Notes under the pieces: model-generated
What the model saw: the letters and a program-made list of their open reading frames with translations, nothing else
What the model was told of the DNA's origin: nothing
Database searches by the model: none
Position numbers and translations under genes: made by a program
NCBI RefSeq assembly: GCF_001697225.1
Contig: NZ_CP014671.1
Coordinates: forward strand, 1,116,001-1,180,000
DNA: 64,000 bases
Source of the DNA: Immundisolibacter cernigliae
GTDB lineage: Bacteria; Pseudomonadota; Gammaproteobacteria; Immundisolibacterales; Immundisolibacteraceae
Direction of reading: 5' to 3'
Shown: piece by piece, positions 1 through 64,000 of the stretch
Layout of the letters: each line of letters begins with the position of its first letter
How positions within the stretch are numbered: position 1 is the first letter of the stretch

Positions 1-1
1 G

Positions 2-109
2 GTGGATTTCGCCTGCCTCGGTCAGCGCCTGCGCCAGAACGGCGTGCAGGAGAAACTCACCGGCCAGTGGATAGACCGCAGCCTGCGGCGGCTCGGGTTG
101 CGCCAATGA
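2..109 (+). CDS. C-terminal end of an unidentified protein (partial)
   Basis: An open frame runs from the window edge to a TGA at 107-109 and encodes 35 residues, beginning VDFACLGQRL and ending RRLGLRQ. The 5' part lies outside the window. The fragment is rich in Gln and Arg and shows no motif I recognise, so no function is proposed. It is convergent with the DUF2058 gene. A palindromic repeat begins two bases after its stop codon. Confidence 0.5.
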   Translation: MDFACLGQRLRQNGVQEKLTGQWIDRSLRRLGLRQ

Positions 110-110
110 A

Positions 111-144
111 GCGCTGAATAAATCCATCCTGGATTTCTCAGCGC
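111..144 (+). repeat. Palindromic intergenic repeat, family B, copy 1
   Basis: A 34-base imperfect palindrome: GCGCTGA ... TCAGCGC arms enclose AAATCCA and TGGATTT. Near-identical copies lie at 33840-33872 (inverted) and 45142-45175. It starts two bases after a stop codon, as the 45142 copy starts four bases after recR, so a role in 3'-end formation is possible. Confidence 0.75.
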
Positions 145-188
145 CCGCCATCCAAAACCCTTGTGTGAGCGTAGCTTTGCTGCGCGAT

Positions 189-215
189 GATCGCCCGGCA
201 CAGCCGGGCTCCTAC
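189..215 (+). repeat. REP-like palindromic repeat, family A, copy 1
   Basis: The unit starts GATCGCCCGGC and ends GCCGGGCTCCTAC, with a CCCGGC/GCCGGG hairpin core. Other copies are at 5637-5662 (inverted), 5724-5750, 16230-16256, 45227-45253, 45314-45338 (degenerate) and 45432-45455. The bases that follow (AGCCGCTGA, then a GCGCGT) are also shared with the 5724 copy. All copies lie between genes. Confidence 0.8.
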
Positions 216-254
216 AGCCGCTGACTTTGGCAGCGCGTCCCTGCGCTGCGGGAT

Positions 255-286
255 GTCGAAAAAGGGCTTTCCTGCCCTTTTTCGAC
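255..286. terminator. Perfect 13-bp stem-loop between convergent genes
   Basis: GTCGAAAAAGGGC (255-267) pairs perfectly with GCCCTTTTTCGAC (274-286) around a six-base loop. It lies just past the stop of the minus-strand DUF2058 gene. The T-rich stretch is inside the stem rather than after it, so it may be a terminator for either strand or another palindromic repeat element. Confidence 0.4.
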
Positions 287-300
287 TCGGCCCGGGCGGG

Positions 301-840
301 CTACCACATCAGATCATCGGGGACCGGATAGTCGGCGTAGGGATCGGGCGCCGCCTCGGCCGGCGGCGGTGATTCCGCGTTCAGCACCACCACCAGCGTC
401 GGGTCGCGCTCGGCAATTTTCTGGGCTGTGGCGGGCGGCACCAGCTCGAAGTTCCTGCCCAGCCGGACCACCGCCAGCGCGCCCTTGACCACCTGCACAC
501 GCTGCGCTTCGTGCAGGTAGATCTTGCGGATCTTGCCGGACTCGACGAACTGATACGCCGCCTCCCCGCCCTTGCGATCCAGCCGCTGGCTCTCGATCAA
601 CTGGCGCAGCTGCGCCGCCTGTGCCTTGCGCTCGCGCTGTTCCTGTTGCTGGCGGTTGTGCGCGCGGTCGCGCTCGGCCTTGTGCTGCTGAGCCTGGCGC
701 AGCTGCTCGGCCGCCGGATCCGGCGCCGGTCCGCGCCGGGCGGTGTCGCGCTTGTGTTGTGCCGCCTTCTTGAGCTGATCGGTCTTGACCAGGCCAGCCT
801 TGAGCAACTGGGCCTGCAGCTGATTCAACGGATTGGCCAT
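301..840 (-). CDS. DUF2058 family protein (YaiL-like)
   Basis: A 179-residue protein starting MANPLNQLQAQLLKAGL, the typical opening of the DUF2058/YaiL family. Residues about 20-95 are a highly charged, Gln/Lys/Arg-rich region likely to be helical or coiled. A compact domain follows, with the family-like VESGKIRKIYL and FELVP segments. The start at 840 was preferred because the 16 codons upstream look unlike the family. The tail is acidic (DPYADYPVPDDLMW). The role of this family is not established; a nucleic-acid or ribosome link has been suggested for YaiL, which I cannot test here. It lies between a convergent gene fragment and pdxA on the same strand. Confidence 0.75.
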   Translation of the reverse strand: MANPLNQLQAQLLKAGLVKTDQLKKAAQHKRDTARRGPAPDPAAEQLRQAQQHKAERDRAHNRQQQEQRERKAQAAQLRQLIESQRLDRKGGEAAYQFVESGKIRKIYLHEAQRVQVVKGALAVVRLGRNFELVPPATAQKIAERDPTLVVVLNAESPPPAEAAPDPYADYPVPDDLMW

Positions 841-874
841 CTTTGCCCCGTGTGTGGTGGTGTCGGACCGGCCG

Positions 875-1849
875 TCAGGCTGCCACAAAGCCCCGACCGG
901 CGGCGAACTGCGCGCACTGGTTGAGCGCCGACAGGATCATGGCGTGGCTGGCAATGCCCTTGCCGGCAATGTCGAAGGCGGTGCCGTGACCGACCGTCAT
1001 GAACAGGTACGGCATGCCGATGAAGCCGCCGCAGTTGCCCTCGAAACCCCAGGTCTTGAGCGCGATGTGGCCCTGGTCGTGGCACATGGCGACCACCACG
1101 TCGTAGCGGCCGTCGATGCAGTGCCGAAACACCGTGTCGGGCGAGATCGGGCCACTGACGTCGATGCCGCCGGCGCGCGCCTGCGCCACGCCGGGCGTGA
1201 TGGCGGCGTCCTCTTCCGGGCCGTGGGCGTGCGGGTTAAGACCCGCCACGCCGATGCGCGGATTGGCCACGCCCCAGCCGCGCAGGGTGTCGTGCGTCAG
1301 GCGGATCGAGCGGGCGACCAGATCGGCCGTCAGGCCGGCGCACACGTCGCGCAGGTACACATGATCGAAGATGTGGGTGATGCGCAGCGGCCCTGAGAAC
1401 AAGGTCAACAGGCGCTCGCCGGGCTTGGCGTTCAGCAGCGCGCCAAGCGCGCCGGCAGCGGCCATGGCCTCCGAGTTGATCGGGCCCATCACCAGCCCGG
1501 CCACCTCGCCGCTCTGGGCCAAGTCCTGCGCCTGGCCGATCCAGCGGCCGACGGCGGCGCCGCAGGCGGCGCGCTCCTGGCCGTAAACGATCTCGGCCGG
1601 GTCCAGCTGCCCGTCGTCCAGGATGGATATGACGCGCGCGTCATCCTGGGCCGCCGCGACCGATGCCACCGGCTTTACGACCAGATCGGCATCTGCCACC
1701 GCCACGCCCCGGCGCATGGCCTCGGCGCTGCCGATGAACAGCAGCCGCGCCAGACGCTGCGGCTGGCCGGTCGCCATGGCCTTGGCAAGAATCTCCGGGC
1801 CGACGCCGCACGGATCGCCAATGGGGACAGCAAGGGCGGGTTTGGTCAT
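875..1849 (-). CDS. pdxA: PdxA-family 4-phospho-hydroxyacid dehydrogenase (PdxA or PdxA2 type)
   Basis: A 324-residue member of the PdxA family, metal- and NAD-dependent dehydrogenases acting on 4-hydroxythreonine 4-phosphate (vitamin B6) or, for PdxA2, on 4-phospho-D-threonate or -erythronate. Seen here: the N-terminal PIGDPCGVGPEI motif, a central GLNPHAHGPEEDAA, and VAMCHDQGHIALK. The last resembles PdxA2 (HDQGHI) more than E. coli PdxA (HDQVLP). The usual SVDHGTA motif reads TVGHGTAFDIAG here. The start at 1849 has an AGGAG nine bases upstream. No surA or ksgA neighbour is present, which also argues for caution about the B6 assignment. Family membership is secure; the substrate is not. 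Confidence 0.75.
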   Translation of the reverse strand: MTKPALAVPIGDPCGVGPEILAKAMATGQPQRLARLLFIGSAEAMRRGVAVADADLVVKPVASVAAAQDDARVISILDDGQLDPAEIVYGQERAACGAAVGRWIGQAQDLAQSGEVAGLVMGPINSEAMAAAGALGALLNAKPGERLLTLFSGPLRITHIFDHVYLRDVCAGLTADLVARSIRLTHDTLRGWGVANPRIGVAGLNPHAHGPEEDAAITPGVAQARAGGIDVSGPISPDTVFRHCIDGRYDVVVAMCHDQGHIALKTWGFEGNCGGFIGMPYLFMTVGHGTAFDIAGKGIASHAMILSALNQCAQFAAGRGFVAA

Positions 1850-1936
1850 GATTTGAGGCTCCTCTTGATTCGGTTCCGGCACCGGCGGCCGGCGAGTCTG
1901 ACACCGGCGGACATATTGTCGCGCCGCACCGGCAAC

Positions 1937-1976
1937 AAAAAGCCCCGGGCGCCTTGTGGGCCCCCGGGGCTTTTTT
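1937..1976 (-). terminator. Bidirectional-looking terminator after groEL
   Basis: AGCCCCGGG and CCCGGGGCT arms are flanked by an A-run on the left and a T-run on the right, so either strand gives a GC stem followed by U residues. It lies about 50 bases past the groEL stop and before pdxA, so it most likely ends the groES-groEL transcript. Confidence 0.8.
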
Positions 1977-2029
1977 CGAACAGAAACGCTGAAGTGGTCA
2001 GCGCCGCGTCGGGTACAGGTCGGCGGACC

Positions 2030-3697
<1,668 letters not shown>

Positions 3698-3733
3698 TCA
3701 ATTCCTCAGTGAATGGTTGGGTGTGGACGAGGT

Positions 3734-4030
3734 TCAGTCTTCGACGATGCCCATCAGATCGTCCTCGCGCATCACGAGGACTTCCTTGTCGCCCAGGGCG
3801 AGCTTGACCTCGGTACCGGCGTACTTGCCGAACAGCACCTTGTCGCCGACCTTGACCTGCAACTTGCGCACTTCGCCGTTGTCCAGCATCTTGCCCGGGC
3901 CGACCGCGAGCACTTCGCCCAGGATCGGTTTTTCGGTCGCCGAGTCGGGCAGTACAATGCCGCCCGCGCTCTTGCGTTCCTCTTCCATGCGACGAATCAC
4001 GACACGGTCGTGAAGGGGACGAATGTTCAT
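3734..4030 (-). CDS. groS: Co-chaperonin GroES (Cpn10)
   Basis: A 98-residue GroES starting [14 protein letters not shown]. It has the mobile loop region ([15 protein letters not shown]) that binds GroEL and the family ending DDLMGIVED. It forms the seven-subunit lid on the GroEL ring. The start at 4030 is supported by a GGAGG seven bases upstream and by the universal N-terminus; another ATG four bases upstream is in a different frame. It is the first gene of the groES-groEL operon. The promoter and the HrcA-type operator lie 75-130 bases upstream. Confidence 0.98.
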
Positions 4031-4104
4031 TCATGCCTCCGGTAATGAACTGCGAAAAAATCCAGCCGGACCCGCACGTTTCAGGAACGGGCTGCCGGGA
4101 TGTA

Positions 4105-4131
4105 TTGGCACTCTCGTGCCGAGAGTGCCAA
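4105..4131 (-). promoter_or_regulatory. CIRCE operator (HrcA-binding inverted repeat) of groESL
   Basis: TTGGCACTC (4105-4113), nine bases, then GAGTGCCAA (4123-4131), a perfect 9-bp inverted repeat with the exact CIRCE spacing. The classical half-site is TTAGCACTC; here the third position is changed symmetrically in both arms. It abuts the -10 box, as expected for a repressor site. HrcA itself is not in this window. Confidence 0.92.
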
Positions 4132-4159
4132 ATGATAGGCGCAACGCCCCTCGCGTCAA
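4132..4159 (-). promoter_or_regulatory. groESL promoter (-35 TTGACG, -10 TATCAT)
   Basis: Reading the minus strand, TTGACG (4159-4154) and TATCAT (4137-4132) are separated by 16 bases, a good sigma-70-type promoter. The CIRCE repeat starts at the next base, so bound HrcA would cover the start site. No separate sigma-32 box was recognised. Confidence 0.75.
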
Positions 4160-4241
4160 GGGGGCACGCCGATCACCCGCACCAGATGGGGCCTTGGAGA
4201 GCGCTTTGCAAGGCCCTGTCGGCGCCAAAGCCTGAGTCGGC

Positions 4242-4571
4242 ATGACCACCGATGCTCTGCCCTATCGCCTGCTGCTGTCTGCCTGTGCCGATGGCGCCGG
4301 TGCCGCACGAATCGCCGACACGCTGGTCGAAGAAGGCCTGGCTGCCTGTGTCACGCTGCTGCCGGGCGCCCGCTCCGTGTATCGGTGGCAGGGACAACTG
4401 GAAAGGGCCGACGAATGCCTGCTGCTGATCAAGGCGCGCGCCGATGACTACCCCGCACTCGAACGCCGGCTGCTGGAGCTGCATCCCTATGCGGTGCCGG
4501 AGCTGCTGGCCCTGCCGGTGCTGGGCGGCAATCCGGCGTACCTTGCCTGGTTGGAATCGGGCGGTGGGTAG
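4242..4571 (+). CDS. cutA: CutA1 divalent-cation tolerance protein
   Basis: A 109-residue CutA1. Family members form very stable trimers linked to copper and other divalent-cation tolerance; the molecular role is still unclear. Seen here: EEGLAACVTLLPGARSVYRWQGQ (given in parts: EEGLAACV, SVYRWQG) and the C-terminal HPYAVPELLALPV with GNPAYLAWL, all typical. It is divergent from groESL. The next gene, a DsbD N-terminal domain, starts eight bases before the cutA stop, and cutA-dsbD adjacency is common in gammaproteobacteria. Confidence 0.93.
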   Translation: MTTDALPYRLLLSACADGAGAARIADTLVEEGLAACVTLLPGARSVYRWQGQLERADECLLLIKARADDYPALERRLLELHPYAVPELLALPVLGGNPAYLAWLESGGG

Positions 4572-4992
4572 GGCGCTGGCGCTGCTGGCCGGCTGCCTGC
4601 TGCTGTCACCGACCGCCAACGCCGATCTGGCCGACCTGCTCGGCGACAGGCCCACCATCCTGAGTCCACAGCAGGCTTTCGCGCCGCAACTGGTGGCCGG
4701 CGCCGACGGCCGGCTGCAGGTGCAGTTTCGCATCGCGCCTGGCCATTACCTGTACCGCGATCGCCTGCAACTGACCGACGCCACCGGCGCGCCGCTGCAG
4801 GCCGAGCTGCCGCCGGGCGATGTTTACGACGACCCCGAATTCGGCCGCGTGGCGGTCCTACGCGGCGACCAGAACATTCATCTCCCCGTTCCCGCCCGCC
4901 CGGGCGCGGCCATCGGCCTGCGCTACCAGGGCTGCGCGCAGGACCGGCTGTGCTACGCGCCGGTCAGCGTGCAGCTGCAACTTCCGGAGTGA
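4564..4992 (+). CDS. Stand-alone DsbD alpha (N-terminal, periplasmic) domain protein
   Basis: A 142-residue secreted protein that matches only the N-terminal immunoglobulin-like domain of the disulfide reductase DsbD. A signal peptide (ALALLAGCLLLSPTANA, cut before DLADLL) is followed by FRIAPGHYLYRDRL and the redox pair C124/C130 in YQGCAQDRLCYAP, the nDsbD CX5C motif. In full DsbD this domain passes electrons to periplasmic DsbC/CcmG. The eight-helix membrane domain and C-terminal thioredoxin that should follow are absent; a separate TlpA-like gene comes next. The GTG start at 4564 overlaps cutA by eight bases and is the only start giving a clean signal peptide. Confidence 0.85.
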   Translation: MGRALALLAGCLLLSPTANADLADLLGDRPTILSPQQAFAPQLVAGADGRLQVQFRIAPGHYLYRDRLQLTDATGAPLQAELPPGDVYDDPEFGRVAVLRGDQNIHLPVPARPGAAIGLRYQGCAQDRLCYAPVSVQLQLPE

Positions 4993-4998
4993 TTGCCG

Positions 4999-5550
4999 AT
5001 GAGTCTGCGTCGCCGGCTTGGCATTGCCGCCCTGCTGCTTGTGGCCTTGGCCTCCGGCATGGCGCTGCGCACCTTTCTGCTGCCGGGACCGGCACTGGAA
5101 GCGATCAGCGATGGCGTGATGGTGGAAGACTTTTCCCTGCCGGACCTCGACGGCCAGCCGCGCCGGCTGTCCGAGTTCGCGGGCAAGACGGTGGTGCTCA
5201 ATTTCTGGGCCAGCTGGTGCGGACCGTGCCTCGAGGAAATGCCGGATTTCATCGACCTGCAGAACCGCCATGGCCACCGCGGCGTGCAGTTCCTGGGCGT
5301 GGCGGTCGAACAGGCCGCGCCGGCGCGGGAACTGGCCACGCGCCTTGAGCTGAACTACCCGAGCCTGGTCGGCGACCTGGAGGCCATGGACATCGCCCGC
5401 CGGCTGGGCAATACGGCCGGTGTGCTGCCGTACACCGTGCTGATCGGCGCCGACGGGCGGGTACTGGCCCGACTGGAAGGCCGGGCCGATCCACAAGATC
5501 TGGAAAAATGGCTGAACGCGGCCGGCGCAGTGCAGGATCCGGCCGACTGA
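4999..5550 (+). CDS. TlpA/ResA-like membrane-anchored thioredoxin
   Basis: A 183-residue periplasmic thioredoxin-fold protein. One N-terminal membrane anchor (residues 7-28) is followed by FSLPDLDGQPRRLSEFAGK, the active site WASWCGPC (C74, C77) and the cis-Pro segment GVLPYTVLIG, as in TlpA, ResA and CcmG reductases. The start at 4999 was chosen over an in-frame TTG at 4993 because GGAG lies nine bases before the ATG. It follows the DsbD alpha-domain gene by six bases and probably shares its transcript, so the two may act as a redox pair or relay. The electron donor from the cytoplasm is not encoded here. Confidence 0.85.
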   Translation: MSLRRRLGIAALLLVALASGMALRTFLLPGPALEAISDGVMVEDFSLPDLDGQPRRLSEFAGKTVVLNFWASWCGPCLEEMPDFIDLQNRHGHRGVQFLGVAVEQAAPARELATRLELNYPSLVGDLEAMDIARRLGNTAGVLPYTVLIGADGRVLARLEGRADPQDLEKWLNAAGAVQDPAD

Positions 5551-5571
5551 GGAAGCGCTACATGGTTCAAC

Positions 5572-5750
5572 CCCCCGTTTTCACGGGGGCCAGGCCTGGA
5601 TTTCCTGGCGCCCGCCGGAACCCGTACACGCTTTGTGTAGGAGCCCGGTTATGCCGGGCGATGTTTTGGCCGCAATCGCGTAGCTCAGCTGCGCGATGAT
5701 CGCGCCGGCGCGCAGGCGGGAATGATCGCCCGGCACAGCCGGGCTCCTAC
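5572..5750. repeat. Cluster of palindromes between convergent genes (family A pair and hairpins)
   Basis: This convergent gap holds a CCCCCGT/ACGGGGG hairpin (5572-5589), a GCCAGG/CCTGGC palindrome directly after it, and two family A units facing each other at 5637-5662 (inverted) and 5724-5750 (direct). The facing arrangement resembles a BIME. The first hairpin may also end the tlpA-like transcript. No gene is seen in 5551-5803. Confidence 0.7.
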
Positions 5751-5803
5751 AGCCGCTGATTCTGGCGGCGCGTATCGGCGCTGCTGAATACCTGCGTGTT
5801 TCC

Positions 5804-6682
5804 CTAGACGACCCGCCGCCATACTGCGGCGCGGCCATCACCCTGCACCCGCCCTTCCGCCGCCAGCTTGATCAGGTGGGCATAGACGGACAGCTCGGCC
5901 AGGGCGTGCAGGGCTTTGGGGACGGCCGCATACAGCTCCGCCACCAGGTCCGGGATGCTGCGCCCACGGCCGCCTTCCAGGGCCTTGAGAATGGCCGCCT
6001 CGCGCGCCAGGCGGTGGTCGATCACGTGTTGCAAGGTGGCCTGCGCACCCTCCATCAGCCGGCCGTGCCCAGGGGCGATGCGCTCGATCGGCTCCTGCTG
6101 CAGACGCCGTAGCGAGGCCAGATAGGCCGCCATATCGCCGTCGGGCGGCGCGATCACCACGGTGGTGCCGTCCATCAGATGGTCGCCGGCGAACAGCAGG
6201 CGCTGCGTTTCGAGCAGGTAGCAGATGTGATCCGCGGCATGGCCGGGCGTGCGCAGGGCGCGCAGCGGGCCGGCGTCGGTCGGCAAGGTATCGCCGTCGG
6301 CCAGCATGCGGTCGGGCGCGAAACCCGGCGTGCTGACGCCGGCCAGCGCGATGCCGCTGCCGTACACCGGCACGCCGCAGTCGCGGGCCAGTTCCCGCGC
6401 ACCGGGGGCGTGGTCCGGGTGGGCGTGGGTGACCAGCACGGCGCTGATGGCATCGCCCACGGCGCGCTTGATGGCTGCCAGGTGCGCCGGTGCATCGCTG
6501 GCCGGGTCGATGACCAGCACCTGACGGCTGCCGACCAGGTAGGTGTTGGTGCCGGGGCCGGTCATCAGGCCCGGATTGGGCGCCGTGATGCGCCGCACGC
6601 CGGGCCACACGTCGACCGCCGCCGCGAACGGAAATTCGGCACGGATCTGTGGCGTGTCGAAGGGGTTGCCGGCGGCATTCAC
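5804..6682 (-). CDS. MBL-fold metallohydrolase (LACTB2/RNase Z-like, winged-helix C-terminus)
   Basis: A 292-residue metallo-beta-lactamase-fold hydrolase. Seen here: the metal motif HAHPDH (H86, H88, D90, H91), then TPGHAADHICYLL, FAGDHLMDG and APGHG. A C-terminal winged-helix-like region (residues about 230-292) is typical of the LACTB2 branch. The GTG start at 6682 overlaps the Nudix stop codon (GTGA), indicating translational coupling, and gives a sensible N-terminus. The substrate is unknown; LACTB2 relatives act as nucleases or hydrolyse thioesters and lactones. Pairing with a Nudix hydrolase suggests removal of a damaged nucleotide or CoA compound, which is inference. Confidence 0.85.
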   Translation of the reverse strand: MNAAGNPFDTPQIRAEFPFAAAVDVWPGVRRITAPNPGLMTGPGTNTYLVGSRQVLVIDPASDAPAHLAAIKRAVGDAISAVLVTHAHPDHAPGARELARDCGVPVYGSGIALAGVSTPGFAPDRMLADGDTLPTDAGPLRALRTPGHAADHICYLLETQRLLFAGDHLMDGTTVVIAPPDGDMAAYLASLRRLQQEPIERIAPGHGRLMEGAQATLQHVIDHRLAREAAILKALEGGRGRSIPDLVAELYAAVPKALHALAELSVYAHLIKLAAEGRVQGDGRAAVWRRVV

Positions 6683-7500
6683 AGCGCCACCCCGCGCAGG
6701 TCGATTTCCTCCACACCTTCCGGCAGCGGCAGGCGCACCCGCTCGGGCTTGCCGTCCGTGCCCAGAATCAGTTGCGGCTGAATGGGCGGCACCTCGCCGA
6801 TGTCGCGCGCCGCGGCAAGCACGGCCTCGACCGACGCATGGCGGGCCAGGAACTGGAGCTGCTTGCGCGTCGCCGGCACCAGGTTGAAGCTGCCGGCAGC
6901 GTGCCGGGCCAGGGCGTCCTGCGGACGGACCCAGCAGTGGTCGACGGTTTCCTCGCCGTCGTGCAGTGGTTCCTGACCGACCGGCGCCCGGCACAGGAAA
7001 AACCGCGTGTCGTAGCGGCGCGGCATGCCCTCGGGCGTTATCCAGTGGCTGTAATAGTGGATCTCGCCCAGCGGCAGGCGCAGGTGCTCGCGTTCGCAGA
7101 TGGCCGCCAGCGTGGTCTGGCCGGCATTCAGCGCCGCCCGGTACGCCGCGAAGCGTTGCTGCGTTGCCGGTTCGTGCAGGCTCAAGGTGTGTCCTGCGGC
7201 ATCGGCCGCCAGCAGCACGCCGGCTTCCTCGAAACACTCGCGGATCGCCGCCAGGTAGAAGGCCAGGCCGCCATTGGCGATGCCCAGCCGCGCGCTGGCC
7301 TGAGCGGCGTCGAGCCCGCTGCACACGCGCTCGGCCTGCGCGCCGCCGTCGCTGCGATCCACCCCGCCGCCGGGGAACACGTAGGCGCCGGCATTGAAAT
7401 CGCTCTTGACCGTGCGCAGCAGCATGAACACCTCGAAGCCCGGCGCGCCGTCGTTCGCATCGCGCACCAGCACCACCGTGGCGGCATCCCGTAGGCTCAT
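6679..7500 (-). CDS. Nudix hydrolase (NUDT19-like)
   Basis: A 273-residue Nudix protein, longer than the simple 150-residue type. Residues 41-48 read VFPGGGVD and the catalytic helix is R87-E-C-F-E-E-A-G94 (REXXEE), preceded by a long insert as in the NUDT19/RP2p group that cleaves CoA and acyl-CoA. It would hydrolyse a nucleoside-diphosphate-linked substrate, releasing a phosphomoiety with Mg2+. It is the first gene of a two-gene unit with the MBL hydrolase and is divergent from the DUF748 gene. The CoA specificity is inferred only from overall similarity. Confidence 0.85.
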   Translation of the reverse strand: MSLRDAATVVLVRDANDGAPGFEVFMLLRTVKSDFNAGAYVFPGGGVDRSDGGAQAERVCSGLDAAQASARLGIANGGLAFYLAAIRECFEEAGVLLAADAAGHTLSLHEPATQQRFAAYRAALNAGQTTLAAICEREHLRLPLGEIHYYSHWITPEGMPRRYDTRFFLCRAPVGQEPLHDGEETVDHCWVRPQDALARHAAGSFNLVPATRKQLQFLARHASVEAVLAAARDIGEVPPIQPQLILGTDGKPERVRLPLPEGVEEIDLRGVAL

Positions 7501-7613
7501 GGTTCTGTACTCCGTATGACGGGTCAGCGCACGCTGACCGAACGGCCATTATGGCCCGCCCGGCTGGCCCACCGGCTCGCTCGCGCCGGCGTCGCGGCTT
7601 AAGATTCGGGGCC

Positions 7614-10423
7614 ATGCGCTCCTTCCTGACAGTAGCGAACCTGCGCTGGCGCTACCTGCTCGCACTGGCGGTGCTGGCCGTACTTGTGGCGGCCGCAATG
7701 ACCGTGCCCGAGCGCGCCCGGCGCTACGCCGAGCAGACCCTCGCCGAAACCACGGGCGGCACCGCCCGTGTGGCGGCGCTCGATTTCGACCCTTTGCGGC
7801 TGGCGCTGCGGATCGACGGCCTGCACCTGACCGATCCTGATGGCGCCCTGTTGCTGGCTGCGGACGCCATCACGGCCGACCTTGCGGTCGACTCCCTGTG
7901 GACACGCAGCGTGCATCTTGACTCCCTGACGATACGCGGTGCGCGCGGGCAGCTCGGCCTGCTGGAGGGCGGCGGCATCAGCCCGCAACTGCCGCCCGGC
8001 GGCGGCGATGGCAGTCCCCCGCCGCGGCTGCGCATCGACCGGATGAACGTCGATGGCAGCGCGCTCGTCGTGCGCGATGCCAGTGCGCGGCCGGCGGCCG
8101 CGCTGCGCCTGACCGATCTGGTCGTGTCGATAGCCGGCTTCGACAGCCAGGCCGCAGAACCGATTCCCGTGCTGTTGCGTGGCCGCGCAGGCGGCGGCAC
8201 GCTGCGCCTGCAGGCCGACCTCGTGCCGGCGCCGCTGGCGCTCGAAGGCAGCTTTTTACTGCAGGGGATCGACGCCGGACCGGCATTGGCCTACCTGGAG
8301 CGCGCGCTGCCCCTGAAAGCGCGCGGGGACGAATCGACGCCCACGCCGGGCTGTCGCTGGCTGCCGGCGGGGCGCTGCGAATCAGAGACGGCCACGTGAG
8401 CCTGCGCCAGAGCGCGCTTGCCGATGCCAGCGACGCCCCGCTGGCGCAGATTGCCGAACTGGCCGCGGATGAGCTGGCCCTTGATCTGGCCGCCCGGCGC
8501 GTGTCCGTGGGCCGGATCAGCGGACGCGACAACTGGTTGGCGCTGGCGCGGGCGCCTGACGGACGAATCAACCTTCAGAACTTGACCCGCCAGGCCGGCA
8601 GCGACGAAACGGATCCCGCCAGCCCAAGCTGGCAGGTCACGCTCGGCGCCCTGGCGCTGACCGGCCAGCGCCTGAGCATCAGCGATGAAACGGTGCAGCC
8701 GGCGCTGCAGCAGGACCTCACACTGGAGCAGGTCGACATCGGTGCGCTGGGCTCGCCGGACAAGGTGCCGGTGAGCCTCACCGGCAGCCTGGCGGACGGT
8801 GGCACCTTCGGGCTGGCCGGCGAGGCGGTGTTGCCAGCCGGCCCGGCCGAGCTTGAAATCACCGCCAGGGGCCTGCCCCTGCCGCCGCTGGTGCCCTACC
8901 TGCCGGACGTCGGCCCGGTCGCGCTGCGCAGCGGTACGGCAGCGGCTACCGGACAGCTGACGCTCGGCGGGCCGGGGCCCGAATTCCGCGGCCAGGTCAC
9001 GCTGTCCCATGTCGATTTGTGGGACACCGAACGCGACGAGGCGCTGCTGGAGCTGCGCACGCTGCGCGTGGATCAGCTGCAGGCCAGCGCGCAGGGCGTC
9101 ACGTCCAGCAAGATATGGATCAACCGGCCGGTGCTGCGGGCCGTCATCACCGAGAACCGGCAAAGCAACCTGTCGCGCTTCGGGCCACGCGACGTGGCGC
9201 CAGTCACCGACTCACCAGTGACCAACGATGGCCCGGGGCCGGCGCCGATGCGCTTCGCAGTCGACACGGTGCGCGTCAGTCGCGGCACGCTCCACATCGA
9301 AGACCGCAGCCTGACGCCGCATTTCGCGGTCAGCATCGAGCAGCTGAAAGGCGACATCGACGGCCTGGCGAGTGACGCCACGCAGCCGGCGCGCGTCGCG
9401 CTGAACGGTCGCATCGACCAGTACGCGCCAGCCACGGTCGAGGGCAGCTTTACGGTCGGCGTACCGCGCGAAGCCGCGTTCAAGCTGTCCTTCACCGGGG
9501 TCGAGATGGCGACCTTCACGCCCTACGTGAGCAGGTTTGCCGGCTACCGCATCGAACGCGGCACGCTGGACGTGGACCTCGATTACACGGTCACCGGGCC
9601 ACAGGTGACCGGCAACAACCGGATCATCCTCAACCGTCTGGTGCTGGGCGAGCGGGTGGACAGCCCGGACGCGCTCGACCTGCCGCTGACCCTGGCCCTG
9701 GCGGTGCTCAAGGATTCGCGCGGAGTCATCGACGTCGCCCTGCCGCTGCGCGGCGATCTCTCGAACCCGCAGTTCGACTATGGTGCCCTGATCGGCAAGG
9801 CGATCAGGGCGCTCGTGGTCAAGGCGGTGAAGGCGCCCTTCACCCTGCTGGCGCGCCTGGTCGGCGGCAAGGCAAAAGACCTGCGGACGGTCGCATTCGC
9901 CCCCGGCAGCGCGCAGTTGCCGGCCACGCAGACGGAAGCCCTGCAGAAAGTGGCAAAGGCGCTGATCGCGCGGCCGCAGCTCACGCTGCACATCCACCCG
10001 CTGGCAGACCAGAACGACGCCCGGGCCCTGGCGCAGCAGGCGCTGGGCGCGGCCCTCGGCCAGGCGGCCGGTGAAGATGATGACCCGTTCGAGGGCGATG
10101 CCGACTGGACCGAACGCCTGATCGCGCTGTACGAAGAGCGTTTCGGCAACGAACCGCCGGCAGTACCCGCACCGGCCGATACCCAGCCGACTGCTGCCGA
10201 GCAGCGCGCCGCGGCGGCGCGCGCCGGGCGCGAGCGCCTGCTGGCCGCCATGGCTCCGGATGCGGCGGCCCTGCGGGCACTGGCGCAGGCCCGCGGCGAG
10301 GCAATCCGCGCGGCACTGATGGACAATGGCGTGCCCGTCGGGCGCCTGGCGATCGTATTGCCGGCCGAGGATGCGCCGCTGCAGCCTTCGGCCACCAGCG
10401 AACTGGTGCTGGCCGGTTCCTGA
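7614..10423 (+). pseudogene. DUF748/AsmA-like protein broken by a one-base frameshift
   Basis: Two overlapping frames (7614-8399 and 8396-10423) together encode one long DUF748 protein of about 935 residues. These are AsmA-related envelope proteins with one N-terminal membrane anchor (residues 12-28) and a long periplasmic beta-rich body. The first frame goes out of register at GGGG, 8325-8328. Restoring one G rejoins KARG to GRIDAHAGLSLAAGG and the second frame, whose GTG at 8396 has no independent leader. The second part contains the family-typical VRVSRGTLHIEDRSLTPHF and a C-terminal region resembling an OmpA-type fold (VAFAPGSAQLPATQTEAL). Either a recent mutation or a sequencing error in the G-run is possible. 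Confidence 0.8.
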
Positions 10424-10475
10424 GGAAACGCGCCGTTCGCGGCGGGGACCCCGCTCCCACCATCGTCGAGGCGGT

Positions 10476-10501
10476 GTGGGAGGCCCGCCCTGGGGCCGAA
10501 T
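10476..10501 (+). repeat. Palindromic intergenic repeat, family C, copy 1
   Basis: GTGGGAGGCCCGCCC followed by GGGCCGAAT. Copies occur at 45349-45374 and, inverted, at 46169-46194. The GGCCCG/CGGGCC core can fold. It lies in the short gap before the epimerase gene. Confidence 0.7.
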
Positions 10502-10545
10502 GCGCACGGTTTCATTTTCAATCCACGACACAAGAGGAGAGACCC

Positions 10546-11517
10546 ATGACCATTCTGGTAACCGGCGGCTGTGGGCTGGTGGGCTCGTTTGCGGTGCGCG
10601 AGGCAGTGGCCCGCGGCGTGCCGGTGGCGGCCTTCGACCTGGCCCTCAAAACCGAACTGCTGGCCGACATCCGCGACAAGGTCACGCTGGTGCAGGGCAA
10701 CGTGCTGCACGCGCCGGACCTGTACCGGGCGGTGCGGGAACTGGACGTGACGCGCATCCTGCACACGGCGAGCTTCCTCACCCCCGGCGCCTACGCGCGG
10801 CCCTACGCCAACGCCGAACTGACCATCATGGGCACGCTCAACGTGCTCGAATGCGCCCGCGCCATGGGCATCAAGCGCGTCAGCTACGTGTCCACCGGCA
10901 AGACCGGCTGGACCGGCGCCGCCTTCTCCGGAACGCTCAATACCGGCAAGTTCGACATCCCGGCCGATCCCTACGCCAGCGCCAAGGTCGGCGCCGAGCT
11001 GCTGGCCAACGACTACCGCCAGCTGTACGAGCTGGACGTGCGCATTCTGCGCCTGGGCGGGCAGGTGTACGGGCCGGGTTACGCCTTTGCCGGCGCCGTC
11101 GGCCAGGGCCTGCAACCGTTCATCGAAAAGCCCCTCAAGGGCGAGCCGGTCCGCTACGACAACCCGCTGCTGGCCTATTCCGCGCCGATCATCCCCATGC
11201 TGTACGGCGCCGACGCCGGCCGCGGCTGCATGGCTGCCACGCTGGCCGCCGACCTGCCGCACGCGGTCTACGACATCAACGCGCCGGTCGCCAGCACGCT
11301 GTACCAGGTCGTGCAGGCCATCAAGGCGCTGATACCCGGCGCCGACATCGAGGTGCCCGAGGCGCCGACCGAGGCCGGCCCGTTCCGCGCCGGGCCGATT
11401 GCGCCCGACCCGCGCGCGCAGGCCGACTTCGGCTACCTGCCCGAGTACGACCTGCTGCGCGGCCTTTGCGAGTACATCGCGTTCGTCAAGACCGGCCGCT
11501 ACGCGGCCGTCGCCTGA
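10546..11517 (+). CDS. NAD-dependent epimerase/dehydratase family protein (extended SDR)
   Basis: A 323-residue extended short-chain dehydrogenase. The nucleotide-binding motif TGGCGLVG is at residues 6-13 and the catalytic YASAK at 143-147. The C-terminal part resembles sugar-nucleotide epimerases and related reductases. The ATG at 10546 has AGGAG eight bases upstream (AAGAGGAGAGACCC), so the 24 extra upstream codons were dropped. It is followed by folB after a 20-base gap, but a role in folate synthesis is not implied. Substrate unknown. Confidence 0.8.
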   Translation: MTILVTGGCGLVGSFAVREAVARGVPVAAFDLALKTELLADIRDKVTLVQGNVLHAPDLYRAVRELDVTRILHTASFLTPGAYARPYANAELTIMGTLNVLECARAMGIKRVSYVSTGKTGWTGAAFSGTLNTGKFDIPADPYASAKVGAELLANDYRQLYELDVRILRLGGQVYGPGYAFAGAVGQGLQPFIEKPLKGEPVRYDNPLLAYSAPIIPMLYGADAGRGCMAATLAADLPHAVYDINAPVASTLYQVVQAIKALIPGADIEVPEAPTEAGPFRAGPIAPDPRAQADFGYLPEYDLLRGLCEYIAFVKTGRYAAVA

Positions 11518-11537
11518 TTCAGGAGCAGGTTTCACCC

Positions 11538-11897
11538 ATGAGCACTGGCACCATCCGCATCGAGGAACTGACGGTCCACTGCGTGATCGGCATCATCGAA
11601 TCCGAGCGCCTGCGCGACCAGCGCATCCTGATCGATGCGGAGCTGGACACGGATTTTTCCGCCGCCGCGGCCAGCGACAGCATCGACGACACCATCAACT
11701 ACGCGGTGGTGGCCGAGCACCTGACCCGGCTGGCCGTGGAAGGCCGGTTCTATCTGGTGGAAGCCTACGTCAGCCACGCCACGCAGCTGCTGCTGGACCG
11801 CTACCCGCAGGTCAGCCGGGTGCGCGTGAGCGTGCGCAAGCCGGACATCCTGCCGGCCGCGCGCAGCGTCGGCGTCAGCCTCGAACGGCGCCGATGA
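11538..11897 (+). CDS. folB: Dihydroneopterin aldolase FolB
   Basis: A 119-residue FolB, which cleaves 7,8-dihydroneopterin to 6-hydroxymethyl-7,8-dihydropterin and glycolaldehyde in folate synthesis. Typical features are VHCVIGIIESERLRDQR near the N-terminus, INYAVVAEHLTRLAVEGRFYLVEA (in parts NYAVVAEHL and FYLVEA), and the C-terminal VRKPDILPAARSVGV with the conserved Lys. The length is normal. Its stop codon overlaps the next start (ATGA), coupling it to the FolM-like reductase. Confidence 0.93.
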   Translation: MSTGTIRIEELTVHCVIGIIESERLRDQRILIDAELDTDFSAAAASDSIDDTINYAVVAEHLTRLAVEGRFYLVEAYVSHATQLLLDRYPQVSRVRVSVRKPDILPAARSVGVSLERRR

Positions 11898-12664
11898 CGG
11901 CGTCACCGACAGCCGACCTCAGCGGCCGCGTGGCGCTGGTTACCGGTGCTGCCCGGCGCACCGGCCGCGGCCTGGCCCTGGCCCTGGCGCGGGCCGGTGC
12001 CGACGTGGTGGTGCATTACGGCCAGTCGCGGCAGGACGCCGAAAGTGCGGTGGCCGAAATCGCCGCGCTTGGCCGGCGCGGCTTTGCGATCAGCGCCGAT
12101 CTGAGTCGACCGGGGCAGGCCGAAACGCTGATCGAAGCAAGCCTGACGCAGGCCGGGCGCCTCGACGTGCTGATCAACAACATCGGCAACTATCCGCTCG
12201 GCGATCCACTCGGCCTGTCGCCGGACCAGTTTCGCGCCACGCTGGAGACCAATCTGACCGCGCCCTACGCGCTGATCCGCGCCGCCCTGCCGGCGCTGCT
12301 GGCGTCCGGCGCAGGCCAGGTCATCAACCTCGGCTATGCCGGCGTCGAGCACATGATCGCCAACACCCGCGCCATGGCCTACCAGATTTCCAAGGCCGGA
12401 CTGCTGGTGCTCACGCGCTCCCTGGCGCAGGCGCTGGGGTCGCAGGGCGTGCGCGTGAACATGGTCTCGCCCGGCCACATCGACAACTCGGTCGACCTGC
12501 CGGCGGACATCGCAAGCCACGTGCCGCTGGGCCGCCCGGCACGCATCGACGACATCGCCGGCGTGGTGCTGTTTCTGCTCTCGCCGGCCGGCGCCTACAT
12601 CACCGGCGCCAACATCGAAGTGGCCGGCGGCTACCGGTTGAGTCTGGCCGAGACGCTGGGATAA
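11894..12664 (+). CDS. SDR, FolM/pteridine-reductase-like (dihydromonapterin reductase)
   Basis: A 256-residue classical SDR. The cofactor motif TGAARRTG (residues 17-24), with its double Arg, is characteristic of FolM and pteridine reductases that use NADPH. NNIGNYP, the AYQISKAG catalytic Tyr-Lys pair, and SPGHIDNS follow. The usual catalytic Ser of SDRs is absent, and INLGYAG stands there, again as in the pterin-specific branch. The ATGA overlap with folB supports a role reducing dihydromonapterin or dihydrofolate. The motif and context agree; the exact substrate is inferred. Confidence 0.8.
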   Translation: MTASPTADLSGRVALVTGAARRTGRGLALALARAGADVVVHYGQSRQDAESAVAEIAALGRRGFAISADLSRPGQAETLIEASLTQAGRLDVLINNIGNYPLGDPLGLSPDQFRATLETNLTAPYALIRAALPALLASGAGQVINLGYAGVEHMIANTRAMAYQISKAGLLVLTRSLAQALGSQGVRVNMVSPGHIDNSVDLPADIASHVPLGRPARIDDIAGVVLFLLSPAGAYITGANIEVAGGYRLSLAETLG

Positions 12665-12712
12665 GCACCTGCCCGCCTGCGCGGGAAGTGGTTGGCGCCG
12701 GCACACCAGGCA

Positions 12713-13150
12713 CTACTGATACGACCGGCCGCCGTGCTTTATCCATCCAGAAACGTGCCGGCCCTGAGGGTCATGATGCGTCCAGTGAATAACGCCGCCC
12801 TTGGCATTCCAGGCGTATTCACCATTGAACTCGACGCGATCTCCCATTTCCAGGGCGGCAACCCTGGGCGCCAGATCGATGTTGTGAGCCACCAATAGCG
12901 TCTGCCCGGACGCCGTCTCGATGATGAAACGCTGGTGCCTGCTGCCATCATCGTCGTCGGCCAGAAGCCTCACCACACGGCCGCTTCCCTGAACCTGGAA
13001 GTCGCTGCGGTGACTGTCGAAGGCCGATGCCAGGACCTGCGCGCCGGGGTCGGCGCCGTAACCCTTGCCTTGTCCCGGGATGAAACCAGTTTCAATGCCG
13101 CCGAAATAGCCGGCGACCAGGACGACTGCTATCAGAAGCAGCTTCTTCAT
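12713..13150 (-). CDS. DUF3465 family secreted protein
   Basis: A 145-residue protein with a signal peptide (MKKLLLIAVVLVAGYFGG) and a globular part matching DUF3465: GSGRVVRLLADDDDGSRHQRF, LLVAHNIDLAPRV and a final GVIHWTHHDPQGRH. The family is predicted to be an OB-fold-like periplasmic domain of unknown role. The start at 13150 is set by the signal peptide and a GGGGAGA just upstream. The 38 codons before it are unlike the family. It stands alone between a FolM-like gene and a hydrolase. Confidence 0.8.
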   Translation of the reverse strand: MKKLLLIAVVLVAGYFGGIETGFIPGQGKGYGADPGAQVLASAFDSHRSDFQVQGSGRVVRLLADDDDGSRHQRFIIETASGQTLLVAHNIDLAPRVAALEMGDRVEFNGEYAWNAKGGVIHWTHHDPQGRHVSGWIKHGGRSYQ

Positions 13151-13205
13151 TTCTCTCCCCGTAAATTTTCGGCGCGTGCCGCAAGTATTTGCCGAAATCG
13201 CGCCC

Positions 13206-14111
13206 TCAAGCCACCTGGCCCGGACTCGCCGGCCAGCCCGCCAGCAGCCCGTGCAGGGCGCCACACAGCGCCCGCGGCGAGTCGAGCATCAGGTGGTGGT
13301 GGGCGCCGGGGATGGCGAACATGGGCCAGCCGCGCTGGCGCGCCAGGCGCCCGATGTAGTCCTTCACCGCCGGCGTGAAGACCGCGCTGTGGTCGCCGTG
13401 GATCACCGCCAGGGGCGTTTCGAGGGCTTCCAGCTCGCGCCAGGGCTCGTGCAGGTGCAGCTTTTTGAACAGTGCGTCGTCGAATTTCCAGCTCCAGCCG
13501 CCCTGCATCGGCGCCACCGAATGGTGGGCGATGTGTTGCAGCAGGTAGGGATGCTGACAGGGTTGCTGCGGCAGCAGGAAGAACCGCCCGACAGCGGTCT
13601 CGTAGTCGGCGCAGACGGTCTTTGGCCGGTACGGCGCCTTGGTCGGGTCGAACGGCGACGGCTCATCCGGCGGAAACACGGCCGAGTCCAGCATCACGAT
13701 GCCGCGCACGCGGCCGGCATGGCGCACGCCCAGCGTGAGCGCCACGGTCCCGCCCAGGCTGTGGCCGACGACCACCGTATCGGCACCCAGACCGGCGTGG
13801 TCCATGACGGCAACCACGTCGTCGCTGAACAGCGCGGTCGAGTAGGCATCGCGGTGTCCGCTGTCGCCCATGCCGGACAGGTGCGGCGCCAGCACGTGAA
13901 AACGCTCGACAAACCGCGGCGCGATGAAATCCCACCAGTTGGCGTGCGCCATGGCGCCATGGATCAGCACCAGTCCCGGCAGGCCGGGCGTGCCCCAGGA
14001 GCGGTAGCGCACCAGGGCACCGTCATGCAGCACCTCGGCCTCGCTGACCGGCGCCTGCAACGCTTCGCTGACCCAGGCCGGCGGGCCCGGATTCGTTTCC
14101 CCTGCGCTCAC
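13206..14111 (-). CDS. Alpha/beta hydrolase
   Basis: A 301-residue alpha/beta-hydrolase-fold enzyme. The oxyanion HG is at VLIHGAMAHANWW, the nucleophile elbow is GHSLGG (S118), the acidic residue is probably in VIHGDHSAVF, and the catalytic His is in PGAHHHLML. These are the general features of esterases, epoxide hydrolases and C-C hydrolases, and the sequence does not decide which. It is transcribed toward the DUF3465 gene and separated from htpG by a heptamer repeat tract. Confidence 0.85.
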   Translation of the reverse strand: MSAGETNPGPPAWVSEALQAPVSEAEVLHDGALVRYRSWGTPGLPGLVLIHGAMAHANWWDFIAPRFVERFHVLAPHLSGMGDSGHRDAYSTALFSDDVVAVMDHAGLGADTVVVGHSLGGTVALTLGVRHAGRVRGIVMLDSAVFPPDEPSPFDPTKAPYRPKTVCADYETAVGRFFLLPQQPCQHPYLLQHIAHHSVAPMQGGWSWKFDDALFKKLHLHEPWRELEALETPLAVIHGDHSAVFTPAVKDYIGRLARQRGWPMFAIPGAHHHLMLDSPRALCGALHGLLAGWPASPGQVA

Positions 14112-14225
14112 GACGTTGCACCCGGCCCGATCAGTCGCCGCCCGGGGCTGCAGGAACCCAAGCGCGGCCTGTCATTTTCCAGATCGGCACAAAAACCCGC
14201 ATCACCACACATCGTCAAAACCACC

Positions 14226-14280
14226 CTCTTGCCCCTTGCCCCTTGCTTCTTGTCTCTTGCTTCTTGTCTTTTGCCCCTTC
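14226..14280. repeat. Heptanucleotide tandem repeat (TTGYYYC)n
   Basis: About seven units of a 7-base repeat written TTGCCCC, TTGCTTC or TTGTCTC lie end to end. The tract touches the last bases of htpG. The strand bias is strong: pyrimidines plus TTG on this strand, purine-rich on the htpG strand. The unit number could vary between strains. Confidence 0.8.
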
Positions 14281-16174
14281 ACCCACCCAACAACAACCGG
14301 TTCAACCGCTGCACGAACTGCGCCGGCGCCTCCAGCTGCCCGCCTTCGGCCAGCAGCGCCTGTTCATACAGCAGCCGCGCCCAGTCGTCGATGTGCTCGG
14401 CGTCGGCGCCGGCCTTCACACGGGCGAGCAAGGGATGGCGGGGGTTTATTTCAAGCACGCGCTTGTTGTCCGGCACGGCCTGGCCGGCGGACTTGAGCAG
14501 GCGTTCGAGGTTGCCGGACAGGCCCTCCTTGCCGGCCACCAGGCACACCGGCGATTCGGTCAGGCGATCCGACAGGCGCACGGACTCCACGGTGTCCTTG
14601 AGCGCCGTCTGCAGGGCGCTGAGGGTCGGCTGCCAGTCGGCGTCGGCCACCGGTGGCAATTCGGTTTCGGCCGGGCCGAGCTCGTCCAGGTTCAAATCCG
14701 CCTGCGCAGCCGATTGCAGCGGCTTGCCGTCGAAGGCGGGCAGGCTGCCGACCAGCCACTCGTCGATGCGGTCGCCCAGCAGCAGCACTTCCACGCCACG
14801 GGCGCGCAGGGCCTCCAGGTGCGGCGAGGCGGCGGCGGCGGCCACCGAATCGGCGGTGATGTAGTAGATGGCCTTCTGGCCGTCCTTCATGCGCGCCACG
14901 TAGTCGGCCAGGGACACCGTGGGCGTGGCCTCGCGGGTGGTGGCGAAGCGCAGCAGGCCGGCGATGCGGTCGCGGTTGGCGTGATCCTCGACCACGCCTT
15001 CCTTGAGCACACGCCCGAACAGCCCCCAGAAACGCTGGTACTTGTCGGCATCGTCGCGCGCCATGTCCTCGAGCAGACCCAGAATGCGCCGCGTGCAGCC
15101 GGCGCGGATGCTGTCCACCACCTTGCTGCCCTGCAGGATCTCGCGCGACACGTTCAGCGGCAGGTCGTCGGCGTCGATCACGCCGCGCACGAAGCGCAGA
15201 TAGGTCGGCAGCAGATGCGCCGCGTCGTCCATGATGAACACGCGCTTCACATACAGGCGCACTCCGTGGCGGCGGTCGCGGTCCCACAGGTCGAACGGCT
15301 CGGCGGCCGGCACGAACAGCAGCGCGGTGTACTCGTGGCTGCCCTCGACGCGGCTGTGCAGCTGCGCCAGCGGCGCCTGCATGTCGTAGCTGAGCTGCTT
15401 GTAGAAGGCGTCGTATTCGTCCTGGGTGATTTCCGTGCGCGGCCTGGCCCACAGCGCCGTGGCCTGGTTGACGGTGTCCCAGGCGGGCGTGGCGTCGATA
15501 TCGGCAGCTTCCGGTTCGCCTTCGTCGGCGACCGGCTTGGCGGCCGGCATGCGCACCGGGAAGGTGATGTGATCCGAGTAGGTGCGGATGATGGATTTCA
15601 GGCGCCAGGCGTCGGCGAACTCGTGCGCGTCGTCGCGCAGGTGCAGCACGATCTGCGTCCCGCGCGGCGCACTGACGGTCTCGATGCTGTACTCGCCCTC
15701 GCCGGCCGACTGCCAGCGCACGCCTTCCTCGTCCGGCCGGCCGGCGCGGCGGGTGGTCAGCGTGACCGTGTCAGCCACGATGAAGGCCGAGTAGAAACCG
15801 ACGCCGAACTGGCCGATCAGGCGCGCGTCCTGGGTCTGACCGGCCTGCTGCGTTTGCAGGAACTCGGCGGTGCCCGAATGGGCGATGGTGCCGATGTTGG
15901 CGATGACTTCCTCGCGGCTCATGCCGATGCCGTTGTCGCGCACGGTGACGGTGTGCGCCTCGGGATCGCACTCGATTTCGATGCCCAGCTCGCCGCCGCC
16001 GTCCATCAGCGCGGCGTCGCTGTAGCCCTCGAAGCGCAGCTTGTCGAGCGCGTCCGATGCGTTGGAGACCAGCTCGCGCAGGAAAATCTCGCGGTTGCTG
16101 TACAGGCTGTGGATCATCAGCTTGAGCAGCTGACGGGTTTCGGTGGCGAAGCTAAGGGTTTCGACTTGGGACAT
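14279..16174 (-). CDS. htpG: Hsp90 chaperone HtpG
   Basis: A 631-residue bacterial Hsp90, a cytoplasmic ATP-dependent dimeric chaperone. Family signatures seen are [19 protein letters not shown] (Hsp90 N-terminus), [11 protein letters not shown], the lid region IAHSGTAEF and [11 protein letters not shown]. The middle and C-terminal domains follow at normal length. A family A repeat lies 56-82 bases upstream of its start. No CIRCE or clear sigma-32 promoter was seen, so its heat regulation cannot be read from the sequence. Confidence 0.97.
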
Positions 16175-16229
16175 GGCGGCCTCGTACGAAAGGGAACAAC
16201 GATCAGGTCAGGTGCGCGGCGAGCGCGAC

Positions 16230-16256
16230 GATCGCCCGGCGCAGCCGGGCTCCTGC
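16230..16256 (+). repeat. REP-like palindromic repeat, family A
   Basis: GATCGCCCGGCGCAGCCGGG followed by CTCCTGC, upstream of htpG in the divergent gap to the BphX-like gene. It is the only copy in this window found at a divergent promoter region. The rest of 16175-16466 shows no gene. Confidence 0.75.
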
Positions 16257-16466
16257 GGATTTCCGACGGCAAAATTTCGGCGTTCCCTTAATTGGGGCAA
16301 TCAGCGGACGATGCAAGGGCTGCATCACACCGGAGAACGCCATAAGACGCAGCGGCGCCGGGCGTGCCAGGCGCCGGCCGCTTTGCCATACTGCCGCGGC
16401 CCGGGGCAACCGTCCCCGGCAGCCGCCGCCTGCGGCGTCACCTTTCACGTCACACGGAGCAGTGCC

Positions 16467-16901
16467 ATGAAAACCGCCCGCGCCTTCCTGATCGGCATCG
16501 GCATCTTCTACGCCGTGTTCAACTTCCTGGGCACCCTGCCATTCGCCACCGCCGGCTACCTGGGCACCATGTACCCGGGCATCGACCTGCACGCGGGCGA
16601 ACCGATCTTTCGCCTGTTGCAGGACGCCTGGATCATCGTCGGCATCCAGCTGGGCGCGATCGGCCTGGTGGCGCTGTGGGGCGCCCGCGACCCGCTGCGC
16701 TACGCGGCCGTGATTCCGGTGGTCATCGTCACCGAGATCGTCGATGGCGCATGGGACATCTACAGCATCGTCTGGAGCCACGAGGTCGCCTGGATGGGCA
16801 TCCTCACGCTGGTCATCCATGCGGTATGGATCGCCTGGGCCATCGTCGCCTGGCGGGCCCTGTTCCCGGCCGGCGGGAAGACCGTCAGCGCCACCGGCTG
16901 A
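16467..16901 (+). CDS. BphX-like small membrane protein
   Basis: A 144-residue integral membrane protein with four hydrophobic segments (about residues 5-25, 50-72, 80-98 and 112-135). The segments FLGTLPFATAGYLGTMYPG, LLQDAWIIVGIQLGAIGLVALWGARDP (in parts, DAWIIVGIQLGAIG) and EIVDGAWDIYSI recall BphX, a protein of unknown function found in biphenyl degradation gene clusters. The ATG at 16467 follows CACGGAG by a normal distance. The family call rests on remembered similarity. No biphenyl genes adjoin it, although ring-hydroxylating oxygenases occur elsewhere in the window. Confidence 0.55.
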   Translation: MKTARAFLIGIGIFYAVFNFLGTLPFATAGYLGTMYPGIDLHAGEPIFRLLQDAWIIVGIQLGAIGLVALWGARDPLRYAAVIPVVIVTEIVDGAWDIYSIVWSHEVAWMGILTLVIHAVWIAWAIVAWRALFPAGGKTVSATG

Positions 16902-16914
16902 AGGCCTGGGGCGG

Positions 16915-17823
16915 CTATCGCCGGTTGCCGAACGCGCAATCCAGGGCCGCCCATACCCGGTCCTGGATCGCCGGGGCCTCCTGCAGCAACTCGTGGCGCG
17001 CGCCGGCGATCCAGTGTATTTCGGCCTGCGGCAGGCCGGCGGCGAAGGCCGCCGCGGCCTGGCTGTCCACCACCATGTCCTGCTGCGCCAGCAGCACGGT
17101 CAGCGGGGTGGCGATGGACTGCGCCACGCCGGGGGCGTACAGGCGGTCCAGCGAATCGAAGGCGGCCGCCAGCCAGTACCAGTCCACCTGACCGAAGGCC
17201 AGATCGGGGTCACTGCGGATGCGCTGGCGCAGACGCTCGTAACTGACGGGGTCGGAAGTCAACGGATTGATGGCAAACGGGATGCGAAGCGGCGTGTAGT
17301 CGCGGCGCCCCGGCAATGGCCGCCGGCCCTGGCCGAGGCGGATCATCAGCCGCGCCAGCCGGCGCGCCAGGCGCTGCGACCAACGACCGGTGCGGATGCC
17401 GATCATCGGCGCGCACAGTACCGCCCGTGCCGCCGCCTGCGGGCGCAGGGCCAGGTGACGCAGTGCCAGGTGCGCGCCCATGGAATGGGCCAGCAGCAGG
17501 GGCGGCCCGCCCGGCGGCAGGCCCGCCAACACGGCCTCCAGGTCCGCCAGGTGGCGATCGAAAACGCCGGCCGGCGCCCCGCCGCCGGCCGGCGAGTGAC
17601 CCTGCCCGCGCCAGTCGAAGCTCCATACCTCGAAGCCCCTGCCGGTCAGGCGGGCTGCCACCTCGGTGTATTTCTCGAGAAACTCCGACAGGCCCTGCAG
17701 CAGCACGACGCGCCCGCGTGGCGCATCGGGTCGCCAAATCCCGCGCCGCAGGCGGCCGCCATCGTCGGTCACGAGCCAGTCGATACGCAGGGCGCCGGCC
17801 GGGAGCATGGGGCCGTCGTGCAA
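16915..17823 (-). CDS. Alpha/beta hydrolase of the lysophospholipase/monoacylglycerol lipase type
   Basis: A 302-residue serine hydrolase (Hydrolase_4, formerly serine aminopeptidase S33). Seen here: QGLSEFLEKYTEVA, the Asp-Trp-Arg-Gly-Gln-Gly motif WSFDWRGQGHS, the nucleophile AHSMGAH (S114), an acid in LLAQQDMVVDS and the His in GARHELLQE. These match PldB-like lysophospholipases and monoglyceride lipases, which cut acyl chains from lipids. No signal peptide is seen. It is convergent with the BphX-like gene. Confidence 0.85.
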   Translation of the reverse strand: MHDGPMLPAGALRIDWLVTDDGGRLRRGIWRPDAPRGRVVLLQGLSEFLEKYTEVAARLTGRGFEVWSFDWRGQGHSPAGGGAPAGVFDRHLADLEAVLAGLPPGGPPLLLAHSMGAHLALRHLALRPQAAARAVLCAPMIGIRTGRWSQRLARRLARLMIRLGQGRRPLPGRRDYTPLRIPFAINPLTSDPVSYERLRQRIRSDPDLAFGQVDWYWLAAAFDSLDRLYAPGVAQSIATPLTVLLAQQDMVVDSQAAAAFAAGLPQAEIHWIAGARHELLQEAPAIQDRVWAALDCAFGNRR

Positions 17824-17971
17824 CCGTCACATTCCAAACAATGCCGCGCTGGCCGCGGCTTCGGACACGCGCCATTCGGACCACCTGCGCACCGCGTGGC
17901 CACGCCGGCAGTGCCGGCAACCGTTGCCCGCCGTGACGATCAATGCTGGCTCCGACCGCTCGCAGACGCCC

Positions 17972-18451
17972 TTAGGCAGGTTCCGAATTGACCCGCAGAT
18001 CGCGCACCAGGCGAATCGCGGCGGTGCCATCCACGTAAAACGCCGGCAGGCGGCCACGTTCGCGGTAGTGATGGGCAAAGCAGAAGGCGCGGCCGGCGCC
18101 GTTGCTGGCCTCGAGTTTCAGTTGCAGGGTGAACAGGCCGGCGGTACTGGCGGTAGTTTCCAGCCAGCCGAGCAGCGCGCTGCCGATGCCGATGCGCCGA
18201 TAGTGCGGGTGCACCACCAGCAGGGCAATCTGCGCCTGCTCGCTGAGCAGGTCGAGCACTGCCGCGCCGGCCAGGCAGCGGCCGGACACCGCCAGCACCA
18301 CGCTGCTGTTGGGACTGCGGACACGCCGCGCGATGCGCGCTGCATCCCAGCGCGCGTGCAGGCTTTCCGCCGTTGCAAGACGCACCAGCTCGGCAAGCGC
18401 CGGCGCATGGGTGGCACGGGCGGGCAGCAGGCTTAAATGGGTTCCGGGCAT
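17972..18451 (-). CDS. GNAT-family N-acetyltransferase
   Basis: A 159-residue GNAT protein. The acetyl-CoA pyrophosphate loop is VHPHYRRIGIGSALL (R/Q-x-x-G-x-G/A form), followed by a helix and a LKLEASNGAGRAFC beta-strand/helix, as in single-domain GNATs. The acceptor substrate cannot be read from the sequence. It is followed on the same strand by an alpha/beta hydrolase after about 150 bases without a recognisable gene. Confidence 0.85.
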   Translation of the reverse strand: MPGTHLSLLPARATHAPALAELVRLATAESLHARWDAARIARRVRSPNSSVVLAVSGRCLAGAAVLDLLSEQAQIALLVVHPHYRRIGIGSALLGWLETTASTAGLFTLQLKLEASNGAGRAFCFAHHYRERGRLPAFYVDGTAAIRLVRDLRVNSEPA

Positions 18452-18496
18452 GGTTGAGGCGTAGCGTGATCTGTACCGGGATTGGGCGCTTCGAGT

Positions 18497-18904
18497 CTAG
18501 CAGTCGCCCCGCACCCGCAGCGGCACGGGGGCGGTCGCGCGCACGCTCCACAGGCGCCGGGTCAGCCACAGCCCCAGCGCGCAACCGAGGGCGTCGCGCC
18601 CAAGATCGGCGATCGACACCTGCCGACCCGGCACGAAACTCTGGTGCCACTCGTCGAACAGGCCGTAGCCCAGCGTCAGGATTCCGACCAGCAGCGCCGT
18701 GCGCCAGCCACGGTTGCGGGGCAGGGCCAGACACAGCGTCGCCGCCAGCAGCGCATAGGCCGGGATGTGCAGGGGGTCGTGCAGCGCGCTCGGAACTCGT
18801 GACAACAAGCCATCCGGCGCCGCACCCGACAGGCTGGAGGTAAAAAAGATGGCAACCATCACCAGCGGCGGCCCGAGGCGGCGCAGCAGTACTGACCTAT
18901 CCAC
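18497..18904 (-). CDS. VanZ-like family membrane protein
   Basis: A 135-residue protein with about four membrane segments and the VanZ-family core HIPAYALLAATL, then GYGLFDEWHQSFVPGR and DLGRDALGCALG. The Asp-Glu-Trp-His-Gln stretch is the family hallmark. VanZ is linked to teicoplanin resistance in enterococci, but the many proteobacterial members have no assigned role. It lies 28 bases after the HIT gene and may share its transcript. Confidence 0.85.
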   Translation of the reverse strand: MDRSVLLRRLGPPLVMVAIFFTSSLSGAAPDGLLSRVPSALHDPLHIPAYALLAATLCLALPRNRGWRTALLVGILTLGYGLFDEWHQSFVPGRQVSIADLGRDALGCALGLWLTRRLWSVRATAPVPLRVRGDC

Positions 18905-18931
18905 TGCTAGCGCCCTGGGCCGGCCGGAGCA

Positions 18932-19276
18932 TCAGCCGGGCGGCCAATGCATGGCGCGCCCGGCCAGCACGTGCAGGTGAATATGGAACACCGTCTGCCC
19001 GGCCAGGCGGTTGCAGTTCATCACGGTGCGAAAGCCGTCGGCCGCGAAGCCCTGCGCCGCGGCCAGATCGCGCGCGGCCAGGTACATGCGCCCGACAGTG
19101 TCGGCGTGGCGCGGTTCGAGATCGTTCAGGGTCGCGATGTGCTCGCGCGGAATCACCAGCGCGTGAAACGGCGCCTGCGGGTTGATGTCGCGGATCACCA
19201 GCAGGCGCTCGTCGGCGTGCAGCAGGTCCGGCTTGATGTCGCCGGACACCATCCTGCAGAACAGGCAGTCGCTCAT
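18932..19276 (-). CDS. HIT family protein (HinT-like)
   Basis: A 114-residue histidine-triad hydrolase starting MSDCLFCRMVSGDI. The metal-type Cys pair CLFC and the triad HIHLHV (H98, H100, H102) are present. HinT-type enzymes hydrolyse adenosine 5'-phosphoramidates and acyl-adenylates through a covalent AMP intermediate on the central His. The length is normal. It follows the orphan Rieske oxygenase by 15 bases on the same strand, and the context gives no further hint. Confidence 0.92.
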   Translation of the reverse strand: MSDCLFCRMVSGDIKPDLLHADERLLVIRDINPQAPFHALVIPREHIATLNDLEPRHADTVGRMYLAARDLAAAQGFAADGFRTVMNCNRLAGQTVFHIHLHVLAGRAMHWPPG

Positions 19277-19291
19277 GGTCCGGCCTCGCGC

Positions 19292-20665
19292 TCAGGCGCT
19301 GGCCGAGCGCTTGGCCGGTTCGGCACCCTGCTGGCCGCCCAGGCCGGCCTGCATCAGGCGCAGCCATTCGCGGTACTGGCCGTGGTAGAGCGTCTCGTCG
19401 GTGGCGTCCGGACCGCTGCTGCTCGGGTGGATGCCCAGTTCCTTGGCGAAGGCGTCCGGGCCGTTGACCATGTGCGTCATGCCGCGATCGTAGCCCTGCT
19501 GCCACTCGACGATGCGCGCCTCGTAGCCGGCCTGGCAGGCTTCGAAGATGGCCAGATCGTCCGGCGTGGCCATGCCGGTGGCGTTGAAGAAATCCTCGTA
19601 CTGGCGGATGCGCCGCTCGCGCATGCTGGCCGACTCGCCCTTGGCCGCGATGCAGTAGATCTTGACCTCGGTGAGGTCGTGCGAGATCGGCCGGAACACG
19701 CGAATCTGCGACGAGGCCTGCTCCATCAGCTGCACGTTGGGGTAGATCAGCAGGTTGCGCTGGCGCTTTAGCATCCACTCGGCCATGGCGCCGCCGACGC
19801 GCTGCTCGACCTCATCCTTGTGCTCCCACAGCGGGCGGTTCTGCGGCATCGGAAAGTCGATCCAGATCAGCGCGTGGCCGCGCTGCAGGTCGTAGCAGCC
19901 GCTCTTGAAGCCCTTCATCATGGACTCGTCGTAGGCGACCTTGACCTTGTCGTCCTTGCCGGCGGCCGAGGCCTTCATGCGCCGCGCGATGACGCCCACG
20001 TAGTTGGCGTGGATGGTCGTGAAGTGGTAACCGTCGATGCCGTTTTCGGCCTGCATCTTCCAGTTGCCGCGGTACTGGTAAGTGGAATAGCCCTTGATGA
20101 CCTCGGCGCCCTGCGGCGACATGGCGTCGAGCATGTCCACGAACGGGCCGGCGTCGGCCAAGTGTTCGCGCAGTGGCGGCACGTCCGGGTTCAGGCTGCC
20201 GAACACGAAGCCCTTGTAGCTTTCCAGGCGCGCGATGTGTTTGAGGTCGTGGTCCTGCCGCTCGAAGGCCGGCGGGTAGGCGCCCGTGGCGCGGTCCTTG
20301 ATTTCCATGTTCCGGCCGGCCGAGTCGTACACCCAGCCGTGGTAGGGGCAGGTCAGGAACTTGCTGTTGCTCTTGGCGGTGCGGCACAGCGTGGCGCCGC
20401 GGTGCGCGCAGGCGTTCACGAAGCAGTGCAGCTTGCCGTCGCCGTCGCGGCTGACGATCACCGGCTGGCGGCCGATGTGGGTGGTGAAGTGATCGTGCGG
20501 CCTGGCCACCTGGCTTTCGTGGCACAGGTAGATCCAGGTGCCCTCGAAGATGTGCTTCATCTCCAGCTCGAACAGTTCTTCATCGGTGAACAGCTTGCGG
20601 CTGACCTCGAACAGGCCGTCCTGAGGGCGGTCGATCAGCAGCCGGTTCAGATCGTTGGGCGTCAT
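19292..20665 (-). CDS. Rieske oxygenase alpha subunit, benzoate/toluate 1,2-dioxygenase type (orphan)
   Basis: A 457-residue ring-hydroxylating oxygenase large subunit close to BenA/XylX/AntA: KLFTDEELFELEMKHIFEG, IYLCHESQ and GFVFGSLNPDV. The Rieske cluster ligands are C86-A-H88 and C106-P-Y-H109. The mononuclear iron site is D211-x2-H214-x4-H219 in AENGIDGYHFTTIH. Such enzymes add O2 across an aromatic ring to give cis-diols. The start at 20665 has AGGAGG nearby, and the 23 upstream codons are not family-like. No beta subunit, reductase or diol dehydrogenase adjoins it; the next genes are HIT and VanZ, so partners must be elsewhere. Confidence 0.88.
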   Translation of the reverse strand: MTPNDLNRLLIDRPQDGLFEVSRKLFTDEELFELEMKHIFEGTWIYLCHESQVARPHDHFTTHIGRQPVIVSRDGDGKLHCFVNACAHRGATLCRTAKSNSKFLTCPYHGWVYDSAGRNMEIKDRATGAYPPAFERQDHDLKHIARLESYKGFVFGSLNPDVPPLREHLADAGPFVDMLDAMSPQGAEVIKGYSTYQYRGNWKMQAENGIDGYHFTTIHANYVGVIARRMKASAAGKDDKVKVAYDESMMKGFKSGCYDLQRGHALIWIDFPMPQNRPLWEHKDEVEQRVGGAMAEWMLKRQRNLLIYPNVQLMEQASSQIRVFRPISHDLTEVKIYCIAAKGESASMRERRIRQYEDFFNATGMATPDDLAIFEACQAGYEARIVEWQQGYDRGMTHMVNGPDAFAKELGIHPSSSGPDATDETLYHGQYREWLRLMQAGLGGQQGAEPAKRSASA

Positions 20666-20829
20666 GGGGGGCCTCCTGATAGGGAATCGTCGGTCGTCGC
20701 CACGCGGGCACGGCGGGATGTCGAATTGTGCCACGGGCGTCCGAGCGTCACTGTTCGGGGCGCCTGGCGGCCCGGAGACGGTCCGGCGACGCGCTAGAAT
20801 CGCGAACTTTTTCGTTCCGGACCGGGCCC

Positions 20830-21627
20830 ATGACGCTGCTGTGGATCGTGCTTTTCACGCTGCTGGGCGGCGCCGCCAGTGCCGGCGCGGCCGGTGCCCT
20901 GCTGCTGGTGCCGGATCGGCTGCGTGAACGCCTGCTGCCGTCGCTGGTCAGCTACGCGGTGGGCGCCATGCTGGCGGCGGCGTTCCTGGGGCTGTTGCCG
21001 GAGGCCTTCGAGTATCCCGGCACCACCCCGCAGCAGGTCACCGGCGTCCTGCTGGGCGGCATCCTGCTGTTCTTCGTGCTGGAAAAATTCGTGCTGTGGC
21101 GCCATTGCCACACCGACGCCTGCGCCGCCCACGGCAGCCATGCGCCGCTGGCCACGGCGCGGCCCTGGCGGGCGGCCGGCACGCTGGTGCTGGTCGGCGA
21201 CAGCGTGCACAACCTGATCGACGGCGTGCTGATCGCGGCGGCCTTCCTGACCGACACGCGCCTTGGCGTGCTGACGGCGCTGGCCATCGTGGCGCACGAG
21301 ATTCCGCAGGAAATCGGCGACGTGGCGGTGCTGGTGCACAGCGGCTACTCCCGCGGCAAGGCCATGCTCTTCAACCTGCTGACCAACCTGCCGACCCTGA
21401 TCGGCGGTGTGGTCGCCTACTTCGCGCTCGAGACGCTGCACGGCGCGCTGCCCTATGTGCTGACGCTGGCGGCGGCGAGCTTCATCTACATTGCCGTCGC
21501 TGACCTGATCCCGGACCTGCACCGCCGGCCGGAGCCGGCCGCCACGCTGGCGCAGGTGCTGCTGATCGGCGCCGGTATCGGCACCATCGTGCTCAGTCAC
21601 CTCGCGCTGGAGCACTGGTTGCACTGA
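20830..21627 (+). CDS. ZIP-family metal transporter
   Basis: A 265-residue protein with about eight membrane segments. ZIP signatures are HNLIDGVLIAAAF in segment IV and HEIPQEIGDVAVL in segment V, supplying the His/Asp/Glu metal ligands. A His/Cys-bearing loop (WRHCHTDACAAHGSH) between segments III and IV could bind the metal. ZIP proteins bring zinc, iron or manganese into the cytoplasm; the metal here is not known. It is divergent from the Rieske oxygenase gene and stands alone. Confidence 0.88.
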   Translation: MTLLWIVLFTLLGGAASAGAAGALLLVPDRLRERLLPSLVSYAVGAMLAAAFLGLLPEAFEYPGTTPQQVTGVLLGGILLFFVLEKFVLWRHCHTDACAAHGSHAPLATARPWRAAGTLVLVGDSVHNLIDGVLIAAAFLTDTRLGVLTALAIVAHEIPQEIGDVAVLVHSGYSRGKAMLFNLLTNLPTLIGGVVAYFALETLHGALPYVLTLAAASFIYIAVADLIPDLHRRPEPAATLAQVLLIGAGIGTIVLSHLALEHWLH

Positions 21628-21692
21628 TCGGGGCGACGGATCTGCCCCGCCGACGGGCCAGGCATCGCGGACCGGCGCAGATCAAGCAGCCC

Positions 21693-22607
21693 TCAGGTCG
21701 GTTCAATCTCGCGCAGATGCCGGCCCACGGCCAGCGCCGCGCCGGCCAGGCCCAGGCCGCCACCCAGCAGCAGCAGGCCGAGGCTGCCGAAGAGCCCCGG
21801 CGTGGCCAGGCGCAGCGCCGAGCCGTACAGGCCGGCCAGCGTGCGTACCGGACCGGCCAGGCCGGCGTTGACCGCGACCAGCAGCAGTACCGCCACCAGC
21901 CCGCCGGTGAGGCCCTGCAGCAGGCCCCAGTACAGGAACGGCCGGCGGATGAAGGCGTCCGTACCGCCGATGAGCTTGGTGATTTCGATTTCCGCCCGCC
22001 GGTTGAAGATGGCCAGGCGAATGGTGTTGCCGGTCACCAGCACCACGCCGGCCCCCAGCAGCCCGGCGAAGGCCCACAGCGTGCGTTTGCCCAGTTCCAG
22101 CAGGGCATTCAGGCGCCGCACCCAGTCCAGGTCGGACTGCACATCGTCGACCTGCGGCAGCGCGTGCAGCCGCTCGGCGAGGCGTGCCAGCGTTGCCTCG
22201 TCGGCGGGGGCCTGCGGTGTCACTACCAGCGCGGCCGGCAGTGGATTCTCGCCGAGCAGGGCCAGCGCCTCGCCCAGGCCCGAACTGCGTTCGAACTCGG
22301 CCAGCGCCTGGGCGCGGTCGATCAGGGTCACGTCGGCCTGCCCGGCCAGGTCCTTGCGCAGCTTGCCGGCCAGGGCGCTGGCCTCGGCATCCGGCAGGTC
22401 GGCCTTCAGATAGGCGGTCAGGCGTGCGTCGCCGTCCCAGGCGGCGGTGGCCTGGCGCAGCGTGGTAAGGCCCAGCAGCAGGCTCGCCGGCAGCGCCAGA
22501 CTGACGCCGATCACCAGCGCCGTCAGCAGCGTGTTCATGCGCTGGCGGTACAGCTGGCCGAGGCTGCCGATCAGCGCCTGCAGGTGGCGTTCGAGGTAGC
22601 GGGGCAC
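21693..22607 (-). CDS. ftsX: Cell-division ABC transporter permease FtsX
   Basis: A 304-residue FtsX with four membrane segments: an N-terminal one after MPRYLERHLQALIGSLGQLYRQ, a large periplasmic domain (residues about 55-170), then three C-terminal ones. FNRRAEIEITKLIGGTDAFIRRPFLY (in part, EIEITKLIGGTD) is the conserved cytoplasmic loop. FtsEX controls peptidoglycan hydrolases at the septum. It lies eight bases after ftsE in the conserved order ftsY-ftsE-ftsX. Confidence 0.96.
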   Translation of the reverse strand: MPRYLERHLQALIGSLGQLYRQRMNTLLTALVIGVSLALPASLLLGLTTLRQATAAWDGDARLTAYLKADLPDAEASALAGKLRKDLAGQADVTLIDRAQALAEFERSSGLGEALALLGENPLPAALVVTPQAPADEATLARLAERLHALPQVDDVQSDLDWVRRLNALLELGKRTLWAFAGLLGAGVVLVTGNTIRLAIFNRRAEIEITKLIGGTDAFIRRPFLYWGLLQGLTGGLVAVLLLVAVNAGLAGPVRTLAGLYGSALRLATPGLFGSLGLLLLGGGLGLAGAALAVGRHLREIEPT

Positions 22608-22615
22608 GGCTGAAT

Positions 22616-23275
22616 CTACACGTCGCTGACCAGGCTGCCGGCGTGCAGGGTCAGCGTGCGGGCGTCCATTTCTTCGATCAGGGCGTGGTCGTGGCTGGCG
22701 ATCAACACTGCCACGCCGACCTGGTTGAAGTCCCGAAACAGGCGCATCACCTCGCGCGACAGCTCCGGGTCGAGGTTGCCGGTCGGCTCGTCGGCCAGCA
22801 GCAGTGGCGGCCTTGCGACCAGCGCGCGGGCGATGCCGACCCGCTGCTGCTCGCCGCCGGACAGGGCCTGCGGGGTGCTGCGCTCCTTGCCGAGCAGACC
22901 GACCTTGTCGAGCGCGGCGCGCACGCGGCGACCGACTTCCGGGCCGTGGTGGCCGGCCACCACCAGCGGCAGGGCCACGTTGTCGGCCACGCTGAGCTCC
23001 GGCAGCAGCTTGTGGTCCTGGAAGATGATGCCGATACCGCGCCGGTAGTACGGCAGGCGGCGGCGGGACAGGCGCGCCAGATTCTGGCCGTTGACCAGCG
23101 CCTGACCGCGGCTGGGTTTCTCGATGCCGGCGATCAGCTTCAGCAGGGTGCTCTTGCCGGCGCCGGAATGGCCGGTGACGAAGGCGATCTCGCCCGCTTC
23201 CAGCGTGAAACTGATGTCCTTGAGGGCGTCGCCGCCGTTGGCGTAGCGCTTGCTGACGTGCTCGAAGCGGATCAT
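22616..23275 (-). CDS. ftsE: Cell-division ABC transporter ATPase FtsE
   Basis: A 219-residue ABC ATPase. Walker A is GHSGAGKST, the Q-loop is IFQDHKLLPELSV, the signature is LSGGEQQRVGIARAL, and Walker B is LLLADEPTGNLDPEL. FtsE drives FtsX at the divisome. The start [11 protein letters not shown] at 23275 overlaps the ftsY stop by four bases (ATGA). The upstream continuation of this frame runs antiparallel in character to ftsY and was discarded. Confidence 0.97.
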   Translation of the reverse strand: MIRFEHVSKRYANGGDALKDISFTLEAGEIAFVTGHSGAGKSTLLKLIAGIEKPSRGQALVNGQNLARLSRRRLPYYRRGIGIIFQDHKLLPELSVADNVALPLVVAGHHGPEVGRRVRAALDKVGLLGKERSTPQALSGGEQQRVGIARALVARPPLLLADEPTGNLDPELSREVMRLFRDFNQVGVAVLIASHDHALIEEMDARTLTLHAGSLVSDV

Positions 23276-24222
23276 GCGGGGCTGTCGGTATCCCGACTCA
23301 GCAGCGCCTCGACGAAATCCTGGGCCACGAACGGGCGCAGATCGTCGGCCTTCTCGCCGACGCCGATGAAGCGGATCGGCAGGCCCAGCTGACTGGCGAT
23401 GGCCAGCACCACCCCGCCCTTGGCGGTGCCGTCGAGCTTGGTCAGCACGAGGCCGGTGACGCCGATCGCCTCGTTGAACTGGCGCGCCTGCACCAGGGCG
23501 TTCTGGCCGTTGCCGGCGTCGAGCACCAGCAGCGTTTCGTGCGGCGCGGCGGGGTCGAACTTGCCCATCACGCGGCGGATCTTGCGCAGCTCGTCCATCA
23601 GCCCGGCCTGCGTGTGCAGGCGTCCGGAGGTGTCGGCGATCACCACGTCGGCACCGCGGCTGCGCGCCGCCAGCAGCGCGTCGTAGATCACGGCCGCCGG
23701 ATCGGCGCCCGGCTGCTGGGAAATCACCGGCACGCCCAGGCGCTCGCCCCACACCTTGAGCTGCTCGACGGCGGCGGCGCGAAAGGTGTCGCCGGCCGCC
23801 AGCACCACCTGCTTGCCCTCGGACTTCAGGCGCTGCGCCAGTTTGCCGATGGTGGTGGTCTTGCCGGCGCCGTTGACGCCGGCCATGAGGATGACGTGCG
23901 GGCGCGCAGTGAAGACCGGTGCCGGCACCTCGCACGGGGCCAGCAGCTTGAGCATGCGTTCCTTGAGCGCCGCCAGCACGGCCTCGCCGTCGGCCAGTTC
24001 GTGGCGCGCCAGGCGGTCGTTCAGGTCGTCGACCAGCGCCGTGGTGGCCTCGACGCCGGCGTCGGCGCCCAGCAACAGGGTTTCGATTTCCTCGACCGTG
24101 AGGGCGTCGATGCTGCGCCGGCCGAGCACCAGGTCGGCAATGCCGCCGCCCAGGCGTTCGCGGGTGCGCGAGAGGCCCTGACGCAGGCGGGCGAACAGGC
24201 CCGGCCGGGATGAGTCGGTCAT
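23272..24222 (-). CDS. ftsY: Signal recognition particle receptor FtsY
   Basis: A 316-residue FtsY with a very short acidic/N region and a complete NG GTPase: [15 protein letters not shown] (G1), [27 protein letters not shown] (G3), [10 protein letters not shown] (G4) and the final [10 protein letters not shown]. It docks SRP-ribosome complexes at the inner membrane. The N-terminal membrane-targeting A domain of E. coli (about 200 residues) is largely missing, as in many other bacteria. The matching SRP RNA gene (ffs) lies in this window at 42324. Confidence 0.96.
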
Positions 24223-24340
24223 GGAGCGGGATGCAACCGTGCAGGCGAATCGGTGGTCAAAGGCCGCGTCGGCCTTGCCCGGTTATGCTAACACCGGCGC
24301 CACGGCCGGCCGTGGCGCCCCCATCGACAGGAGCTTTCCG

Positions 24341-25741
24341 GTGAAACGCATTCTCAGCGCCCTGCTGCTGGCAGGTGCGCCGCTGTACGCGGCTACCCCA
24401 GCGACCACCGCCGCGGTGTCCGCCGCTTCGGGAACCCAGGAGCAGACCCTGGGCAATGGCATGAAGGTCATCGTGCGCGAGGACCACCGCGCGCCGGTGG
24501 TGGTCACGCAGGTCTGGTACAAGGTCGGCAGCAGCTACGAGCCGGGCGGCCTGACCGGCGCCTCGCACGTGCTCGAACACATGATGTTCAAGGGCACCGA
24601 GCGCCTGGCGCCGAACGAGTTCTCGCGCATCATTGCCGAGAACGGCGGCGAGGAAAACGCCTTCACCGGCAGCGATTACACGGCCTATTTTCAGACCCTG
24701 GCAGCCGACCGGCTGGAGGTGAGCCTGCGCCTGGAAGCCGACCGCATGCGCAACCTGCGCCTGGACGCCGGCGAATTCGCCAAGGAAGTCGAGGTGGTCA
24801 AGGAGGAGCGGCGCCTGCGCACCGATGACCAGCCGCAGGCGCTGCTGTACGAGCAGTTCAACGCCACCGCCTTCCTGGCCCACCCCTATCGCAACCCGAT
24901 CATCGGCTGGGAAGACGACCTGGCCACCCTGACCGTGGCGGATCTGAAAGACTGGTACCGGCGCTGGTATCAGCCCGGCAACGCGACGCTGGTGGTGGTC
25001 GGGGACGTCGAGCCGGCGCGGGTGTTCTCGCTGGCCCGGCGCTATTTCGGTGGCTTGCCGGGCGGCACCGTGACGCCCCCGAAGCGACAAATGGAGCCGC
25101 TGCAGCGCGGCGAGCGGCGCCTGGAACTGAAGGCCCCCGCCGAGGTGCCCTACCTCATCATGGGCTACCACGCGCCGGCGGCCACCGCCGATGCCGCCGA
25201 CTGGGAGCCGTATGCGCTGGAGGTGCTGGCCGGCGTGCTGGACGGCGGCGAGAGCGCGCGTCTGGCCAGTCAAGTGCGGCGCGGGCAGGAAATCGCGGCC
25301 AGCGCCGGGGCCGGCTATCGGTCCTTCCAGCGCGCGCCGGGTCTGTTCCTGCTGGAAGGCACGCCGGCCCAGGGCCACACGGTCGAGGAACTGGAACAGG
25401 CGCTGCGGGCGCAGATCCGCATGCTGACCCAACAACCCGTGGCCGCCGACGAGCTGGAGCGGGTCAAGGCGCAGGTGGTGGCGGCCGAGGTCTACCAGCG
25501 CGATTCGGTGTTCTACCAGGCCATGCGCATCGGCTTGCTGGAGACCATCGGTCTGGGCTGGCGGGTCGGCGAGGACTACGCGGCGCGCATCCGCGCCATC
25601 ACGCCCGAGCAGGTGCAGCAGGTAGCGCTGCGCTATCTGGGCGAGGACAAGCTCACGGTCGGCGTGCTGCGCCCGCAGCCGGGCGCCCTGCCCAAGCGCA
25701 CGAACAAGGTTCCCGGAGGTCGTCATGACATCGGTGGTTGA
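24341..25741 (+). CDS. M16 zinc peptidase (catalytic partner)
   Basis: A 466-residue periplasmic M16 (pitrilysin/processing peptidase) protein. A signal peptide (VKRILSALLLAGAPLYAATPA) precedes the inverted zinc motif HVLEH (H76, E79, H80) and a downstream acidic ligand around E155/E156 (VVKEERR). Two M16 half-domains follow. The GTG start at 24341 has AGGAG seven bases upstream, so the 40 codons before it were dropped. It is followed with a 17-base overlap by a second M16 protein lacking the zinc motif, and together they probably form a heterodimer that degrades peptides. Confidence 0.9.
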   Translation: MKRILSALLLAGAPLYAATPATTAAVSAASGTQEQTLGNGMKVIVREDHRAPVVVTQVWYKVGSSYEPGGLTGASHVLEHMMFKGTERLAPNEFSRIIAENGGEENAFTGSDYTAYFQTLAADRLEVSLRLEADRMRNLRLDAGEFAKEVEVVKEERRLRTDDQPQALLYEQFNATAFLAHPYRNPIIGWEDDLATLTVADLKDWYRRWYQPGNATLVVVGDVEPARVFSLARRYFGGLPGGTVTPPKRQMEPLQRGERRLELKAPAEVPYLIMGYHAPAATADAADWEPYALEVLAGVLDGGESARLASQVRRGQEIAASAGAGYRSFQRAPGLFLLEGTPAQGHTVEELEQALRAQIRMLTQQPVAADELERVKAQVVAAEVYQRDSVFYQAMRIGLLETIGLGWRVGEDYAARIRAITPEQVQQVALRYLGEDKLTVGVLRPQPGALPKRTNKVPGGRHDIGG

Positions 25742-27122
25742 GGTGGGCCGCGCAGGCCAGGGCCGCAGCGCCTGGCCGCGCCAATGCGAGCGGACGCGCG
25801 CAACGGCCTTGCTCACAGTGGCGGCGGCGTTCCTCGGCAGCCTCCTGAGCCTGCAGGCCGGCGCCATTCCGGCCATCGAAACCTGGACCACCGGCAACGG
25901 CGCCCGGGTGCTGCTGGTCAGCACGCCCGACCTGCCGATGGTGGATGTGCGCGTGGCCTTCGATGCCGGCGCGGCGCGTGACGAGGCCACGCCTGGTCTC
26001 GCCCGCTTCACCAGCGGCCTGCTGTTCGACGGCGCCGCCGGCCTGGACGCGCAGGCCATCGCGAGCGGTTTCGAGGGGCTGGGCGCCCAGTACGGGGCGC
26101 AGGCCGAGCGCGACATGGCCGTCGTGTCACTGCGCTCGCTGAGCGATCGGCCGCTGCTGGACCCGGCAGTCGACCTGCTGGCGAGGATTCTGGCCGGCCC
26201 CGAGTTCCCGCAGGATGCCGTCGCCCGTGGCCAGCGCACGCTGGAAGTGGCCCTGGCGCAGGAGCGCGAGCAACCGGCGCAGATCGCCAGCCGGGCCTTC
26301 TACCAGGCCGCCTATCGCGCCCACCCCTACGCCGGCTGGCCGGACGGCGAACCGGAAGCCCTGCCGCTGCTCACGCGCGACGCCGCGCAGGCCTTCCACC
26401 GCCGCTACTACGTGGCGCGCAACGCGGTGGTGGCACTGGTCGGCGATCTTGACCGGGCAGCCGCACAGGCGCTGGTCGAGCGGCTGCTGGCCGGCCTGCC
26501 CTCCGGCGAGCCGGCGCCGGCCCTGACCTCGGTGCTGCCGCTGGCGCAGGCGGTCAACGAGCGCATCCGCCACCCGGCGGCCCAGACGCACATCCTGCTC
26601 GGCGCGCCGGTGCTCGCGCGGGACGATCCGGACTACTTCCCGCTGGTGGTCGGCAACCACGTGCTGGGCGGTGCGGGCCTGGTGTCGCGGGTCAGCAACG
26701 TCATCCGCGAGCAGCGTGGCCTGGCCTACAGCGCCTACAGCTACTTCATGCCGATGCGCCAGGCGGGTCCGTTCCTGATGGGCCTGCAGACGCGCGGCGA
26801 TCAGGCCGGCGAGGCAACTGCCCTGCTGCGCCAGACGCTCGACGAATTCATCGCCGAGGGGCCGACCGCGGCCGAACTGCAGGCCGCGCAGCGCAATCTG
26901 TCGGGCGGCTTTCCGCTGCGCCTGGACAGCAACAAGGAAATCGTCGAATACCTGGCCATGCTCGGCTTCTACGGCCTGCCGCTGGACTGGCTGGACCGCT
27001 ACGTCGAGCGCGTCAACGCGGTCACCGTGGCGCAGGTGCGAGACGCCTTCGAGCGGCGCATCGACCCCGAAAGGCTGGTGCTGATCCGCGTCGGCGGCGA
27101 CGCCGGCCCGACCGGTCAGTGA
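25725..27122 (+). CDS. M16 peptidase-like protein (non-catalytic partner)
   Basis: A 465-residue exported M16 homologue with an N-terminal hydrophobic segment (residues 27-46). In place of HxxEH it has GLARFTSGLLFDG, so it cannot bind zinc in the usual way. The C-terminal half keeps the R/Y pair region (RVSNVIREQRGLAYSAYSYF, in part REQRGLAYSAY) that binds substrate in M16 enzymes. This split of catalytic and binding subunits is known from mitochondrial processing peptidase and from bacterial M16 pairs. The start at 25725 has GGAGG six bases upstream. Confidence 0.88.
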   Translation: MTSVVEVGRAGQGRSAWPRQCERTRATALLTVAAAFLGSLLSLQAGAIPAIETWTTGNGARVLLVSTPDLPMVDVRVAFDAGAARDEATPGLARFTSGLLFDGAAGLDAQAIASGFEGLGAQYGAQAERDMAVVSLRSLSDRPLLDPAVDLLARILAGPEFPQDAVARGQRTLEVALAQEREQPAQIASRAFYQAAYRAHPYAGWPDGEPEALPLLTRDAAQAFHRRYYVARNAVVALVGDLDRAAAQALVERLLAGLPSGEPAPALTSVLPLAQAVNERIRHPAAQTHILLGAPVLARDDPDYFPLVVGNHVLGGAGLVSRVSNVIREQRGLAYSAYSYFMPMRQAGPFLMGLQTRGDQAGEATALLRQTLDEFIAEGPTAAELQAAQRNLSGGFPLRLDSNKEIVEYLAMLGFYGLPLDWLDRYVERVNAVTVAQVRDAFERRIDPERLVLIRVGGDAGPTGQ

Positions 27123-27688
27123 GCGCACCGCGCAACGAGGTGCGCATCATCGGCGGCCAGTGGCGCGGCCGGCGGCTGCGCTTTCCGCCCGACACCGGCA
27201 TCCGCCCGACGCCGGACCGCGTGCGCGAGACGCTGTTCAACTGGCTGCAGGGCAGCATCGACGGTGCGCGCTGTCTGGATCTGTTCGCCGGCAGCGGGGC
27301 GCTGGGTATCGAGGCGCTGTCGCGCGGCGCCGACAGCGTGCTGCTGGTGGAGCGCGATCCGCGGGTCGCCGCCTACCTGCAGGCCACACTGACGCAGCTG
27401 AGTGCCCGCGGCGGCGAGGTGCGCAGGGTCGATGCGCAAAGCTTTCTGCGCACGGCCGGGCGGCGTTTCGATCTGGTGTTCCTGGACCCGCCGTTCGCCG
27501 AGGGCGCTCTGGCGCCGCTGCTGGCGACGCTGGCCGGCAGTGGCCAGCTGGCGCCCGGCGCGCTGGTCTACATCGAACATGCGGCCCGGGACGGACTGCC
27601 GGCCCTGCCGGCCGGGCTCACACCCTGGCGCAGCAAGCGCGCCGGGGAGGTCGGCTATCATCTTCTGGCGTGGGAGGGCGGCGCCTGA
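27119..27688 (+). CDS. rsmD: 16S rRNA (guanine966-N2)-methyltransferase RsmD
   Basis: A 189-residue SAM-dependent methyltransferase. RIIGGQWRGRRLRFP at the N-terminus, RPTPDRVRETLFNWL, the SAM motif LDLFAGSGALGIEALSRGA and the catalytic FLDPPF are all RsmD-typical. It methylates G966 in the 30S subunit. The GTG start overlaps the preceding M16 stop (GTGA). RsmD next to coaD is a common bacterial arrangement. Confidence 0.95.
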   Translation: MSAPRNEVRIIGGQWRGRRLRFPPDTGIRPTPDRVRETLFNWLQGSIDGARCLDLFAGSGALGIEALSRGADSVLLVERDPRVAAYLQATLTQLSARGGEVRRVDAQSFLRTAGRRFDLVFLDPPFAEGALAPLLATLAGSGQLAPGALVYIEHAARDGLPALPAGLTPWRSKRAGEVGYHLLAWEGGA

Positions 27689-27766
27689 GGCGGCCCCTGC
27701 GCGTGCACGCAGTCCGCCACACACTTGGCGGATTCACAGACAACGCAGCCACGGCACGGGGAGCAC

Positions 27767-28249
27767 ATGGCAACTGTGGTTTATCCCGGATCGTTCGATC
27801 CGATCACCAACGGCCACGCCGACCTCATCCAACGGGCGGCGCGGCTGTTCGGGCAGGTCATCGTCGGCATTGCCCGCAACATCAGCAAACATCCCCTGTT
27901 CAGCCTGGACGAGCGCATCGACCTGGTGCGGGCCGCCATCGGCGACCTGCCCAATGTGCGCGTGATGCCGATCGACGGCCTGCTGGTCGATTTCGTCACC
28001 AGCCAGAACGCACAGGTCATCCTGCGCGGCCTGCGGGCGGTGTCGGATTTCGAATACGAGTTCCAGCTGGCCACCATGAACCGCCACCTGCGCCCGCAGA
28101 TCGAGACCATTTTCCTGACCCCGGCCGAGCAGCATTCGTTCATCTCGTCCAGCCTGGTCAAGGAAGTGGCGCGCTTCGGCGGCGACGTGTCGGTGTTTCT
28201 GCACCCGACCGTGGCCGCTGCCCTGCGTGAGCGGATTGCCGCGGGCTGA
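27767..28249 (+). CDS. coaD: Phosphopantetheine adenylyltransferase CoaD
   Basis: A 160-residue CoaD with the nucleotidyltransferase motif [16 protein letters not shown] (T/HxGH type), [19 protein letters not shown] and [17 protein letters not shown]. It adenylylates 4'-phosphopantetheine to dephospho-CoA, the fourth step of CoA synthesis. The ATG at 27767 follows GGGGAG, and 14 upstream in-frame codons were not used. It is downstream of rsmD. Confidence 0.97.
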
Positions 28250-28271
28250 GCGGCCGCCGGCCGGCTGGCCG

Positions 28272-31200
28272 GTGCGGCCGGCATTGCGCCACATGCTGCT
28301 GTGGCTGGCGGTAGCCGCAAGCGCGGTTCCCGGCCTGGCCGGGGCCGCGGGCGAGGCGCCAGCGGACGCAAGCACGCCGGATGCCGCCCTGATCGAGCAA
28401 CGCCTGGCCGCTGCCCAGGCCGACCAGTCCCTGGCCGAGGCCGATCGGGCTGCCGTAGTGGCCCAGCTGCAGGCGGCCCAGCGCCACCTGCGGGAGGCCG
28501 CCGCGCAGCGCGCCGAGCGCGACGCGCTGATCTTGACCGTGCGCTCGGCGCCCGCTCGCATCACCGCCCTGCGCAACCAGCGCGCCACATCTCCCGCGCC
28601 GCCATCGGACAGCGCCGACATCGCCAGCCTCGGCTCCGCTCTGGCCGAGGCGCAGGGGGCGCTCGAAGCCGTGCTCGGCGAACAGGACGCGCTCGACCGG
28701 CGCGTGCAGGCGCTCACGCAGGCGCCGATCACGCTGCAACCGGAGCTGGCACAGGCACGCGCCGAGCTGCAGGCACTGGACACCCCGGAGACGATTCCGG
28801 AAACCGGGGGCGGAGCGCTGTCCGAGGCGCAGGCACTGGCCCGGGCCACCCGGCGCAGCGCGCTGCTGGCCGGCATCGCCTTGCGCGAAGAACAACTGCG
28901 CACGGTGGAAATACGGCGCGAGCTGGCACAGGCCGAGCGTGATGCGGCCCAACGCCGGGTCGCGGCGCTTCAGGATTACGTCAGCGCCCTGTCGGCGCGC
29001 CTGAGCGCAGCGCGGCAGGCACTGGCGCGTCAGGAACTGGCCGACGCCGAGGCGCTGGTGGAAGGCGCCGCCGACGCCGATCCGCTGATCCGCGAAGCGG
29101 CCGCCCAGCAGGCGGCACTGACCCGCGAGCTGGCCAGGGTGCTGCAGGCCGACGACACAACCAGTGCCGCCATCGCGCAGACGCAGACCCGCCAGGGCGA
29201 GATCGAGTCCCTGTTTCGAGCGACCCAGGCGCAGCTCGATCTGGCCGAACTGAGCGGCGCCCTGGCGCAGGCACTGCACGATCGGCGCCTGCGCCTGCCG
29301 CGCCCGGAGGAATACCGGCGCGAGGCCGCCGCGCGCAACCGCGACATCGGCGAAGCGCGCCTGCGCCAGTTGCGTCTGGGCGAGCAGCGGCGCGAGCTGG
29401 GCCTGCCCTACCAGCACGCGGGCGAACTGGTGCAGCAGCGCCAACCGGCGCTCGACGAGGCACAGCGCAGCGCGCTTCGGCAGCAGCTGGGCAGCCTGCT
29501 GCGCGCACAGGCCGACCTGATGGGGCGGCTCGACGATGCCTATGCCCGCCGCATCGCCCTGCTCAGCGAGCTTGATCGGCGCCAGCAGCAGCTGCTGCAG
29601 GTGGCACAAAGCTACGCCAGCCTGCTCGATCGGCGGCTGCTGTGGACGCCGGACGTGGACCCGCTGGGACCGGCCTGGCTGCGGGCCTGGCCGCTGGCCC
29701 TGCGCGAGTTGCTGCAGCCGGCGCGCTGGGCCGAACTGCCGGCGGCGCTGGTCACCGTGCTTGCCACCGGGCCGCTGGCGGCGCTCGGGCTGCTGCTGCC
29801 GCTGGTCCTGTTCGCCTTGCGAGGTCGATTGCAGCACCGGCAACAGGCCGATGCCGTGCGCCTGATCGACATTCATCGCGACAGCGCCTGGTTCACGGCA
29901 CTGGCGCTTGTTTACGCCGCCCTGCGCGTGCTGCCGGGACCGTTGCTGATGTATCTGCTCGGGCGCCTGCTGGCTTCGGACTCACCGGATGCCTCGTTCG
30001 CCGATGCCAGCGCAGGCGCGCTGTCGGGCATGGCGCCGGCGGTGTTCGTGCTCGCGTTCATCCGGGAAATTGCCCGCCACGGCGGGCTGCTGGAGGCGCA
30101 CTACCAGTGGCAGGCCCAGGCACGACAGATTCTGCGCCGGCAGGTGGCGCGCCTGCGCCTGGTGCTGGTGCCGGCCGGCCTGCTGGTGATCTTTAGCGAG
30201 CGCCTCGGGCAGGCCGCCACGCGCGCCACCGTCGGGCGGCTGGCCTTCGTCGTGTTCTCGGCGGCGCTGGCGGCGTTCCTGTGGCGCACGCTGCATCCGC
30301 AGCGGGGCGCCCCGGCCGCGTACCTGGCGTCGCGGCAAAGCGGCTGGCTGTGGCGCTGGCGCCGGGTGTGGCATCCGCTGGCGGCGGTCAGCCCCTTGCT
30401 GCCGGCAGGGCTCGCCATGCTCGGTTTCTATTACGCAGCCCTGCAGCTGCAGGGGCGGGCGATGCAGACCGGCTGGTGGCTGCTCGGACTGCTGCTGGTC
30501 TATTACCTGGTGCTGCGCGCACTGGCGGTGGCGCAGCGGCGCCTGCGCCTGAAGCAGGCCCTGGGCGCAGGGCCGGCAACGGACGGCGAACCGGAACCCG
30601 AGGACGCGCTCGACATCGAGGCGGTGGACGAACAGGCGCGCAGCCTGCTGGGTTTTGTCCTGTCGCTGGCCATCGCGGGCGTGCTGCTGTGGGTGTGGGC
30701 GGACCTGCTGCCGGCCCTGCAGTCGCTCGACCAGATCGTGCTGTGGCGCTATCGGCTGGGCGGCGAAGCGGGCGCTGCCTCCGGCGTCGTCACGCTGCTG
30801 AGCCTGCTGCTGGCGGCCGGCATTGCGGCCGTGACGGTGTTCGCGTCGCGAAACCTGCCAGGGGTGCTGGAAATCGCCGTCCTGCAGCGCCTCGACATGG
30901 ACGCCGGCGCCCGCTATGCCGCCATTACCGTAACGCGTTACGTCATCGTCACGGTCGGCGCGCTGGTGGCAATAAACCTGCTGGGCGTCGAATGGGCCAA
31001 GGCGCAGTGGCTGGTGGCGGCGCTGGGCGTGGGCATCGGCTTTGGCCTGCAGGAGATCATCGCCAACTTCATCTCGGGCCTGATCATCCTGGGCGAGCGG
31101 CCGTTTCGGGTCGGCGACATCGTCACCGTGGGCGGCGTCAGCGGCAACGTGGCGCGCATCCGCATCCGCGCCACCACCATCACCGATTTCGACCGCAAGG

Positions 31201-31622
31201 AGCTGATCGTCCCGAACAAGACCTTCATCACCGAGCAGTTCGTCAACTGGACCCTGTCCGACCAGATACTGCGCGTGGTGGTCAAGGTCGGCATTGCCTA
31301 CGGTGTCGATACCGCGCAGGCGCAGCAGCTGTTGCTGGGCGTGGTACAGGCCAACCCGCGCCTGATGAGCGATCCGGCGCCGCAGGTACTGTTCACCAGC
31401 TTTGGCGACAGCGCTCTCGAATTCGAGGTGCGCGCCTATGTGCGCACGCTGCAGGATTCGGTGCCGGCCCAGCACGAGTTGCACATGGCCATCAACCAGG
31501 CGCTGCGCGAGGCCGGCATCGAAATCCCCTTCCCGCAGCGGGACGTGCACCTGCGCAGCGTGTCGGCGCAGGCCGCGCAGGCCATCGGCGGCCGTGCGGA
31601 TGGCGATCCCGGTGGCGCCTGA
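28272..31622 (+). CDS. Large mechanosensitive channel, MscK/KefA type (MscS superfamily)
   Basis: About 1,116 residues. A signal peptide (MLLWLAVAASAVPGLAGA) leads into a long periplasmic coiled-coil region rich in Ala, Gln and Arg (to about residue 460), then about eleven membrane segments and a C-terminal MscS core. The pore helix is VAALGVGIGFGLQEIIANFISG (in part, GVGIGFGLQEI). The beta domain starts RPFRVGDIVTVGGVSGNV and is followed by ITDFDRKELIVPNKTF. It opens under membrane tension and releases solutes on hypo-osmotic shock. The start is uncertain: GTG 28272 gives the signal peptide a charged n-region, ATG 28293 and GTG 28227 are alternatives, and no clear ribosome site was seen. Confidence 0.88.
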   Translation: MRPALRHMLLWLAVAASAVPGLAGAAGEAPADASTPDAALIEQRLAAAQADQSLAEADRAAVVAQLQAAQRHLREAAAQRAERDALILTVRSAPARITALRNQRATSPAPPSDSADIASLGSALAEAQGALEAVLGEQDALDRRVQALTQAPITLQPELAQARAELQALDTPETIPETGGGALSEAQALARATRRSALLAGIALREEQLRTVEIRRELAQAERDAAQRRVAALQDYVSALSARLSAARQALARQELADAEALVEGAADADPLIREAAAQQAALTRELARVLQADDTTSAAIAQTQTRQGEIESLFRATQAQLDLAELSGALAQALHDRRLRLPRPEEYRREAAARNRDIGEARLRQLRLGEQRRELGLPYQHAGELVQQRQPALDEAQRSALRQQLGSLLRAQADLMGRLDDAYARRIALLSELDRRQQQLLQVAQSYASLLDRRLLWTPDVDPLGPAWLRAWPLALRELLQPARWAELPAALVTVLATGPLAALGLLLPLVLFALRGRLQHRQQADAVRLIDIHRDSAWFTALALVYAALRVLPGPLLMYLLGRLLASDSPDASFADASAGALSGMAPAVFVLAFIREIARHGGLLEAHYQWQAQARQILRRQVARLRLVLVPAGLLVIFSERLGQAATRATVGRLAFVVFSAALAAFLWRTLHPQRGAPAAYLASRQSGWLWRWRRVWHPLAAVSPLLPAGLAMLGFYYAALQLQGRAMQTGWWLLGLLLVYYLVLRALAVAQRRLRLKQALGAGPATDGEPEPEDALDIEAVDEQARSLLGFVLSLAIAGVLLWVWADLLPALQSLDQIVLWRYRLGGEAGAASGVVTLLSLLLAAGIAAVTVFASRNLPGVLEIAVLQRLDMDAGARYAAITVTRYVIVTVGALVAINLLGVEWAKAQWLVAALGVGIGFGLQEIIANFISGLIILGERPFRVGDIVTVGGVSGNVARIRIRATTITDFDRKELIVPNKTFITEQFVNWTLSDQILRVVVKVGIAYGVDTAQAQQLLLGVVQANPRLMSDPAPQVLFTSFGDSALEFEVRAYVRTLQDSVPAQHELHMAINQALREAGIEIPFPQRDVHLRSVSAQAAQAIGGRADGDPGGA

Positions 31623-31702
31623 CAGGCAGCGCGACCGTTGCGGCGGCAAGCCGTTCGCCCGTTTGCATCCGCAAGCTGCGCTGATGAACAATAGCGCAAG
31701 CC

Positions 31703-31714
31703 GAACGGTCGTTC
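31703..31714. promoter_or_regulatory. Candidate TetR-type operator upstream of the Rieske oxygenase
   Basis: GAACG-GT-CGTTC, a 5-bp-arm palindrome of the shape often bound by TetR-family repressors, sits 41 bases before the oxygenase start. No TetR gene is present in the window. The call is based on shape and position only. Confidence 0.35.
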
Positions 31715-31755
31715 AGACCCGGTGATGCACCAGTCAATTCACGGAGGAATGACCC

Positions 31756-33159
31756 ATGCAGATCGAACAAGGATGGCAACCGTCTGAAATCGAGCGCCTG
31801 GTGGATGTCGAGAACGCCACCGCCAGCCGCCTGATCTTCACCGACGAGAACCTGTTTCGCCTCGAGTTGCAGCGCATCTTCACGCGCACCTGGCTGTACA
31901 TCGGCCACGAGTCGGAAATTCCCAAAAACGGCGACTACGTCACCCGCAAGATGGGCAACGACCCGGTCATCCTGGTGCGCGACAACACCGGTCGCGTGCG
32001 CGTGCTGCTGAACAGCTGCACCCACCGCGGCACCCTGGTGTGTCGCACCGACAGTGGCCACGGGCGCGGCTTCACCTGCCCGTACCACGGCTGGGTGTTC
32101 AGCACCAGCGGCGCCCTGGTGGCGACAGCCGAGGACAACACCTACGGCGGCAAGGTCGACTTCCGCAGCCTGGACCTGCGCCAGGCGCGAGTGGGCAGTT
32201 ACGCCGGGCTGGTGTTCGCCACCTGGAATCACGACGCGCCATCCCTGGACCAGCACCTGGGCGACGCCCGCTGGTATCTGGACATCATGTTCAACCGCAC
32301 GCCCAAGGGCATGACCGTGCTCGGCCTGCCGCACCGCTGGAGCCCCACCAACAACTGGAAGCTCGGCCCGCTGAACTTCGGCGCCGACGGTCCGCACGCG
32401 GTCAAGGTGCACGGCCCGATCGTGGACGCCGCCCTGGCCGGCGGCATGCCCGGCGCGCGCGCCATGATCACGAAAGCGCTGGTCGACAGCCCATCGGTGG
32501 CGGCGGGTCCGTACAACGGCATCTGGACCCAGGGTCCGCTGGAGATGCCGCCGTGGTTCGGCTATGACCCGGACCTGGTGGCGCTGTACAAGCAGACGCT
32601 CAAGCCAGAGCAGGTGCAAATCCTGGAGCGCTGTCTGGCCTCGGTCGGCACGGTGTTCCCGAATTTCTCCTGGGTCTATGGGCCGATCGGCTTTGACATG
32701 CAGCGCGAACCGGTCACCAACTTCTTCGCCATCCGTGTCTGGCAACCAATCGCAGTGAACCGAACCGAAATCTGGAACTGGTTCCTGGTCGAGGAAGAAG
32801 CCGGCGAGGCGCTCAAGCAACAGGCCATGCTGGCCGGCGTGCGCACCTTCACCGCCGGCGGTACCTTCGACCAGGACGATGCCGAGGCCTGGCACGGCAT
32901 CCAGCGTGGCAGCGAAGGCGAGATCTCGCGCACCCTGGACGTGAATTTCCAGGTGGCGCTGAACTACCGCGACCGGCCGATCGCCGACTGGCCCGGCCCC
33001 GGCGTTGCCTACCCTCGAATTACTGCGAGGTCACGGAGTTCAACAACCTGCTGCAGTGGCGCGCCTACATGTCCGGCGCGCGCTGAAATCCGGCGCCAAC
33101 GATTGCTGCCGGTCTGCAAAAGGCCGGCGGCTCGCCTTTTTCTGGAGAGTTCCGAGTGA
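31756..33159 (+). CDS. Rieske ring-hydroxylating oxygenase alpha subunit (3' end frameshifted)
   Basis: A large subunit of an aromatic-ring-hydroxylating dioxygenase. The Rieske ligands are CTH (in NSCTHRGTLVCR) and CPYH; the iron site is in NFGADGPHAVKVHG (D-x2-H-x4-H). The residue before the ligands is LNF rather than the usual ENF. The family is otherwise normal to about residue 419. There the frame is lost: after AYP the true C-terminus continues in the next frame as NYCEVTEFNNLLQWRAYMSGAR and stops at 33086. As written, the frame runs on with an unrelated Arg/Ser/Cys-rich tail into the beta gene. One base is missing from the C-run 33012-33014. GGAGG lies just before the ATG. Confidence 0.85.
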   Translation: MQIEQGWQPSEIERLVDVENATASRLIFTDENLFRLELQRIFTRTWLYIGHESEIPKNGDYVTRKMGNDPVILVRDNTGRVRVLLNSCTHRGTLVCRTDSGHGRGFTCPYHGWVFSTSGALVATAEDNTYGGKVDFRSLDLRQARVGSYAGLVFATWNHDAPSLDQHLGDARWYLDIMFNRTPKGMTVLGLPHRWSPTNNWKLGPLNFGADGPHAVKVHGPIVDAALAGGMPGARAMITKALVDSPSVAAGPYNGIWTQGPLEMPPWFGYDPDLVALYKQTLKPEQVQILERCLASVGTVFPNFSWVYGPIGFDMQREPVTNFFAIRVWQPIAVNRTEIWNWFLVEEEAGEALKQQAMLAGVRTFTAGGTFDQDDAEAWHGIQRGSEGEISRTLDVNFQVALNYRDRPIADWPGPGVAYPRITARSRSSTTCCSGAPTCPARAEIRRQRLLPVCKRPAARLFLESSE

Positions 33160-33689
33160 CCACCGAGACCGCCGCGCGCGTCGTTGAAGACGCGCTCTAC
33201 CGCCGCCTGTGCGACTTCTATTACGACGAAGCCGACCTGCTGTCGCAGCGCCAGTATGTGAAATGGTTCGCGCTGCTGACCGAGGACATCCACTACCGCG
33301 TCGGCTTTCCGGAGTTCTACGAGCATGGCACCCGGCGCCAGATCGGCATCGGCAATCCGTACTTCGACGACAACCACGTCAGCCTGAAAGTGCGCACCAA
33401 CCTGCTGGGCAACCCGACCACCACCACGGCCGAGAACCCGCCGAGCGTCTACAACTATTTCGTCACCAACATCCGCGCCCGCCGGGCCACCGACGAGGCG
33501 GACGCGATCGACGTCGACAGTCGCCTGCTGATCTACCGCGTGCGTGCCAGTGAACCGGTGCCGTTCATCCTGGGCGCCCGGCGCAAGGACCGGCTGCGCA
33601 TCGAGGGCGACGGCTTTCGCATCGCCCGCCGAGACGCCGCCATCGACCAGTCCATCATCCAGTCGCCGAACCTGAGCTTCCTGCTCTGA
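33156..33689 (+). CDS. Ring-hydroxylating dioxygenase beta subunit
   Basis: A 177-residue small subunit (SnoaL/NTF2-like fold) with the family features LYRRLCDFYYDEADLLSQRQYVKWFALLTEDIHYRV (in parts, YDEADLLSQRQY and EDIHYRV), NYFVTNIRARR and LGARRKDRLR. Beta subunits shape and stabilise the alpha3beta3 enzyme and carry no cofactor. The GTG start at 33156 has GGAGAG upstream. It directly follows the frame-corrected alpha subunit (33086), so the two form one enzyme. No ferredoxin or reductase follows. Confidence 0.92.
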   Translation: MTTETAARVVEDALYRRLCDFYYDEADLLSQRQYVKWFALLTEDIHYRVGFPEFYEHGTRRQIGIGNPYFDDNHVSLKVRTNLLGNPTTTTAENPPSVYNYFVTNIRARRATDEADAIDVDSRLLIYRVRASEPVPFILGARRKDRLRIEGDGFRIARRDAAIDQSIIQSPNLSFLL

Positions 33690-33769
33690 GGGCCGCCGGC
33701 GGCGTTCGAGGCCCGGCTGTGCAAGGGAAATGCTGAAGTATTCAGCGTTTCCCGCAGCGCAGGGACGCG

Positions 33770-33872
33770 CTTACAAGATCAGCGGCTGTAAGCTGCTGAT
33801 CTTGTAAGCCATCGGAAAACCACGCTTTTCCGATGGCGGGCGCTGAGAAATCCAGGATGGATTTATTCAGCG
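33770..33872. repeat. Three adjacent inverted repeats (two unique hairpins and a family B copy)
   Basis: The gap 33690-34046 has no gene but three stem-loops in a row. CTTACAAGATCAGC (33770-33783) pairs with its exact complement at 33795-33808. CCATCGGAAAA (33809-33819) pairs with TTTTCCGATGG (33826-33836). An inverted family B repeat fills 33840-33872. A partial family B-like stretch (GCTGAAGTATTCAGCG) precedes them near 33732. The array could end the dioxygenase transcript or be a mobile palindromic element. Confidence 0.8.
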
Positions 33873-34046
33873 TTTCCCAAGGCAGCCGGCCGTTCCTGCA
33901 ACTGAACTGACAGAATTCCGGCCCGCCGCACGCGCAGCGCCGCTGATCGGGACGCGAGTCATCACTTTCTGCCCACCTTCGATGCTGGACAATCGCCCGC
34001 CCGCCGCGTCAGCATCGCCCTGAAAACGCGTTCCCTGAGGTTCTCC

Positions 34047-34814
34047 ATGCAATTCGAAGGTATTCGTGCCGTCGTCACCGGCGGTGCGTCCGGTTTGGGG
34101 CTGGCGACTGCCGGGCGCGTGATCGCGGCCGGCGGGCAGGCCTTGCTGCTGGATGTGAATGCCGACGCGGGCGCGGCGGCGATCGCGGCACTTGGCCCGC
34201 GAGCGCAGTTTCGCGCGGTCGATGTCACCGACGGCGCGGCGCTGGAAGCGGCGCTCGACGACGGGCTGGCGGCCATGGGCGGGCTCGATCTGGCGGTCAG
34301 TTGCGCCGGCGTGGTCGGCGCCGGGCTCACGCTGGGCAAGACCGGCCCGATGCCGCTGGAGCAGTTCGCGCGCACCATCGGCATCAATCTGGTCGGCACC
34401 TTCAACCTGGTGCGCCTGGCCGCCGCGCGCATGCAGGGCAACGCGCCGCGCGGCGACGGCGAGCGCGGCGTGATCGTCAACACCGCCTCGGTGGCCGCCT
34501 TCGACGGCCAGATCGGCCAGGCCGCGTATTCGGCCTCCAAGGGCGGCGTGGTCGGCATGACCCTGCCGCTGGCGCGCGAGTTCGCCCGCCATGGCATCCG
34601 CGTGATGAGCATCGCGCCCGGGCTGTTCCGGACCCCGATGCTAGAATCGCTGCCCGAATCCGTGCAGCAGAGCCTGGGCGCCAGCGTGCCGTTTCCGCCG
34701 CGTCTGGGCGATCCGGCCGAGTACGCGGCGCTGGTGCAGACCATCGTCGAGAACGTGCTGCTGAACGGCGAGACCATCCGCCTGGACGGCGCCATCCGGC
34801 TGGCGCCGAAGTAA
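34047..34814 (+). CDS. SDR, 3-hydroxyacyl-CoA dehydrogenase type-2-like (HSD17B10-like)
   Basis: A 255-residue classical SDR. TGGASGLGLAT binds the cofactor, and DVNADAG (acidic after beta2) suggests NAD. SCAGVVGAG, NTASVAAFDGQIGQAAYSASKGG (in part, the Ser and Tyr-x3-Lys site YSASK) and IAPGLFRTPML follow. The pattern IGINLVGTFNLVRLAA and the TASVAAFDGQ segment are characteristic of 3-hydroxyacyl-CoA dehydrogenase type 2. It starts the catabolic run with an acyl-CoA dehydrogenase and a crotonase, consistent with oxidation of a hydroxyacyl-CoA. Confidence 0.85.
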   Translation: MQFEGIRAVVTGGASGLGLATAGRVIAAGGQALLLDVNADAGAAAIAALGPRAQFRAVDVTDGAALEAALDDGLAAMGGLDLAVSCAGVVGAGLTLGKTGPMPLEQFARTIGINLVGTFNLVRLAAARMQGNAPRGDGERGVIVNTASVAAFDGQIGQAAYSASKGGVVGMTLPLAREFARHGIRVMSIAPGLFRTPMLESLPESVQQSLGASVPFPPRLGDPAEYAALVQTIVENVLLNGETIRLDGAIRLAPK

Positions 34815-34856
34815 CGGCACCCAAGCCGCTGACTCATTCCCGCTGACGAACCGATC

Positions 34857-36518
34857 ATGAGCGACACACACGGCGGCGCCTTCCTGGACCCGGCGCAGGC
34901 GCCGGGACCGACCTTCACGCCCGAGGATTTCAGCGCCGAGGACCGGGCGCTGTTCGATACCGCGCGGCGCTTTTGCGACGAGCAGGTGTGGCCCAGGCTG
35001 GCCGACATCGAGGCCAAGACCCCCGGCGTGCTGGAGGGCCTGATGCAGCAGGCGTCCGAGCTTGGCCTGACCATGCTCGACCTGCCCGAGCAGTACGGCG
35101 GCCTCGACCTGCCGCTGCCGGTGTCGATGCGGGTGCTCGAGAGCACCGGCCGCGAGCAGTCCTTCATGCTGACGCTGATGGTGCAAAACGGCATCGGCTC
35201 GCTGCCGGTGGCGCTGTTTGGCACGGACGCGCAAAAGGCCGCCTGGCTGCCCGGCTTCGCCAGTGGCCAGCTGCGCGGCTGCTACTGCCTGACCGAGCCG
35301 GGCTCAGGATCGGATGCACTCGCCGCGCGCACCACCGCCGTGCTGGACGGCGATGCGTGGGTACTCAACGGCACCAAGCAGTTCATCACCAATGCCGGCA
35401 TTGCCGACGTCGGCTTCGTGTTCGCCAAGGTGCTGGGCGAGGTGGACGGCCAGACCGGTTTCAGCTGCTTCATCGTGCCCTTCGATGCACCAGGCATGAG
35501 CCTGGGCGCGGAGGAGCACAAGCTGGGCATGTACGGCTCGTCGACCCGGCAGGTCATCCTGCAGGACGCGCGCATCCCGCGCGACCACGTGCTGGGGCAG
35601 ATCGGCCGCGGGCACGTGATTGCCTTCAACATCCTGAACAACGGCCGCTACAAGCTGGGCGGCACGGCGCTGGGCAGCGCCAAGTGCGCGCTGGATGCCG
35701 CGCTCGACTACGCCGTCGGGCGCAAGCAGTTCGGCCAGCGCATCGCCGATTTCGGCATGATCCGGCGCAAGATCGGCCAGGCCGCGGCGGACATCTACGC
35801 CGTCGAGAGCGCCATCTACCGCGCCGGGGGCGCCATCGACGCACTGGCCAACGCCGGCGGGCGCACCGGCGAGGCCAAGCTGGCGGCATTGCAGGATTTC
35901 GCGCTGGAGTGCTCGATCGCCAAGATCGCCGGCTCCGAACTGCTGGCCCGGGTGGCCGACGAGGCGCTGCAGATGTTCGGCGGCTATGGCTTTCTGGAGG
36001 AGTACCCGGCGGCCAAGTACCTGCGCGATGCGCGCATCGCCCGCATCTACGAGGGCACCAACGAGATCAACCGCATCGTCATGCCGCGCACGCTGCTGAA
36101 GAAACTCAGCGGCGGTGAGCTCGGGCTGGCCGGCAGTTCGACCGACAGCGCGCTGGCCAGCCTGAAGCTGGCCCACGCCCGCTGTTTCAGCGCGGCCCTG
36201 GAAAAACACGGCAGCGGCAAGGGCTTCGACGCCGACCAGGAACTGATGGCGCACCTGGCCGACATGATGACGGCCATCTACTTGGCCGAGTCGACCGCGC
36301 TGCGCGTGGCCCGCCACCCGCACTGCCAGCCGGTACACGAGGACGTGGCACTGCTGGTGCTGACCCAGGCCGCCGCGCAGGTGGCGCAACTGGCCGCCGA
36401 GGCGGCCACGCACCTTGGCATCGCCGCCCCCAGCGTGGTCCGGCCGGCCGCCGACGTGATGGCGCTGCGCCAGCGCATCGCCGCGCACGTGGTCGATGCC
36501 GGCCGCTGCGCCCTGTAA
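34857..36518 (+). CDS. Acyl-CoA dehydrogenase (long, VLCAD/ACAD9-like)
   Basis: A 553-residue FAD-dependent acyl-CoA dehydrogenase, longer than the usual 380 by a C-terminal extension (residues about 420-553) like that of very-long-chain enzymes. Core motifs are LGLTMLDLPEQYGGLDL, CYCLTEPGSGSDA (FAD/substrate), LNGTKQFITNAGIAD, GRKQFGQRIADFGMI, MFGGYGFLEEYPAAKYLRD (in parts) and the catalytic-base region YEGTNEINR near residue 400. It forms the alpha,beta double bond of an acyl-CoA. Its neighbours are a hydroxyacyl-CoA-type SDR and a crotonase on the same strand. Confidence 0.92.
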   Translation: MSDTHGGAFLDPAQAPGPTFTPEDFSAEDRALFDTARRFCDEQVWPRLADIEAKTPGVLEGLMQQASELGLTMLDLPEQYGGLDLPLPVSMRVLESTGREQSFMLTLMVQNGIGSLPVALFGTDAQKAAWLPGFASGQLRGCYCLTEPGSGSDALAARTTAVLDGDAWVLNGTKQFITNAGIADVGFVFAKVLGEVDGQTGFSCFIVPFDAPGMSLGAEEHKLGMYGSSTRQVILQDARIPRDHVLGQIGRGHVIAFNILNNGRYKLGGTALGSAKCALDAALDYAVGRKQFGQRIADFGMIRRKIGQAAADIYAVESAIYRAGGAIDALANAGGRTGEAKLAALQDFALECSIAKIAGSELLARVADEALQMFGGYGFLEEYPAAKYLRDARIARIYEGTNEINRIVMPRTLLKKLSGGELGLAGSSTDSALASLKLAHARCFSAALEKHGSGKGFDADQELMAHLADMMTAIYLAESTALRVARHPHCQPVHEDVALLVLTQAAAQVAQLAAEAATHLGIAAPSVVRPAADVMALRQRIAAHVVDAGRCAL

Positions 36519-36542
36519 CCCTGCCCGCCGCCCGGACCTTTC

Positions 36543-37346
36543 ATGAGCTACCAGCACGTCGATTTCGAGGTTGCCGACCGCGTCGCCACCCTCACCTTCA
36601 ACCAGCCGGAAACGCGCAACGCCATCAGCGACGAGGGCATGATCGACGAGATCGTGTCCGTGCTGGCGCTGGTACCGACCCGGCCGGACATCTCGGTGCT
36701 GATCGTGACCGGCGCCGGCGAGGCGTTCTCTTCCGGCGGCAACGTCAAGAAGATGCAGGCCAAGGATGGCATCTTCGCCGGCAGCGCCATGGACATCCAG
36801 CAGTCCTATCGCCTGGGCATCCAGCGCATTCCGCTGGCGCTGTACGAACTCGAAGTGCCGGTGATCGCGGCCGTGAACGGCGCCGCGGTCGGCGCCGGCT
36901 TCGACGTCGCCATGATGTGCGACCTGCGCCTGGCAGCGACCACGGCGCGCTTTGGCGAGACCTTTCTGAACCTGGGCATCATCCCGGGCGACGGTGGGGC
37001 GTGGTTCCTGCCGCGCGCGCTCGGCCACCAGCGGGCGGCCGAACTGACCTTCACCGGCCGCCTGGTGGACGCCGACGAGGCGCTGCGCCTGGGCATCGTG
37101 CTCGAAGTGCTGCCGCCGGCCGACCTGATGGCGCGGGCACGGCAACTGGCGGCGCAGATCGCCGGCAAGCCGCCGCAGGCGCTGCGCCTGGCCAAGCGCC
37201 TGCTGCGCGCCGGCCAGGCCATGGACCTGAAACATTTCCTCGATTACAGCGCAGCGCTGCAGGCGGCCTGCCACGGCACCGACGATCACGCCGAGGCGCT
37301 GGCGGCCTTCTTCGAGAAGCGTCCCGGCCACTACCAGGGCCGCTGA
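36543..37346 (+). CDS. Crotonase-family protein with altered catalytic positions
   Basis: A 267-residue enoyl-CoA hydratase/isomerase superfamily protein. The CoA-binding and oxyanion segments AFSSGGNVKKM and VNGAAVGAGFDVAMMCDLRL are clear. Aligned by eye to rat enoyl-CoA hydratase, the two catalytic glutamates (E144 and E164) correspond to D121 and F141 here (ARFGETFLNLGIIPGDGG), so ordinary hydratase chemistry is doubtful. Crotonases with such changes act as isomerases, hydrolases, decarboxylases or C-C bond enzymes. It follows the acyl-CoA dehydrogenase by 24 bases and probably belongs to the same pathway. The reaction is unknown. Confidence 0.88.
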   Translation: MSYQHVDFEVADRVATLTFNQPETRNAISDEGMIDEIVSVLALVPTRPDISVLIVTGAGEAFSSGGNVKKMQAKDGIFAGSAMDIQQSYRLGIQRIPLALYELEVPVIAAVNGAAVGAGFDVAMMCDLRLAATTARFGETFLNLGIIPGDGGAWFLPRALGHQRAAELTFTGRLVDADEALRLGIVLEVLPPADLMARARQLAAQIAGKPPQALRLAKRLLRAGQAMDLKHFLDYSAALQAACHGTDDHAEALAAFFEKRPGHYQGR

Positions 37347-37385
37347 GACAGCCCGGCGCCCACGCGCCTTTCCCACGGCGCCACC

Positions 37386-38054
37386 ATGCTCGATTTCTCC
37401 CTGCCGCAAAAAATCGCCATCTGGGCCCTGCCGGTGCTGTTCGCCATCACCGTGCACGAGGTGGCGCACGGCTACGTGGCGCGGCGCCTGGGCGACCGCA
37501 CGGCGCAGATGCTGGGCCGCCTGACGCTCAATCCGCTCAAGCACATCGACCCGATCGGCACCGTGCTGGTGCCGCTGGTCATGTTGCTGCTGCCCGGCGG
37601 CTTCCTGTTCGGCTGGGCCAAGCCGGTGCCGGTCGACTACCGCAATCTTGGCAATCCCAAGCGGGACATGGCCATCGTGGCGGCCGCAGGACCGCTGTCG
37701 AACCTCGTCATGGCCATCGGCTGGGTGCTGCTGCTGCGCCTGTCGGTGGCCTTTCTGAACACGCTGCCGTGGGCGGCGCAGCCGCTGTTTTTCATGGCCC
37801 AGGCCGGCGTCGCCATCAACCTGATCCTGATGGTGCTGAACCTGGTGCCGGTACCGCCGCTGGACGGCGGGCGGGTGCTGACCGGTATCCTGCCCAACCG
37901 GCAGGCGGCCCGCTTCGCGGCCCTGGAACCCTACGGGCTGATGATCGTGCTGGCGCTGCTGATGACCGGCGTGCTCGGCCGCCTGCTGCAGCCGGCCATC
38001 GGCCTGCTCAACGAAATACTATTGACGCTGGTTGGCCTGGGAGGGTCTGCTTGA
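37386..38054 (+). CDS. Site-2-protease-family membrane metalloprotease (M50)
   Basis: A 222-residue integral membrane zinc protease without PDZ domain. The zinc motif HEVAH is at residues 24-28, and the third ligand lies in NLVPVPPLDGGRV near residue 160. About five membrane segments are predicted. This short M50B form is frequently found next to trpS and scpA-scpB in proteobacteria, as here. The substrate is unknown. Its stop codon overlaps the trpS start (TTGA). Confidence 0.9.
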   Translation: MLDFSLPQKIAIWALPVLFAITVHEVAHGYVARRLGDRTAQMLGRLTLNPLKHIDPIGTVLVPLVMLLLPGGFLFGWAKPVPVDYRNLGNPKRDMAIVAAAGPLSNLVMAIGWVLLLRLSVAFLNTLPWAAQPLFFMAQAGVAINLILMVLNLVPVPPLDGGRVLTGILPNRQAARFAALEPYGLMIVLALLMTGVLGRLLQPAIGLLNEILLTLVGLGGSA

Positions 38055-39268
38055 ACACTGTGGCCGCACCGCACGATCGGGTCCTGTCCGGCATGCGCCC
38101 GACCGGACGCCTGCACCTGGGTCACTACCACGGGGTGCTGAAGAACTGGGTGCGCCTGCAGCACCAGCACCGGTGCTTTTTCTTCGCCGCCGACTGGCAC
38201 GCACTGACCACCGACTACGAACACCCGCAGCAGGTCGCCGAGCACACGCAAGACATGATCGTCGACTGGCTTGCAGCCGGCGTCGATCCGGGCAGCGCGG
38301 TGCTGTTCGTGCAGTCGCGGGTGCCGGAGCACGCCGAACTGCACCTGCTGCTGTCGATGATCACGCCACTGGGCTGGCTCGAACGGGTGCCCACCTACAA
38401 GGATCAGCAGGAACAGCTGCGGGACAAGGATCTGGCCACCTATGGCTTTCTTGGCTACCCGCTGCTGCAGGGCGCCGACATCCTGGCCTACAAGGCGACC
38501 CTGGTGCCGGTCGGCGAGGACCAGGTGGCGCATCTGGAACTGACGCGCGAGGTGGCGCGGCGCTTCAACCATCTTTATGGCCGCGAGGTCGATTTCGAGA
38601 CCCGCGTGCAAGCGGCACTGCGCAAGCTCGGCCGCAAGCAGGCGCAGCTGTACGAGGACAACCGCCGCGCCTATCAGGAACGCGGCGACCAGGAAGCGCT
38701 GGCCGTGGCGCAGGCGCTGATCCGTGGCCAGGCCAACATCAGCCTCGGCGATCGCGAGCGCCTGCTGGGCAACCTGGAAGGCGGCGGCATCATCGTGCTG
38801 CCCGAGCCGCAGCCGCTGCTGACCGCAACCGCCCGAATGCCGGGCCTGGACGGGCGCAAGATGTCCAAGTCCTACGGCAACGCCATCGGCCTGCGCGAGG
38901 ATCCGGACGCGGTGGCGCAAAAACTGCGCACCATGCCGACCGACCCGGCGCGGGTGCGCCGCAGCGACCCCGGCGATCCAGAAAAGTGCCCGGTGTGGAG
39001 CCTGCATCAGGTGTACTCCGACGACGCGCAGCGCGCCTGGGTACAGGAAGGTTGCCGCAGCGCCGGCATCGGCTGTCTTGACTGCAAGAAGCCGCTGGTT
39101 GATGCGGTGCAGGCCGAGCTTTCGTTGTTTCGCGAACGGGCGCGGCCGTTCGAGGACGACCCCGGTCTGGTGCGCGAGATCATCGCCGGCGGCTGCGAGC
39201 AGGCCCGAGAGCAGGCCCGCGAGACCCTGGACGAGGTGCGCCAGGTCATGGGGCTGGGCTACCGCTGA
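38051..39268 (+). CDS. trpS: Tryptophanyl-tRNA synthetase with a 4Cys (iron-sulfur type) motif
   Basis: A 405-residue class I TrpRS: HIGH-equivalent RPTGRLHLGHYHG, LGYPLLQGADILAYKA, VPVGEDQVAHLELTREVARRFN (in part) and KMSKSYGNAI. Near the anticodon-binding end are C313, C335, C342 and C345, spaced C-x21-C-x6-C-x2-C, close to the C-x22-C-x6-C-x2-C 4Fe-4S site of Thermotoga TrpRS. It charges tRNA-Trp. The TTG start at 38051 has GGGAGG six bases upstream and overlaps the M50 stop (TTGA); GTG 38060 is the alternative. The length exceeds the standard 330-350 because of inserted segments. Confidence 0.94.
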   Translation: MNTVAAPHDRVLSGMRPTGRLHLGHYHGVLKNWVRLQHQHRCFFFAADWHALTTDYEHPQQVAEHTQDMIVDWLAAGVDPGSAVLFVQSRVPEHAELHLLLSMITPLGWLERVPTYKDQQEQLRDKDLATYGFLGYPLLQGADILAYKATLVPVGEDQVAHLELTREVARRFNHLYGREVDFETRVQAALRKLGRKQAQLYEDNRRAYQERGDQEALAVAQALIRGQANISLGDRERLLGNLEGGGIIVLPEPQPLLTATARMPGLDGRKMSKSYGNAIGLREDPDAVAQKLRTMPTDPARVRRSDPGDPEKCPVWSLHQVYSDDAQRAWVQEGCRSAGIGCLDCKKPLVDAVQAELSLFRERARPFEDDPGLVREIIAGGCEQAREQARETLDEVRQVMGLGYR

Positions 39269-39324
39269 GCGCTGATACCGCCAGCGCCGCGCAGCCGGCG
39301 CAGCAGGAGCTGCCCCTCGCCCGC

Positions 39325-40074
39325 GTGCACGGTGAGCGGCTGACGCGCCTGCCGGAAGACCTCTACATCCCGCCGGACGCGCTGGAGGTGTTCCTGGATG
39401 CCTTCGAGGGGCCGCTCGATTTCCTGCTGTGGCTGATCCGGCGCCAGAACCTGGACATCCTGGACATCCCGGTCGCTGAAGTGGCCGCCCAGTACATGGC
39501 CTACGTCGACCTGATGCGCGATCTGCGCCTGGAGCTGGCGGCCGATTACCTGGTCATGGCGGCGGTGCTGACGGAAATCAAATCGCGCATGCTGCTGCCG
39601 CGCCCGGCCGGCGACACCGAAGAGGACGACCCGCGCGCCGCGCTGGTGCGCCGCCTGCAGGACTACGCGCGCTTTCGTCACGCCAGCGAGGTGCTGGCGC
39701 AGCGCCCGCAGTTCGGCCGCGACGTGCTGCCGCTGGCGGTGGCGCTGCCGGAGCTGGACCAGCCGGCTCAGGAGGCGCAGGTCAGTCTTGCCGAACTGCT
39801 GAGCGCGATGACCGAAGTGCTGGCCCGCGGCGCGCTCAAGGTTCACCACCACGTGCGCCGCGAGCCACTGTCGGTGCGCGAGCGCATGAGCCTGATTCTG
39901 CAGCGCCTGACGGCCGGTGAGTTCACGCCCCTGCTGTCGCTGCTGCAGCCGGCCGAGGGCCGCGCCGGGGTGGTGGTGAGCTTTTTGGCCATCCTGGAAC
40001 TGGTGCGCGAACGCCTGATCGAGCTTGGCCAGGCCGAGGCCTTCGGGCCGATTTATCTTCGCCCGGCCGTCTGA
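39325..40074 (+). CDS. scpA: Segregation and condensation protein ScpA
   Basis: About 249 residues from GTG 39325. ScpA is the kleisin that bridges SMC heads with ScpB to fold the chromosome. Signatures are FEGPLDFLLWLIRRQNLDILDIPVAEVAAQY (in parts, FEGPLDFLLWLI and LDILDIPVAEV), YLVMAAVLTEIKSRMLLP and a C-terminal winged helix ending AFGPIYLRPAV. The start is uncertain. The frame stays open upstream and reads AAQPAQQELPLARV before the GTG, but no ATG, GTG or TTG precedes it; a CTG at 39265 would overlap the trpS stop as CTGA. ScpB follows with a one-base overlap. Confidence 0.92.
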   Translation: MHGERLTRLPEDLYIPPDALEVFLDAFEGPLDFLLWLIRRQNLDILDIPVAEVAAQYMAYVDLMRDLRLELAADYLVMAAVLTEIKSRMLLPRPAGDTEEDDPRAALVRRLQDYARFRHASEVLAQRPQFGRDVLPLAVALPELDQPAQEAQVSLAELLSAMTEVLARGALKVHHHVRREPLSVRERMSLILQRLTAGEFTPLLSLLQPAEGRAGVVVSFLAILELVRERLIELGQAEAFGPIYLRPAV

Positions 40075-40658
40075 TGGACCTGCTGCGCCTGATCGAGGCG
40101 GCCCTGCTGGTGGCGAGCGAACCGCTCGACGTGGAGCGCCTGCAGCGGCTGCTGCCGCAAGGCCAGACGGCGACCCGCGCCGACATCATCCGCGCCATCG
40201 ACCAGCTGACCCTGGAGTGCGCGGACCGCGCGCTGGAGCTGGTGCAAACCGCCAGCGGCTATCGCTACCAGGTGCGCGCCGTGCACGCCGCGGCGGTGGC
40301 GCCGCTGCTGGCCGAGCGGGCGCCGCGCTACTCGCGGGCGGTGCTCGAGACGCTCGCCATCATCGCCTACCGCCAGCCGGTGACGCGCGCCGATATCGAG
40401 GACATCCGCGGCGTGTCGCTGGGCAGCGGCATGATCAAATCCCTGCTCGACCGCGGCTGGGTGCGCGTGCTCGGTCACCGCGAGGTGCCCGGCCGGCCGG
40501 CGGTGTTCGGCACCACCAAGGCCTTCATGGACTACTTCGGCCTGCGCAGCCTCAGCCAACTGCCGGCGCTGGCGGACCTGGCCAACCCCGACGATGAGCG
40601 GATCGGCGATCTGCAACTGTCCATGCTGCCGCCGGAGGCGGCCGACCATGCCAACTGA
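40074..40658 (+). CDS. scpB: Segregation and condensation protein ScpB
   Basis: A 194-residue ScpB built of two winged-helix domains: LIEAALLVASEPLDVERL, SGYRYQVRA, then AVLETLAIIAYRQPVTRADIEDIRGV (in part, LAIIAYRQPVTRADIE) and GHREVPGRPAVFGTTKAFMDYFGL. It forms a dimer on ScpA within the SMC complex. Its ATG overlaps the scpA stop (TGATG), and its end overlaps rluB by 11 bases, so the three genes are translationally linked. Confidence 0.95.
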   Translation: MDLLRLIEAALLVASEPLDVERLQRLLPQGQTATRADIIRAIDQLTLECADRALELVQTASGYRYQVRAVHAAAVAPLLAERAPRYSRAVLETLAIIAYRQPVTRADIEDIRGVSLGSGMIKSLLDRGWVRVLGHREVPGRPAVFGTTKAFMDYFGLRSLSQLPALADLANPDDERIGDLQLSMLPPEAADHAN

Positions 40659-41457
40659 ACGCAAGCATCCAGCCGCCGGCGAGCGGCTGCACAAGGTATT
40701 GGCGCAGGTGGGCCTGGGCTCGCGGCGGCAGATCGAGGACTGGATCCGCGCCGGGCGCGTGCACGTCAACGACCAGCCGGCGGTGCTCGGCCAGAGCGTG
40801 ACCGGTGCCGATCGCATTGCCGTGGATGGCCAGCCGGTCACGCTGGCGGCGCCGGCCAAGACGCGGCTTTTGATCTACCACAAGCCGGAAGGCGAGGTCT
40901 GCACACGCCATGACCCTGAAGGCCGGCCGACCGTATTCGACCGCCTGCCGCCGTTGCCGAGCGGGCGCTGGATCAGCGTCGGGCGCCTGGACATCAACAG
41001 CTCCGGCCTGCTGCTGCTGACCACCGACGGCGCGCTGGCCAACCGGCTGATGCACCCCTCGAATCACCTGCAGCGCGAATACGCGGTGCGCGTCAATGGC
41101 GACGTGGACGCGGCCATGCTGGAGCGGCTGCGCGCCGGCGTGGAACTCGAGGACGGGCCGGCCCGCTTCGTGATCATCACCGACGGCGGCGGCGAGGGGC
41201 GCAACCACTGGTACAACGTCACCGTCGACGAGGGCCGCAATCGCCTGGTGCGCCGCCTGTGGACCTCGCAGGGCATCGTCGTCAGCCGGCTGCTGCGGGT
41301 GCGTTTCGGGCCGCTGCAACTGCCGCGTGCGCTCGGCCGTGGCCAGTACCGCGAGGCCACCGCGGCCGAGCTGGCCAGCGTATCCGCGCGCCCGGCCCCG
41401 GCCAGCCGACCGGTGCGCAGCAGCAGCGGCTTGAAACCCACACGCCGGCGCGGGTAA
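40648..41457 (+). CDS. rluB: 23S rRNA pseudouridine(2605) synthase RluB
   Basis: A 269-residue RsuA/RluB-family pseudouridine synthase. An S4 RNA-binding domain (ERLHKVLAQVGLGSRRQIEDWI) is followed by the catalytic motif GRLDINSSGLLLLTTDG with its Asp, then NHWYNVTVDEGRNRLVRRL. The C-terminal tail is basic (SSGLKPTRRRG). It converts U2605 in 23S rRNA to pseudouridine. ATG 40648 follows GGAGG. RluB after scpAB is the usual gammaproteobacterial order. A terminator lies 23 bases after the stop. Confidence 0.93.
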   Translation: MPTERKHPAAGERLHKVLAQVGLGSRRQIEDWIRAGRVHVNDQPAVLGQSVTGADRIAVDGQPVTLAAPAKTRLLIYHKPEGEVCTRHDPEGRPTVFDRLPPLPSGRWISVGRLDINSSGLLLLTTDGALANRLMHPSNHLQREYAVRVNGDVDAAMLERLRAGVELEDGPARFVIITDGGGEGRNHWYNVTVDEGRNRLVRRLWTSQGIVVSRLLRVRFGPLQLPRALGRGQYREATAAELASVSARPAPASRPVRSSSGLKPTRRRG

Positions 41458-41479
41458 CATAGCCCCCTTGTTTTTGAAC

Positions 41480-41506
41480 CGCCGGGCACCCGCCCGGCGT
41501 TTTTTT
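41480..41506 (+). terminator. Rho-independent terminator between rluB and rpsD
   Basis: CGCCGGGC (41480-41487) pairs with GCCCGGCG (41492-41499) over a four-base loop and is followed by seven T residues. It should end the trpS-scpAB-rluB transcript, so rpsD 20 bases later needs read-through or its own promoter. Confidence 0.9.
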
Positions 41507-41526
41507 CAGGTCAGGACACAGCATCG

Positions 41527-42138
41527 ATGGCACGGTATACCGGTCCCCGGCTCAGGGTTGTACGGCGTTTTCAGCAGCAACTGCCGGGTCTCACCCGCAA
41601 GACCGACGGCGTGCGCGCCAACCCGCCCGGCCAGCACGGCGCCCGCCGTGGCCGGCCCAGCGACTATCGCCTGCGCCTGGATGAGAAGCAGAAGCTGGTC
41701 TACAACTACGGCCTGGGCGAGCGTCAGCTGCGCAACTACTTCAAGGCCGCCGCCAGCCGCAAGGGCGACACCGGCAAGAACCTGCTGGCGCTGCTCGAAT
41801 CGCGCCTGGACAACGTGGCGTTCCGGCTGGGCTTCGCGCCGACCATCCCGGCCGCCCGCCAGGTGGTCAAGCACGGTCACATCACGGTCAACGGCCGCCG
41901 CGTGGATATTCCGAGCTACCCGCTGCGTCCCGGCGACGTGATCGGCGTGGGCGAAGGCAGCCGCCAGCATCCGGTGATCGTGGAGACCCTGCAGTCGCCG
42001 TCGCTGAGCCTGCCCGAGTACCTGGACATGGACGCCAGCAAGATGACCGGCACCTTCCGGCACATGCCCGAGCGCGCCGACATCCCGCTCGAGGTGCAGG
42101 AAAACTTCGTCGTCGAGTACTACTCGCGCGTGAGTTGA
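41527..42138 (+). CDS. rpsD: Ribosomal protein S4, cyanobacterial/plastid-like type, outside the alpha operon
   Basis: A 203-residue S4, the primary 16S rRNA-binding protein of the 30S body. It starts MARYTGPRLRVVRR, lacks the N-terminal zinc cysteines, and carries PPGQHGARRGRPSDY, LLALLESRLDNVAFRLGFAPTIPAARQVV (in parts, RLDNVAFRLGFAPTIPAA) and ends VVEYYSRVS. The APTIPAARQ, HGHITVNGR, DIPSYPLRPGDVI and EYYSR stretches match cyanobacterial and chloroplast S4, whereas the E. coli protein has GATRAEARQ and ASYQVSPNDVV. It is not flanked by rpsK and rpoA as in normal proteobacterial operons, so it may be a paralogue or a transferred copy. Confidence 0.93.
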   Translation: MARYTGPRLRVVRRFQQQLPGLTRKTDGVRANPPGQHGARRGRPSDYRLRLDEKQKLVYNYGLGERQLRNYFKAAASRKGDTGKNLLALLESRLDNVAFRLGFAPTIPAARQVVKHGHITVNGRRVDIPSYPLRPGDVIGVGEGSRQHPVIVETLQSPSLSLPEYLDMDASKMTGTFRHMPERADIPLEVQENFVVEYYSRVS

Positions 42139-42207
42139 TCTTGGCGCGGGTCTGCCGCGCCGCCATCCGGCCGTACTCGATGCTCCTCATGGCCGGGGCC
42201 GATTCCC

Positions 42208-42298
42208 GGAGAGGTGTCCGAGTGGTTGAAGGAGCACGCCTGGAAAGTGTGTATACGTCAAAAGCGTATCGAGGGTTCGAATCCCTCCCTCTCCGCCA
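42208..42298 (+). tRNA. tRNA-Ser (anticodon GGA), with encoded CCA
   Basis: The acceptor arms GGAGAGG (42208-42214) and CCTCTCC (42288-42294) pair, followed by G-CCA (42295-42298). The anticodon loop CTGGAAA has GGA at 42242-42244. A long variable arm (GTATACG / CGTATCG region) marks a class II serine tRNA, and GGTTCGAAT is the T loop. It sits directly before ffs. Confidence 0.97.
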
Positions 42299-42323
42299 GT
42301 TCTGTCGTTTTTTTCCGTTCAAT

Positions 42324-42434
<111 letters not shown>

Positions 42435-42457
42435 GCCCTCATGCCGGCAGGCGTCCA

Positions 42458-44143
42458 GTGAGCTATCAGGCGCTCGCCCGCAAGTGGCGGCCTCGCCGCT
42501 TCGCCGACATGGTCGGTCAGGAGCACGTGCGCCGCGCCCTGACCAATGCCCTGGCCAGCGACCGCCTGCACCACGCATACCTGTTCACCGGCACCCGCGG
42601 CGTGGGCAAGACCACCGTCGCCCGCCTGTTCGCCAAGGCGCTGAACTGCGAGCAGGGCGTCAGCGTCGAGCCCTGCGGCGAGTGTCCTGCCTGCACCGCC
42701 ATCGACGGCGGGCGGTTCATGGACCTGATCGAGGTCGATGCCGCCTCGCGCACCGGTGTCGACGATACCCGCGACCTGCTGGAGAACGTCCAGTACGCGC
42801 CCACGCAGGGCCGCTACAAGGTGTACCTCATCGACGAGGTGCACATGTTCTCCAAGAGCAGCTTCAACGCGCTGCTCAAGACCCTCGAAGAACCGCCGCC
42901 GCACATCAAGTTCCTGCTGGCCACCACCGACCCGCAGAAAATTCCGGCCACCATCCTGTCGCGCTGCCTGCAGTTCAACCTGCGCGCATTGACGCCCGAA
43001 CAGGTCGGCGGACAACTGACGCGCGTGCTGCTGGCCGAGCAGATCGCGCCGGATGCGGCCGCCGTGGAACTGCTGGCACGCGCCGCGGCCGGCAGCATGC
43101 GTGACGCCCTGAGCCTGCTCGACCAGGCGCTGGCGCACGGCGGCGGCCAGCTGCACGCCGACGCGGTGCGCGCCATGCTGGGCACGCTCGACCGCAGCCA
43201 CTCCGTCCGGCTGCTCAATGCCCTGGCCGATGGCGACGGCCCGGCCCTGCTGGCGGCACTGGCCGAAACCAACGCCCAGGCCGCCGACCCGGCCGCCGTG
43301 CTGGACGACCTGCTGCGCCTGCTGCACCAGGTGGCGCTGTGCCAGGCAGTACCGGGCGCGAGTCTGGCCGCCGATGCCGACCCGGTGGTCGTCAATGCGC
43401 TTGCCGACCGCATCGCCGCCGAGGACGTGCAGCTCTACTACCAGATGGCGCTGATCGGCCGGCGCGACCTGCCGCTGGCGCCGGACCCGGCCAGCGGCCT
43501 TGAAATGCTGCTGCTGCGCCTGCTGGTGTTTCGCCCGGACGGCGGCGACGACGCGCCCGCGCGACGGTCCGAGCCGCACAAGGCCACCCAGACAGCGCCG
43601 CCGGCAAGCCGTGCCGCGCCGGTATCGACAGCTCCACCCACGACCGTCCAGACATCCGGAACGGCTGAAATACCAACCGCCAGGCCCGTACCGGCGGCGT
43701 CAGCGGCCATCGACCGGCCCGAGCAACCGGCAGCACCAACGGCCATACGGCAGCCGACCGCCGCCCTCGACGACTGGGCCACACTCGCCTCGCAGCTCGG
43801 CCTGCGCGGGGCTGCCAATCAGTTGGCACAACACTGCGTGCTGCTGCGGCGTCGGGACAACCATTTCGAGCTGGCCGTGGATGCCCGCAGCCGCAGCCTG
43901 CTCACGCCGGCCACCCGGCAGGCGTTGACCGAAGCCCTGTCGGGCCTGATCGGACAGCCGGCACGGGTGGACTTCAGCGACCAGGCCGCCGCGGCCGATA
44001 CGCCGGCGCAGCAATCGGCCCGCGCCGCCGCCGAGCGCCAGACGCAGGCCCGCAGCACACTGGAAGGCGACCCCTTGGTGCGCGGTCTGATGGACACCCT
44101 CGACGCGCGCATCATCGACGGCTCTGAAGCAGCGGCCGATTAG
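42458..44143 (+). CDS. dnaX: DNA polymerase III subunits gamma/tau
   Basis: A 561-residue clamp-loader ATPase. MSYQALARKWRPRRFADMVGQ, Walker A GTRGVGKTT, a four-Cys zinc module (C-EQG..CGECPAC), Walker B YLIDEVHMFS, and SRC motif ILSRCLQF are all present. A Pro/Ala-rich linker (residues about 370-435) precedes the C-terminal tau domains. The GTG start lies 23 bases after ffs. No A-rich slippery heptamer like that making gamma in E. coli was noticed, so only tau may be produced, which is inference. Confidence 0.96.
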   Translation: MSYQALARKWRPRRFADMVGQEHVRRALTNALASDRLHHAYLFTGTRGVGKTTVARLFAKALNCEQGVSVEPCGECPACTAIDGGRFMDLIEVDAASRTGVDDTRDLLENVQYAPTQGRYKVYLIDEVHMFSKSSFNALLKTLEEPPPHIKFLLATTDPQKIPATILSRCLQFNLRALTPEQVGGQLTRVLLAEQIAPDAAAVELLARAAAGSMRDALSLLDQALAHGGGQLHADAVRAMLGTLDRSHSVRLLNALADGDGPALLAALAETNAQAADPAAVLDDLLRLLHQVALCQAVPGASLAADADPVVVNALADRIAAEDVQLYYQMALIGRRDLPLAPDPASGLEMLLLRLLVFRPDGGDDAPARRSEPHKATQTAPPASRAAPVSTAPPTTVQTSGTAEIPTARPVPAASAAIDRPEQPAAPTAIRQPTAALDDWATLASQLGLRGAANQLAQHCVLLRRRDNHFELAVDARSRSLLTPATRQALTEALSGLIGQPARVDFSDQAAAADTPAQQSARAAAERQTQARSTLEGDPLVRGLMDTLDARIIDGSEAAAD

Positions 44144-44204
44144 CCCGCTCACGCCGGGCCGCGCCCGCTAAACTCGGCACTCGCCACGAACACGAGGAAG
44201 GCCC

Positions 44205-44525
44205 ATGAAAGGCAACATGAATCAGCTCATGCAACAGGCCCAGCGCATGCAGGAAGCCATGCAGAAGGCCCAGCAGGCGCTGGCGGCCATAGAGGTCAGC
44301 GGCGCTGCCGGCGGCGGCCTGGTCAGCGTGACCATGAGCTGCAATCACCAGGTACGGCGGGTCAGCATCGACCCCGGCCTGCTCGGTGACGATCGCGACA
44401 TGCTGGAAGACCTGGTCGCCGCCGCCGTGAACGACGCCCTGCGCAAGGTCGAGCAGGCCACCCAGGAACACATGGGCGGCGCACTGGGCGGCATGAAGCT
44501 GCCCGGCATGAACCTGCCGTTCTGA
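44205..44525 (+). CDS. ybaB: Nucleoid-associated protein YbaB/EbfC
   Basis: A 106-residue YbaB/EbfC family protein: N-terminal Met/Gln-rich helix ([20 protein letters not shown]), then [19 protein letters not shown], the [17 protein letters not shown] helix and a Gly/Met-rich tail. The family forms dimers that bind DNA with little sequence preference. It lies between dnaX and recR, the conserved position. Confidence 0.95.
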
Positions 44526-44537
44526 TCCGACGGCGTC

Positions 44538-45137
44538 GTGGCCCAGGGACTGATCGAGGCACTGACGCAGGCCCTGCAGCGCCTGCCGGGCGTCGGCCCC
44601 AAGTCGGCCCGGCGCATGGCCTTTCACCTGCTGGTGCGTGATCGCGACGGTGGCCGGCGGCTGGGGCAGGTGCTGCTGGAAGCCATGGAGCGGATCGGCC
44701 GTTGCAGCCAGTGCCGGAACCTGACCGAACAGGACATCTGCGCCGTGTGCAGCTCGCCACGGCGCGACCACAGCCTGCTGTGCGTGGTGGAAAGCCCGGC
44801 CGACGTGCAGGCCATCGACCAGGCGAGCGGTTTCCAGGGACTGTATTACGTGCTGCACGGCCACCTGTCGCCGCTGGACGGCATCGGCCCCGAGGAACTG
44901 GAGCTGGACCGCCTGACGGCGCGCCTGGGCAGCGGCGAGGTGCATGAGTTGATCCTGGCCACCAACCCCACCGTCGAGGGCGAGGCCACCGCCCACTACA
45001 TCGCTGAACTGGCCCGTGAGCGCGGCATCCGCAGCACGCGCATCGCCCACGGCGTGCCGATGGGCGGCGATCTGGAATTCGTCGACGGCGGCACGCTGCG
45101 CCAGGCGCTGCTCGGCCGGCGCGATTACGGCGCCTGA
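44538..45137 (+). CDS. recR: Recombination mediator RecR
   Basis: A 199-residue RecR. The N-terminal HhH motif [16 protein letters not shown], the zinc finger C-x2-C...C-x2-C (CSQCRNL, ICAVC), and the Toprim domain ([38 protein letters not shown]) are complete. With RecO and RecF it loads RecA on SSB-coated single strands. GTG start 44538, 12 bases after ybaB. A family B repeat begins four bases past the stop. Confidence 0.96.
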
Positions 45138-45141
45138 TGGG

Positions 45142-45175
45142 GCGCTGAATGAATCCATCCTGGATTTCTCAGCGC
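45142..45175 (+). repeat. Palindromic intergenic repeat, family B, copy at recR 3' end
   Basis: GCGCTGAATGAATCC, then ATCCTGGATTTCTCAGCGC, differs by one base from the copy at 111-144. It begins four bases past the recR stop, the same placement as copy 1. Confidence 0.8.
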
Positions 45176-45189
45176 CCGCTACCGAAAAG

Positions 45190-45455
45190 CCTTGTAAGCG
45201 CAGCTTCGCTGCGCGATTGTTTGTCTGATCGCCCGGCGGAGCCGGGCTCCTACAATGCGACGCCGCCTGTGGGAGCGCAGCTTCGCTGCGCGATGATCGC
45301 CTGCCGGCATGAGGATCGCCCGGCACAGCCAGGCTACAGGCAAACCCTGTGGGAGGCCCGCCCTCGGGCCGAATCGTCCGGCCGCAGCGATCGCGTTTTG
45401 GATGCGCGGCCGGGGCGCCGCTCCGCGCGATGATCGCCCGGCGCAGCCGGGCTCC
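45190..45455. repeat. Cluster of family A and family C repeats between recR and orn
   Basis: The 428-base gap 45138-45565 has no gene but is mostly repeats. Family A units are at 45227-45253, 45314-45338 (degenerate) and 45432-45455. A family C unit is at 45349-45374. Two copies of GCGCAGCTTCGCTGCGCGAT (45197 and 45274 regions), itself a hairpin, also occur; a similar stretch lies near 168-186. The last part before orn contains a possible -10 box, TATAGT. Confidence 0.8.
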
Positions 45456-45565
45456 AGTGTTCCGATGGCTCCCAAACCCACGTGCTATAGTCCGCGCCCC
45501 CTCGTTTGCCCCCCGCTTGCGCGTGGCGTTTAATCGTCCGCGTCACCCGCCCCGCTGGATACCTG

Positions 45566-46111
45566 ATGCCCCCGAAAGCCGGCTCCCTGATCTGGATAGA
45601 CCTCGAAATGACGGGCCTTAATACGGCCTGGGACGGCATCATCGAGATCGCCACCGTGGTCACCGATGCGGACCTGAACGTCATCGCCGAGGGGCCCATG
45701 CTGGCCATCCAGCAACCGGAGGAGATGCTGGCCGGCATGGACGAATGGAACACCCGCCAGCACACCAAAAGCGGTCTGGTCGAGAGGGTCCGTAACTCCA
45801 CCATCACGCTCGCCGAGGCCGAGCGCCAGACGGTGGACTTCCTGCGCCGGCACGTGGGGCGCAACGAATCGCCCATGTGCGGCAGCAGCATCTGCCAGGA
45901 CCGCCGCTTCCTGGCGCGCTTGATGCCGGAGCTGGAAGCCTACTTCCACTACCGGAATCTGGACGTCAGCACGCTGAAGGAACTGGCGCTGCGCTGGGCG
46001 CCGGACGTGGCCGCCTCGTTCAAGAAGCGCTCCTCGCATCTGGCGCTGGAAGACGTCCACGACTCGATCCGCGAACTGCGCCACTACCGCGAGCATCTGC
46101 TGAAGGTGTAG
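45566..46111 (+). CDS. orn: Oligoribonuclease Orn
   Basis: A 181-residue DEDDh 3'-5' exonuclease that clears di- and short oligoribonucleotides, including pGpG from c-di-GMP turnover. Motifs: WIDLEMTGL (first Asp/Glu), [20 protein letters not shown], and the final [11 protein letters not shown] with His and Asp. The normally conserved GNSIGQD reads GSSICQD here. The start [10 protein letters not shown] at 45566 matches the family length; 20 codons upstream are repeat-derived. It is convergent with cimA. Confidence 0.95.
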
Positions 46112-46168
46112 GCGACCGACCGTGGGAGCGGCGCCCCCGCCGCGAATCAATCCATCGGCAATTCGCTC

Positions 46169-46194
46169 ATTCGGCCCGAGGGCGGGCCTCCCAC
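46169..46194 (-). repeat. Palindromic intergenic repeat, family C, inverted copy
   Basis: ATTCGGCCCGAGGGCGGG followed by CCTCCCAC, the reverse complement of the 45349 copy, in the convergent gap between orn and cimA. Confidence 0.7.
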
Positions 46195-46240
46195 GAGAGA
46201 GTCGACCCCGCAAGCCGGGACATCGGCTTCGGACCCGTTC

Positions 46241-47866
46241 TCAGGCCTTCACGCCGTCGTGCCACAGCTTGTAGGTGATGGCATCCGACAGCGCCTGCCA
46301 GGACGCCTCGATCACGTTGGTGGAGGCACCGACCGTGGTCCAGCGCCGCCGGCTGGGGTCGCTGCACTCCAGCATCACGCGCGTTATGGCCCCGGTGCCG
46401 GCACCCGATTCCAGAATCCGCACCTTGTAGTCGGTCAGTTGCAGCCCGGCCAGGGTCGGGTAGGCCGCAAGCAGCGCCTCACGCAGGGCCAGATCCAGCG
46501 CGTTGACCGGGCCATTGCCCTCGGCCACCGTCATGCGCATCCGGCCGGCCACGCGCACCTTCATGGTGGCCTCCGACAACGTCACGAGGGTGCCGTCGAC
46601 CCAGCGCCGCTCGTCGATGACGCGAAAGCTGTCCAGCTCGAAATAACGTGGCAGACCCTGCAATAGCCCGCGCGCCAGCAGCTCGAAGCTGGCCTCGGCA
46701 CCGTCGTAGGTATAGCCCAGCAGCTCGCGCGCCTTGACCTGCTCGACCAGCTGCCCGACGTGCGGATCGTCGGCCGTCAGCGTGAGGCCCACCTCGTCCA
46801 GCAGCGCCATCACATTGGCCCGGCCGGCCTGGTCGGAAACCAGGATCTTGCGGTGATTGCCGATCCGCTCCGGCGCCATGTGCTCGTAGCTGCGCGGGTC
46901 TTTCTCGACCGCCGACACGTGCAGGCCGCCCTTGTGGGCAAAGGCGTTCTCGCCGACGTAGGGCGCGTGGCGGTTGGGCGTGCGGTTCAGGCGCTCGTCG
47001 ACGAAGCGCGAGGCGTGCGTGACATGCGCCAGATCGGCCTCGCTGAGTCCCGTTTCATAGCCGAGCTTGAGCATCAGCGTCGGCAGCAGCGAGATCAGGT
47101 TGGCATTGCCGCAACGCTCGCCAAGGCCGTTCAGCGTGCCCTGCACCTGGCGCACGCCGGCGCGCACCGCGGCCAGGCTGTTGGCGACAGCGTTTTCGGT
47201 GTCGTTGTGGCAGTGGATGCCCAGTTGCTCGCCGGGGATCACCTTGATCACCTTGCCGACGATGGCCTCCACCTCGTGCGGCAGCGTGCCGCCGTTGGTG
47301 TCGCACAGCACGATCCAGCGCGTCCCGCCGCGCTGCGCGGCTTCCAGACACGCCAGCGCATAGGAGGGATTGGCCTTGTAACCGTCGAAGAAATGCTCGG
47401 CATCGAACAGCGCCTCGCGCCCGGCCGCCACGCACGCAGCCAGGCTGTCCTCGATCATCCGCAGGTTCTCGTCGAGCGTGGTGCGCAGCGCGACTGTGAC
47501 GTGAAAGTCCCAGGTCTTGCCGACCAGGCAGATGGCCGGCGCGCCGCTGCCGATCAGGCGCTGCAAACCGGGGTCGTCGGCCGCCGCCCGGCCCGGCCGG
47601 CGCGTCATGCCAAACGCTACCAGGCGCGCGCGCTTGAAGCTCGGGGCGGCCGCAAAGACGGCATCGTCGGTCGGATTGGCGCCCGGCCAGCCGGCCTCGA
47701 TGTAGTCGATTCCGAGGTGATCCAGCTCGCTGGCGATGGCCAGCTTGTCGCCGACCGAAAAATCGACGCCCTGCGTCTGCTGGCCGTCGCGCAGCGTGCT
47801 GTCGTACAGAAAAATGCGCGGCGCGGACACGTGTGCGTACCAGGTGAGGCGGGAATGGCGCGCCAT
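46241..47866 (-). CDS. cimA: (R)-citramalate synthase CimA
   Basis: About 541 residues, the LeuA superfamily: LYDSTLRDGQQTQGVDF, IEAGWPGANPTD, GKTWDFHV, LFDAEHFFDGYKANP, the metal motif GIHCHNDTENAVANS, NGLGERCGNANL, AFAHKGGLHVSAV and a C-terminal LeuA dimer-type regulatory domain. The GWPG, KTWDFHV and FFDGYKANP stretches fit CimA rather than LeuA. It joins acetyl-CoA and pyruvate to citramalate, a threonine-independent route to isoleucine. IlvA, the threonine route, is also in this window. The start is uncertain: ATG 47866 is used here, and GTG 47830 is possible. Confidence 0.9.
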   Translation of the reverse strand: MARHSRLTWYAHVSAPRIFLYDSTLRDGQQTQGVDFSVGDKLAIASELDHLGIDYIEAGWPGANPTDDAVFAAAPSFKRARLVAFGMTRRPGRAAADDPGLQRLIGSGAPAICLVGKTWDFHVTVALRTTLDENLRMIEDSLAACVAAGREALFDAEHFFDGYKANPSYALACLEAAQRGGTRWIVLCDTNGGTLPHEVEAIVGKVIKVIPGEQLGIHCHNDTENAVANSLAAVRAGVRQVQGTLNGLGERCGNANLISLLPTLMLKLGYETGLSEADLAHVTHASRFVDERLNRTPNRHAPYVGENAFAHKGGLHVSAVEKDPRSYEHMAPERIGNHRKILVSDQAGRANVMALLDEVGLTLTADDPHVGQLVEQVKARELLGYTYDGAEASFELLARGLLQGLPRYFELDSFRVIDERRWVDGTLVTLSEATMKVRVAGRMRMTVAEGNGPVNALDLALREALLAAYPTLAGLQLTDYKVRILESGAGTGAITRVMLECSDPSRRRWTTVGASTNVIEASWQALSDAITYKLWHDGVKA

Positions 47867-47936
47867 TTTACGCGCTGCTGACAGGACGCCCCCCCGGTGG
47901 CTCAGTGCGGCGCGCTGCGGGCACACCCCGCGCCCG

Positions 47937-48630
47937 TCACACCACCAAGTGCCGCTGCACCAGGTCTTCGCTCAGTTCGGCAATGCCGCCGTCGGCCACC
48001 ACGGAGCCGCGCTCGAGCAGATAGAAGCGATCCGCAACGCGGCGGGCAAACGGCAGCTTCTGTTCCACCAGCAGCACGGCCAGGCCGGTTTCCTGGCGCA
48101 GGCGGGTCAGCACGTCGCCGATGTCGCGCACGATGTTCGGCTGAATGCCCTCGCAGGGCTCGTCTAGGATCAGCAGCTTCGGCTCCAGCACCAATGCGCG
48201 GGCGATGGCCAGCTGCTGCTGCTGGCCGCCGGACAGGTCCCCCCCGCGCCGGTGCAGCATCTCGCGCAGCACCGGGAACAGCTCGTAGATGCGCTGCGGC
48301 AGGGTTTTGGCACGCCGCACGCCCAGGCTCACGCGCAGGTTCTCTTCCACCGTCAGGCGCGCAAAGATTTCCCGCCCCTGCGGCACGTAGCCGATGCCGA
48401 TGCGGGCCCGCTCGCGGGTATCGGCGCGCGTCAGGTCCTGGCCGGCGAAGCGGATGCTGCCGGCGCGGGCCGGCAGCAGGCCCATGATGACTTTCAGCAG
48501 GGTGGTCTTGCCGACGCCGTTCCTGCCCATGAGGCAGGTGCACGAGCCGGCCGGCACCTGCACGCCGACCTCGCGCAGGATGTGGCTCTGGCCGTAGTAC
48601 TGCTGGATGCCGGTCAGTTCGAGCAGGGTT

Positions 48631-48638
<8 letters not shown>
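47937..48638 (-). CDS. urtE: Urea ABC transporter ATPase UrtE
   Basis: A 233-residue LivF-like ATPase with the UrtE opening GIQQYYGQSHILREV. Walker A is GRNGVGKTT, the signature is LSGGQQQQLAIARAL, and Walker B with LDEPCEGIQPNIV is the UrtE form of the D-loop. It powers high-affinity urea uptake together with UrtD. It is last in the urtABCDE order and overlaps urtD by eight bases. Confidence 0.94.
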
Positions 48639-49403
<765 letters not shown>

Positions 49404-49407
<4 letters not shown>

Positions 49408-50489
49408 GCCGCGCTCCGGCGCCGCGCGCGCAGGCCGACCAATCCCAGCGGCAGGGCCACCGTCACCAGCATGAACAGCCCTCCCAGGAAAAACAGCCAC
49501 ACTTCCGGCAGCGCGCCGGTCAGCACGGTCTTCAGGTAATTGACCACGCCGGCCCCCAGCGCCGCGCCGTACAGCGTGCCCCGGCCGCCAAGGGCCACCC
49601 ACACCACCATCTCGATGGAATTGAGCGGCGCGAATTCGCCCGGGTTGATGATGCCCACCTGCGGCACGTACAGCGCCCCGGCAATGCCGGTCAGGACGGC
49701 CGACAACACGAACACGGCCAACTTGTAGTGCTCCACCCGGTAGCCCAGGAAGCGCGAGCGGCTCTCGGCATCGCGCACCGCGATCAGCACGTGCCCGGCG
49801 CGCGAGCGCACCACCGCGCGCGACACCAGATAACCGCCGGCCAGCGCCAGCGCCGAGATCACGAACAGGCCCGCCCGCGTGGCCGGCGCCTGCAGGTCGA
49901 AGCCCAGCAGTTCCTTGAAGTCGGTCAGCCCGTTGTTGCCGCCAAAGCCCATGTCGTTGCGGAAAAACGCCAGCATCAGGGCAAACGTGAGGGCCTGGGT
50001 GATGATCGACAGATAGACGCCGGACACCCGCGAACGGAAGGCCAGATAGCCGAACGCGAACGCCAGCGCGCCCGGCACCAGCACCACCATGGCCAGCGCA
50101 AACGGAAAGTGGTTGAAGCCCTGCCAGTACCAGGGCAACTCCTGCCAGTTCAGGAACACCATGAAGTCCGGCAGCAGGGCGTTGCCGTACACGCCCCGCT
50201 CGCCGATCTGGCGCATCAGGTACATGCCCATGGCGTAGCCGCCGAGCGCAAAGAAGGCGCCGTGACCCAGACTCAATATCCCGCAGTAGCCCCACACCAA
50301 ATCCAGCGCCACCGCGGCCAGCGCGTAGCACAGGTATTTGCCAAGCAGGGTCACCGTGTAATCGGGCACGTGCAGGGCGGAGTCCGGCGGCACCGCCAGG
50401 TTCAGCAGCGGCACCAGCACCGCCGCCGCGGCCAGCACGACCAGCAAGGCGAAGCCGCCGCGTTCATGACGCCAGGTGGGCAGCCCCAT
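49404..50489 (-). CDS. urtC: Urea ABC transporter permease UrtC
   Basis: A 361-residue LivM-like permease with about nine or ten membrane segments. UrtC-type stretches are LDLVWGYCGILSLGHGAFFALGGYAMGMYLMRQIG (in parts, WGYCGILSLGHGAFF), NNGLTDFKELLGFDL and GRGTLYGAALGAGVVNYLKT. It forms the urea channel with UrtB. The start MGLPTWRHERGG at 50489 leaves one base to the urtB stop. Confidence 0.93.
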
Positions 50490-50490
50490 G

Positions 50491-52125
50491 TCAGGCCTCC
50501 ACGTTGCGGCCGCGCTGCGGGAACAAGCCCCGCGGACGACGCTGGATGAACAGGATGATGAACACCAGCACCAGGATCTTGGCCAGCACGGCACCCACCA
50601 GGGGCTCCATCAGCTTGTTGGCCACGCCCAGCGACAGCGCTGCCGTGAGCGTGCCCCACAGGTTGCCCACGCCACCGAACACCACCACCAGGAAGGCATC
50701 CACGATGTAGGCCTGCCCCAGATTGGGCCCGACGTTGGTCAGTTGCGACAGCGCCACGCCGCCGACGCCGGCGATGCCGGCACCCAGACCGAAGGTCAGC
50801 GCGTCGACCCGCGCGCTGCGCACGCCCAGCGCGCGCGCCATGGCGCGGTTCTGCGACACGGCACGCAGTTCCAGCCCGAAGCGGGTGAAGCGCAGCACCG
50901 CCTGCAATGCGGCGAACACCACCACACTGAAGATGACGATGTACAGACGATTGAGCGTCAGCGACAGGGCCGGGTTGATCTCGATCGAGCCGCTCATCCA
51001 GGACGGCGTCGCCACCTGCCGGTTCAGCGGCGAGAACACGCTGCGCACCACCTGCTGCAGGATCAGGCTCACGCCGAAGGTGGCCAGCAGTGTCTCCAGC
51101 GGCCGGCCATACAGAAAGCGAATCAGGGTCACCTCCAGCAGCACGCCCACGGCACCTGCAACCAGAAAAGCCAGCGGTATCGCCAACGGCAATGACCAGT
51201 CCACCGGCACCCACTGCTGCACCAGGAAGGTGGTGTAGGCGCCGAGCATCAGAAACTCGCCATGCGCCATGTTGATCACGCCCATCACGCCGAAGGTGAT
51301 GGCAAGGCCGATGGCCGCCAGCAGCAGCACGGAACCGAGCGACAGGCCGAAAAATGCCATTTCCGCGGAACGGTAGAGACCGACGCTCGCCTCGCTGCGC
51401 GCCAGCGCCCGGCGGGCTGCGTCACGCACGTCCTGCGGCTGGGTGGCATCGTCCGCGACGGCGCCCAGGCGCACCCGTACCGACGGCTCGACGCTGCCGG
51501 CAAGCTGCCGGGTAGCGGCGATCTGCGTCCCGTGCTCCGTGCTGGCAAGATCGGCCAGCGCGAGGGCCACGTCGATGGCGTCGCGCACGCCGTCATCGGT
51601 TTCCACGGAGCGCCGCTCGCGCAGCAGGTCCGCGCTGTCGGCATCCAGCGTTTCGTAAAGAGACCGCACCGCCGCCCGGCGCTGGCGCGGGTCAGGATCG
51701 GCCAGACTCAGGCGTGCGATCAGCCCGTTCAGCTGCGTGCGCAGGGTGTTGTTGATCGGGATGCGCTTCAGGTCCAGGCGCTCGCCCGCACCCAGCGATG
51801 CGCCACTGACCGGATCGACAAGCTCGAAGCCCTGCCCCGCCGGCAGTGCCAGCAGCACCCGCTGATCGGCCTTGCGGATTTGCAGGGTGCCATCCAGCAG
51901 GCCCTGCAGCGCGGTGCGCGCCCACGGCTCGCCACTGCCCGCTATCTGCTGCAACAGGGCCGGCTTGGCCAGGAATCCGGCCGTGGCGAGCGCCTGCACG
52001 GCGCCGGCGGCGTCCGCAGCCGGGGCCGGATCGGTAGCCGGTTCGGCGATGGCAGGCGCCACCAGCGCGCAGAACATCAGGGCCAGTCCCGCCAGGGCGA
52101 CCGGCAAGCATCGGATCGGGTTCAA
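50491..52125 (-). CDS. urtB: Urea ABC transporter permease UrtB (with long periplasmic N-terminus)
   Basis: A 544-residue permease. A signal peptide (LPVALAGLALMFCALVAPAIAEP) and about 200 residues of helical, HEAT-like periplasmic domain precede the LivH-type membrane part (LLLAAIGLAITFGVMGVINMAHGEF, in part GVMGVINMAHGEF). RFTRFGLELRAVSQNRAMARALG is the coupling-helix region. The long N-terminal domain is a usual feature of proteobacterial UrtB. A GC-rich stem-loop separates it from urtA. Confidence 0.93.
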   Translation of the reverse strand: MNPIRCLPVALAGLALMFCALVAPAIAEPATDPAPAADAAGAVQALATAGFLAKPALLQQIAGSGEPWARTALQGLLDGTLQIRKADQRVLLALPAGQGFELVDPVSGASLGAGERLDLKRIPINNTLRTQLNGLIARLSLADPDPRQRRAAVRSLYETLDADSADLLRERRSVETDDGVRDAIDVALALADLASTEHGTQIAATRQLAGSVEPSVRVRLGAVADDATQPQDVRDAARRALARSEASVGLYRSAEMAFFGLSLGSVLLLAAIGLAITFGVMGVINMAHGEFLMLGAYTTFLVQQWVPVDWSLPLAIPLAFLVAGAVGVLLEVTLIRFLYGRPLETLLATFGVSLILQQVVRSVFSPLNRQVATPSWMSGSIEINPALSLTLNRLYIVIFSVVVFAALQAVLRFTRFGLELRAVSQNRAMARALGVRSARVDALTFGLGAGIAGVGGVALSQLTNVGPNLGQAYIVDAFLVVVFGGVGNLWGTLTAALSLGVANKLMEPLVGAVLAKILVLVFIILFIQRRPRGLFPQRGRNVEA

Positions 52126-52159
52126 GGACTTCCCCGTTGGGCACAGGAACGCAAGGAAA

Positions 52160-52184
52160 CCCCGGGCGCACAGGCCGCCCGGGG
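52160..52184 (-). promoter_or_regulatory. Stem-loop between urtA and urtB (attenuator or mRNA stabiliser)
   Basis: CCCCGGGCG (52160-52168) pairs with CGCCCGGGG (52176-52184) over seven bases. There is no long U-run on the minus strand, so partial termination or 3' protection of urtA mRNA is more likely than full termination. Such hairpins after binding-protein genes raise their level over that of the permeases. Confidence 0.6.
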
Positions 52185-52192
52185 TGACGGCA

Positions 52193-53485
52193 TCACTCGT
52201 AGTTCTGCCCAGAGCACTTCTTGGTGACGGTGTTGTAGTTGCCGCACTTGAGGCTCACCCAGTCGGCCTCGATGTCCTTGGACCCGGGCAGGAAGTCCGA
52301 CCAGGCATCGCCCGGCACCAGGCCATCGGTCTGCCACACGGTCTCGAACTGGCCGTCGGCCTGAATCTCGCCGATCAGCACCGGCTTGGTCAGGTGGTGG
52401 TTGGGCAACATCTTGGCCGTGCCGCCGGTCATGTTGGGCACCTCGATGCCGATGATGGCGTCGCTGACCTTGTCGACATCGGTGGTGCCGGCCTTCTCGA
52501 CTGCCTTGACCCACATGTCGAAGCCGATCACGTGCGCCTCCATGGGGTCGTTGGTCACGCGCTTGGGGTTCTTGATGAAGGCATGCCATTTCTCGATGAA
52601 AGCCGCGTTTTCCGGCGTGTCCACGCTCATGAAGTAGTTCCAGGCCGCCAGGTGACCGACCAGCGGGCCGGTGTCCAGGCCCGACAGCTCTTCCTCGCCG
52701 ACCGAGAAGGCCACCACCGGGATGTCCTCGGCCTTGATGCCCTGGGCGGCCAGCTCCTTGTAGAACGGCACATTGGCGTCGCCGTTGATGGTGGACACCA
52801 CGCCGGTCTTCTTGCCGGCTGCGCCGAACTTCTTGATGTCCGCGACGATGGACTGCCAGTCCGAATGCCCGAACGGCGTGTAGTTGATCAGGATGTCCTC
52901 GTCCTTCACGCCTTTCGACTTCAGGTAAGCCTCCAGGATCTTGTTGGTGGTACGCGGATAGACGTAGTCGGTGCCGGCCAGCACCCAGCGCTTCACGCCC
53001 ATCTCGTTCATGAAGTAATCGACCGCCGGAATCGCCTGCTGGTTGGGCGCGGCGCCGGTGTAGAACACGTTCTTGGACGATTCCTCGCCCTCGTACTGCA
53101 CCGGGTAGAACAGCAGGCCGTTCAGTTCCTCGAACACCGGCAGCACCGATTTGCGCGACACCGAGGTCCAGCAGCCGAACACCACGTCCACCTTGTCCTT
53201 GGCCAGCAGCTCGCGCGCCTTCTCGGCGAACAGCGGCCAGTTGGAGGCCGGGTCCACCACCACGGCTTCCAGTTTCTTGCCCAGCAGACCACCCTTCTTG
53301 TTCTGCTCGTCCACCAGCATCAGCACGGTGTCCTTGAGCGTGGTTTCGGAAATGGCCATGGTGCCGGACAGGGAATGCAGCACGCCGACCTTGATGGTGT
53401 CGGCGGCGTGCGCCAGGCCGGCCAGCAGCGCGCCAGCAGCGGCCAGCGCCAGGCGTGCGGCAAATCGGTTCTTGCGATCAGTCAT
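52193..53485 (-). CDS. urtA: Urea ABC transporter substrate-binding protein UrtA
   Basis: A 430-residue periplasmic binding protein: signal peptide (RLALAAAGALLAGLAHA), then IKVGVLHSLSGTMAISETTLKD, CWTSVSRKSVLPVFEELNGLLFYPVQYEGEESS (in parts) and NQQAIPAVDYF, all UrtA hallmarks that separate it from amino-acid LivJ proteins. It ends KCGNYNTVTKKCSGQNYE, with a Cys pair. It captures urea for UrtBCDE. It follows the porin by 44 bases and shares its sigma-54-type promoter. Confidence 0.95.
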   Translation of the reverse strand: MTDRKNRFAARLALAAAGALLAGLAHAADTIKVGVLHSLSGTMAISETTLKDTVLMLVDEQNKKGGLLGKKLEAVVVDPASNWPLFAEKARELLAKDKVDVVFGCWTSVSRKSVLPVFEELNGLLFYPVQYEGEESSKNVFYTGAAPNQQAIPAVDYFMNEMGVKRWVLAGTDYVYPRTTNKILEAYLKSKGVKDEDILINYTPFGHSDWQSIVADIKKFGAAGKKTGVVSTINGDANVPFYKELAAQGIKAEDIPVVAFSVGEEELSGLDTGPLVGHLAAWNYFMSVDTPENAAFIEKWHAFIKNPKRVTNDPMEAHVIGFDMWVKAVEKAGTTDVDKVSDAIIGIEVPNMTGGTAKMLPNHHLTKPVLIGEIQADGQFETVWQTDGLVPGDAWSDFLPGSKDIEADWVSLKCGNYNTVTKKCSGQNYE

Positions 53486-53529
53486 GTGAGGTTCTCCTTT
53501 GCGGGTTCTTCGGATGCGGGGGATGCGGG

Positions 53530-54651
53530 CTATATCTGCAGCTGCACGCCCAGGATGAAGAAATCGGTGGTCTCGCCACCGTCGAAATCATCAGCGCCAT
53601 AGGTGGCGATGACCTTGGCTTTCTGGCCATCGATGATGTAGCCCAGACCCAGCTCCCAGCGGTCGTGGTCGGGCGCGTTGTCGTCATCCACGGCCTGGTA
53701 GCGCACGTGCGGCTGTAGCTTGCCGATGCCGAATTTCTGCGGCGTAAGGAAGCTCGCCAGCAGGTAGTAGCCGTTGCCCTGGTAGCCGAAGGCCGGCATC
53801 TCGTCGTCATGGTCGTAGTCGTAATAGGCGCCTTCCAGGCTCACGGCCCCGCCATCGCCGACCTTCCTTTCCAGCAGCGCATCGACGTTCCAGCCGAAGA
53901 AATCGCCCGGCGAGGCCATGGTGCCGGTGCCGTCGGACTGGTACTGCGCGGCGGCGCCGAAGGTCAGGATGTTCTTCTCGCCGAAGTAGGAGCTGGTGGT
54001 GTAGAAGCCCGGTTCCGGATCCCACAACGCCCATTGCAGGCGACCTGCAAACAGCAGGTTGTCGTCCTGGTTGGGGTTGTTCAGGTCGGTGATGCCGGAG
54101 TACGACGCGTCCATGCCGTCGTAGACGCCCAGCGCGTAGCCGAACACGCCCTCGTCGATCGAGCCGTTCACCGACACGCCCTCGTCGCGGCCGGCGAAAA
54201 TGGCCGGGTAGGCCTGCGCGATCGGGAAGGTCCAGGCGTTCAGGTAGTACGGGCCGTCCAGGTTGGCGCGGTCCGAGGGCGGCAGATGGCGGCCGGCCCA
54301 GATATTGAACTCCGGCGCGATGGTGAACTTGGCGATCGCATCCAGCATGCGGATGTCGTCGTCGTCACCGGTGTCGTAGCGCTCGGTATTGAACTCCAGC
54401 AGGATGTACTGGTGGATCTGGGCGTTCAGGTACAGCCGGATGCTGTCGACCGTGAAGTCGTTGGAACGCCCGTCGTCGGGCGCCGCGTCCTCCACGGAAC
54501 TGAAGCTGGTACGCAGGCCGGCGCCCACGGAAACCCAGTGCGTATCGTCAATGCTGAACTTGGCACCGGCGCTGGCGGCGTCGGTGGCCAACAGGCTGGC
54601 GCTGGCTGTCGCTGCCAGCAACGTGTTTCTTGCAAACCTTGTCGAGGACAT
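53530..54651 (-). CDS. Outer-membrane porin of the urea uptake operon
   Basis: A 373-residue beta-barrel protein: signal peptide (about residues 1-28, ending ASAGA), then alternating amphipathic strands with acidic loops (DTGDDDDI, DYDHDDEMP) and a C-terminal strand ending FFILGVQLQI. It resembles OprO/OprP-type and amide-associated FmdC-type porins. Placement first in the urt operon suggests it passes urea or short amides through the outer membrane; this is inference. The start at 54651 was chosen over ATG 54657 because GGGAG then lies seven bases upstream. Confidence 0.8.
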   Translation of the reverse strand: MSSTRFARNTLLAATASASLLATDAASAGAKFSIDDTHWVSVGAGLRTSFSSVEDAAPDDGRSNDFTVDSIRLYLNAQIHQYILLEFNTERYDTGDDDDIRMLDAIAKFTIAPEFNIWAGRHLPPSDRANLDGPYYLNAWTFPIAQAYPAIFAGRDEGVSVNGSIDEGVFGYALGVYDGMDASYSGITDLNNPNQDDNLLFAGRLQWALWDPEPGFYTTSSYFGEKNILTFGAAAQYQSDGTGTMASPGDFFGWNVDALLERKVGDGGAVSLEGAYYDYDHDDEMPAFGYQGNGYYLLASFLTPQKFGIGKLQPHVRYQAVDDDNAPDHDRWELGLGYIIDGQKAKVIATYGADDFDGGETTDFFILGVQLQI

Positions 54652-54704
54652 GCCCATACTCCCTGGGTTAGGTCATGCCTCCTCCCCGATGGCGCGGTAG
54701 CTTC

Positions 54705-54720
54705 AGCAACTGCTGTGCCA
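54705..54720 (-). promoter_or_regulatory. Sigma-54 (-24/-12) promoter of the porin-urtABCDE operon
   Basis: Read on the minus strand: TGGCACAGCAGTTGCT, which matches the RpoN consensus TGGCAC-N5-TTGCW at every defined position. It ends 54 bases before the porin start, a suitable leader length. The gap 54658-54846 has no gene. Confidence 0.88.
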
Positions 54721-54785
54721 CCTGCTGCACCGCCTTGTATTCAAGTCGATCGACCTGCCTCAATACCGCCCGGCGATGCATCCTG

Positions 54786-54831
54786 GCTTCGGCATGGTGC
54801 ATTCATTCAGCATCGGGCACGAACTTGGGGC
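54786..54831 (-). promoter_or_regulatory. Two NtrC-like enhancer sites upstream of the sigma-54 promoter
   Basis: NtrC sites follow GCAC-N7-GTGC. Here 54817-54831 reads GCAC-N7-GGGC (one mismatch) and 54786-54800 reads GCTT-N7-GTGC (two mismatches). Their centres are 31 bases apart, about three helical turns and close to the tandem sites of glnA. They lie 70-125 bases upstream of the promoter, the usual enhancer distance. Confidence 0.5.
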
Positions 54832-54846
54832 ATGAGGCGGCCGGCA

Positions 54847-55470
<624 letters not shown>

Positions 55471-55488
55471 CGTCACTCCCGTCGTGTA

Positions 55489-56163
55489 TCAGGACCGAAA
55501 CAGGCGGCTGTACTGCATTTCGTGCCGGCAGCTGGCGATGGCCAGCGCCGGGGCACCGGCGCCGATGTCCTCGTCCGCCACCGCCAGGCCGCTCGTGACG
55601 GCGGCCGGAATGGCAGCGGCGAGCGCGTGGATCACGCGCTGGACCGCCGCGTGGCCAAGTGGCACCGCGCGCAGGGCCGCGCTCGCCTGCGCCTCCAGCC
55701 ATGCCCACAGCAGGGCCTGCGCGGCGTCCTGCACCGCAATGCCGTAATGCACCGTCGCCAATGCATACAGCGCCAGCGCCGTGCGCTGTGGCCGCTCGGA
55801 CCAGGGTGCCGCACCCGGCACGCCAAGATCGACCAGCAGCGCCGCCCAGGCCGTGCCCAGTGCCCGTTCCTGCGCGCGCAGCTCGGCGGTGTCGCGCAGG
55901 GCCAGCAGCAGTCCCGACCAGCGCTCGGCGGATGCCTCGTCCGCACGCGCAAACGCCGCCATCAGGCGCGCCAGCAGCGGCACCTCCAGCCGCGACAATG
56001 TGTGCTCCAGCAGGCCGCCAATCCATTGCTGCGCCTGCACCGGGCCGCGAATCCAGCCCAGCTCGACCGCGCTTTCCAGGCCCTGCGAATACGCGAAGGC
56101 CCCCACCGGCAGCGCCGCGCTGGTCAACTGGCGCAGGCGCAGATCGGCGACCGGATCAGTCAT
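55489..56163 (-). CDS. ureF: Urease accessory protein UreF
   Basis: A 224-residue helical UreF: LRQLTSAALPVGAFAYSQGLESAVELGWI (in parts, ALPVGAFAYSQGLE), LRDTAELRAQERALG, VPLGHAAVQRVIHAL and the C-terminal MQYSRLFRS. UreF gates UreG GTP hydrolysis in the apo-urease activation complex. ATG 56163 overlaps the ureE stop by eight bases; the frame upstream is antisense to ureE and was dropped. Confidence 0.93.
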   Translation of the reverse strand: MTDPVADLRLRQLTSAALPVGAFAYSQGLESAVELGWIRGPVQAQQWIGGLLEHTLSRLEVPLLARLMAAFARADEASAERWSGLLLALRDTAELRAQERALGTAWAALLVDLGVPGAAPWSERPQRTALALYALATVHYGIAVQDAAQALLWAWLEAQASAALRAVPLGHAAVQRVIHALAAAIPAAVTSGLAVADEDIGAGAPALAIASCRHEMQYSRLFRS

Positions 56164-56617
56164 GGCCGTGCGCATGCGCATGGCCGGATACGGCACCCGG
56201 TCCGTAGGCACCGGCTTCCGGCTCGAAGGGCAACTGCGCAAGGTCGACCTGCAGGCCCAGGCCGCGCAGCATGTCATCCAGCACGTGATCGTGCAGGTAG
56301 CGCAGCCAGCCCGGACCGAGCTGCACCGCAACGTGCCGATTGCCCAGGTGATACGCGCCGCGCAACAGGACCAGAGGATCCGCGGCGCGCGCGATCGACA
56401 CGTCCTCCGGGGCCGCGCACACGGCAAGCACCTGCCCCTGGGCATCGGCCAGCAGGCTGCCGTCGCGCAGCACCGTGCCGCGCGGCAGGTCGATCAGCGC
56501 CTCGCGGCCATCGTCCAGCAGCACGCGCTGACGCGACCGCACCCGGCGCTCAAACGGCAGCGTGACGGACCCGGTCCGGTGCATGCGGGTGGAAGCGAAG
56601 CGATCGAATCGAATCAT
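56156..56617 (-). CDS. ureE: Urease nickel metallochaperone UreE
   Basis: A 153-residue UreE. The N-terminal domain (LPFERRVRSRQRVLLDDGREALIDLPRGTVLRDG, in parts) and the metal-binding domain with HLGNRHVAVQLGPGWLRYLHDHVLDDMLRGLG (in parts, YHLGNRHVAVQ and DHVLDDML) are typical. The tail HAHAHGHD supplies extra nickel-binding His. It starts the ureEFG run. No ureD, ureA, ureB or ureC gene lies upstream; ilvA does. Confidence 0.93.
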   Translation of the reverse strand: MIRFDRFASTRMHRTGSVTLPFERRVRSRQRVLLDDGREALIDLPRGTVLRDGSLLADAQGQVLAVCAAPEDVSIARAADPLVLLRGAYHLGNRHVAVQLGPGWLRYLHDHVLDDMLRGLGLQVDLAQLPFEPEAGAYGPGAVSGHAHAHGHD

Positions 56618-56723
56618 GGGCACATCAAGGCAAGACTCAGGCCAGGCCCGCATGCAATCGGTGAACGATGCGACTCGTGCGGCGGCGGCATCGGCCACTG
56701 CGACCGGCCACGCGTGCGAAGGC

Positions 56724-58229
56724 CTACCAAAGAAACAGTCGGTAGGCAGCGCTTGCGGTCTCGTCCACGTACTCGAACCCCCCCTCGGCGAGGTGAGCCC
56801 GAAAACGCGCCCGCGCGGCCGGCGGCACCTGCAACCCGACCAGCGCCCGCCCGTCGGCGGCGCCGTGGTTGCGGTAATGGAACAGGCTGATGTTCCAGCG
56901 CACGCCCAGGCGGGCCAGGAAATGGGCCAGCGCGCCCGGCCGTTCGTCGAAGGTGAACCGGTACAGCAGCTCGTCCGGCAGCTGGCCGTGGCCACCGACC
57001 ATGTGCCGCAGGTGCAGCTTGGCGGTTTCGTCCTCGGTCAGGTCGACCACCGCGTAGCCGTGCCTTCGCAGCTGCTCGTACAAGGCCTGGCGCTGGTTGC
57101 CGGCAGTCTGCACGCCCACGTACACGTGCGCTTCCTCGGCACCGGCGTAGCGGTAGTTGAACTCGGTGATCTGGCGCGCCCCGATGGCCTCGCAAAAGTG
57201 CAGAAAGCTGCCCGGCCGCTCGGGAATGGTGGCGGCGAATATCGCCTCGCGTCGCTCGCCGATCTCGGCCCGCTCGGCCACGTAGCGCAGACGGTCGAAG
57301 TTCATGTTGGCGCCCGAGCACACGGCCACCAGCGTGCGGCCGTGGCAGCGCTCGCGGGCCACGTAGCGCTTCAGACCCGCCAGCGCCAGCGCGCCGGCGG
57401 GTTCGACGATCGCCCGCGTATCCTCGAAGGTGTCCTTGATGGCGGCGCAGATTTCGTCGTGGCTGACCAGCAGCATCTCGTCCACGTACTGGCGGGCCAG
57501 GCGAAACGGCTCGCGGCCCACCTGACGCACCGCGGTGCCGTCGGCAAACAGCCCGACGCTGCGCAGGCTGACCCGCCGGCCGGTACGCAGCGAGCGTTCC
57601 ATGGCGTCTGCGTCGTCGGCTTCCACGCCGATGATGCGGATTTGCGGCCGCAGGCGCTTCACATAGGCCGCGATGCCGCCGATCAGCCCGCCGCCGCCGA
57701 CCGGCACGAAGATGGCGTCCAGGGAACCCTGGCGCTGGCGCAGCAGCTCGGCGCCGATGGTGCCCTGCCCGGCGATCACCAGCGGATCGTCGTAGGGATG
57801 GATGAAACTGAGACCCCGCTCGGCGGCCAGCGCCAGGGCATGCCGGGCGGCGGCGGCGTAATCCTCGCCATGCAGCAGCGCCTCGCCGCCCAGACGCTCG
57901 ACGGCATCGATCTTGATCTGCGGCGTGGTGACCGGCATCACGATCAGGGCGTGGCTGCCCAGCCGGTGAGCGGCCAGCGCCACGCCCTGCGCGTGGTTGC
58001 CCGCCGACGCCGTGATCACGCCGGCCTTCAAGGCCCGCCGCGTCAGATGCGCCATCTTGTTGTAGGCACCGCGCAGCTTGAAGGAAAACACCGGCTGCAT
58101 GTCCTCGCGCTTGAGCAGCACGCGGTTGTTCAGACGCAGCGACAGGCTCTCGGCCACGTCCAGCGGCGACTCGATGGCCACGTCGTAGACGCGGGCATTG
58201 AGCGTCAGTACCAGGTAATCGCGGGGCAT
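56724..58229 (-). CDS. ilvA: Threonine dehydratase, biosynthetic (IlvA)
   Basis: A 501-residue PLP enzyme converting threonine to 2-oxobutyrate, the usual first step to isoleucine. K51 in VFSFKLRGAYN is the PLP lysine. SAGNHAQGVALAA, VPVGGGGLIGGIAAYVK and a Gly-rich phosphate loop follow, and two C-terminal ACT-like regulatory domains (from about residue 325, IPERPGSFLHFCEAIGARQ, in part) mark the isoleucine-inhibited form. CimA at 46241 offers a second route. It is separated from the next upstream gene by a strong terminator. Confidence 0.96.
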   Translation of the reverse strand: MPRDYLVLTLNARVYDVAIESPLDVAESLSLRLNNRVLLKREDMQPVFSFKLRGAYNKMAHLTRRALKAGVITASAGNHAQGVALAAHRLGSHALIVMPVTTPQIKIDAVERLGGEALLHGEDYAAAARHALALAAERGLSFIHPYDDPLVIAGQGTIGAELLRQRQGSLDAIFVPVGGGGLIGGIAAYVKRLRPQIRIIGVEADDADAMERSLRTGRRVSLRSVGLFADGTAVRQVGREPFRLARQYVDEMLLVSHDEICAAIKDTFEDTRAIVEPAGALALAGLKRYVARERCHGRTLVAVCSGANMNFDRLRYVAERAEIGERREAIFAATIPERPGSFLHFCEAIGARQITEFNYRYAGAEEAHVYVGVQTAGNQRQALYEQLRRHGYAVVDLTEDETAKLHLRHMVGGHGQLPDELLYRFTFDERPGALAHFLARLGVRWNISLFHYRNHGAADGRALVGLQVPPAARARFRAHLAEGGFEYVDETASAAYRLFLW

Positions 58230-58299
58230 GGGGCTACGTTGGGACCAGTGAAATCTTGGGAATATGTCGCCAGCTGGCGATCAATCACGGTTGGCACGC

Positions 58300-58342
58300 A
58301 AAAAAAAAAACGCCGGCTGGGGCGCGCAGTCCCCAGCCGGCG
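58300..58342 (-). terminator. Strong Rho-independent terminator after the MAPEG gene
   Basis: A 12-bp perfect stem, CGCCGGCTGGGG (58311-58322) with CCCCAGCCGGCG (58331-58342), is followed on the minus strand by eleven U residues (the A-run 58300-58310). It isolates ilvA from upstream transcription. Confidence 0.93.
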
Positions 58343-58360
58343 TTCGTCCGCCAGGACCGA

Positions 58361-58729
58361 TCAGGCCGCCATCACGAAGATGGCAATGATGCAGGCCAGG
58401 CCGCCCACGTAGGACAGCGAGCGCAGCGTCGCCTGGTTGGCGATGTAGAACACCGCATGCAGCACGCGCAGCGCCACGAAGGCCAGCGCCAGCTGATCCA
58501 GCGTGCCCTGCGCCAGGCCGGTCAGGTGGCCGATGATCACCGCCGCCGCGAACGGGGCGAAGTTCTCCAGCGCATTCTGCTGCGCCCAGTCGGCGCGCTT
58601 GCGCCAGCCGCTTGCCGCGGCCAGTGCCTCGCGCGGCCGGCTGTTGTCAAAGCCGCCGCTCTTGGCCATGGCACCCAGCACAGGCGGGAAAAACACCAGT
58701 GCCAGCACGCACCAATAGGCTATCGTCAT
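58361..58729 (-). CDS. MAPEG-family membrane protein
   Basis: A 122-residue protein with four membrane segments. The MAPEG pattern is seen: RADWAQQNALENFAPFAAAVI with the conserved Asn-Ala-x-Glu-Asn/Ala-Phe stretch after the second segment, then ALAFVALRVLHAVFYI. The superfamily includes microsomal glutathione transferases and leukotriene enzymes; small bacterial forms are uncharacterised. It is downstream of the DszB-like gene by 42 bases and may share its transcript. Confidence 0.88.
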   Translation of the reverse strand: MTIAYWCVLALVFFPPVLGAMAKSGGFDNSRPREALAAASGWRKRADWAQQNALENFAPFAAAVIIGHLTGLAQGTLDQLALAFVALRVLHAVFYIANQATLRSLSYVGGLACIIAIFVMAA

Positions 58730-58771
58730 GATCCCCTCCGAATCGCGTTGTTAAGGGCTGAATATCACCAC

Positions 58772-59806
58772 TCAGGCGACCGCCGGCAGCCCCTCCCGCC
58801 GGTATGCCTGTTCCAGAAACCGCGGCTGCATCCAACTTTCCAGGTCGACCGGCCCCAGATAGCCGCGGCCTTGCATGAAATCGATCTGCACCTGCAGCAG
58901 GCGGCGCACTTGCGGCCCGAACGATGGCCACAGTTTCTTGTGGAAGTCCGGCTCGTAGGTGTTGCGGATGTCGTCCGCCGACACGCCCAGCTCACGGGCC
59001 ATGGTTTCGGCCGCCTCAGCCGGGTGCGTGGCCGCCCAGTTGGCAGTGCGCACCAGCACCTGCAGGTAGCGTTCCACGGCCTCGGGCGCCTCCCTGGCCA
59101 GGCCGGCGCTGACGGTGATGATGCGCGGGTTGGCGTTGACCATGTGCGCGCGATCGGTCTGGTCGGTCATCAGGTCGTACAGCTTGCGGATGCGCCCGGC
59201 ATAGCGGCGCTCGATCAGGCCGACCTCGGCATTCTTGCAGAAGATGGCGTCGACCTCGCCGCGCAGCAGGTGGTCGACGTCCGCGTCGTACAGGCTCGGC
59301 CGGTCACCCTGCTTCAGGTCCGCGTTGATGCTGCCGTGCATGTCGTCGTTGACGATCATCTCCACGAACCTGACGTCCGACTCGGCCATGCCGTTGGCGG
59401 CCAGGGTCGAGTAAAAACCCTTGTGGGCGTTGACCTTCATGAAATCGATCAGGATGTACGGACGCACCGGCAGCCCGCAGCGGCGGCCGGCCAGATCCTG
59501 CACGCGCCGTGCCGGGTCGTCGGCGCGCACGAACACGGCCAGCGAGTCGGCGACGAAGGTCAGGCCCACCGCCAGCGTGTCGGCGCCGCGCGTACGCGCC
59601 CACAGCGGCGGGATGGCGCCGCCCTCGCGGAACGAGTCGGCCAAGCGGTGATCGAAATGCGTGTCCGCCTGCGACGGGCCCAGTTCCTTGATGTTGCGAA
59701 CCTCGAACGCGGAACCGGCAAACTCCTCGTCGAAGGACTTGCGCTGAAAGGCGATACCGGAAGCCGTGGCCACCGGGCAGCGCGTATACCATAGGGTTCG
59801 GGGCAT
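58772..59806 (-). CDS. DszB-like desulfinase / SBP-fold protein without signal peptide
   Basis: A 344-residue protein of the periplasmic-binding-protein-like fold usually annotated as an ABC (sulfonate/nitrate/taurine) substrate-binding protein. It has no signal peptide. It aligns with the biodesulfurisation enzyme DszB, whose active site is Cys27, His60 and Arg70: here C10 (YTRCPVATASG), H50 (ADTHFDH) and R60 (DSFREGGAIPPL), with the same ten-residue His-Arg spacing. The C-terminal DLESWMQPRFLEQ also parallels DszB. A cytoplasmic C-S (sulfinate) lyase or other hydrolase is plausible; the substrate is unknown. ATG 59806 has AGGAGG seven bases upstream; ATG 59812 is too close. Confidence 0.72.
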   Translation of the reverse strand: MPRTLWYTRCPVATASGIAFQRKSFDEEFAGSAFEVRNIKELGPSQADTHFDHRLADSFREGGAIPPLWARTRGADTLAVGLTFVADSLAVFVRADDPARRVQDLAGRRCGLPVRPYILIDFMKVNAHKGFYSTLAANGMAESDVRFVEMIVNDDMHGSINADLKQGDRPSLYDADVDHLLRGEVDAIFCKNAEVGLIERRYAGRIRKLYDLMTDQTDRAHMVNANPRIITVSAGLAREAPEAVERYLQVLVRTANWAATHPAEAAETMARELGVSADDIRNTYEPDFHKKLWPSFGPQVRRLLQVQIDFMQGRGYLGPVDLESWMQPRFLEQAYRREGLPAVA

Positions 59807-59918
59807 GTTCATTCCTCCTCGCCGCACCGAGGAAGCCCCCGGATGCTTGAATGCGGGCACTTTAGCCCCCAGCTGCCAGCATCGACAACCGCCAGCAGGC
59901 TCTCTCGTGCCAGACGCG

Positions 59919-60338
59919 ATGACTAACAACGAATTCGAGACCCCCGCCGCCGCCGAGGCTGCGTTCTACAAGGCCCTGGAAGCCGCCGACACCGCGCTCA
60001 TGCAGGCGGTATGGGACGAAGGGCCTGACCTGGTATGCGTGCACCCGATGTGGCCGGAACTGCACGGTCACCGCGCCATCTTCGCCGCCTGGCGGCGCAT
60101 GTTCGCGGCCGGCCCGCACCTGACGGTCAGCACCGTGCCGGTGCTGCAGCGCCGCGATGGCGATCTGGCCACGCACGTGGTCCACGAGCAGCTTGGCCTG
60201 CGCGGCGACGACAACCAGCAGCCGCCGGTCGTGGCGACCAATGTCTATCGGCACACGGCGGCCGGCTGGCGGATGATCCTGCACCACGCCTCGCCGACGC
60301 CGACCGTCACCATCGACGAAGACACCGTCCTGCACTGA
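59919..60338 (+). CDS. NTF2/SnoaL-like small protein (DUF4440 type)
   Basis: A 139-residue cone-shaped NTF2-fold protein. AEAAFYKALEAADTALMQAVWDEGPDLVCVHPMWPELHG (in parts, FYKALEAADTALM and VCVHP) and GWRMILHHASPTP match the SnoaL-like/ketosteroid-isomerase-related group often called DUF4440. No catalytic pattern is decisive. It is divergent from the DszB-like gene and convergent with msbA. The start could also be GTG 59907. Confidence 0.78.
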   Translation: MTNNEFETPAAAEAAFYKALEAADTALMQAVWDEGPDLVCVHPMWPELHGHRAIFAAWRRMFAAGPHLTVSTVPVLQRRDGDLATHVVHEQLGLRGDDNQQPPVVATNVYRHTAAGWRMILHHASPTPTVTIDEDTVLH

Positions 60339-60390
60339 CGGCGGCCGCCGGCGCGCTGGGCGGCTGGCCCGCGCCCGCTCAGCCGTGGCT

Positions 60391-62157
60391 TCAAACCGCG
60401 ACTGGCACGTCCGCAAACTGCATCCGGTGCAGCCGGGCATAGGCGCCGCCCTGGCGCAGCAGGGACGCATGATCACCCCGCTCGACGATGCGCCCGTCCT
60501 GCATCACCAGGATCAGGTCGGCGTTCTCGATGGTCGACAGGCGGTGCGCGATCACCAGCGTGGTGCGGTGGCTCATCAGCGCGTCGAGCGCCGCCTTGAT
60601 GTGCCGCTCCGATTCGCTGTCCAGGGCCGATGTGGCCTCGTCCAGGATCAGGATCGGCGCGTCCTTGAGCAGCGCCCGGGCAATGGCGATGCGCTGGCGC
60701 TGGCCGCCGGACAGCAGCACGCCGTTGTCGCCGACCAGGCTGTCCAGGCCCTGCGGCAACTGGCGGATGAATTCCATGGCATGCGCCTGCTCGGCGGCGC
60801 GCACGATGTCGGCCTCGCTCACCTCGCCGCGGCGACCGTAGGCGATGTTGTTGGCCACGGTGTCGTTGAACAGCACCACGTGCTGGCTGACCAGCGAGAT
60901 CTGCGCCCGCAGCGAGGCCAGCGTCAGCTCGCGGATGTCGATGCCGTCGACCAGGATGCGCCCGGCCTGCGGCTCGTAGAAGCGCGGCAGCAGGCCGACC
61001 AGGCTGGTCTTGCCCGAGCCGGAGCGCCCAACCAGCGCCACCCGCTGGCCCGGCTTTGCGTGCAGCGACACGCCGCGCAGCACCGGCGCGATGCTGGTCG
61101 CGTAGGCAAATTCGACGTCCTGATACTCAACCTCGCCCCGCGCACGAACCAGCTCGCGCCGGCCGGTGTCCGGTTCGGCCAGCTCGTCGATCAGCCCGAA
61201 CACGCTGCGCGCGGCGGTGATGCCCTTCTGCAGCACGCCGTTGACCTTGGTCAGGCGCTTGACCGGCGCCTGCAGCATGGTCACCGCCACGATGAACGAC
61301 GTGAACCCGCCCACGGTGGTGCGCTCGGTGCTGGCAAAGGTGGTGGCGGCGTACAGGATGCCGGCCATGGTCAGTGCGATCAGCAGCTGCACCACGCCGT
61401 TGCCCAGCGCGTCCACGGACACCCATTTCATGTGCAGGTGGCGGTTGCGCTCCGACAGCCGACCGAAGCTTGCCGATTCACGGTCCTGGCCGTTGAACAG
61501 CTTGGTCACCAGGTGGCCCTCCACCACCTCGCCGGCGGCGGCAGTGATGTTGCCCATCGATGCCTGGATGTGCGTGCTCAGGCGCCGAAAGCGCTTCGAC
61601 ACCGCACCGATGCTGGCCGCCATGCCCGGCCCGACCACCAGGAAGATCAGCGCCAGTTTCCAGTTCAGGTAGAACATCCAGCCCAGCAGCCCCAGTACCG
61701 CCACGCTGTCCTTGAGCAGCGTGGTCAGGGCGTCGCTGGTGGCGCCGGCCACCATCTCGACGTCATAGGTGACCTTGGAAATCAGCGCACCGGAGGCCTG
61801 GCGGTCGTAGAAACTCGCCGGCAGACGCAGCAGGTGGTCGAACATGGCCGTGCGCAGGTCCTTAATGACCCGCCGCGCCACCCAGTTCATGCCGAAGTCG
61901 GAGATGAAGCTGCACACCAGGCGCACCACGAACAGGCCGACCATCACCACCGGCAGCCAGCGGATGGTCTGCGGGTCGCGCTCGACGAAGCTGCCGTCGA
62001 GCATCGGCTTCATCAGGGCGGCGAAAGCCGGATCCGTGGCCGCGCCGCCGATCATGCCGATCAGTGCCAGCGCGAACACCCGCCAGTGCGGTCGCGCATA
62101 GCCAAGCAGGCGCGCGTAGATCTGCCAGCGGGCGGCGCTGTCGACCGCGTCGGTCAT
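60391..62157 (-). CDS. msbA: Lipid A export ABC transporter MsbA
   Basis: A 588-residue half-transporter: six membrane helices (residues about 20-310), then an ATPase with Walker A LVGRSGSGKTS, signature LLSGGQRQRIAIARALL, Walker B ILILDEATSALD and the His switch VIAHRLSTI. FDHLLRLPASFYDRQASGALISK and KLFNGQDRE are MsbA-like. It flips lipid A-core across the inner membrane. It overlaps exbD by four bases in the order exbB-exbD-msbA. LpxK, the usual next gene, is absent. Confidence 0.94.
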   Translation of the reverse strand: MTDAVDSAARWQIYARLLGYARPHWRVFALALIGMIGGAATDPAFAALMKPMLDGSFVERDPQTIRWLPVVMVGLFVVRLVCSFISDFGMNWVARRVIKDLRTAMFDHLLRLPASFYDRQASGALISKVTYDVEMVAGATSDALTTLLKDSVAVLGLLGWMFYLNWKLALIFLVVGPGMAASIGAVSKRFRRLSTHIQASMGNITAAAGEVVEGHLVTKLFNGQDRESASFGRLSERNRHLHMKWVSVDALGNGVVQLLIALTMAGILYAATTFASTERTTVGGFTSFIVAVTMLQAPVKRLTKVNGVLQKGITAARSVFGLIDELAEPDTGRRELVRARGEVEYQDVEFAYATSIAPVLRGVSLHAKPGQRVALVGRSGSGKTSLVGLLPRFYEPQAGRILVDGIDIRELTLASLRAQISLVSQHVVLFNDTVANNIAYGRRGEVSEADIVRAAEQAHAMEFIRQLPQGLDSLVGDNGVLLSGGQRQRIAIARALLKDAPILILDEATSALDSESERHIKAALDALMSHRTTLVIAHRLSTIENADLILVMQDGRIVERGDHASLLRQGGAYARLHRMQFADVPVAV

Positions 62158-62579
62158 GGCGCCTTGCCCGCCGTCTCCACCGCGAAGCTGAGGTTTTCCA
62201 GCCCTGCCTCGCGCGCCGCGGTCATGGCGGCGATGACCCGCTCGTGGGGCGTGTTGCGGTCGACCGACAGCACCAGCACCGGCTCCTTGCGCCCGCTGGC
62301 TGCGCGGCGCAGCGCCGCAGTCAGACCGACCACGTTGTCGGCGGCCAGGGTTTCCTGACCGACCGCATATTCCCCGGCGGCGCTGATGGCCAGCTCGATC
62401 GTGTTGTCGGTGGGCGCGGTAGCGTCACTGGCCGCCTGCGGCAGATCGACCTTCAGCTGTCCCAGACGGCTGAAACTGGTGGTGACCATCAGAAAGATCA
62501 GCAGCACCACCAGCACGTCGATCAACGGCACGAAATTCAGTTCCACATCGTCCGGCCGGCGCCGGGTGCGAAAGTTCAT
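62154..62579 (-). CDS. exbD: ExbD/TolR-family energy-transfer protein
   Basis: A 141-residue ExbD: a short basic N-terminus, one membrane helix carrying the proton-pathway Asp in ELNFVPLIDVLVVLLIFLMVT (in part, NFVPLIDVLVVLL), and a periplasmic domain. With ExbB it couples the proton gradient to TonB-like outer-membrane transport. It overlaps exbB (ATGA) and msbA (four bases). The position beside comEC and msbA is the orphan gammaproteobacterial locus rather than the tonB operon. Confidence 0.92.
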   Translation of the reverse strand: MNFRTRRRPDDVELNFVPLIDVLVVLLIFLMVTTSFSRLGQLKVDLPQAASDATAPTDNTIELAISAAGEYAVGQETLAADNVVGLTAALRRAASGRKEPVLVLSVDRNTPHERVIAAMTAAREAGLENLSFAVETAGKAP

Positions 62580-63217
62580 GCGCGCAGGGCCGCCCGGTCG
62601 CGGTGCAGACGCGCGGCCAGCTGCGCCAGGGATTCGGCCAGCTCTGCCGCCTGGCGTTCCAGATCGGCCACCAGCTCGTCCACCCGGCCGCGGTAATAGC
62701 GGTGAAAGATATAGCTCGGGATGGCCACGAACAGGCCGAAGGCCGTATTCACCAGCGCGATCGAAATGCCGCTGGCCAGCTTCTCGGGCGCGCCCAGGCC
62801 GGTCATGCCGATGGCGTGGAAGGTCTCGATCATGCCGATCACGGTGCCGAACAGGCCGATCAGCGGCGAGACGGTGGCCAGCGTGCCCAGCATGTTCAGG
62901 AAGCGTTCCAGCTCCAGCGCCAGGTGACGGCCGGTGTCCTCCACGTTCTCACGCTGGCGCTGGCGGTCCTCGCCGCCGTGCATCAACACAGCCGCCAGGA
63001 TTCGGCCCAGCGGCGAGTGCTGGCGCAGGTTGTTGATACGGGCCGCATCCACCTGCCCGGCGATGCACCAGTTCTGCACTTCCTGCAGCAAACCGGGCGG
63101 CAGAACCCGCCTGCGCTGCAGCGACCAGGCCCGCTCCAGCACGATGCCGAGCGCCAGGATGGAGCACAGAACCAGCGGAATGACCGGCCAGTCACCGGCC
63201 TTGAGCAGTTCCCACAC
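62576..63217 (-). CDS. exbB: ExbB/TolQ/MotA-family proton channel protein
   Basis: About 213 residues with three membrane segments: the first in WPVIPLVLCSILALGIVLERAW, the others in LGTLATVSPLIGLFGTVIGMIETF (in part) and ISIALVNTAFGLFVAIPSYIF. These are the MotA/TolQ/ExbB signatures. It forms the pentameric proton channel around ExbD. The GTG start at 63217 gives VWELLKAGDWPVIPL, the normal family N-terminus; the longer frame upstream overlaps the comEC end with no family resemblance. Confidence 0.9.
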   Translation of the reverse strand: MWELLKAGDWPVIPLVLCSILALGIVLERAWSLQRRRVLPPGLLQEVQNWCIAGQVDAARINNLRQHSPLGRILAAVLMHGGEDRQRQRENVEDTGRHLALELERFLNMLGTLATVSPLIGLFGTVIGMIETFHAIGMTGLGAPEKLASGISIALVNTAFGLFVAIPSYIFHRYYRGRVDELVADLERQAAELAESLAQLAARLHRDRAALRA

Positions 63218-63290
63218 GGCGGCCGAAACCCGATGTTGAAAGAGGGGGATGGACAGACAGACCCCGCCGCGGCGGCGGGCTGGCAGTCTA

Positions 63291-64000
63291 TCACGGCGCC
63301 TGCGGCGCCCCGGCCCGCCACCAGCGGCCCCGACGGGCACGCTGCGCCGTCACTTCGAGGCCCTGCGGGCCGGCTGCGATGAGCAGCGCACCGGCGTCCG
63401 CCGTGTTCCACAGCCGCGCACCGGCAGCCGCGTAGGCGGCGCTGACGGTCGGGTGCGGATGGCCGAAGCGGCTGCGGTAGGCGGCGGAGAAAATCACCTC
63501 CCGCGGCGCCAGGCGGGCAATCAACGGCGGATACAGCGCGCCCCGGCTGCCATGATGCGGCGCCAGCAATACATCGACCGGATCCAACGCGTCGACTTCC
63601 ACAAGGCGCTGCTGGGCCGGCACCTCCACGTCGCCGGTCAGCAGCAGGCCGTGGCCGTCAGCAGCCACGACCCGCAGCACGCATGAGCGGTCGTTGTCAC
63701 CGGCCGCGGCAAGGCCGCCGCCGGGATGAAACTGCTGGAAACGCACCCCGTCCCAGGTCCAGGCGTACCCGTCCCGGCAAGGCTCGACCGCACCCGCGCC
63801 GATGATCTGCCGCGGCGTGCCGCTGACGATGCGGGCGGTGCGGATGCCGTCCACGATGTCGGCCGCGGCGCCGGCATGATCGCTATCGCCATGCGACAGC
63901 ATCAGCAGGTCCAGGTGCCGCACGCCCAGCCGTGCCAGCTCGGGCAGCACGATGGCCTCGCCGGCACTGAAACGCTCCGAAAAGCGCGGCCCGCTGTCAT
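63291..64000 (-). CDS. comEC: ComEC/Rec2 DNA-uptake protein, C-terminal MBL domain (partial)
   Basis: The last roughly 236 residues of ComEC, with the gene continuing beyond the window. The frame enters as DSGPRFSERFSAGEAIVLPEL, given here in part (GEAIVLPEL), then LMLSHGDSDHAGAA (the metal-like HxDxDH of the ComEC MBL domain), LLLTGDVE and LLAPHHGSRG. ComEC forms the inner-membrane channel for single-stranded DNA in natural transformation, and its MBL domain probably trims the other strand. Order comEC-exbB-exbD-msbA is typical of gammaproteobacteria. Confidence 0.92.
   Translation of the reverse strand, partial: DSGPRFSERFSAGEAIVLPELARLGVRHLDLLMLSHGDSDHAGAAADIVDGIRTARIVSGTPRQIIGAGAVEPCRDGYAWTWDGVRFQQFHPGGGLAAAGDNDRSCVLRVVAADGHGLLLTGDVEVPAQQRLVEVDALDPVDVLLAPHHGSRGALYPPLIARLAPREVIFSAAYRSRFGHPHPTVSAAYAAAGARLWNTADAGALLIAAGPQGLEVTAQRARRGRWWRAGAPQAP

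What the first reader, a model, noticed from the sequence alone, without database searches (positions are those of the whole stretch)
59627..59779. DszB-like protein with a conserved Cys-His-Arg active site and no signal peptide
Seen: C10 in RCPVATASG, H50 and R60 ten residues apart, followed by GGAIPPL, in a protein that starts without a leader. Known: DszB (2'-hydroxybiphenyl-2-sulfinate desulfinase) uses Cys27, His60 and Arg70 with the same His-Arg spacing and a GGEIPPL stretch. Automatic annotation normally calls such proteins ABC substrate-binding proteins. Inference: this is a cytoplasmic enzyme, possibly a C-S lyase on an aromatic sulfinate, in an organism that also has ring-hydroxylating oxygenases.
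Basis: partly seen in the sequence, partly recalled or inferred. Interest (0 to 1): 0.62.

Follow-up and report, generated by a model that had tools for sequence, protein, structure and literature searches.

The report
DszB-like desulfinase in Immundisolibacter cernigliae
A gene that standard protein-family libraries would label an ABC-transporter binding protein is by sequence a cytoplasmic relative of DszB, the enzyme that strips sulfur (as sulfite) from an aryl sulfinate in fuel-desulfurizing bacteria; it keeps all of DszB's catalytic residues but has a different substrate pocket and no desulfurization operon around it.

Summary
A leaderless 344-aa gene (window 58772-59806, minus) carries C10, H50, R60 and GGAIPPL. 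The genome is Immundisolibacter cernigliae TR3.2 (identical length, 3,243,537 bp), a PAH degrader. A profile of the protein and 13 relatives matches crystal-structure DszB end to end (E=6e-40; best true binding protein 2.7e-4), placing Cys on C27, His on H60, Arg on R70 and Gly on G73, with Thr at S25. A tree joins DszB and this family (97/96) apart from eight NMT1/SsuA-type proteins. C/H/R is kept in every intact Immundisolibacteraceae copy and nearly every distant relative. Most distant relatives lie beside FMN monooxygenases of sulfur scavenging (SsuD-like, DszA-like, SfnB/DszC-like). Best reading: cofactor-free desulfinase by Cys proton donation. It is not shown to be DszB itself: DszB residues Y63 and Q65 and the W155-bearing insert are absent, and no dszAC operon surrounds it. 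Substrate is unknown; an aromatic decarboxylase of the same chemistry is not excluded. Structure prediction failed for lack of usable homologs (pLDDT 34), so geometry rests on alignment. Moderate interest: a new variant of a known enzyme kind, widely mis-annotated.

The parts
58772..59806 (-). CDS of the DszB-like protein, 344 aa, no signal peptide
   Evidence: SD GAGGAGG at 59814-59820; dN/dS 0.14-0.18
59783..59785 (-). T8, position of DszB S25 (hydrogen-bonds the catalytic His)
   Evidence: profile alignments; role of S25 from PMC6100217
59777..59779 (-). C10 codon (TGC), position of DszB C27, predicted proton donor
   Evidence: invariant in the 15-member alignment with DszB
59657..59659 (-). 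H50 codon, position of DszB H60
59627..59629 (-). R60 codon, position of DszB R70 (R-x-G-G motif)
59618..59623 (-). G62-G63; G63 is the position of DszB G73
58361..58729 (-). MAPEG-family membrane protein, 42 nt downstream, same strand; possible co-transcription, kept in three Immundisolibacter genomes
   Evidence: PF01124 E=2.6e-25; synteny in L022 and L011
59919..60338 (+). SnoaL-like protein, divergent neighbour, kept in three Immundisolibacter genomes
   Evidence: PF13474 E=6.3e-18; synteny

Best explanation
The gene encodes a cytoplasmic, cofactor-independent desulfinase of the DszB lineage. A substrate sulfinate (R-SO2-) is held by R60 and the G63 carbonyl; H50, tuned by T8, stabilises the C10 thiolate; C10 donates its proton to the carbon bearing sulfur, and SO2/sulfite leaves. 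The substrate is an organic, probably aryl, sulfinate other than 2'-hydroxybiphenyl-2-sulfinate. Shown here by sequence: lineage, conservation of the catalytic set, absence of a leader, selection. Inferred: the reaction (from DszB), the substrate, and the source of the sulfinate (an unlinked FMN monooxygenase such as the DszA-like gene at G000:C1:1948081-1949397, or angular dioxygenation by a ring-hydroxylating oxygenase).
For: Profile of target plus 13 relatives against all PDB sequences: DszB 6e-40 over residues 20-363; next, NrtA/SsuA-type binding proteins at 2.7e-4 or weaker. hhalign to M. yongonense DszB 99.9%, 322 columns; to an exported NMT1-family binding protein of the same genome 14.6%, C-terminal half only. 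Tree: DszB and the family form one clade, 97/96, apart from eight NMT1/SsuA-type proteins. C/H/R intact in every intact Immundisolibacteraceae copy found and in nearly all distant relatives. No leader: most hydrophobic 11-mer in the first 40 residues 1.45, against 2.0-2.7 in exported binding proteins. Distant relatives mostly sit beside SsuD-like, DszA-like or SfnB/DszC-like flavin monooxygenases, as does DszB in its own dszABC operon. The genome's paralog (45% identical) lies with an HsaB/HpaC-type flavin reductase in a conserved cluster. Mechanism and residue roles in DszB: PMC6100217. A divergent DszB-type enzyme in an operon that converts benzothiophene is on record: PMC3868597.
Against: No monooxygenase, flavin reductase or sulfur gene is linked to the window copy; its conserved neighbours are MAPEG and SnoaL-like. 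DszB Y63 and Q65 are H53 and L55 here, and the DszB insert around residues 128-156 is missing. No usable structure model. C-H-R fits a decarboxylation equally well. Overall identity to DszB is about 30% or less.
Confidence: 0.6

Rival explanations
1. A cofactor-free aromatic decarboxylase: the same Cys proton donor, His and carboxylate-binding Arg protonate the ring carbon and release CO2 instead of SO2, as part of PAH or hydroxyaryl-acid catabolism.
For: The chemistry is analogous to electrophilic desulfination. The family is multiplied in a PAH-degrading lineage (2 copies per Immundisolibacter genome, up to 4 in the sister genus). The paralog lies in a cluster with an HsaB-like flavin reductase, next to a BphC-like extradiol dioxygenase, and sister-genus copies flank a DHDPS-type aldolase; neither looks like sulfur scavenging.
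Against: Relatives with the same catalytic set are found with SsuD/SfnB/DszA-type sulfur monooxygenases. The only characterised enzymes of the clade known to me act on sulfinates.
Confidence: 0.2
2. A cytoplasmic ligand-binding or sensor protein that kept the residues for binding an organosulfur anion but is not a catalyst.
For: Same fold superfamily as SsuA/NMT1 binding proteins. Distant relatives are often encoded beside ABC transporters. Some natural relatives have Cys replaced by Ser in tandem with a Cys copy.
Against: Cys, His and Arg are all kept, which binding alone would not need. No leader and no permease or ATPase nearby. In the Pseudomonas-type and Streptomyces clusters the transporters have their own separate binding proteins.
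Confidence: 0.12
3. A true DszB: 2'-hydroxybiphenyl-2-sulfinate desulfinase in a scattered 4S pathway for dibenzothiophene.
For: Catalytic residues conserved; a full-length DszA-like gene (45% identity to M. yongonense DszA) exists elsewhere in the genome.
Against: Pocket residues and the insert differ. Best DszC hit in the genome is 27% over part of the length. The DszA-like protein belongs to the broad NtaA/DmoA family, matches an NTA-monooxygenase-type structure as well as DszA, and lies about 0.77 Mb away.
Confidence: 0.06
4. An ordinary periplasmic ABC substrate-binding protein, as Pfam/NCBIfam-based annotation would suggest.
For: NMT1 PF09084 hit; sub-threshold TIGR01728 SsuA hit.
Against: DszB itself gives the same sub-threshold TIGR01728 hit (65 against 69 bits, cut-off 163.5). 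No leader, no partner genes, and the tree excludes it from the NMT1/SsuA-type group.
Confidence: 0.02

Closest known systems
DszB, 2'-hydroxybiphenyl-2-sulfinate desulfinase (PDB 2DE2/2DE3/2DE4)
   Same: End-to-end homology; C27/H60/R70/G73 present as C10/H50/R60/G63, S25 as T8; RxGG and IPPL; no leader.
   Different: 30% identity or less; Y63 and Q65 replaced by H and L; no insert around 128-156 (W155); not in a dszABC operon; no dszC equivalent found.
BdsA of Gordonia terrae C-6 (benzothiophene operon bdsABC, PMC3868597)
   Same: Also a divergent DszB-type desulfinase, described as of low homology to DszB, whose operon converts benzothiophene.
   Different: Operon-borne with DszC- and DszA-like genes; its sequence could not be compared here.
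SsuA/NMT1-type ABC substrate-binding proteins (PF09084, TIGR01728)
   Same: Shared fold superfamily; weak profile hits.
   Different: Exported, with permease and ATPase partners; outside the DszB clade in the tree.
Uncharacterised DszB-like proteins of Sinorhizobium, Pseudomonas-type, Burkholderia, Streptomyces and Paracoccus plasmids and genomes
   Same: About 28-37% identity, same C/H/R set; annotated, where annotated, as ABC transporter substrate-binding protein.
   Different: Clustered with flavin monooxygenases and transporters; target and paralogs form a separate Immundisolibacteraceae clade.

Membership tests
DszB-type desulfinase lineage | Full-length homology to DszB, closer than to binding proteins | tested here: met
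DszB-type desulfinase lineage | Catalytic Cys27, His60, Arg70 and RxGG (G73), hydroxyl residue at 25 | tested here: met
   residue roles PMC6100217
DszB-type desulfinase lineage | Cytoplasmic, no signal peptide | tested here: met
   (hydropathy only; no dedicated signal-peptide predictor available)
DszB-type desulfinase lineage | Cys, His and Arg meet in one cleft | tested here: inconclusive
   AlphaFold run with two sequences gave pLDDT 34.5
DszB-type desulfinase lineage | Sulfite release from a sulfinate | not testable with these tools
   needs an enzyme assay
DszB proper (HBPS desulfinase, 4S pathway) | Pocket residues Y63 and Q65 and the insert with W155 | tested here: not met
   H53, L55, insert absent
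DszB proper (HBPS desulfinase, 4S pathway) | dszABC operon, or a clear DszA and DszC elsewhere in the genome | tested here: not met
   DszA-like gene present but unlinked; best DszC hit 27%, partial; no operon
ABC substrate-binding protein (SsuA/NMT1) | Export signal | tested here: not met
ABC substrate-binding protein (SsuA/NMT1) | Linked permease and ATPase | tested here: not met
   gene list around 55-64 kb; nearest ABC transporter of that import type at 47.9-53.5 kb has its own Peripla_BP_5 binding protein
ABC substrate-binding protein (SsuA/NMT1) | Curated profile score above cut-off | tested here: inconclusive
   PF09084 above its gathering score, TIGR01728 far below its cut-off; DszB likewise below on TIGR01728

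The most novel reading that the evidence does not exclude
The DszB lineage was recruited and multiplied in PAH-degrading Immundisolibacteraceae as cofactor-free carbon-protonating lyases (aryl desulfinases or decarboxylases) inside aromatic catabolism rather than sulfur scavenging, the conserved units being [379-aa protein of unknown family + DszB-like + HsaB-like flavin reductase] and [SnoaL-like / DszB-like + MAPEG].
Probability: 0.25. Interest if true: 0.65.

Novelty: new variant of a known kind. Interest (0 to 1): 0.42.

Why it matters
DszB is a slow, product-inhibited step of biodesulfurization and is known from few close relatives. This work marks out a larger family, annotated where annotated as transport proteins, that keeps its rare catalytic set with a different pocket. 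It offers many natural variants for sulfur removal from fuels and for assigning C-S lyases in sulfur-scavenging clusters, and it warns that NMT1/SsuA annotation can hide enzymes.

Tried and rejected
The genome-contig scan returned one relative only, because its patterns were too specific. Viral contigs: none. A literature link between 4,5-dihydroxyphthalate decarboxylase and the NMT1 fold: no papers found. Species description of I. cernigliae not held. The 379-aa neighbour of the paralog has no Pfam, NCBIfam or convincing PDB match, alone or as a profile against the PDB; my first guess of an M29/NicX-like protein is unsupported. The DszA-like gene was considered as partner but is unlinked and of a broad family.

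Full report
What is there. The ORF on the minus strand of window 58772-59806 starts at an ATG preceded by GAGGAGG with 7 nt spacing and encodes 344 aa. C10, H50, R60 and GGAIPPL are present as described; the coordinates given are those of codons 10 to 60. The genome is one contig of 3,243,537 bp, the exact length published for strain TR3.2 (PMC5054325), later named Immundisolibacter cernigliae; the closest named record is an Immundisolibacter MAG, 90% identical in protein. The organism is a PAH degrader with 21 reported xylX-type oxygenase genes (PMC9535955); Rieske oxygenase subunits occur in the window at 19295-20665 and 31756-33686.

Homology. Single-sequence phmmer against PDB sequences: DszB 2.3e-18, binding proteins 0.16 and worse. 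A profile of the target and 13 relatives without DszB gives 6e-40 for DszB in one stretch from residue 20 to 363, placing C10 on C27, H50 on H60, R60 on R70, G63 on G73 and T8 on S25; the next hit is 2.7e-4. hhalign agrees (99.9%, 322 columns) and gives 14.6% for an exported NMT1-family protein from the same genome, aligned only in the C-terminal half. Maximum likelihood puts DszB and the family in one clade (97/96) opposite eight NMT1/SsuA-type proteins, and target plus paralogs in one Immundisolibacteraceae clade (97/95); the outgroup branches are long, so the split is supported rather than proved. Library annotation is a poor guide: Pfam says NMT1, and TIGR01728 scores the target at 69 bits and DszB itself at 65, both far under the cut-off of 163.5.

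Conservation. In 15 aligned members including DszB the invariant columns include C10, P11, H50, R60, G62, G63 and P66. All intact Immundisolibacteraceae copies keep C, H and R. C27S inactivates DszB (PMC6100217). Against two congeners the target has dN/dS 0.14-0.18, like a housekeeping neighbour.

Location. The most hydrophobic 11-residue stretch in the first 40 residues scores 1.45, against 2.0-2.7 in leadered binding proteins of the same and other genomes. No importer permease or ATPase is adjacent; the ABC cassette at 47.9-53.5 kb carries its own Peripla_BP_5 binding protein.

Context. Among distant relatives, a flavin monooxygenase lies next to or near the DszB-like gene in Streptomyces, Sinorhizobium, Allorhizobium, Paracoccus, Burkholderia, two Pseudomonas-type genomes and an unnamed proteobacterium; in one further genome an LLM gene is about 1.2 kb away, and in Variovorax the neighbours include a sulfurtransferase and a cysteine dioxygenase. 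Two of those LLM proteins that were scanned score best as alkanesulfonate monooxygenases, and the acyl-CoA-dehydrogenase-like one from Sinorhizobium has SfnB and DszC among its hits; none of these passes its curated cut-off. The window copy lacks such a neighbour: its conserved neighbours are SnoaL-like and MAPEG. The paralog at C1:1095740-1096777 lies in a conserved unit with a 379-aa protein of unknown family and an HsaB/HpaC-type flavin reductase, in both Immundisolibacter and the sister genus, with a BphC-like dioxygenase nearby in I. cernigliae. In the sister genus two further copies flank a DHDPS-type aldolase. The genome holds one full-length DszA-like gene, unlinked, and no good DszC.

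How it would work. In DszB the Cys27 proton attacks the sulfur-bearing carbon while H60 stabilises the thiolate, S25 tunes H60, and R70/G73 contact the sulfinate (DFT study PMC6100217). All five positions are present here, S25 as Thr. Y63 and Q65, whose mutation affects DszB activity, are H53 and L55, and the DszB insert that contains W155 is missing, so another substrate is expected. Aryl sulfinates could come from the DszA-like enzyme or, from general knowledge not tested here, from angular dioxygenation of dibenzothiophene sulfone by a ring-hydroxylating oxygenase. The same active site could protonate an aryl carboxylate with loss of CO2; genomic context in this family does not exclude it.

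Limits. No structure model could be obtained, no signal-peptide predictor was available, substrate and activity are inferred, and neighbourhood counts come from about ten distant loci, some of them related to each other.

Noticed in passing
L041 7740-8732 and 8825-9880; same arrangement in L080-L109: Pseudomonas-type genomes carry a tandem DszB-like pair, one with the catalytic Cys and one with Ser at that position (natural counterpart of inactive DszB C27S), about 66% identical, in 15 of 15 positive genomes of one genus. A hetero-oligomer or pseudoenzyme partner is possible.
   Followed up: partly
L017 11821-12960 (G000:C1:1096821-1097960): A 379-aa protein without Pfam, NCBIfam or convincing PDB match, conserved upstream of the DszB-like paralog and flavin reductase in seven Immundisolibacteraceae genomes; 76% mean column identity.
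   Followed up: partly
L068 4488-5414 (G000:C1:1816987-1817913): A second leaderless NMT1-fold protein, outside the DszB clade, lies directly after ring-hydroxylating oxygenase-type genes; possibly another hidden cytoplasmic enzyme.
   Followed up: partly
G000:C1:1948081-1949397 (L115 8073-9401): Orphan DszA/NtaA-family FMN monooxygenase, 45% identical to DszA of M. yongonense, not near any recognised sulfur gene.
   Followed up: partly
L038 5221-6234 (minus): Burkholderia plasmid record with three DszB-like copies, one degenerate (Cys to Ser and His to Ile).
   Followed up: no
L019 1657-4963; L072, L073: In the sister genus two divergent DszB-like genes flank a DHDPS-type aldolase gene.
   Followed up: no
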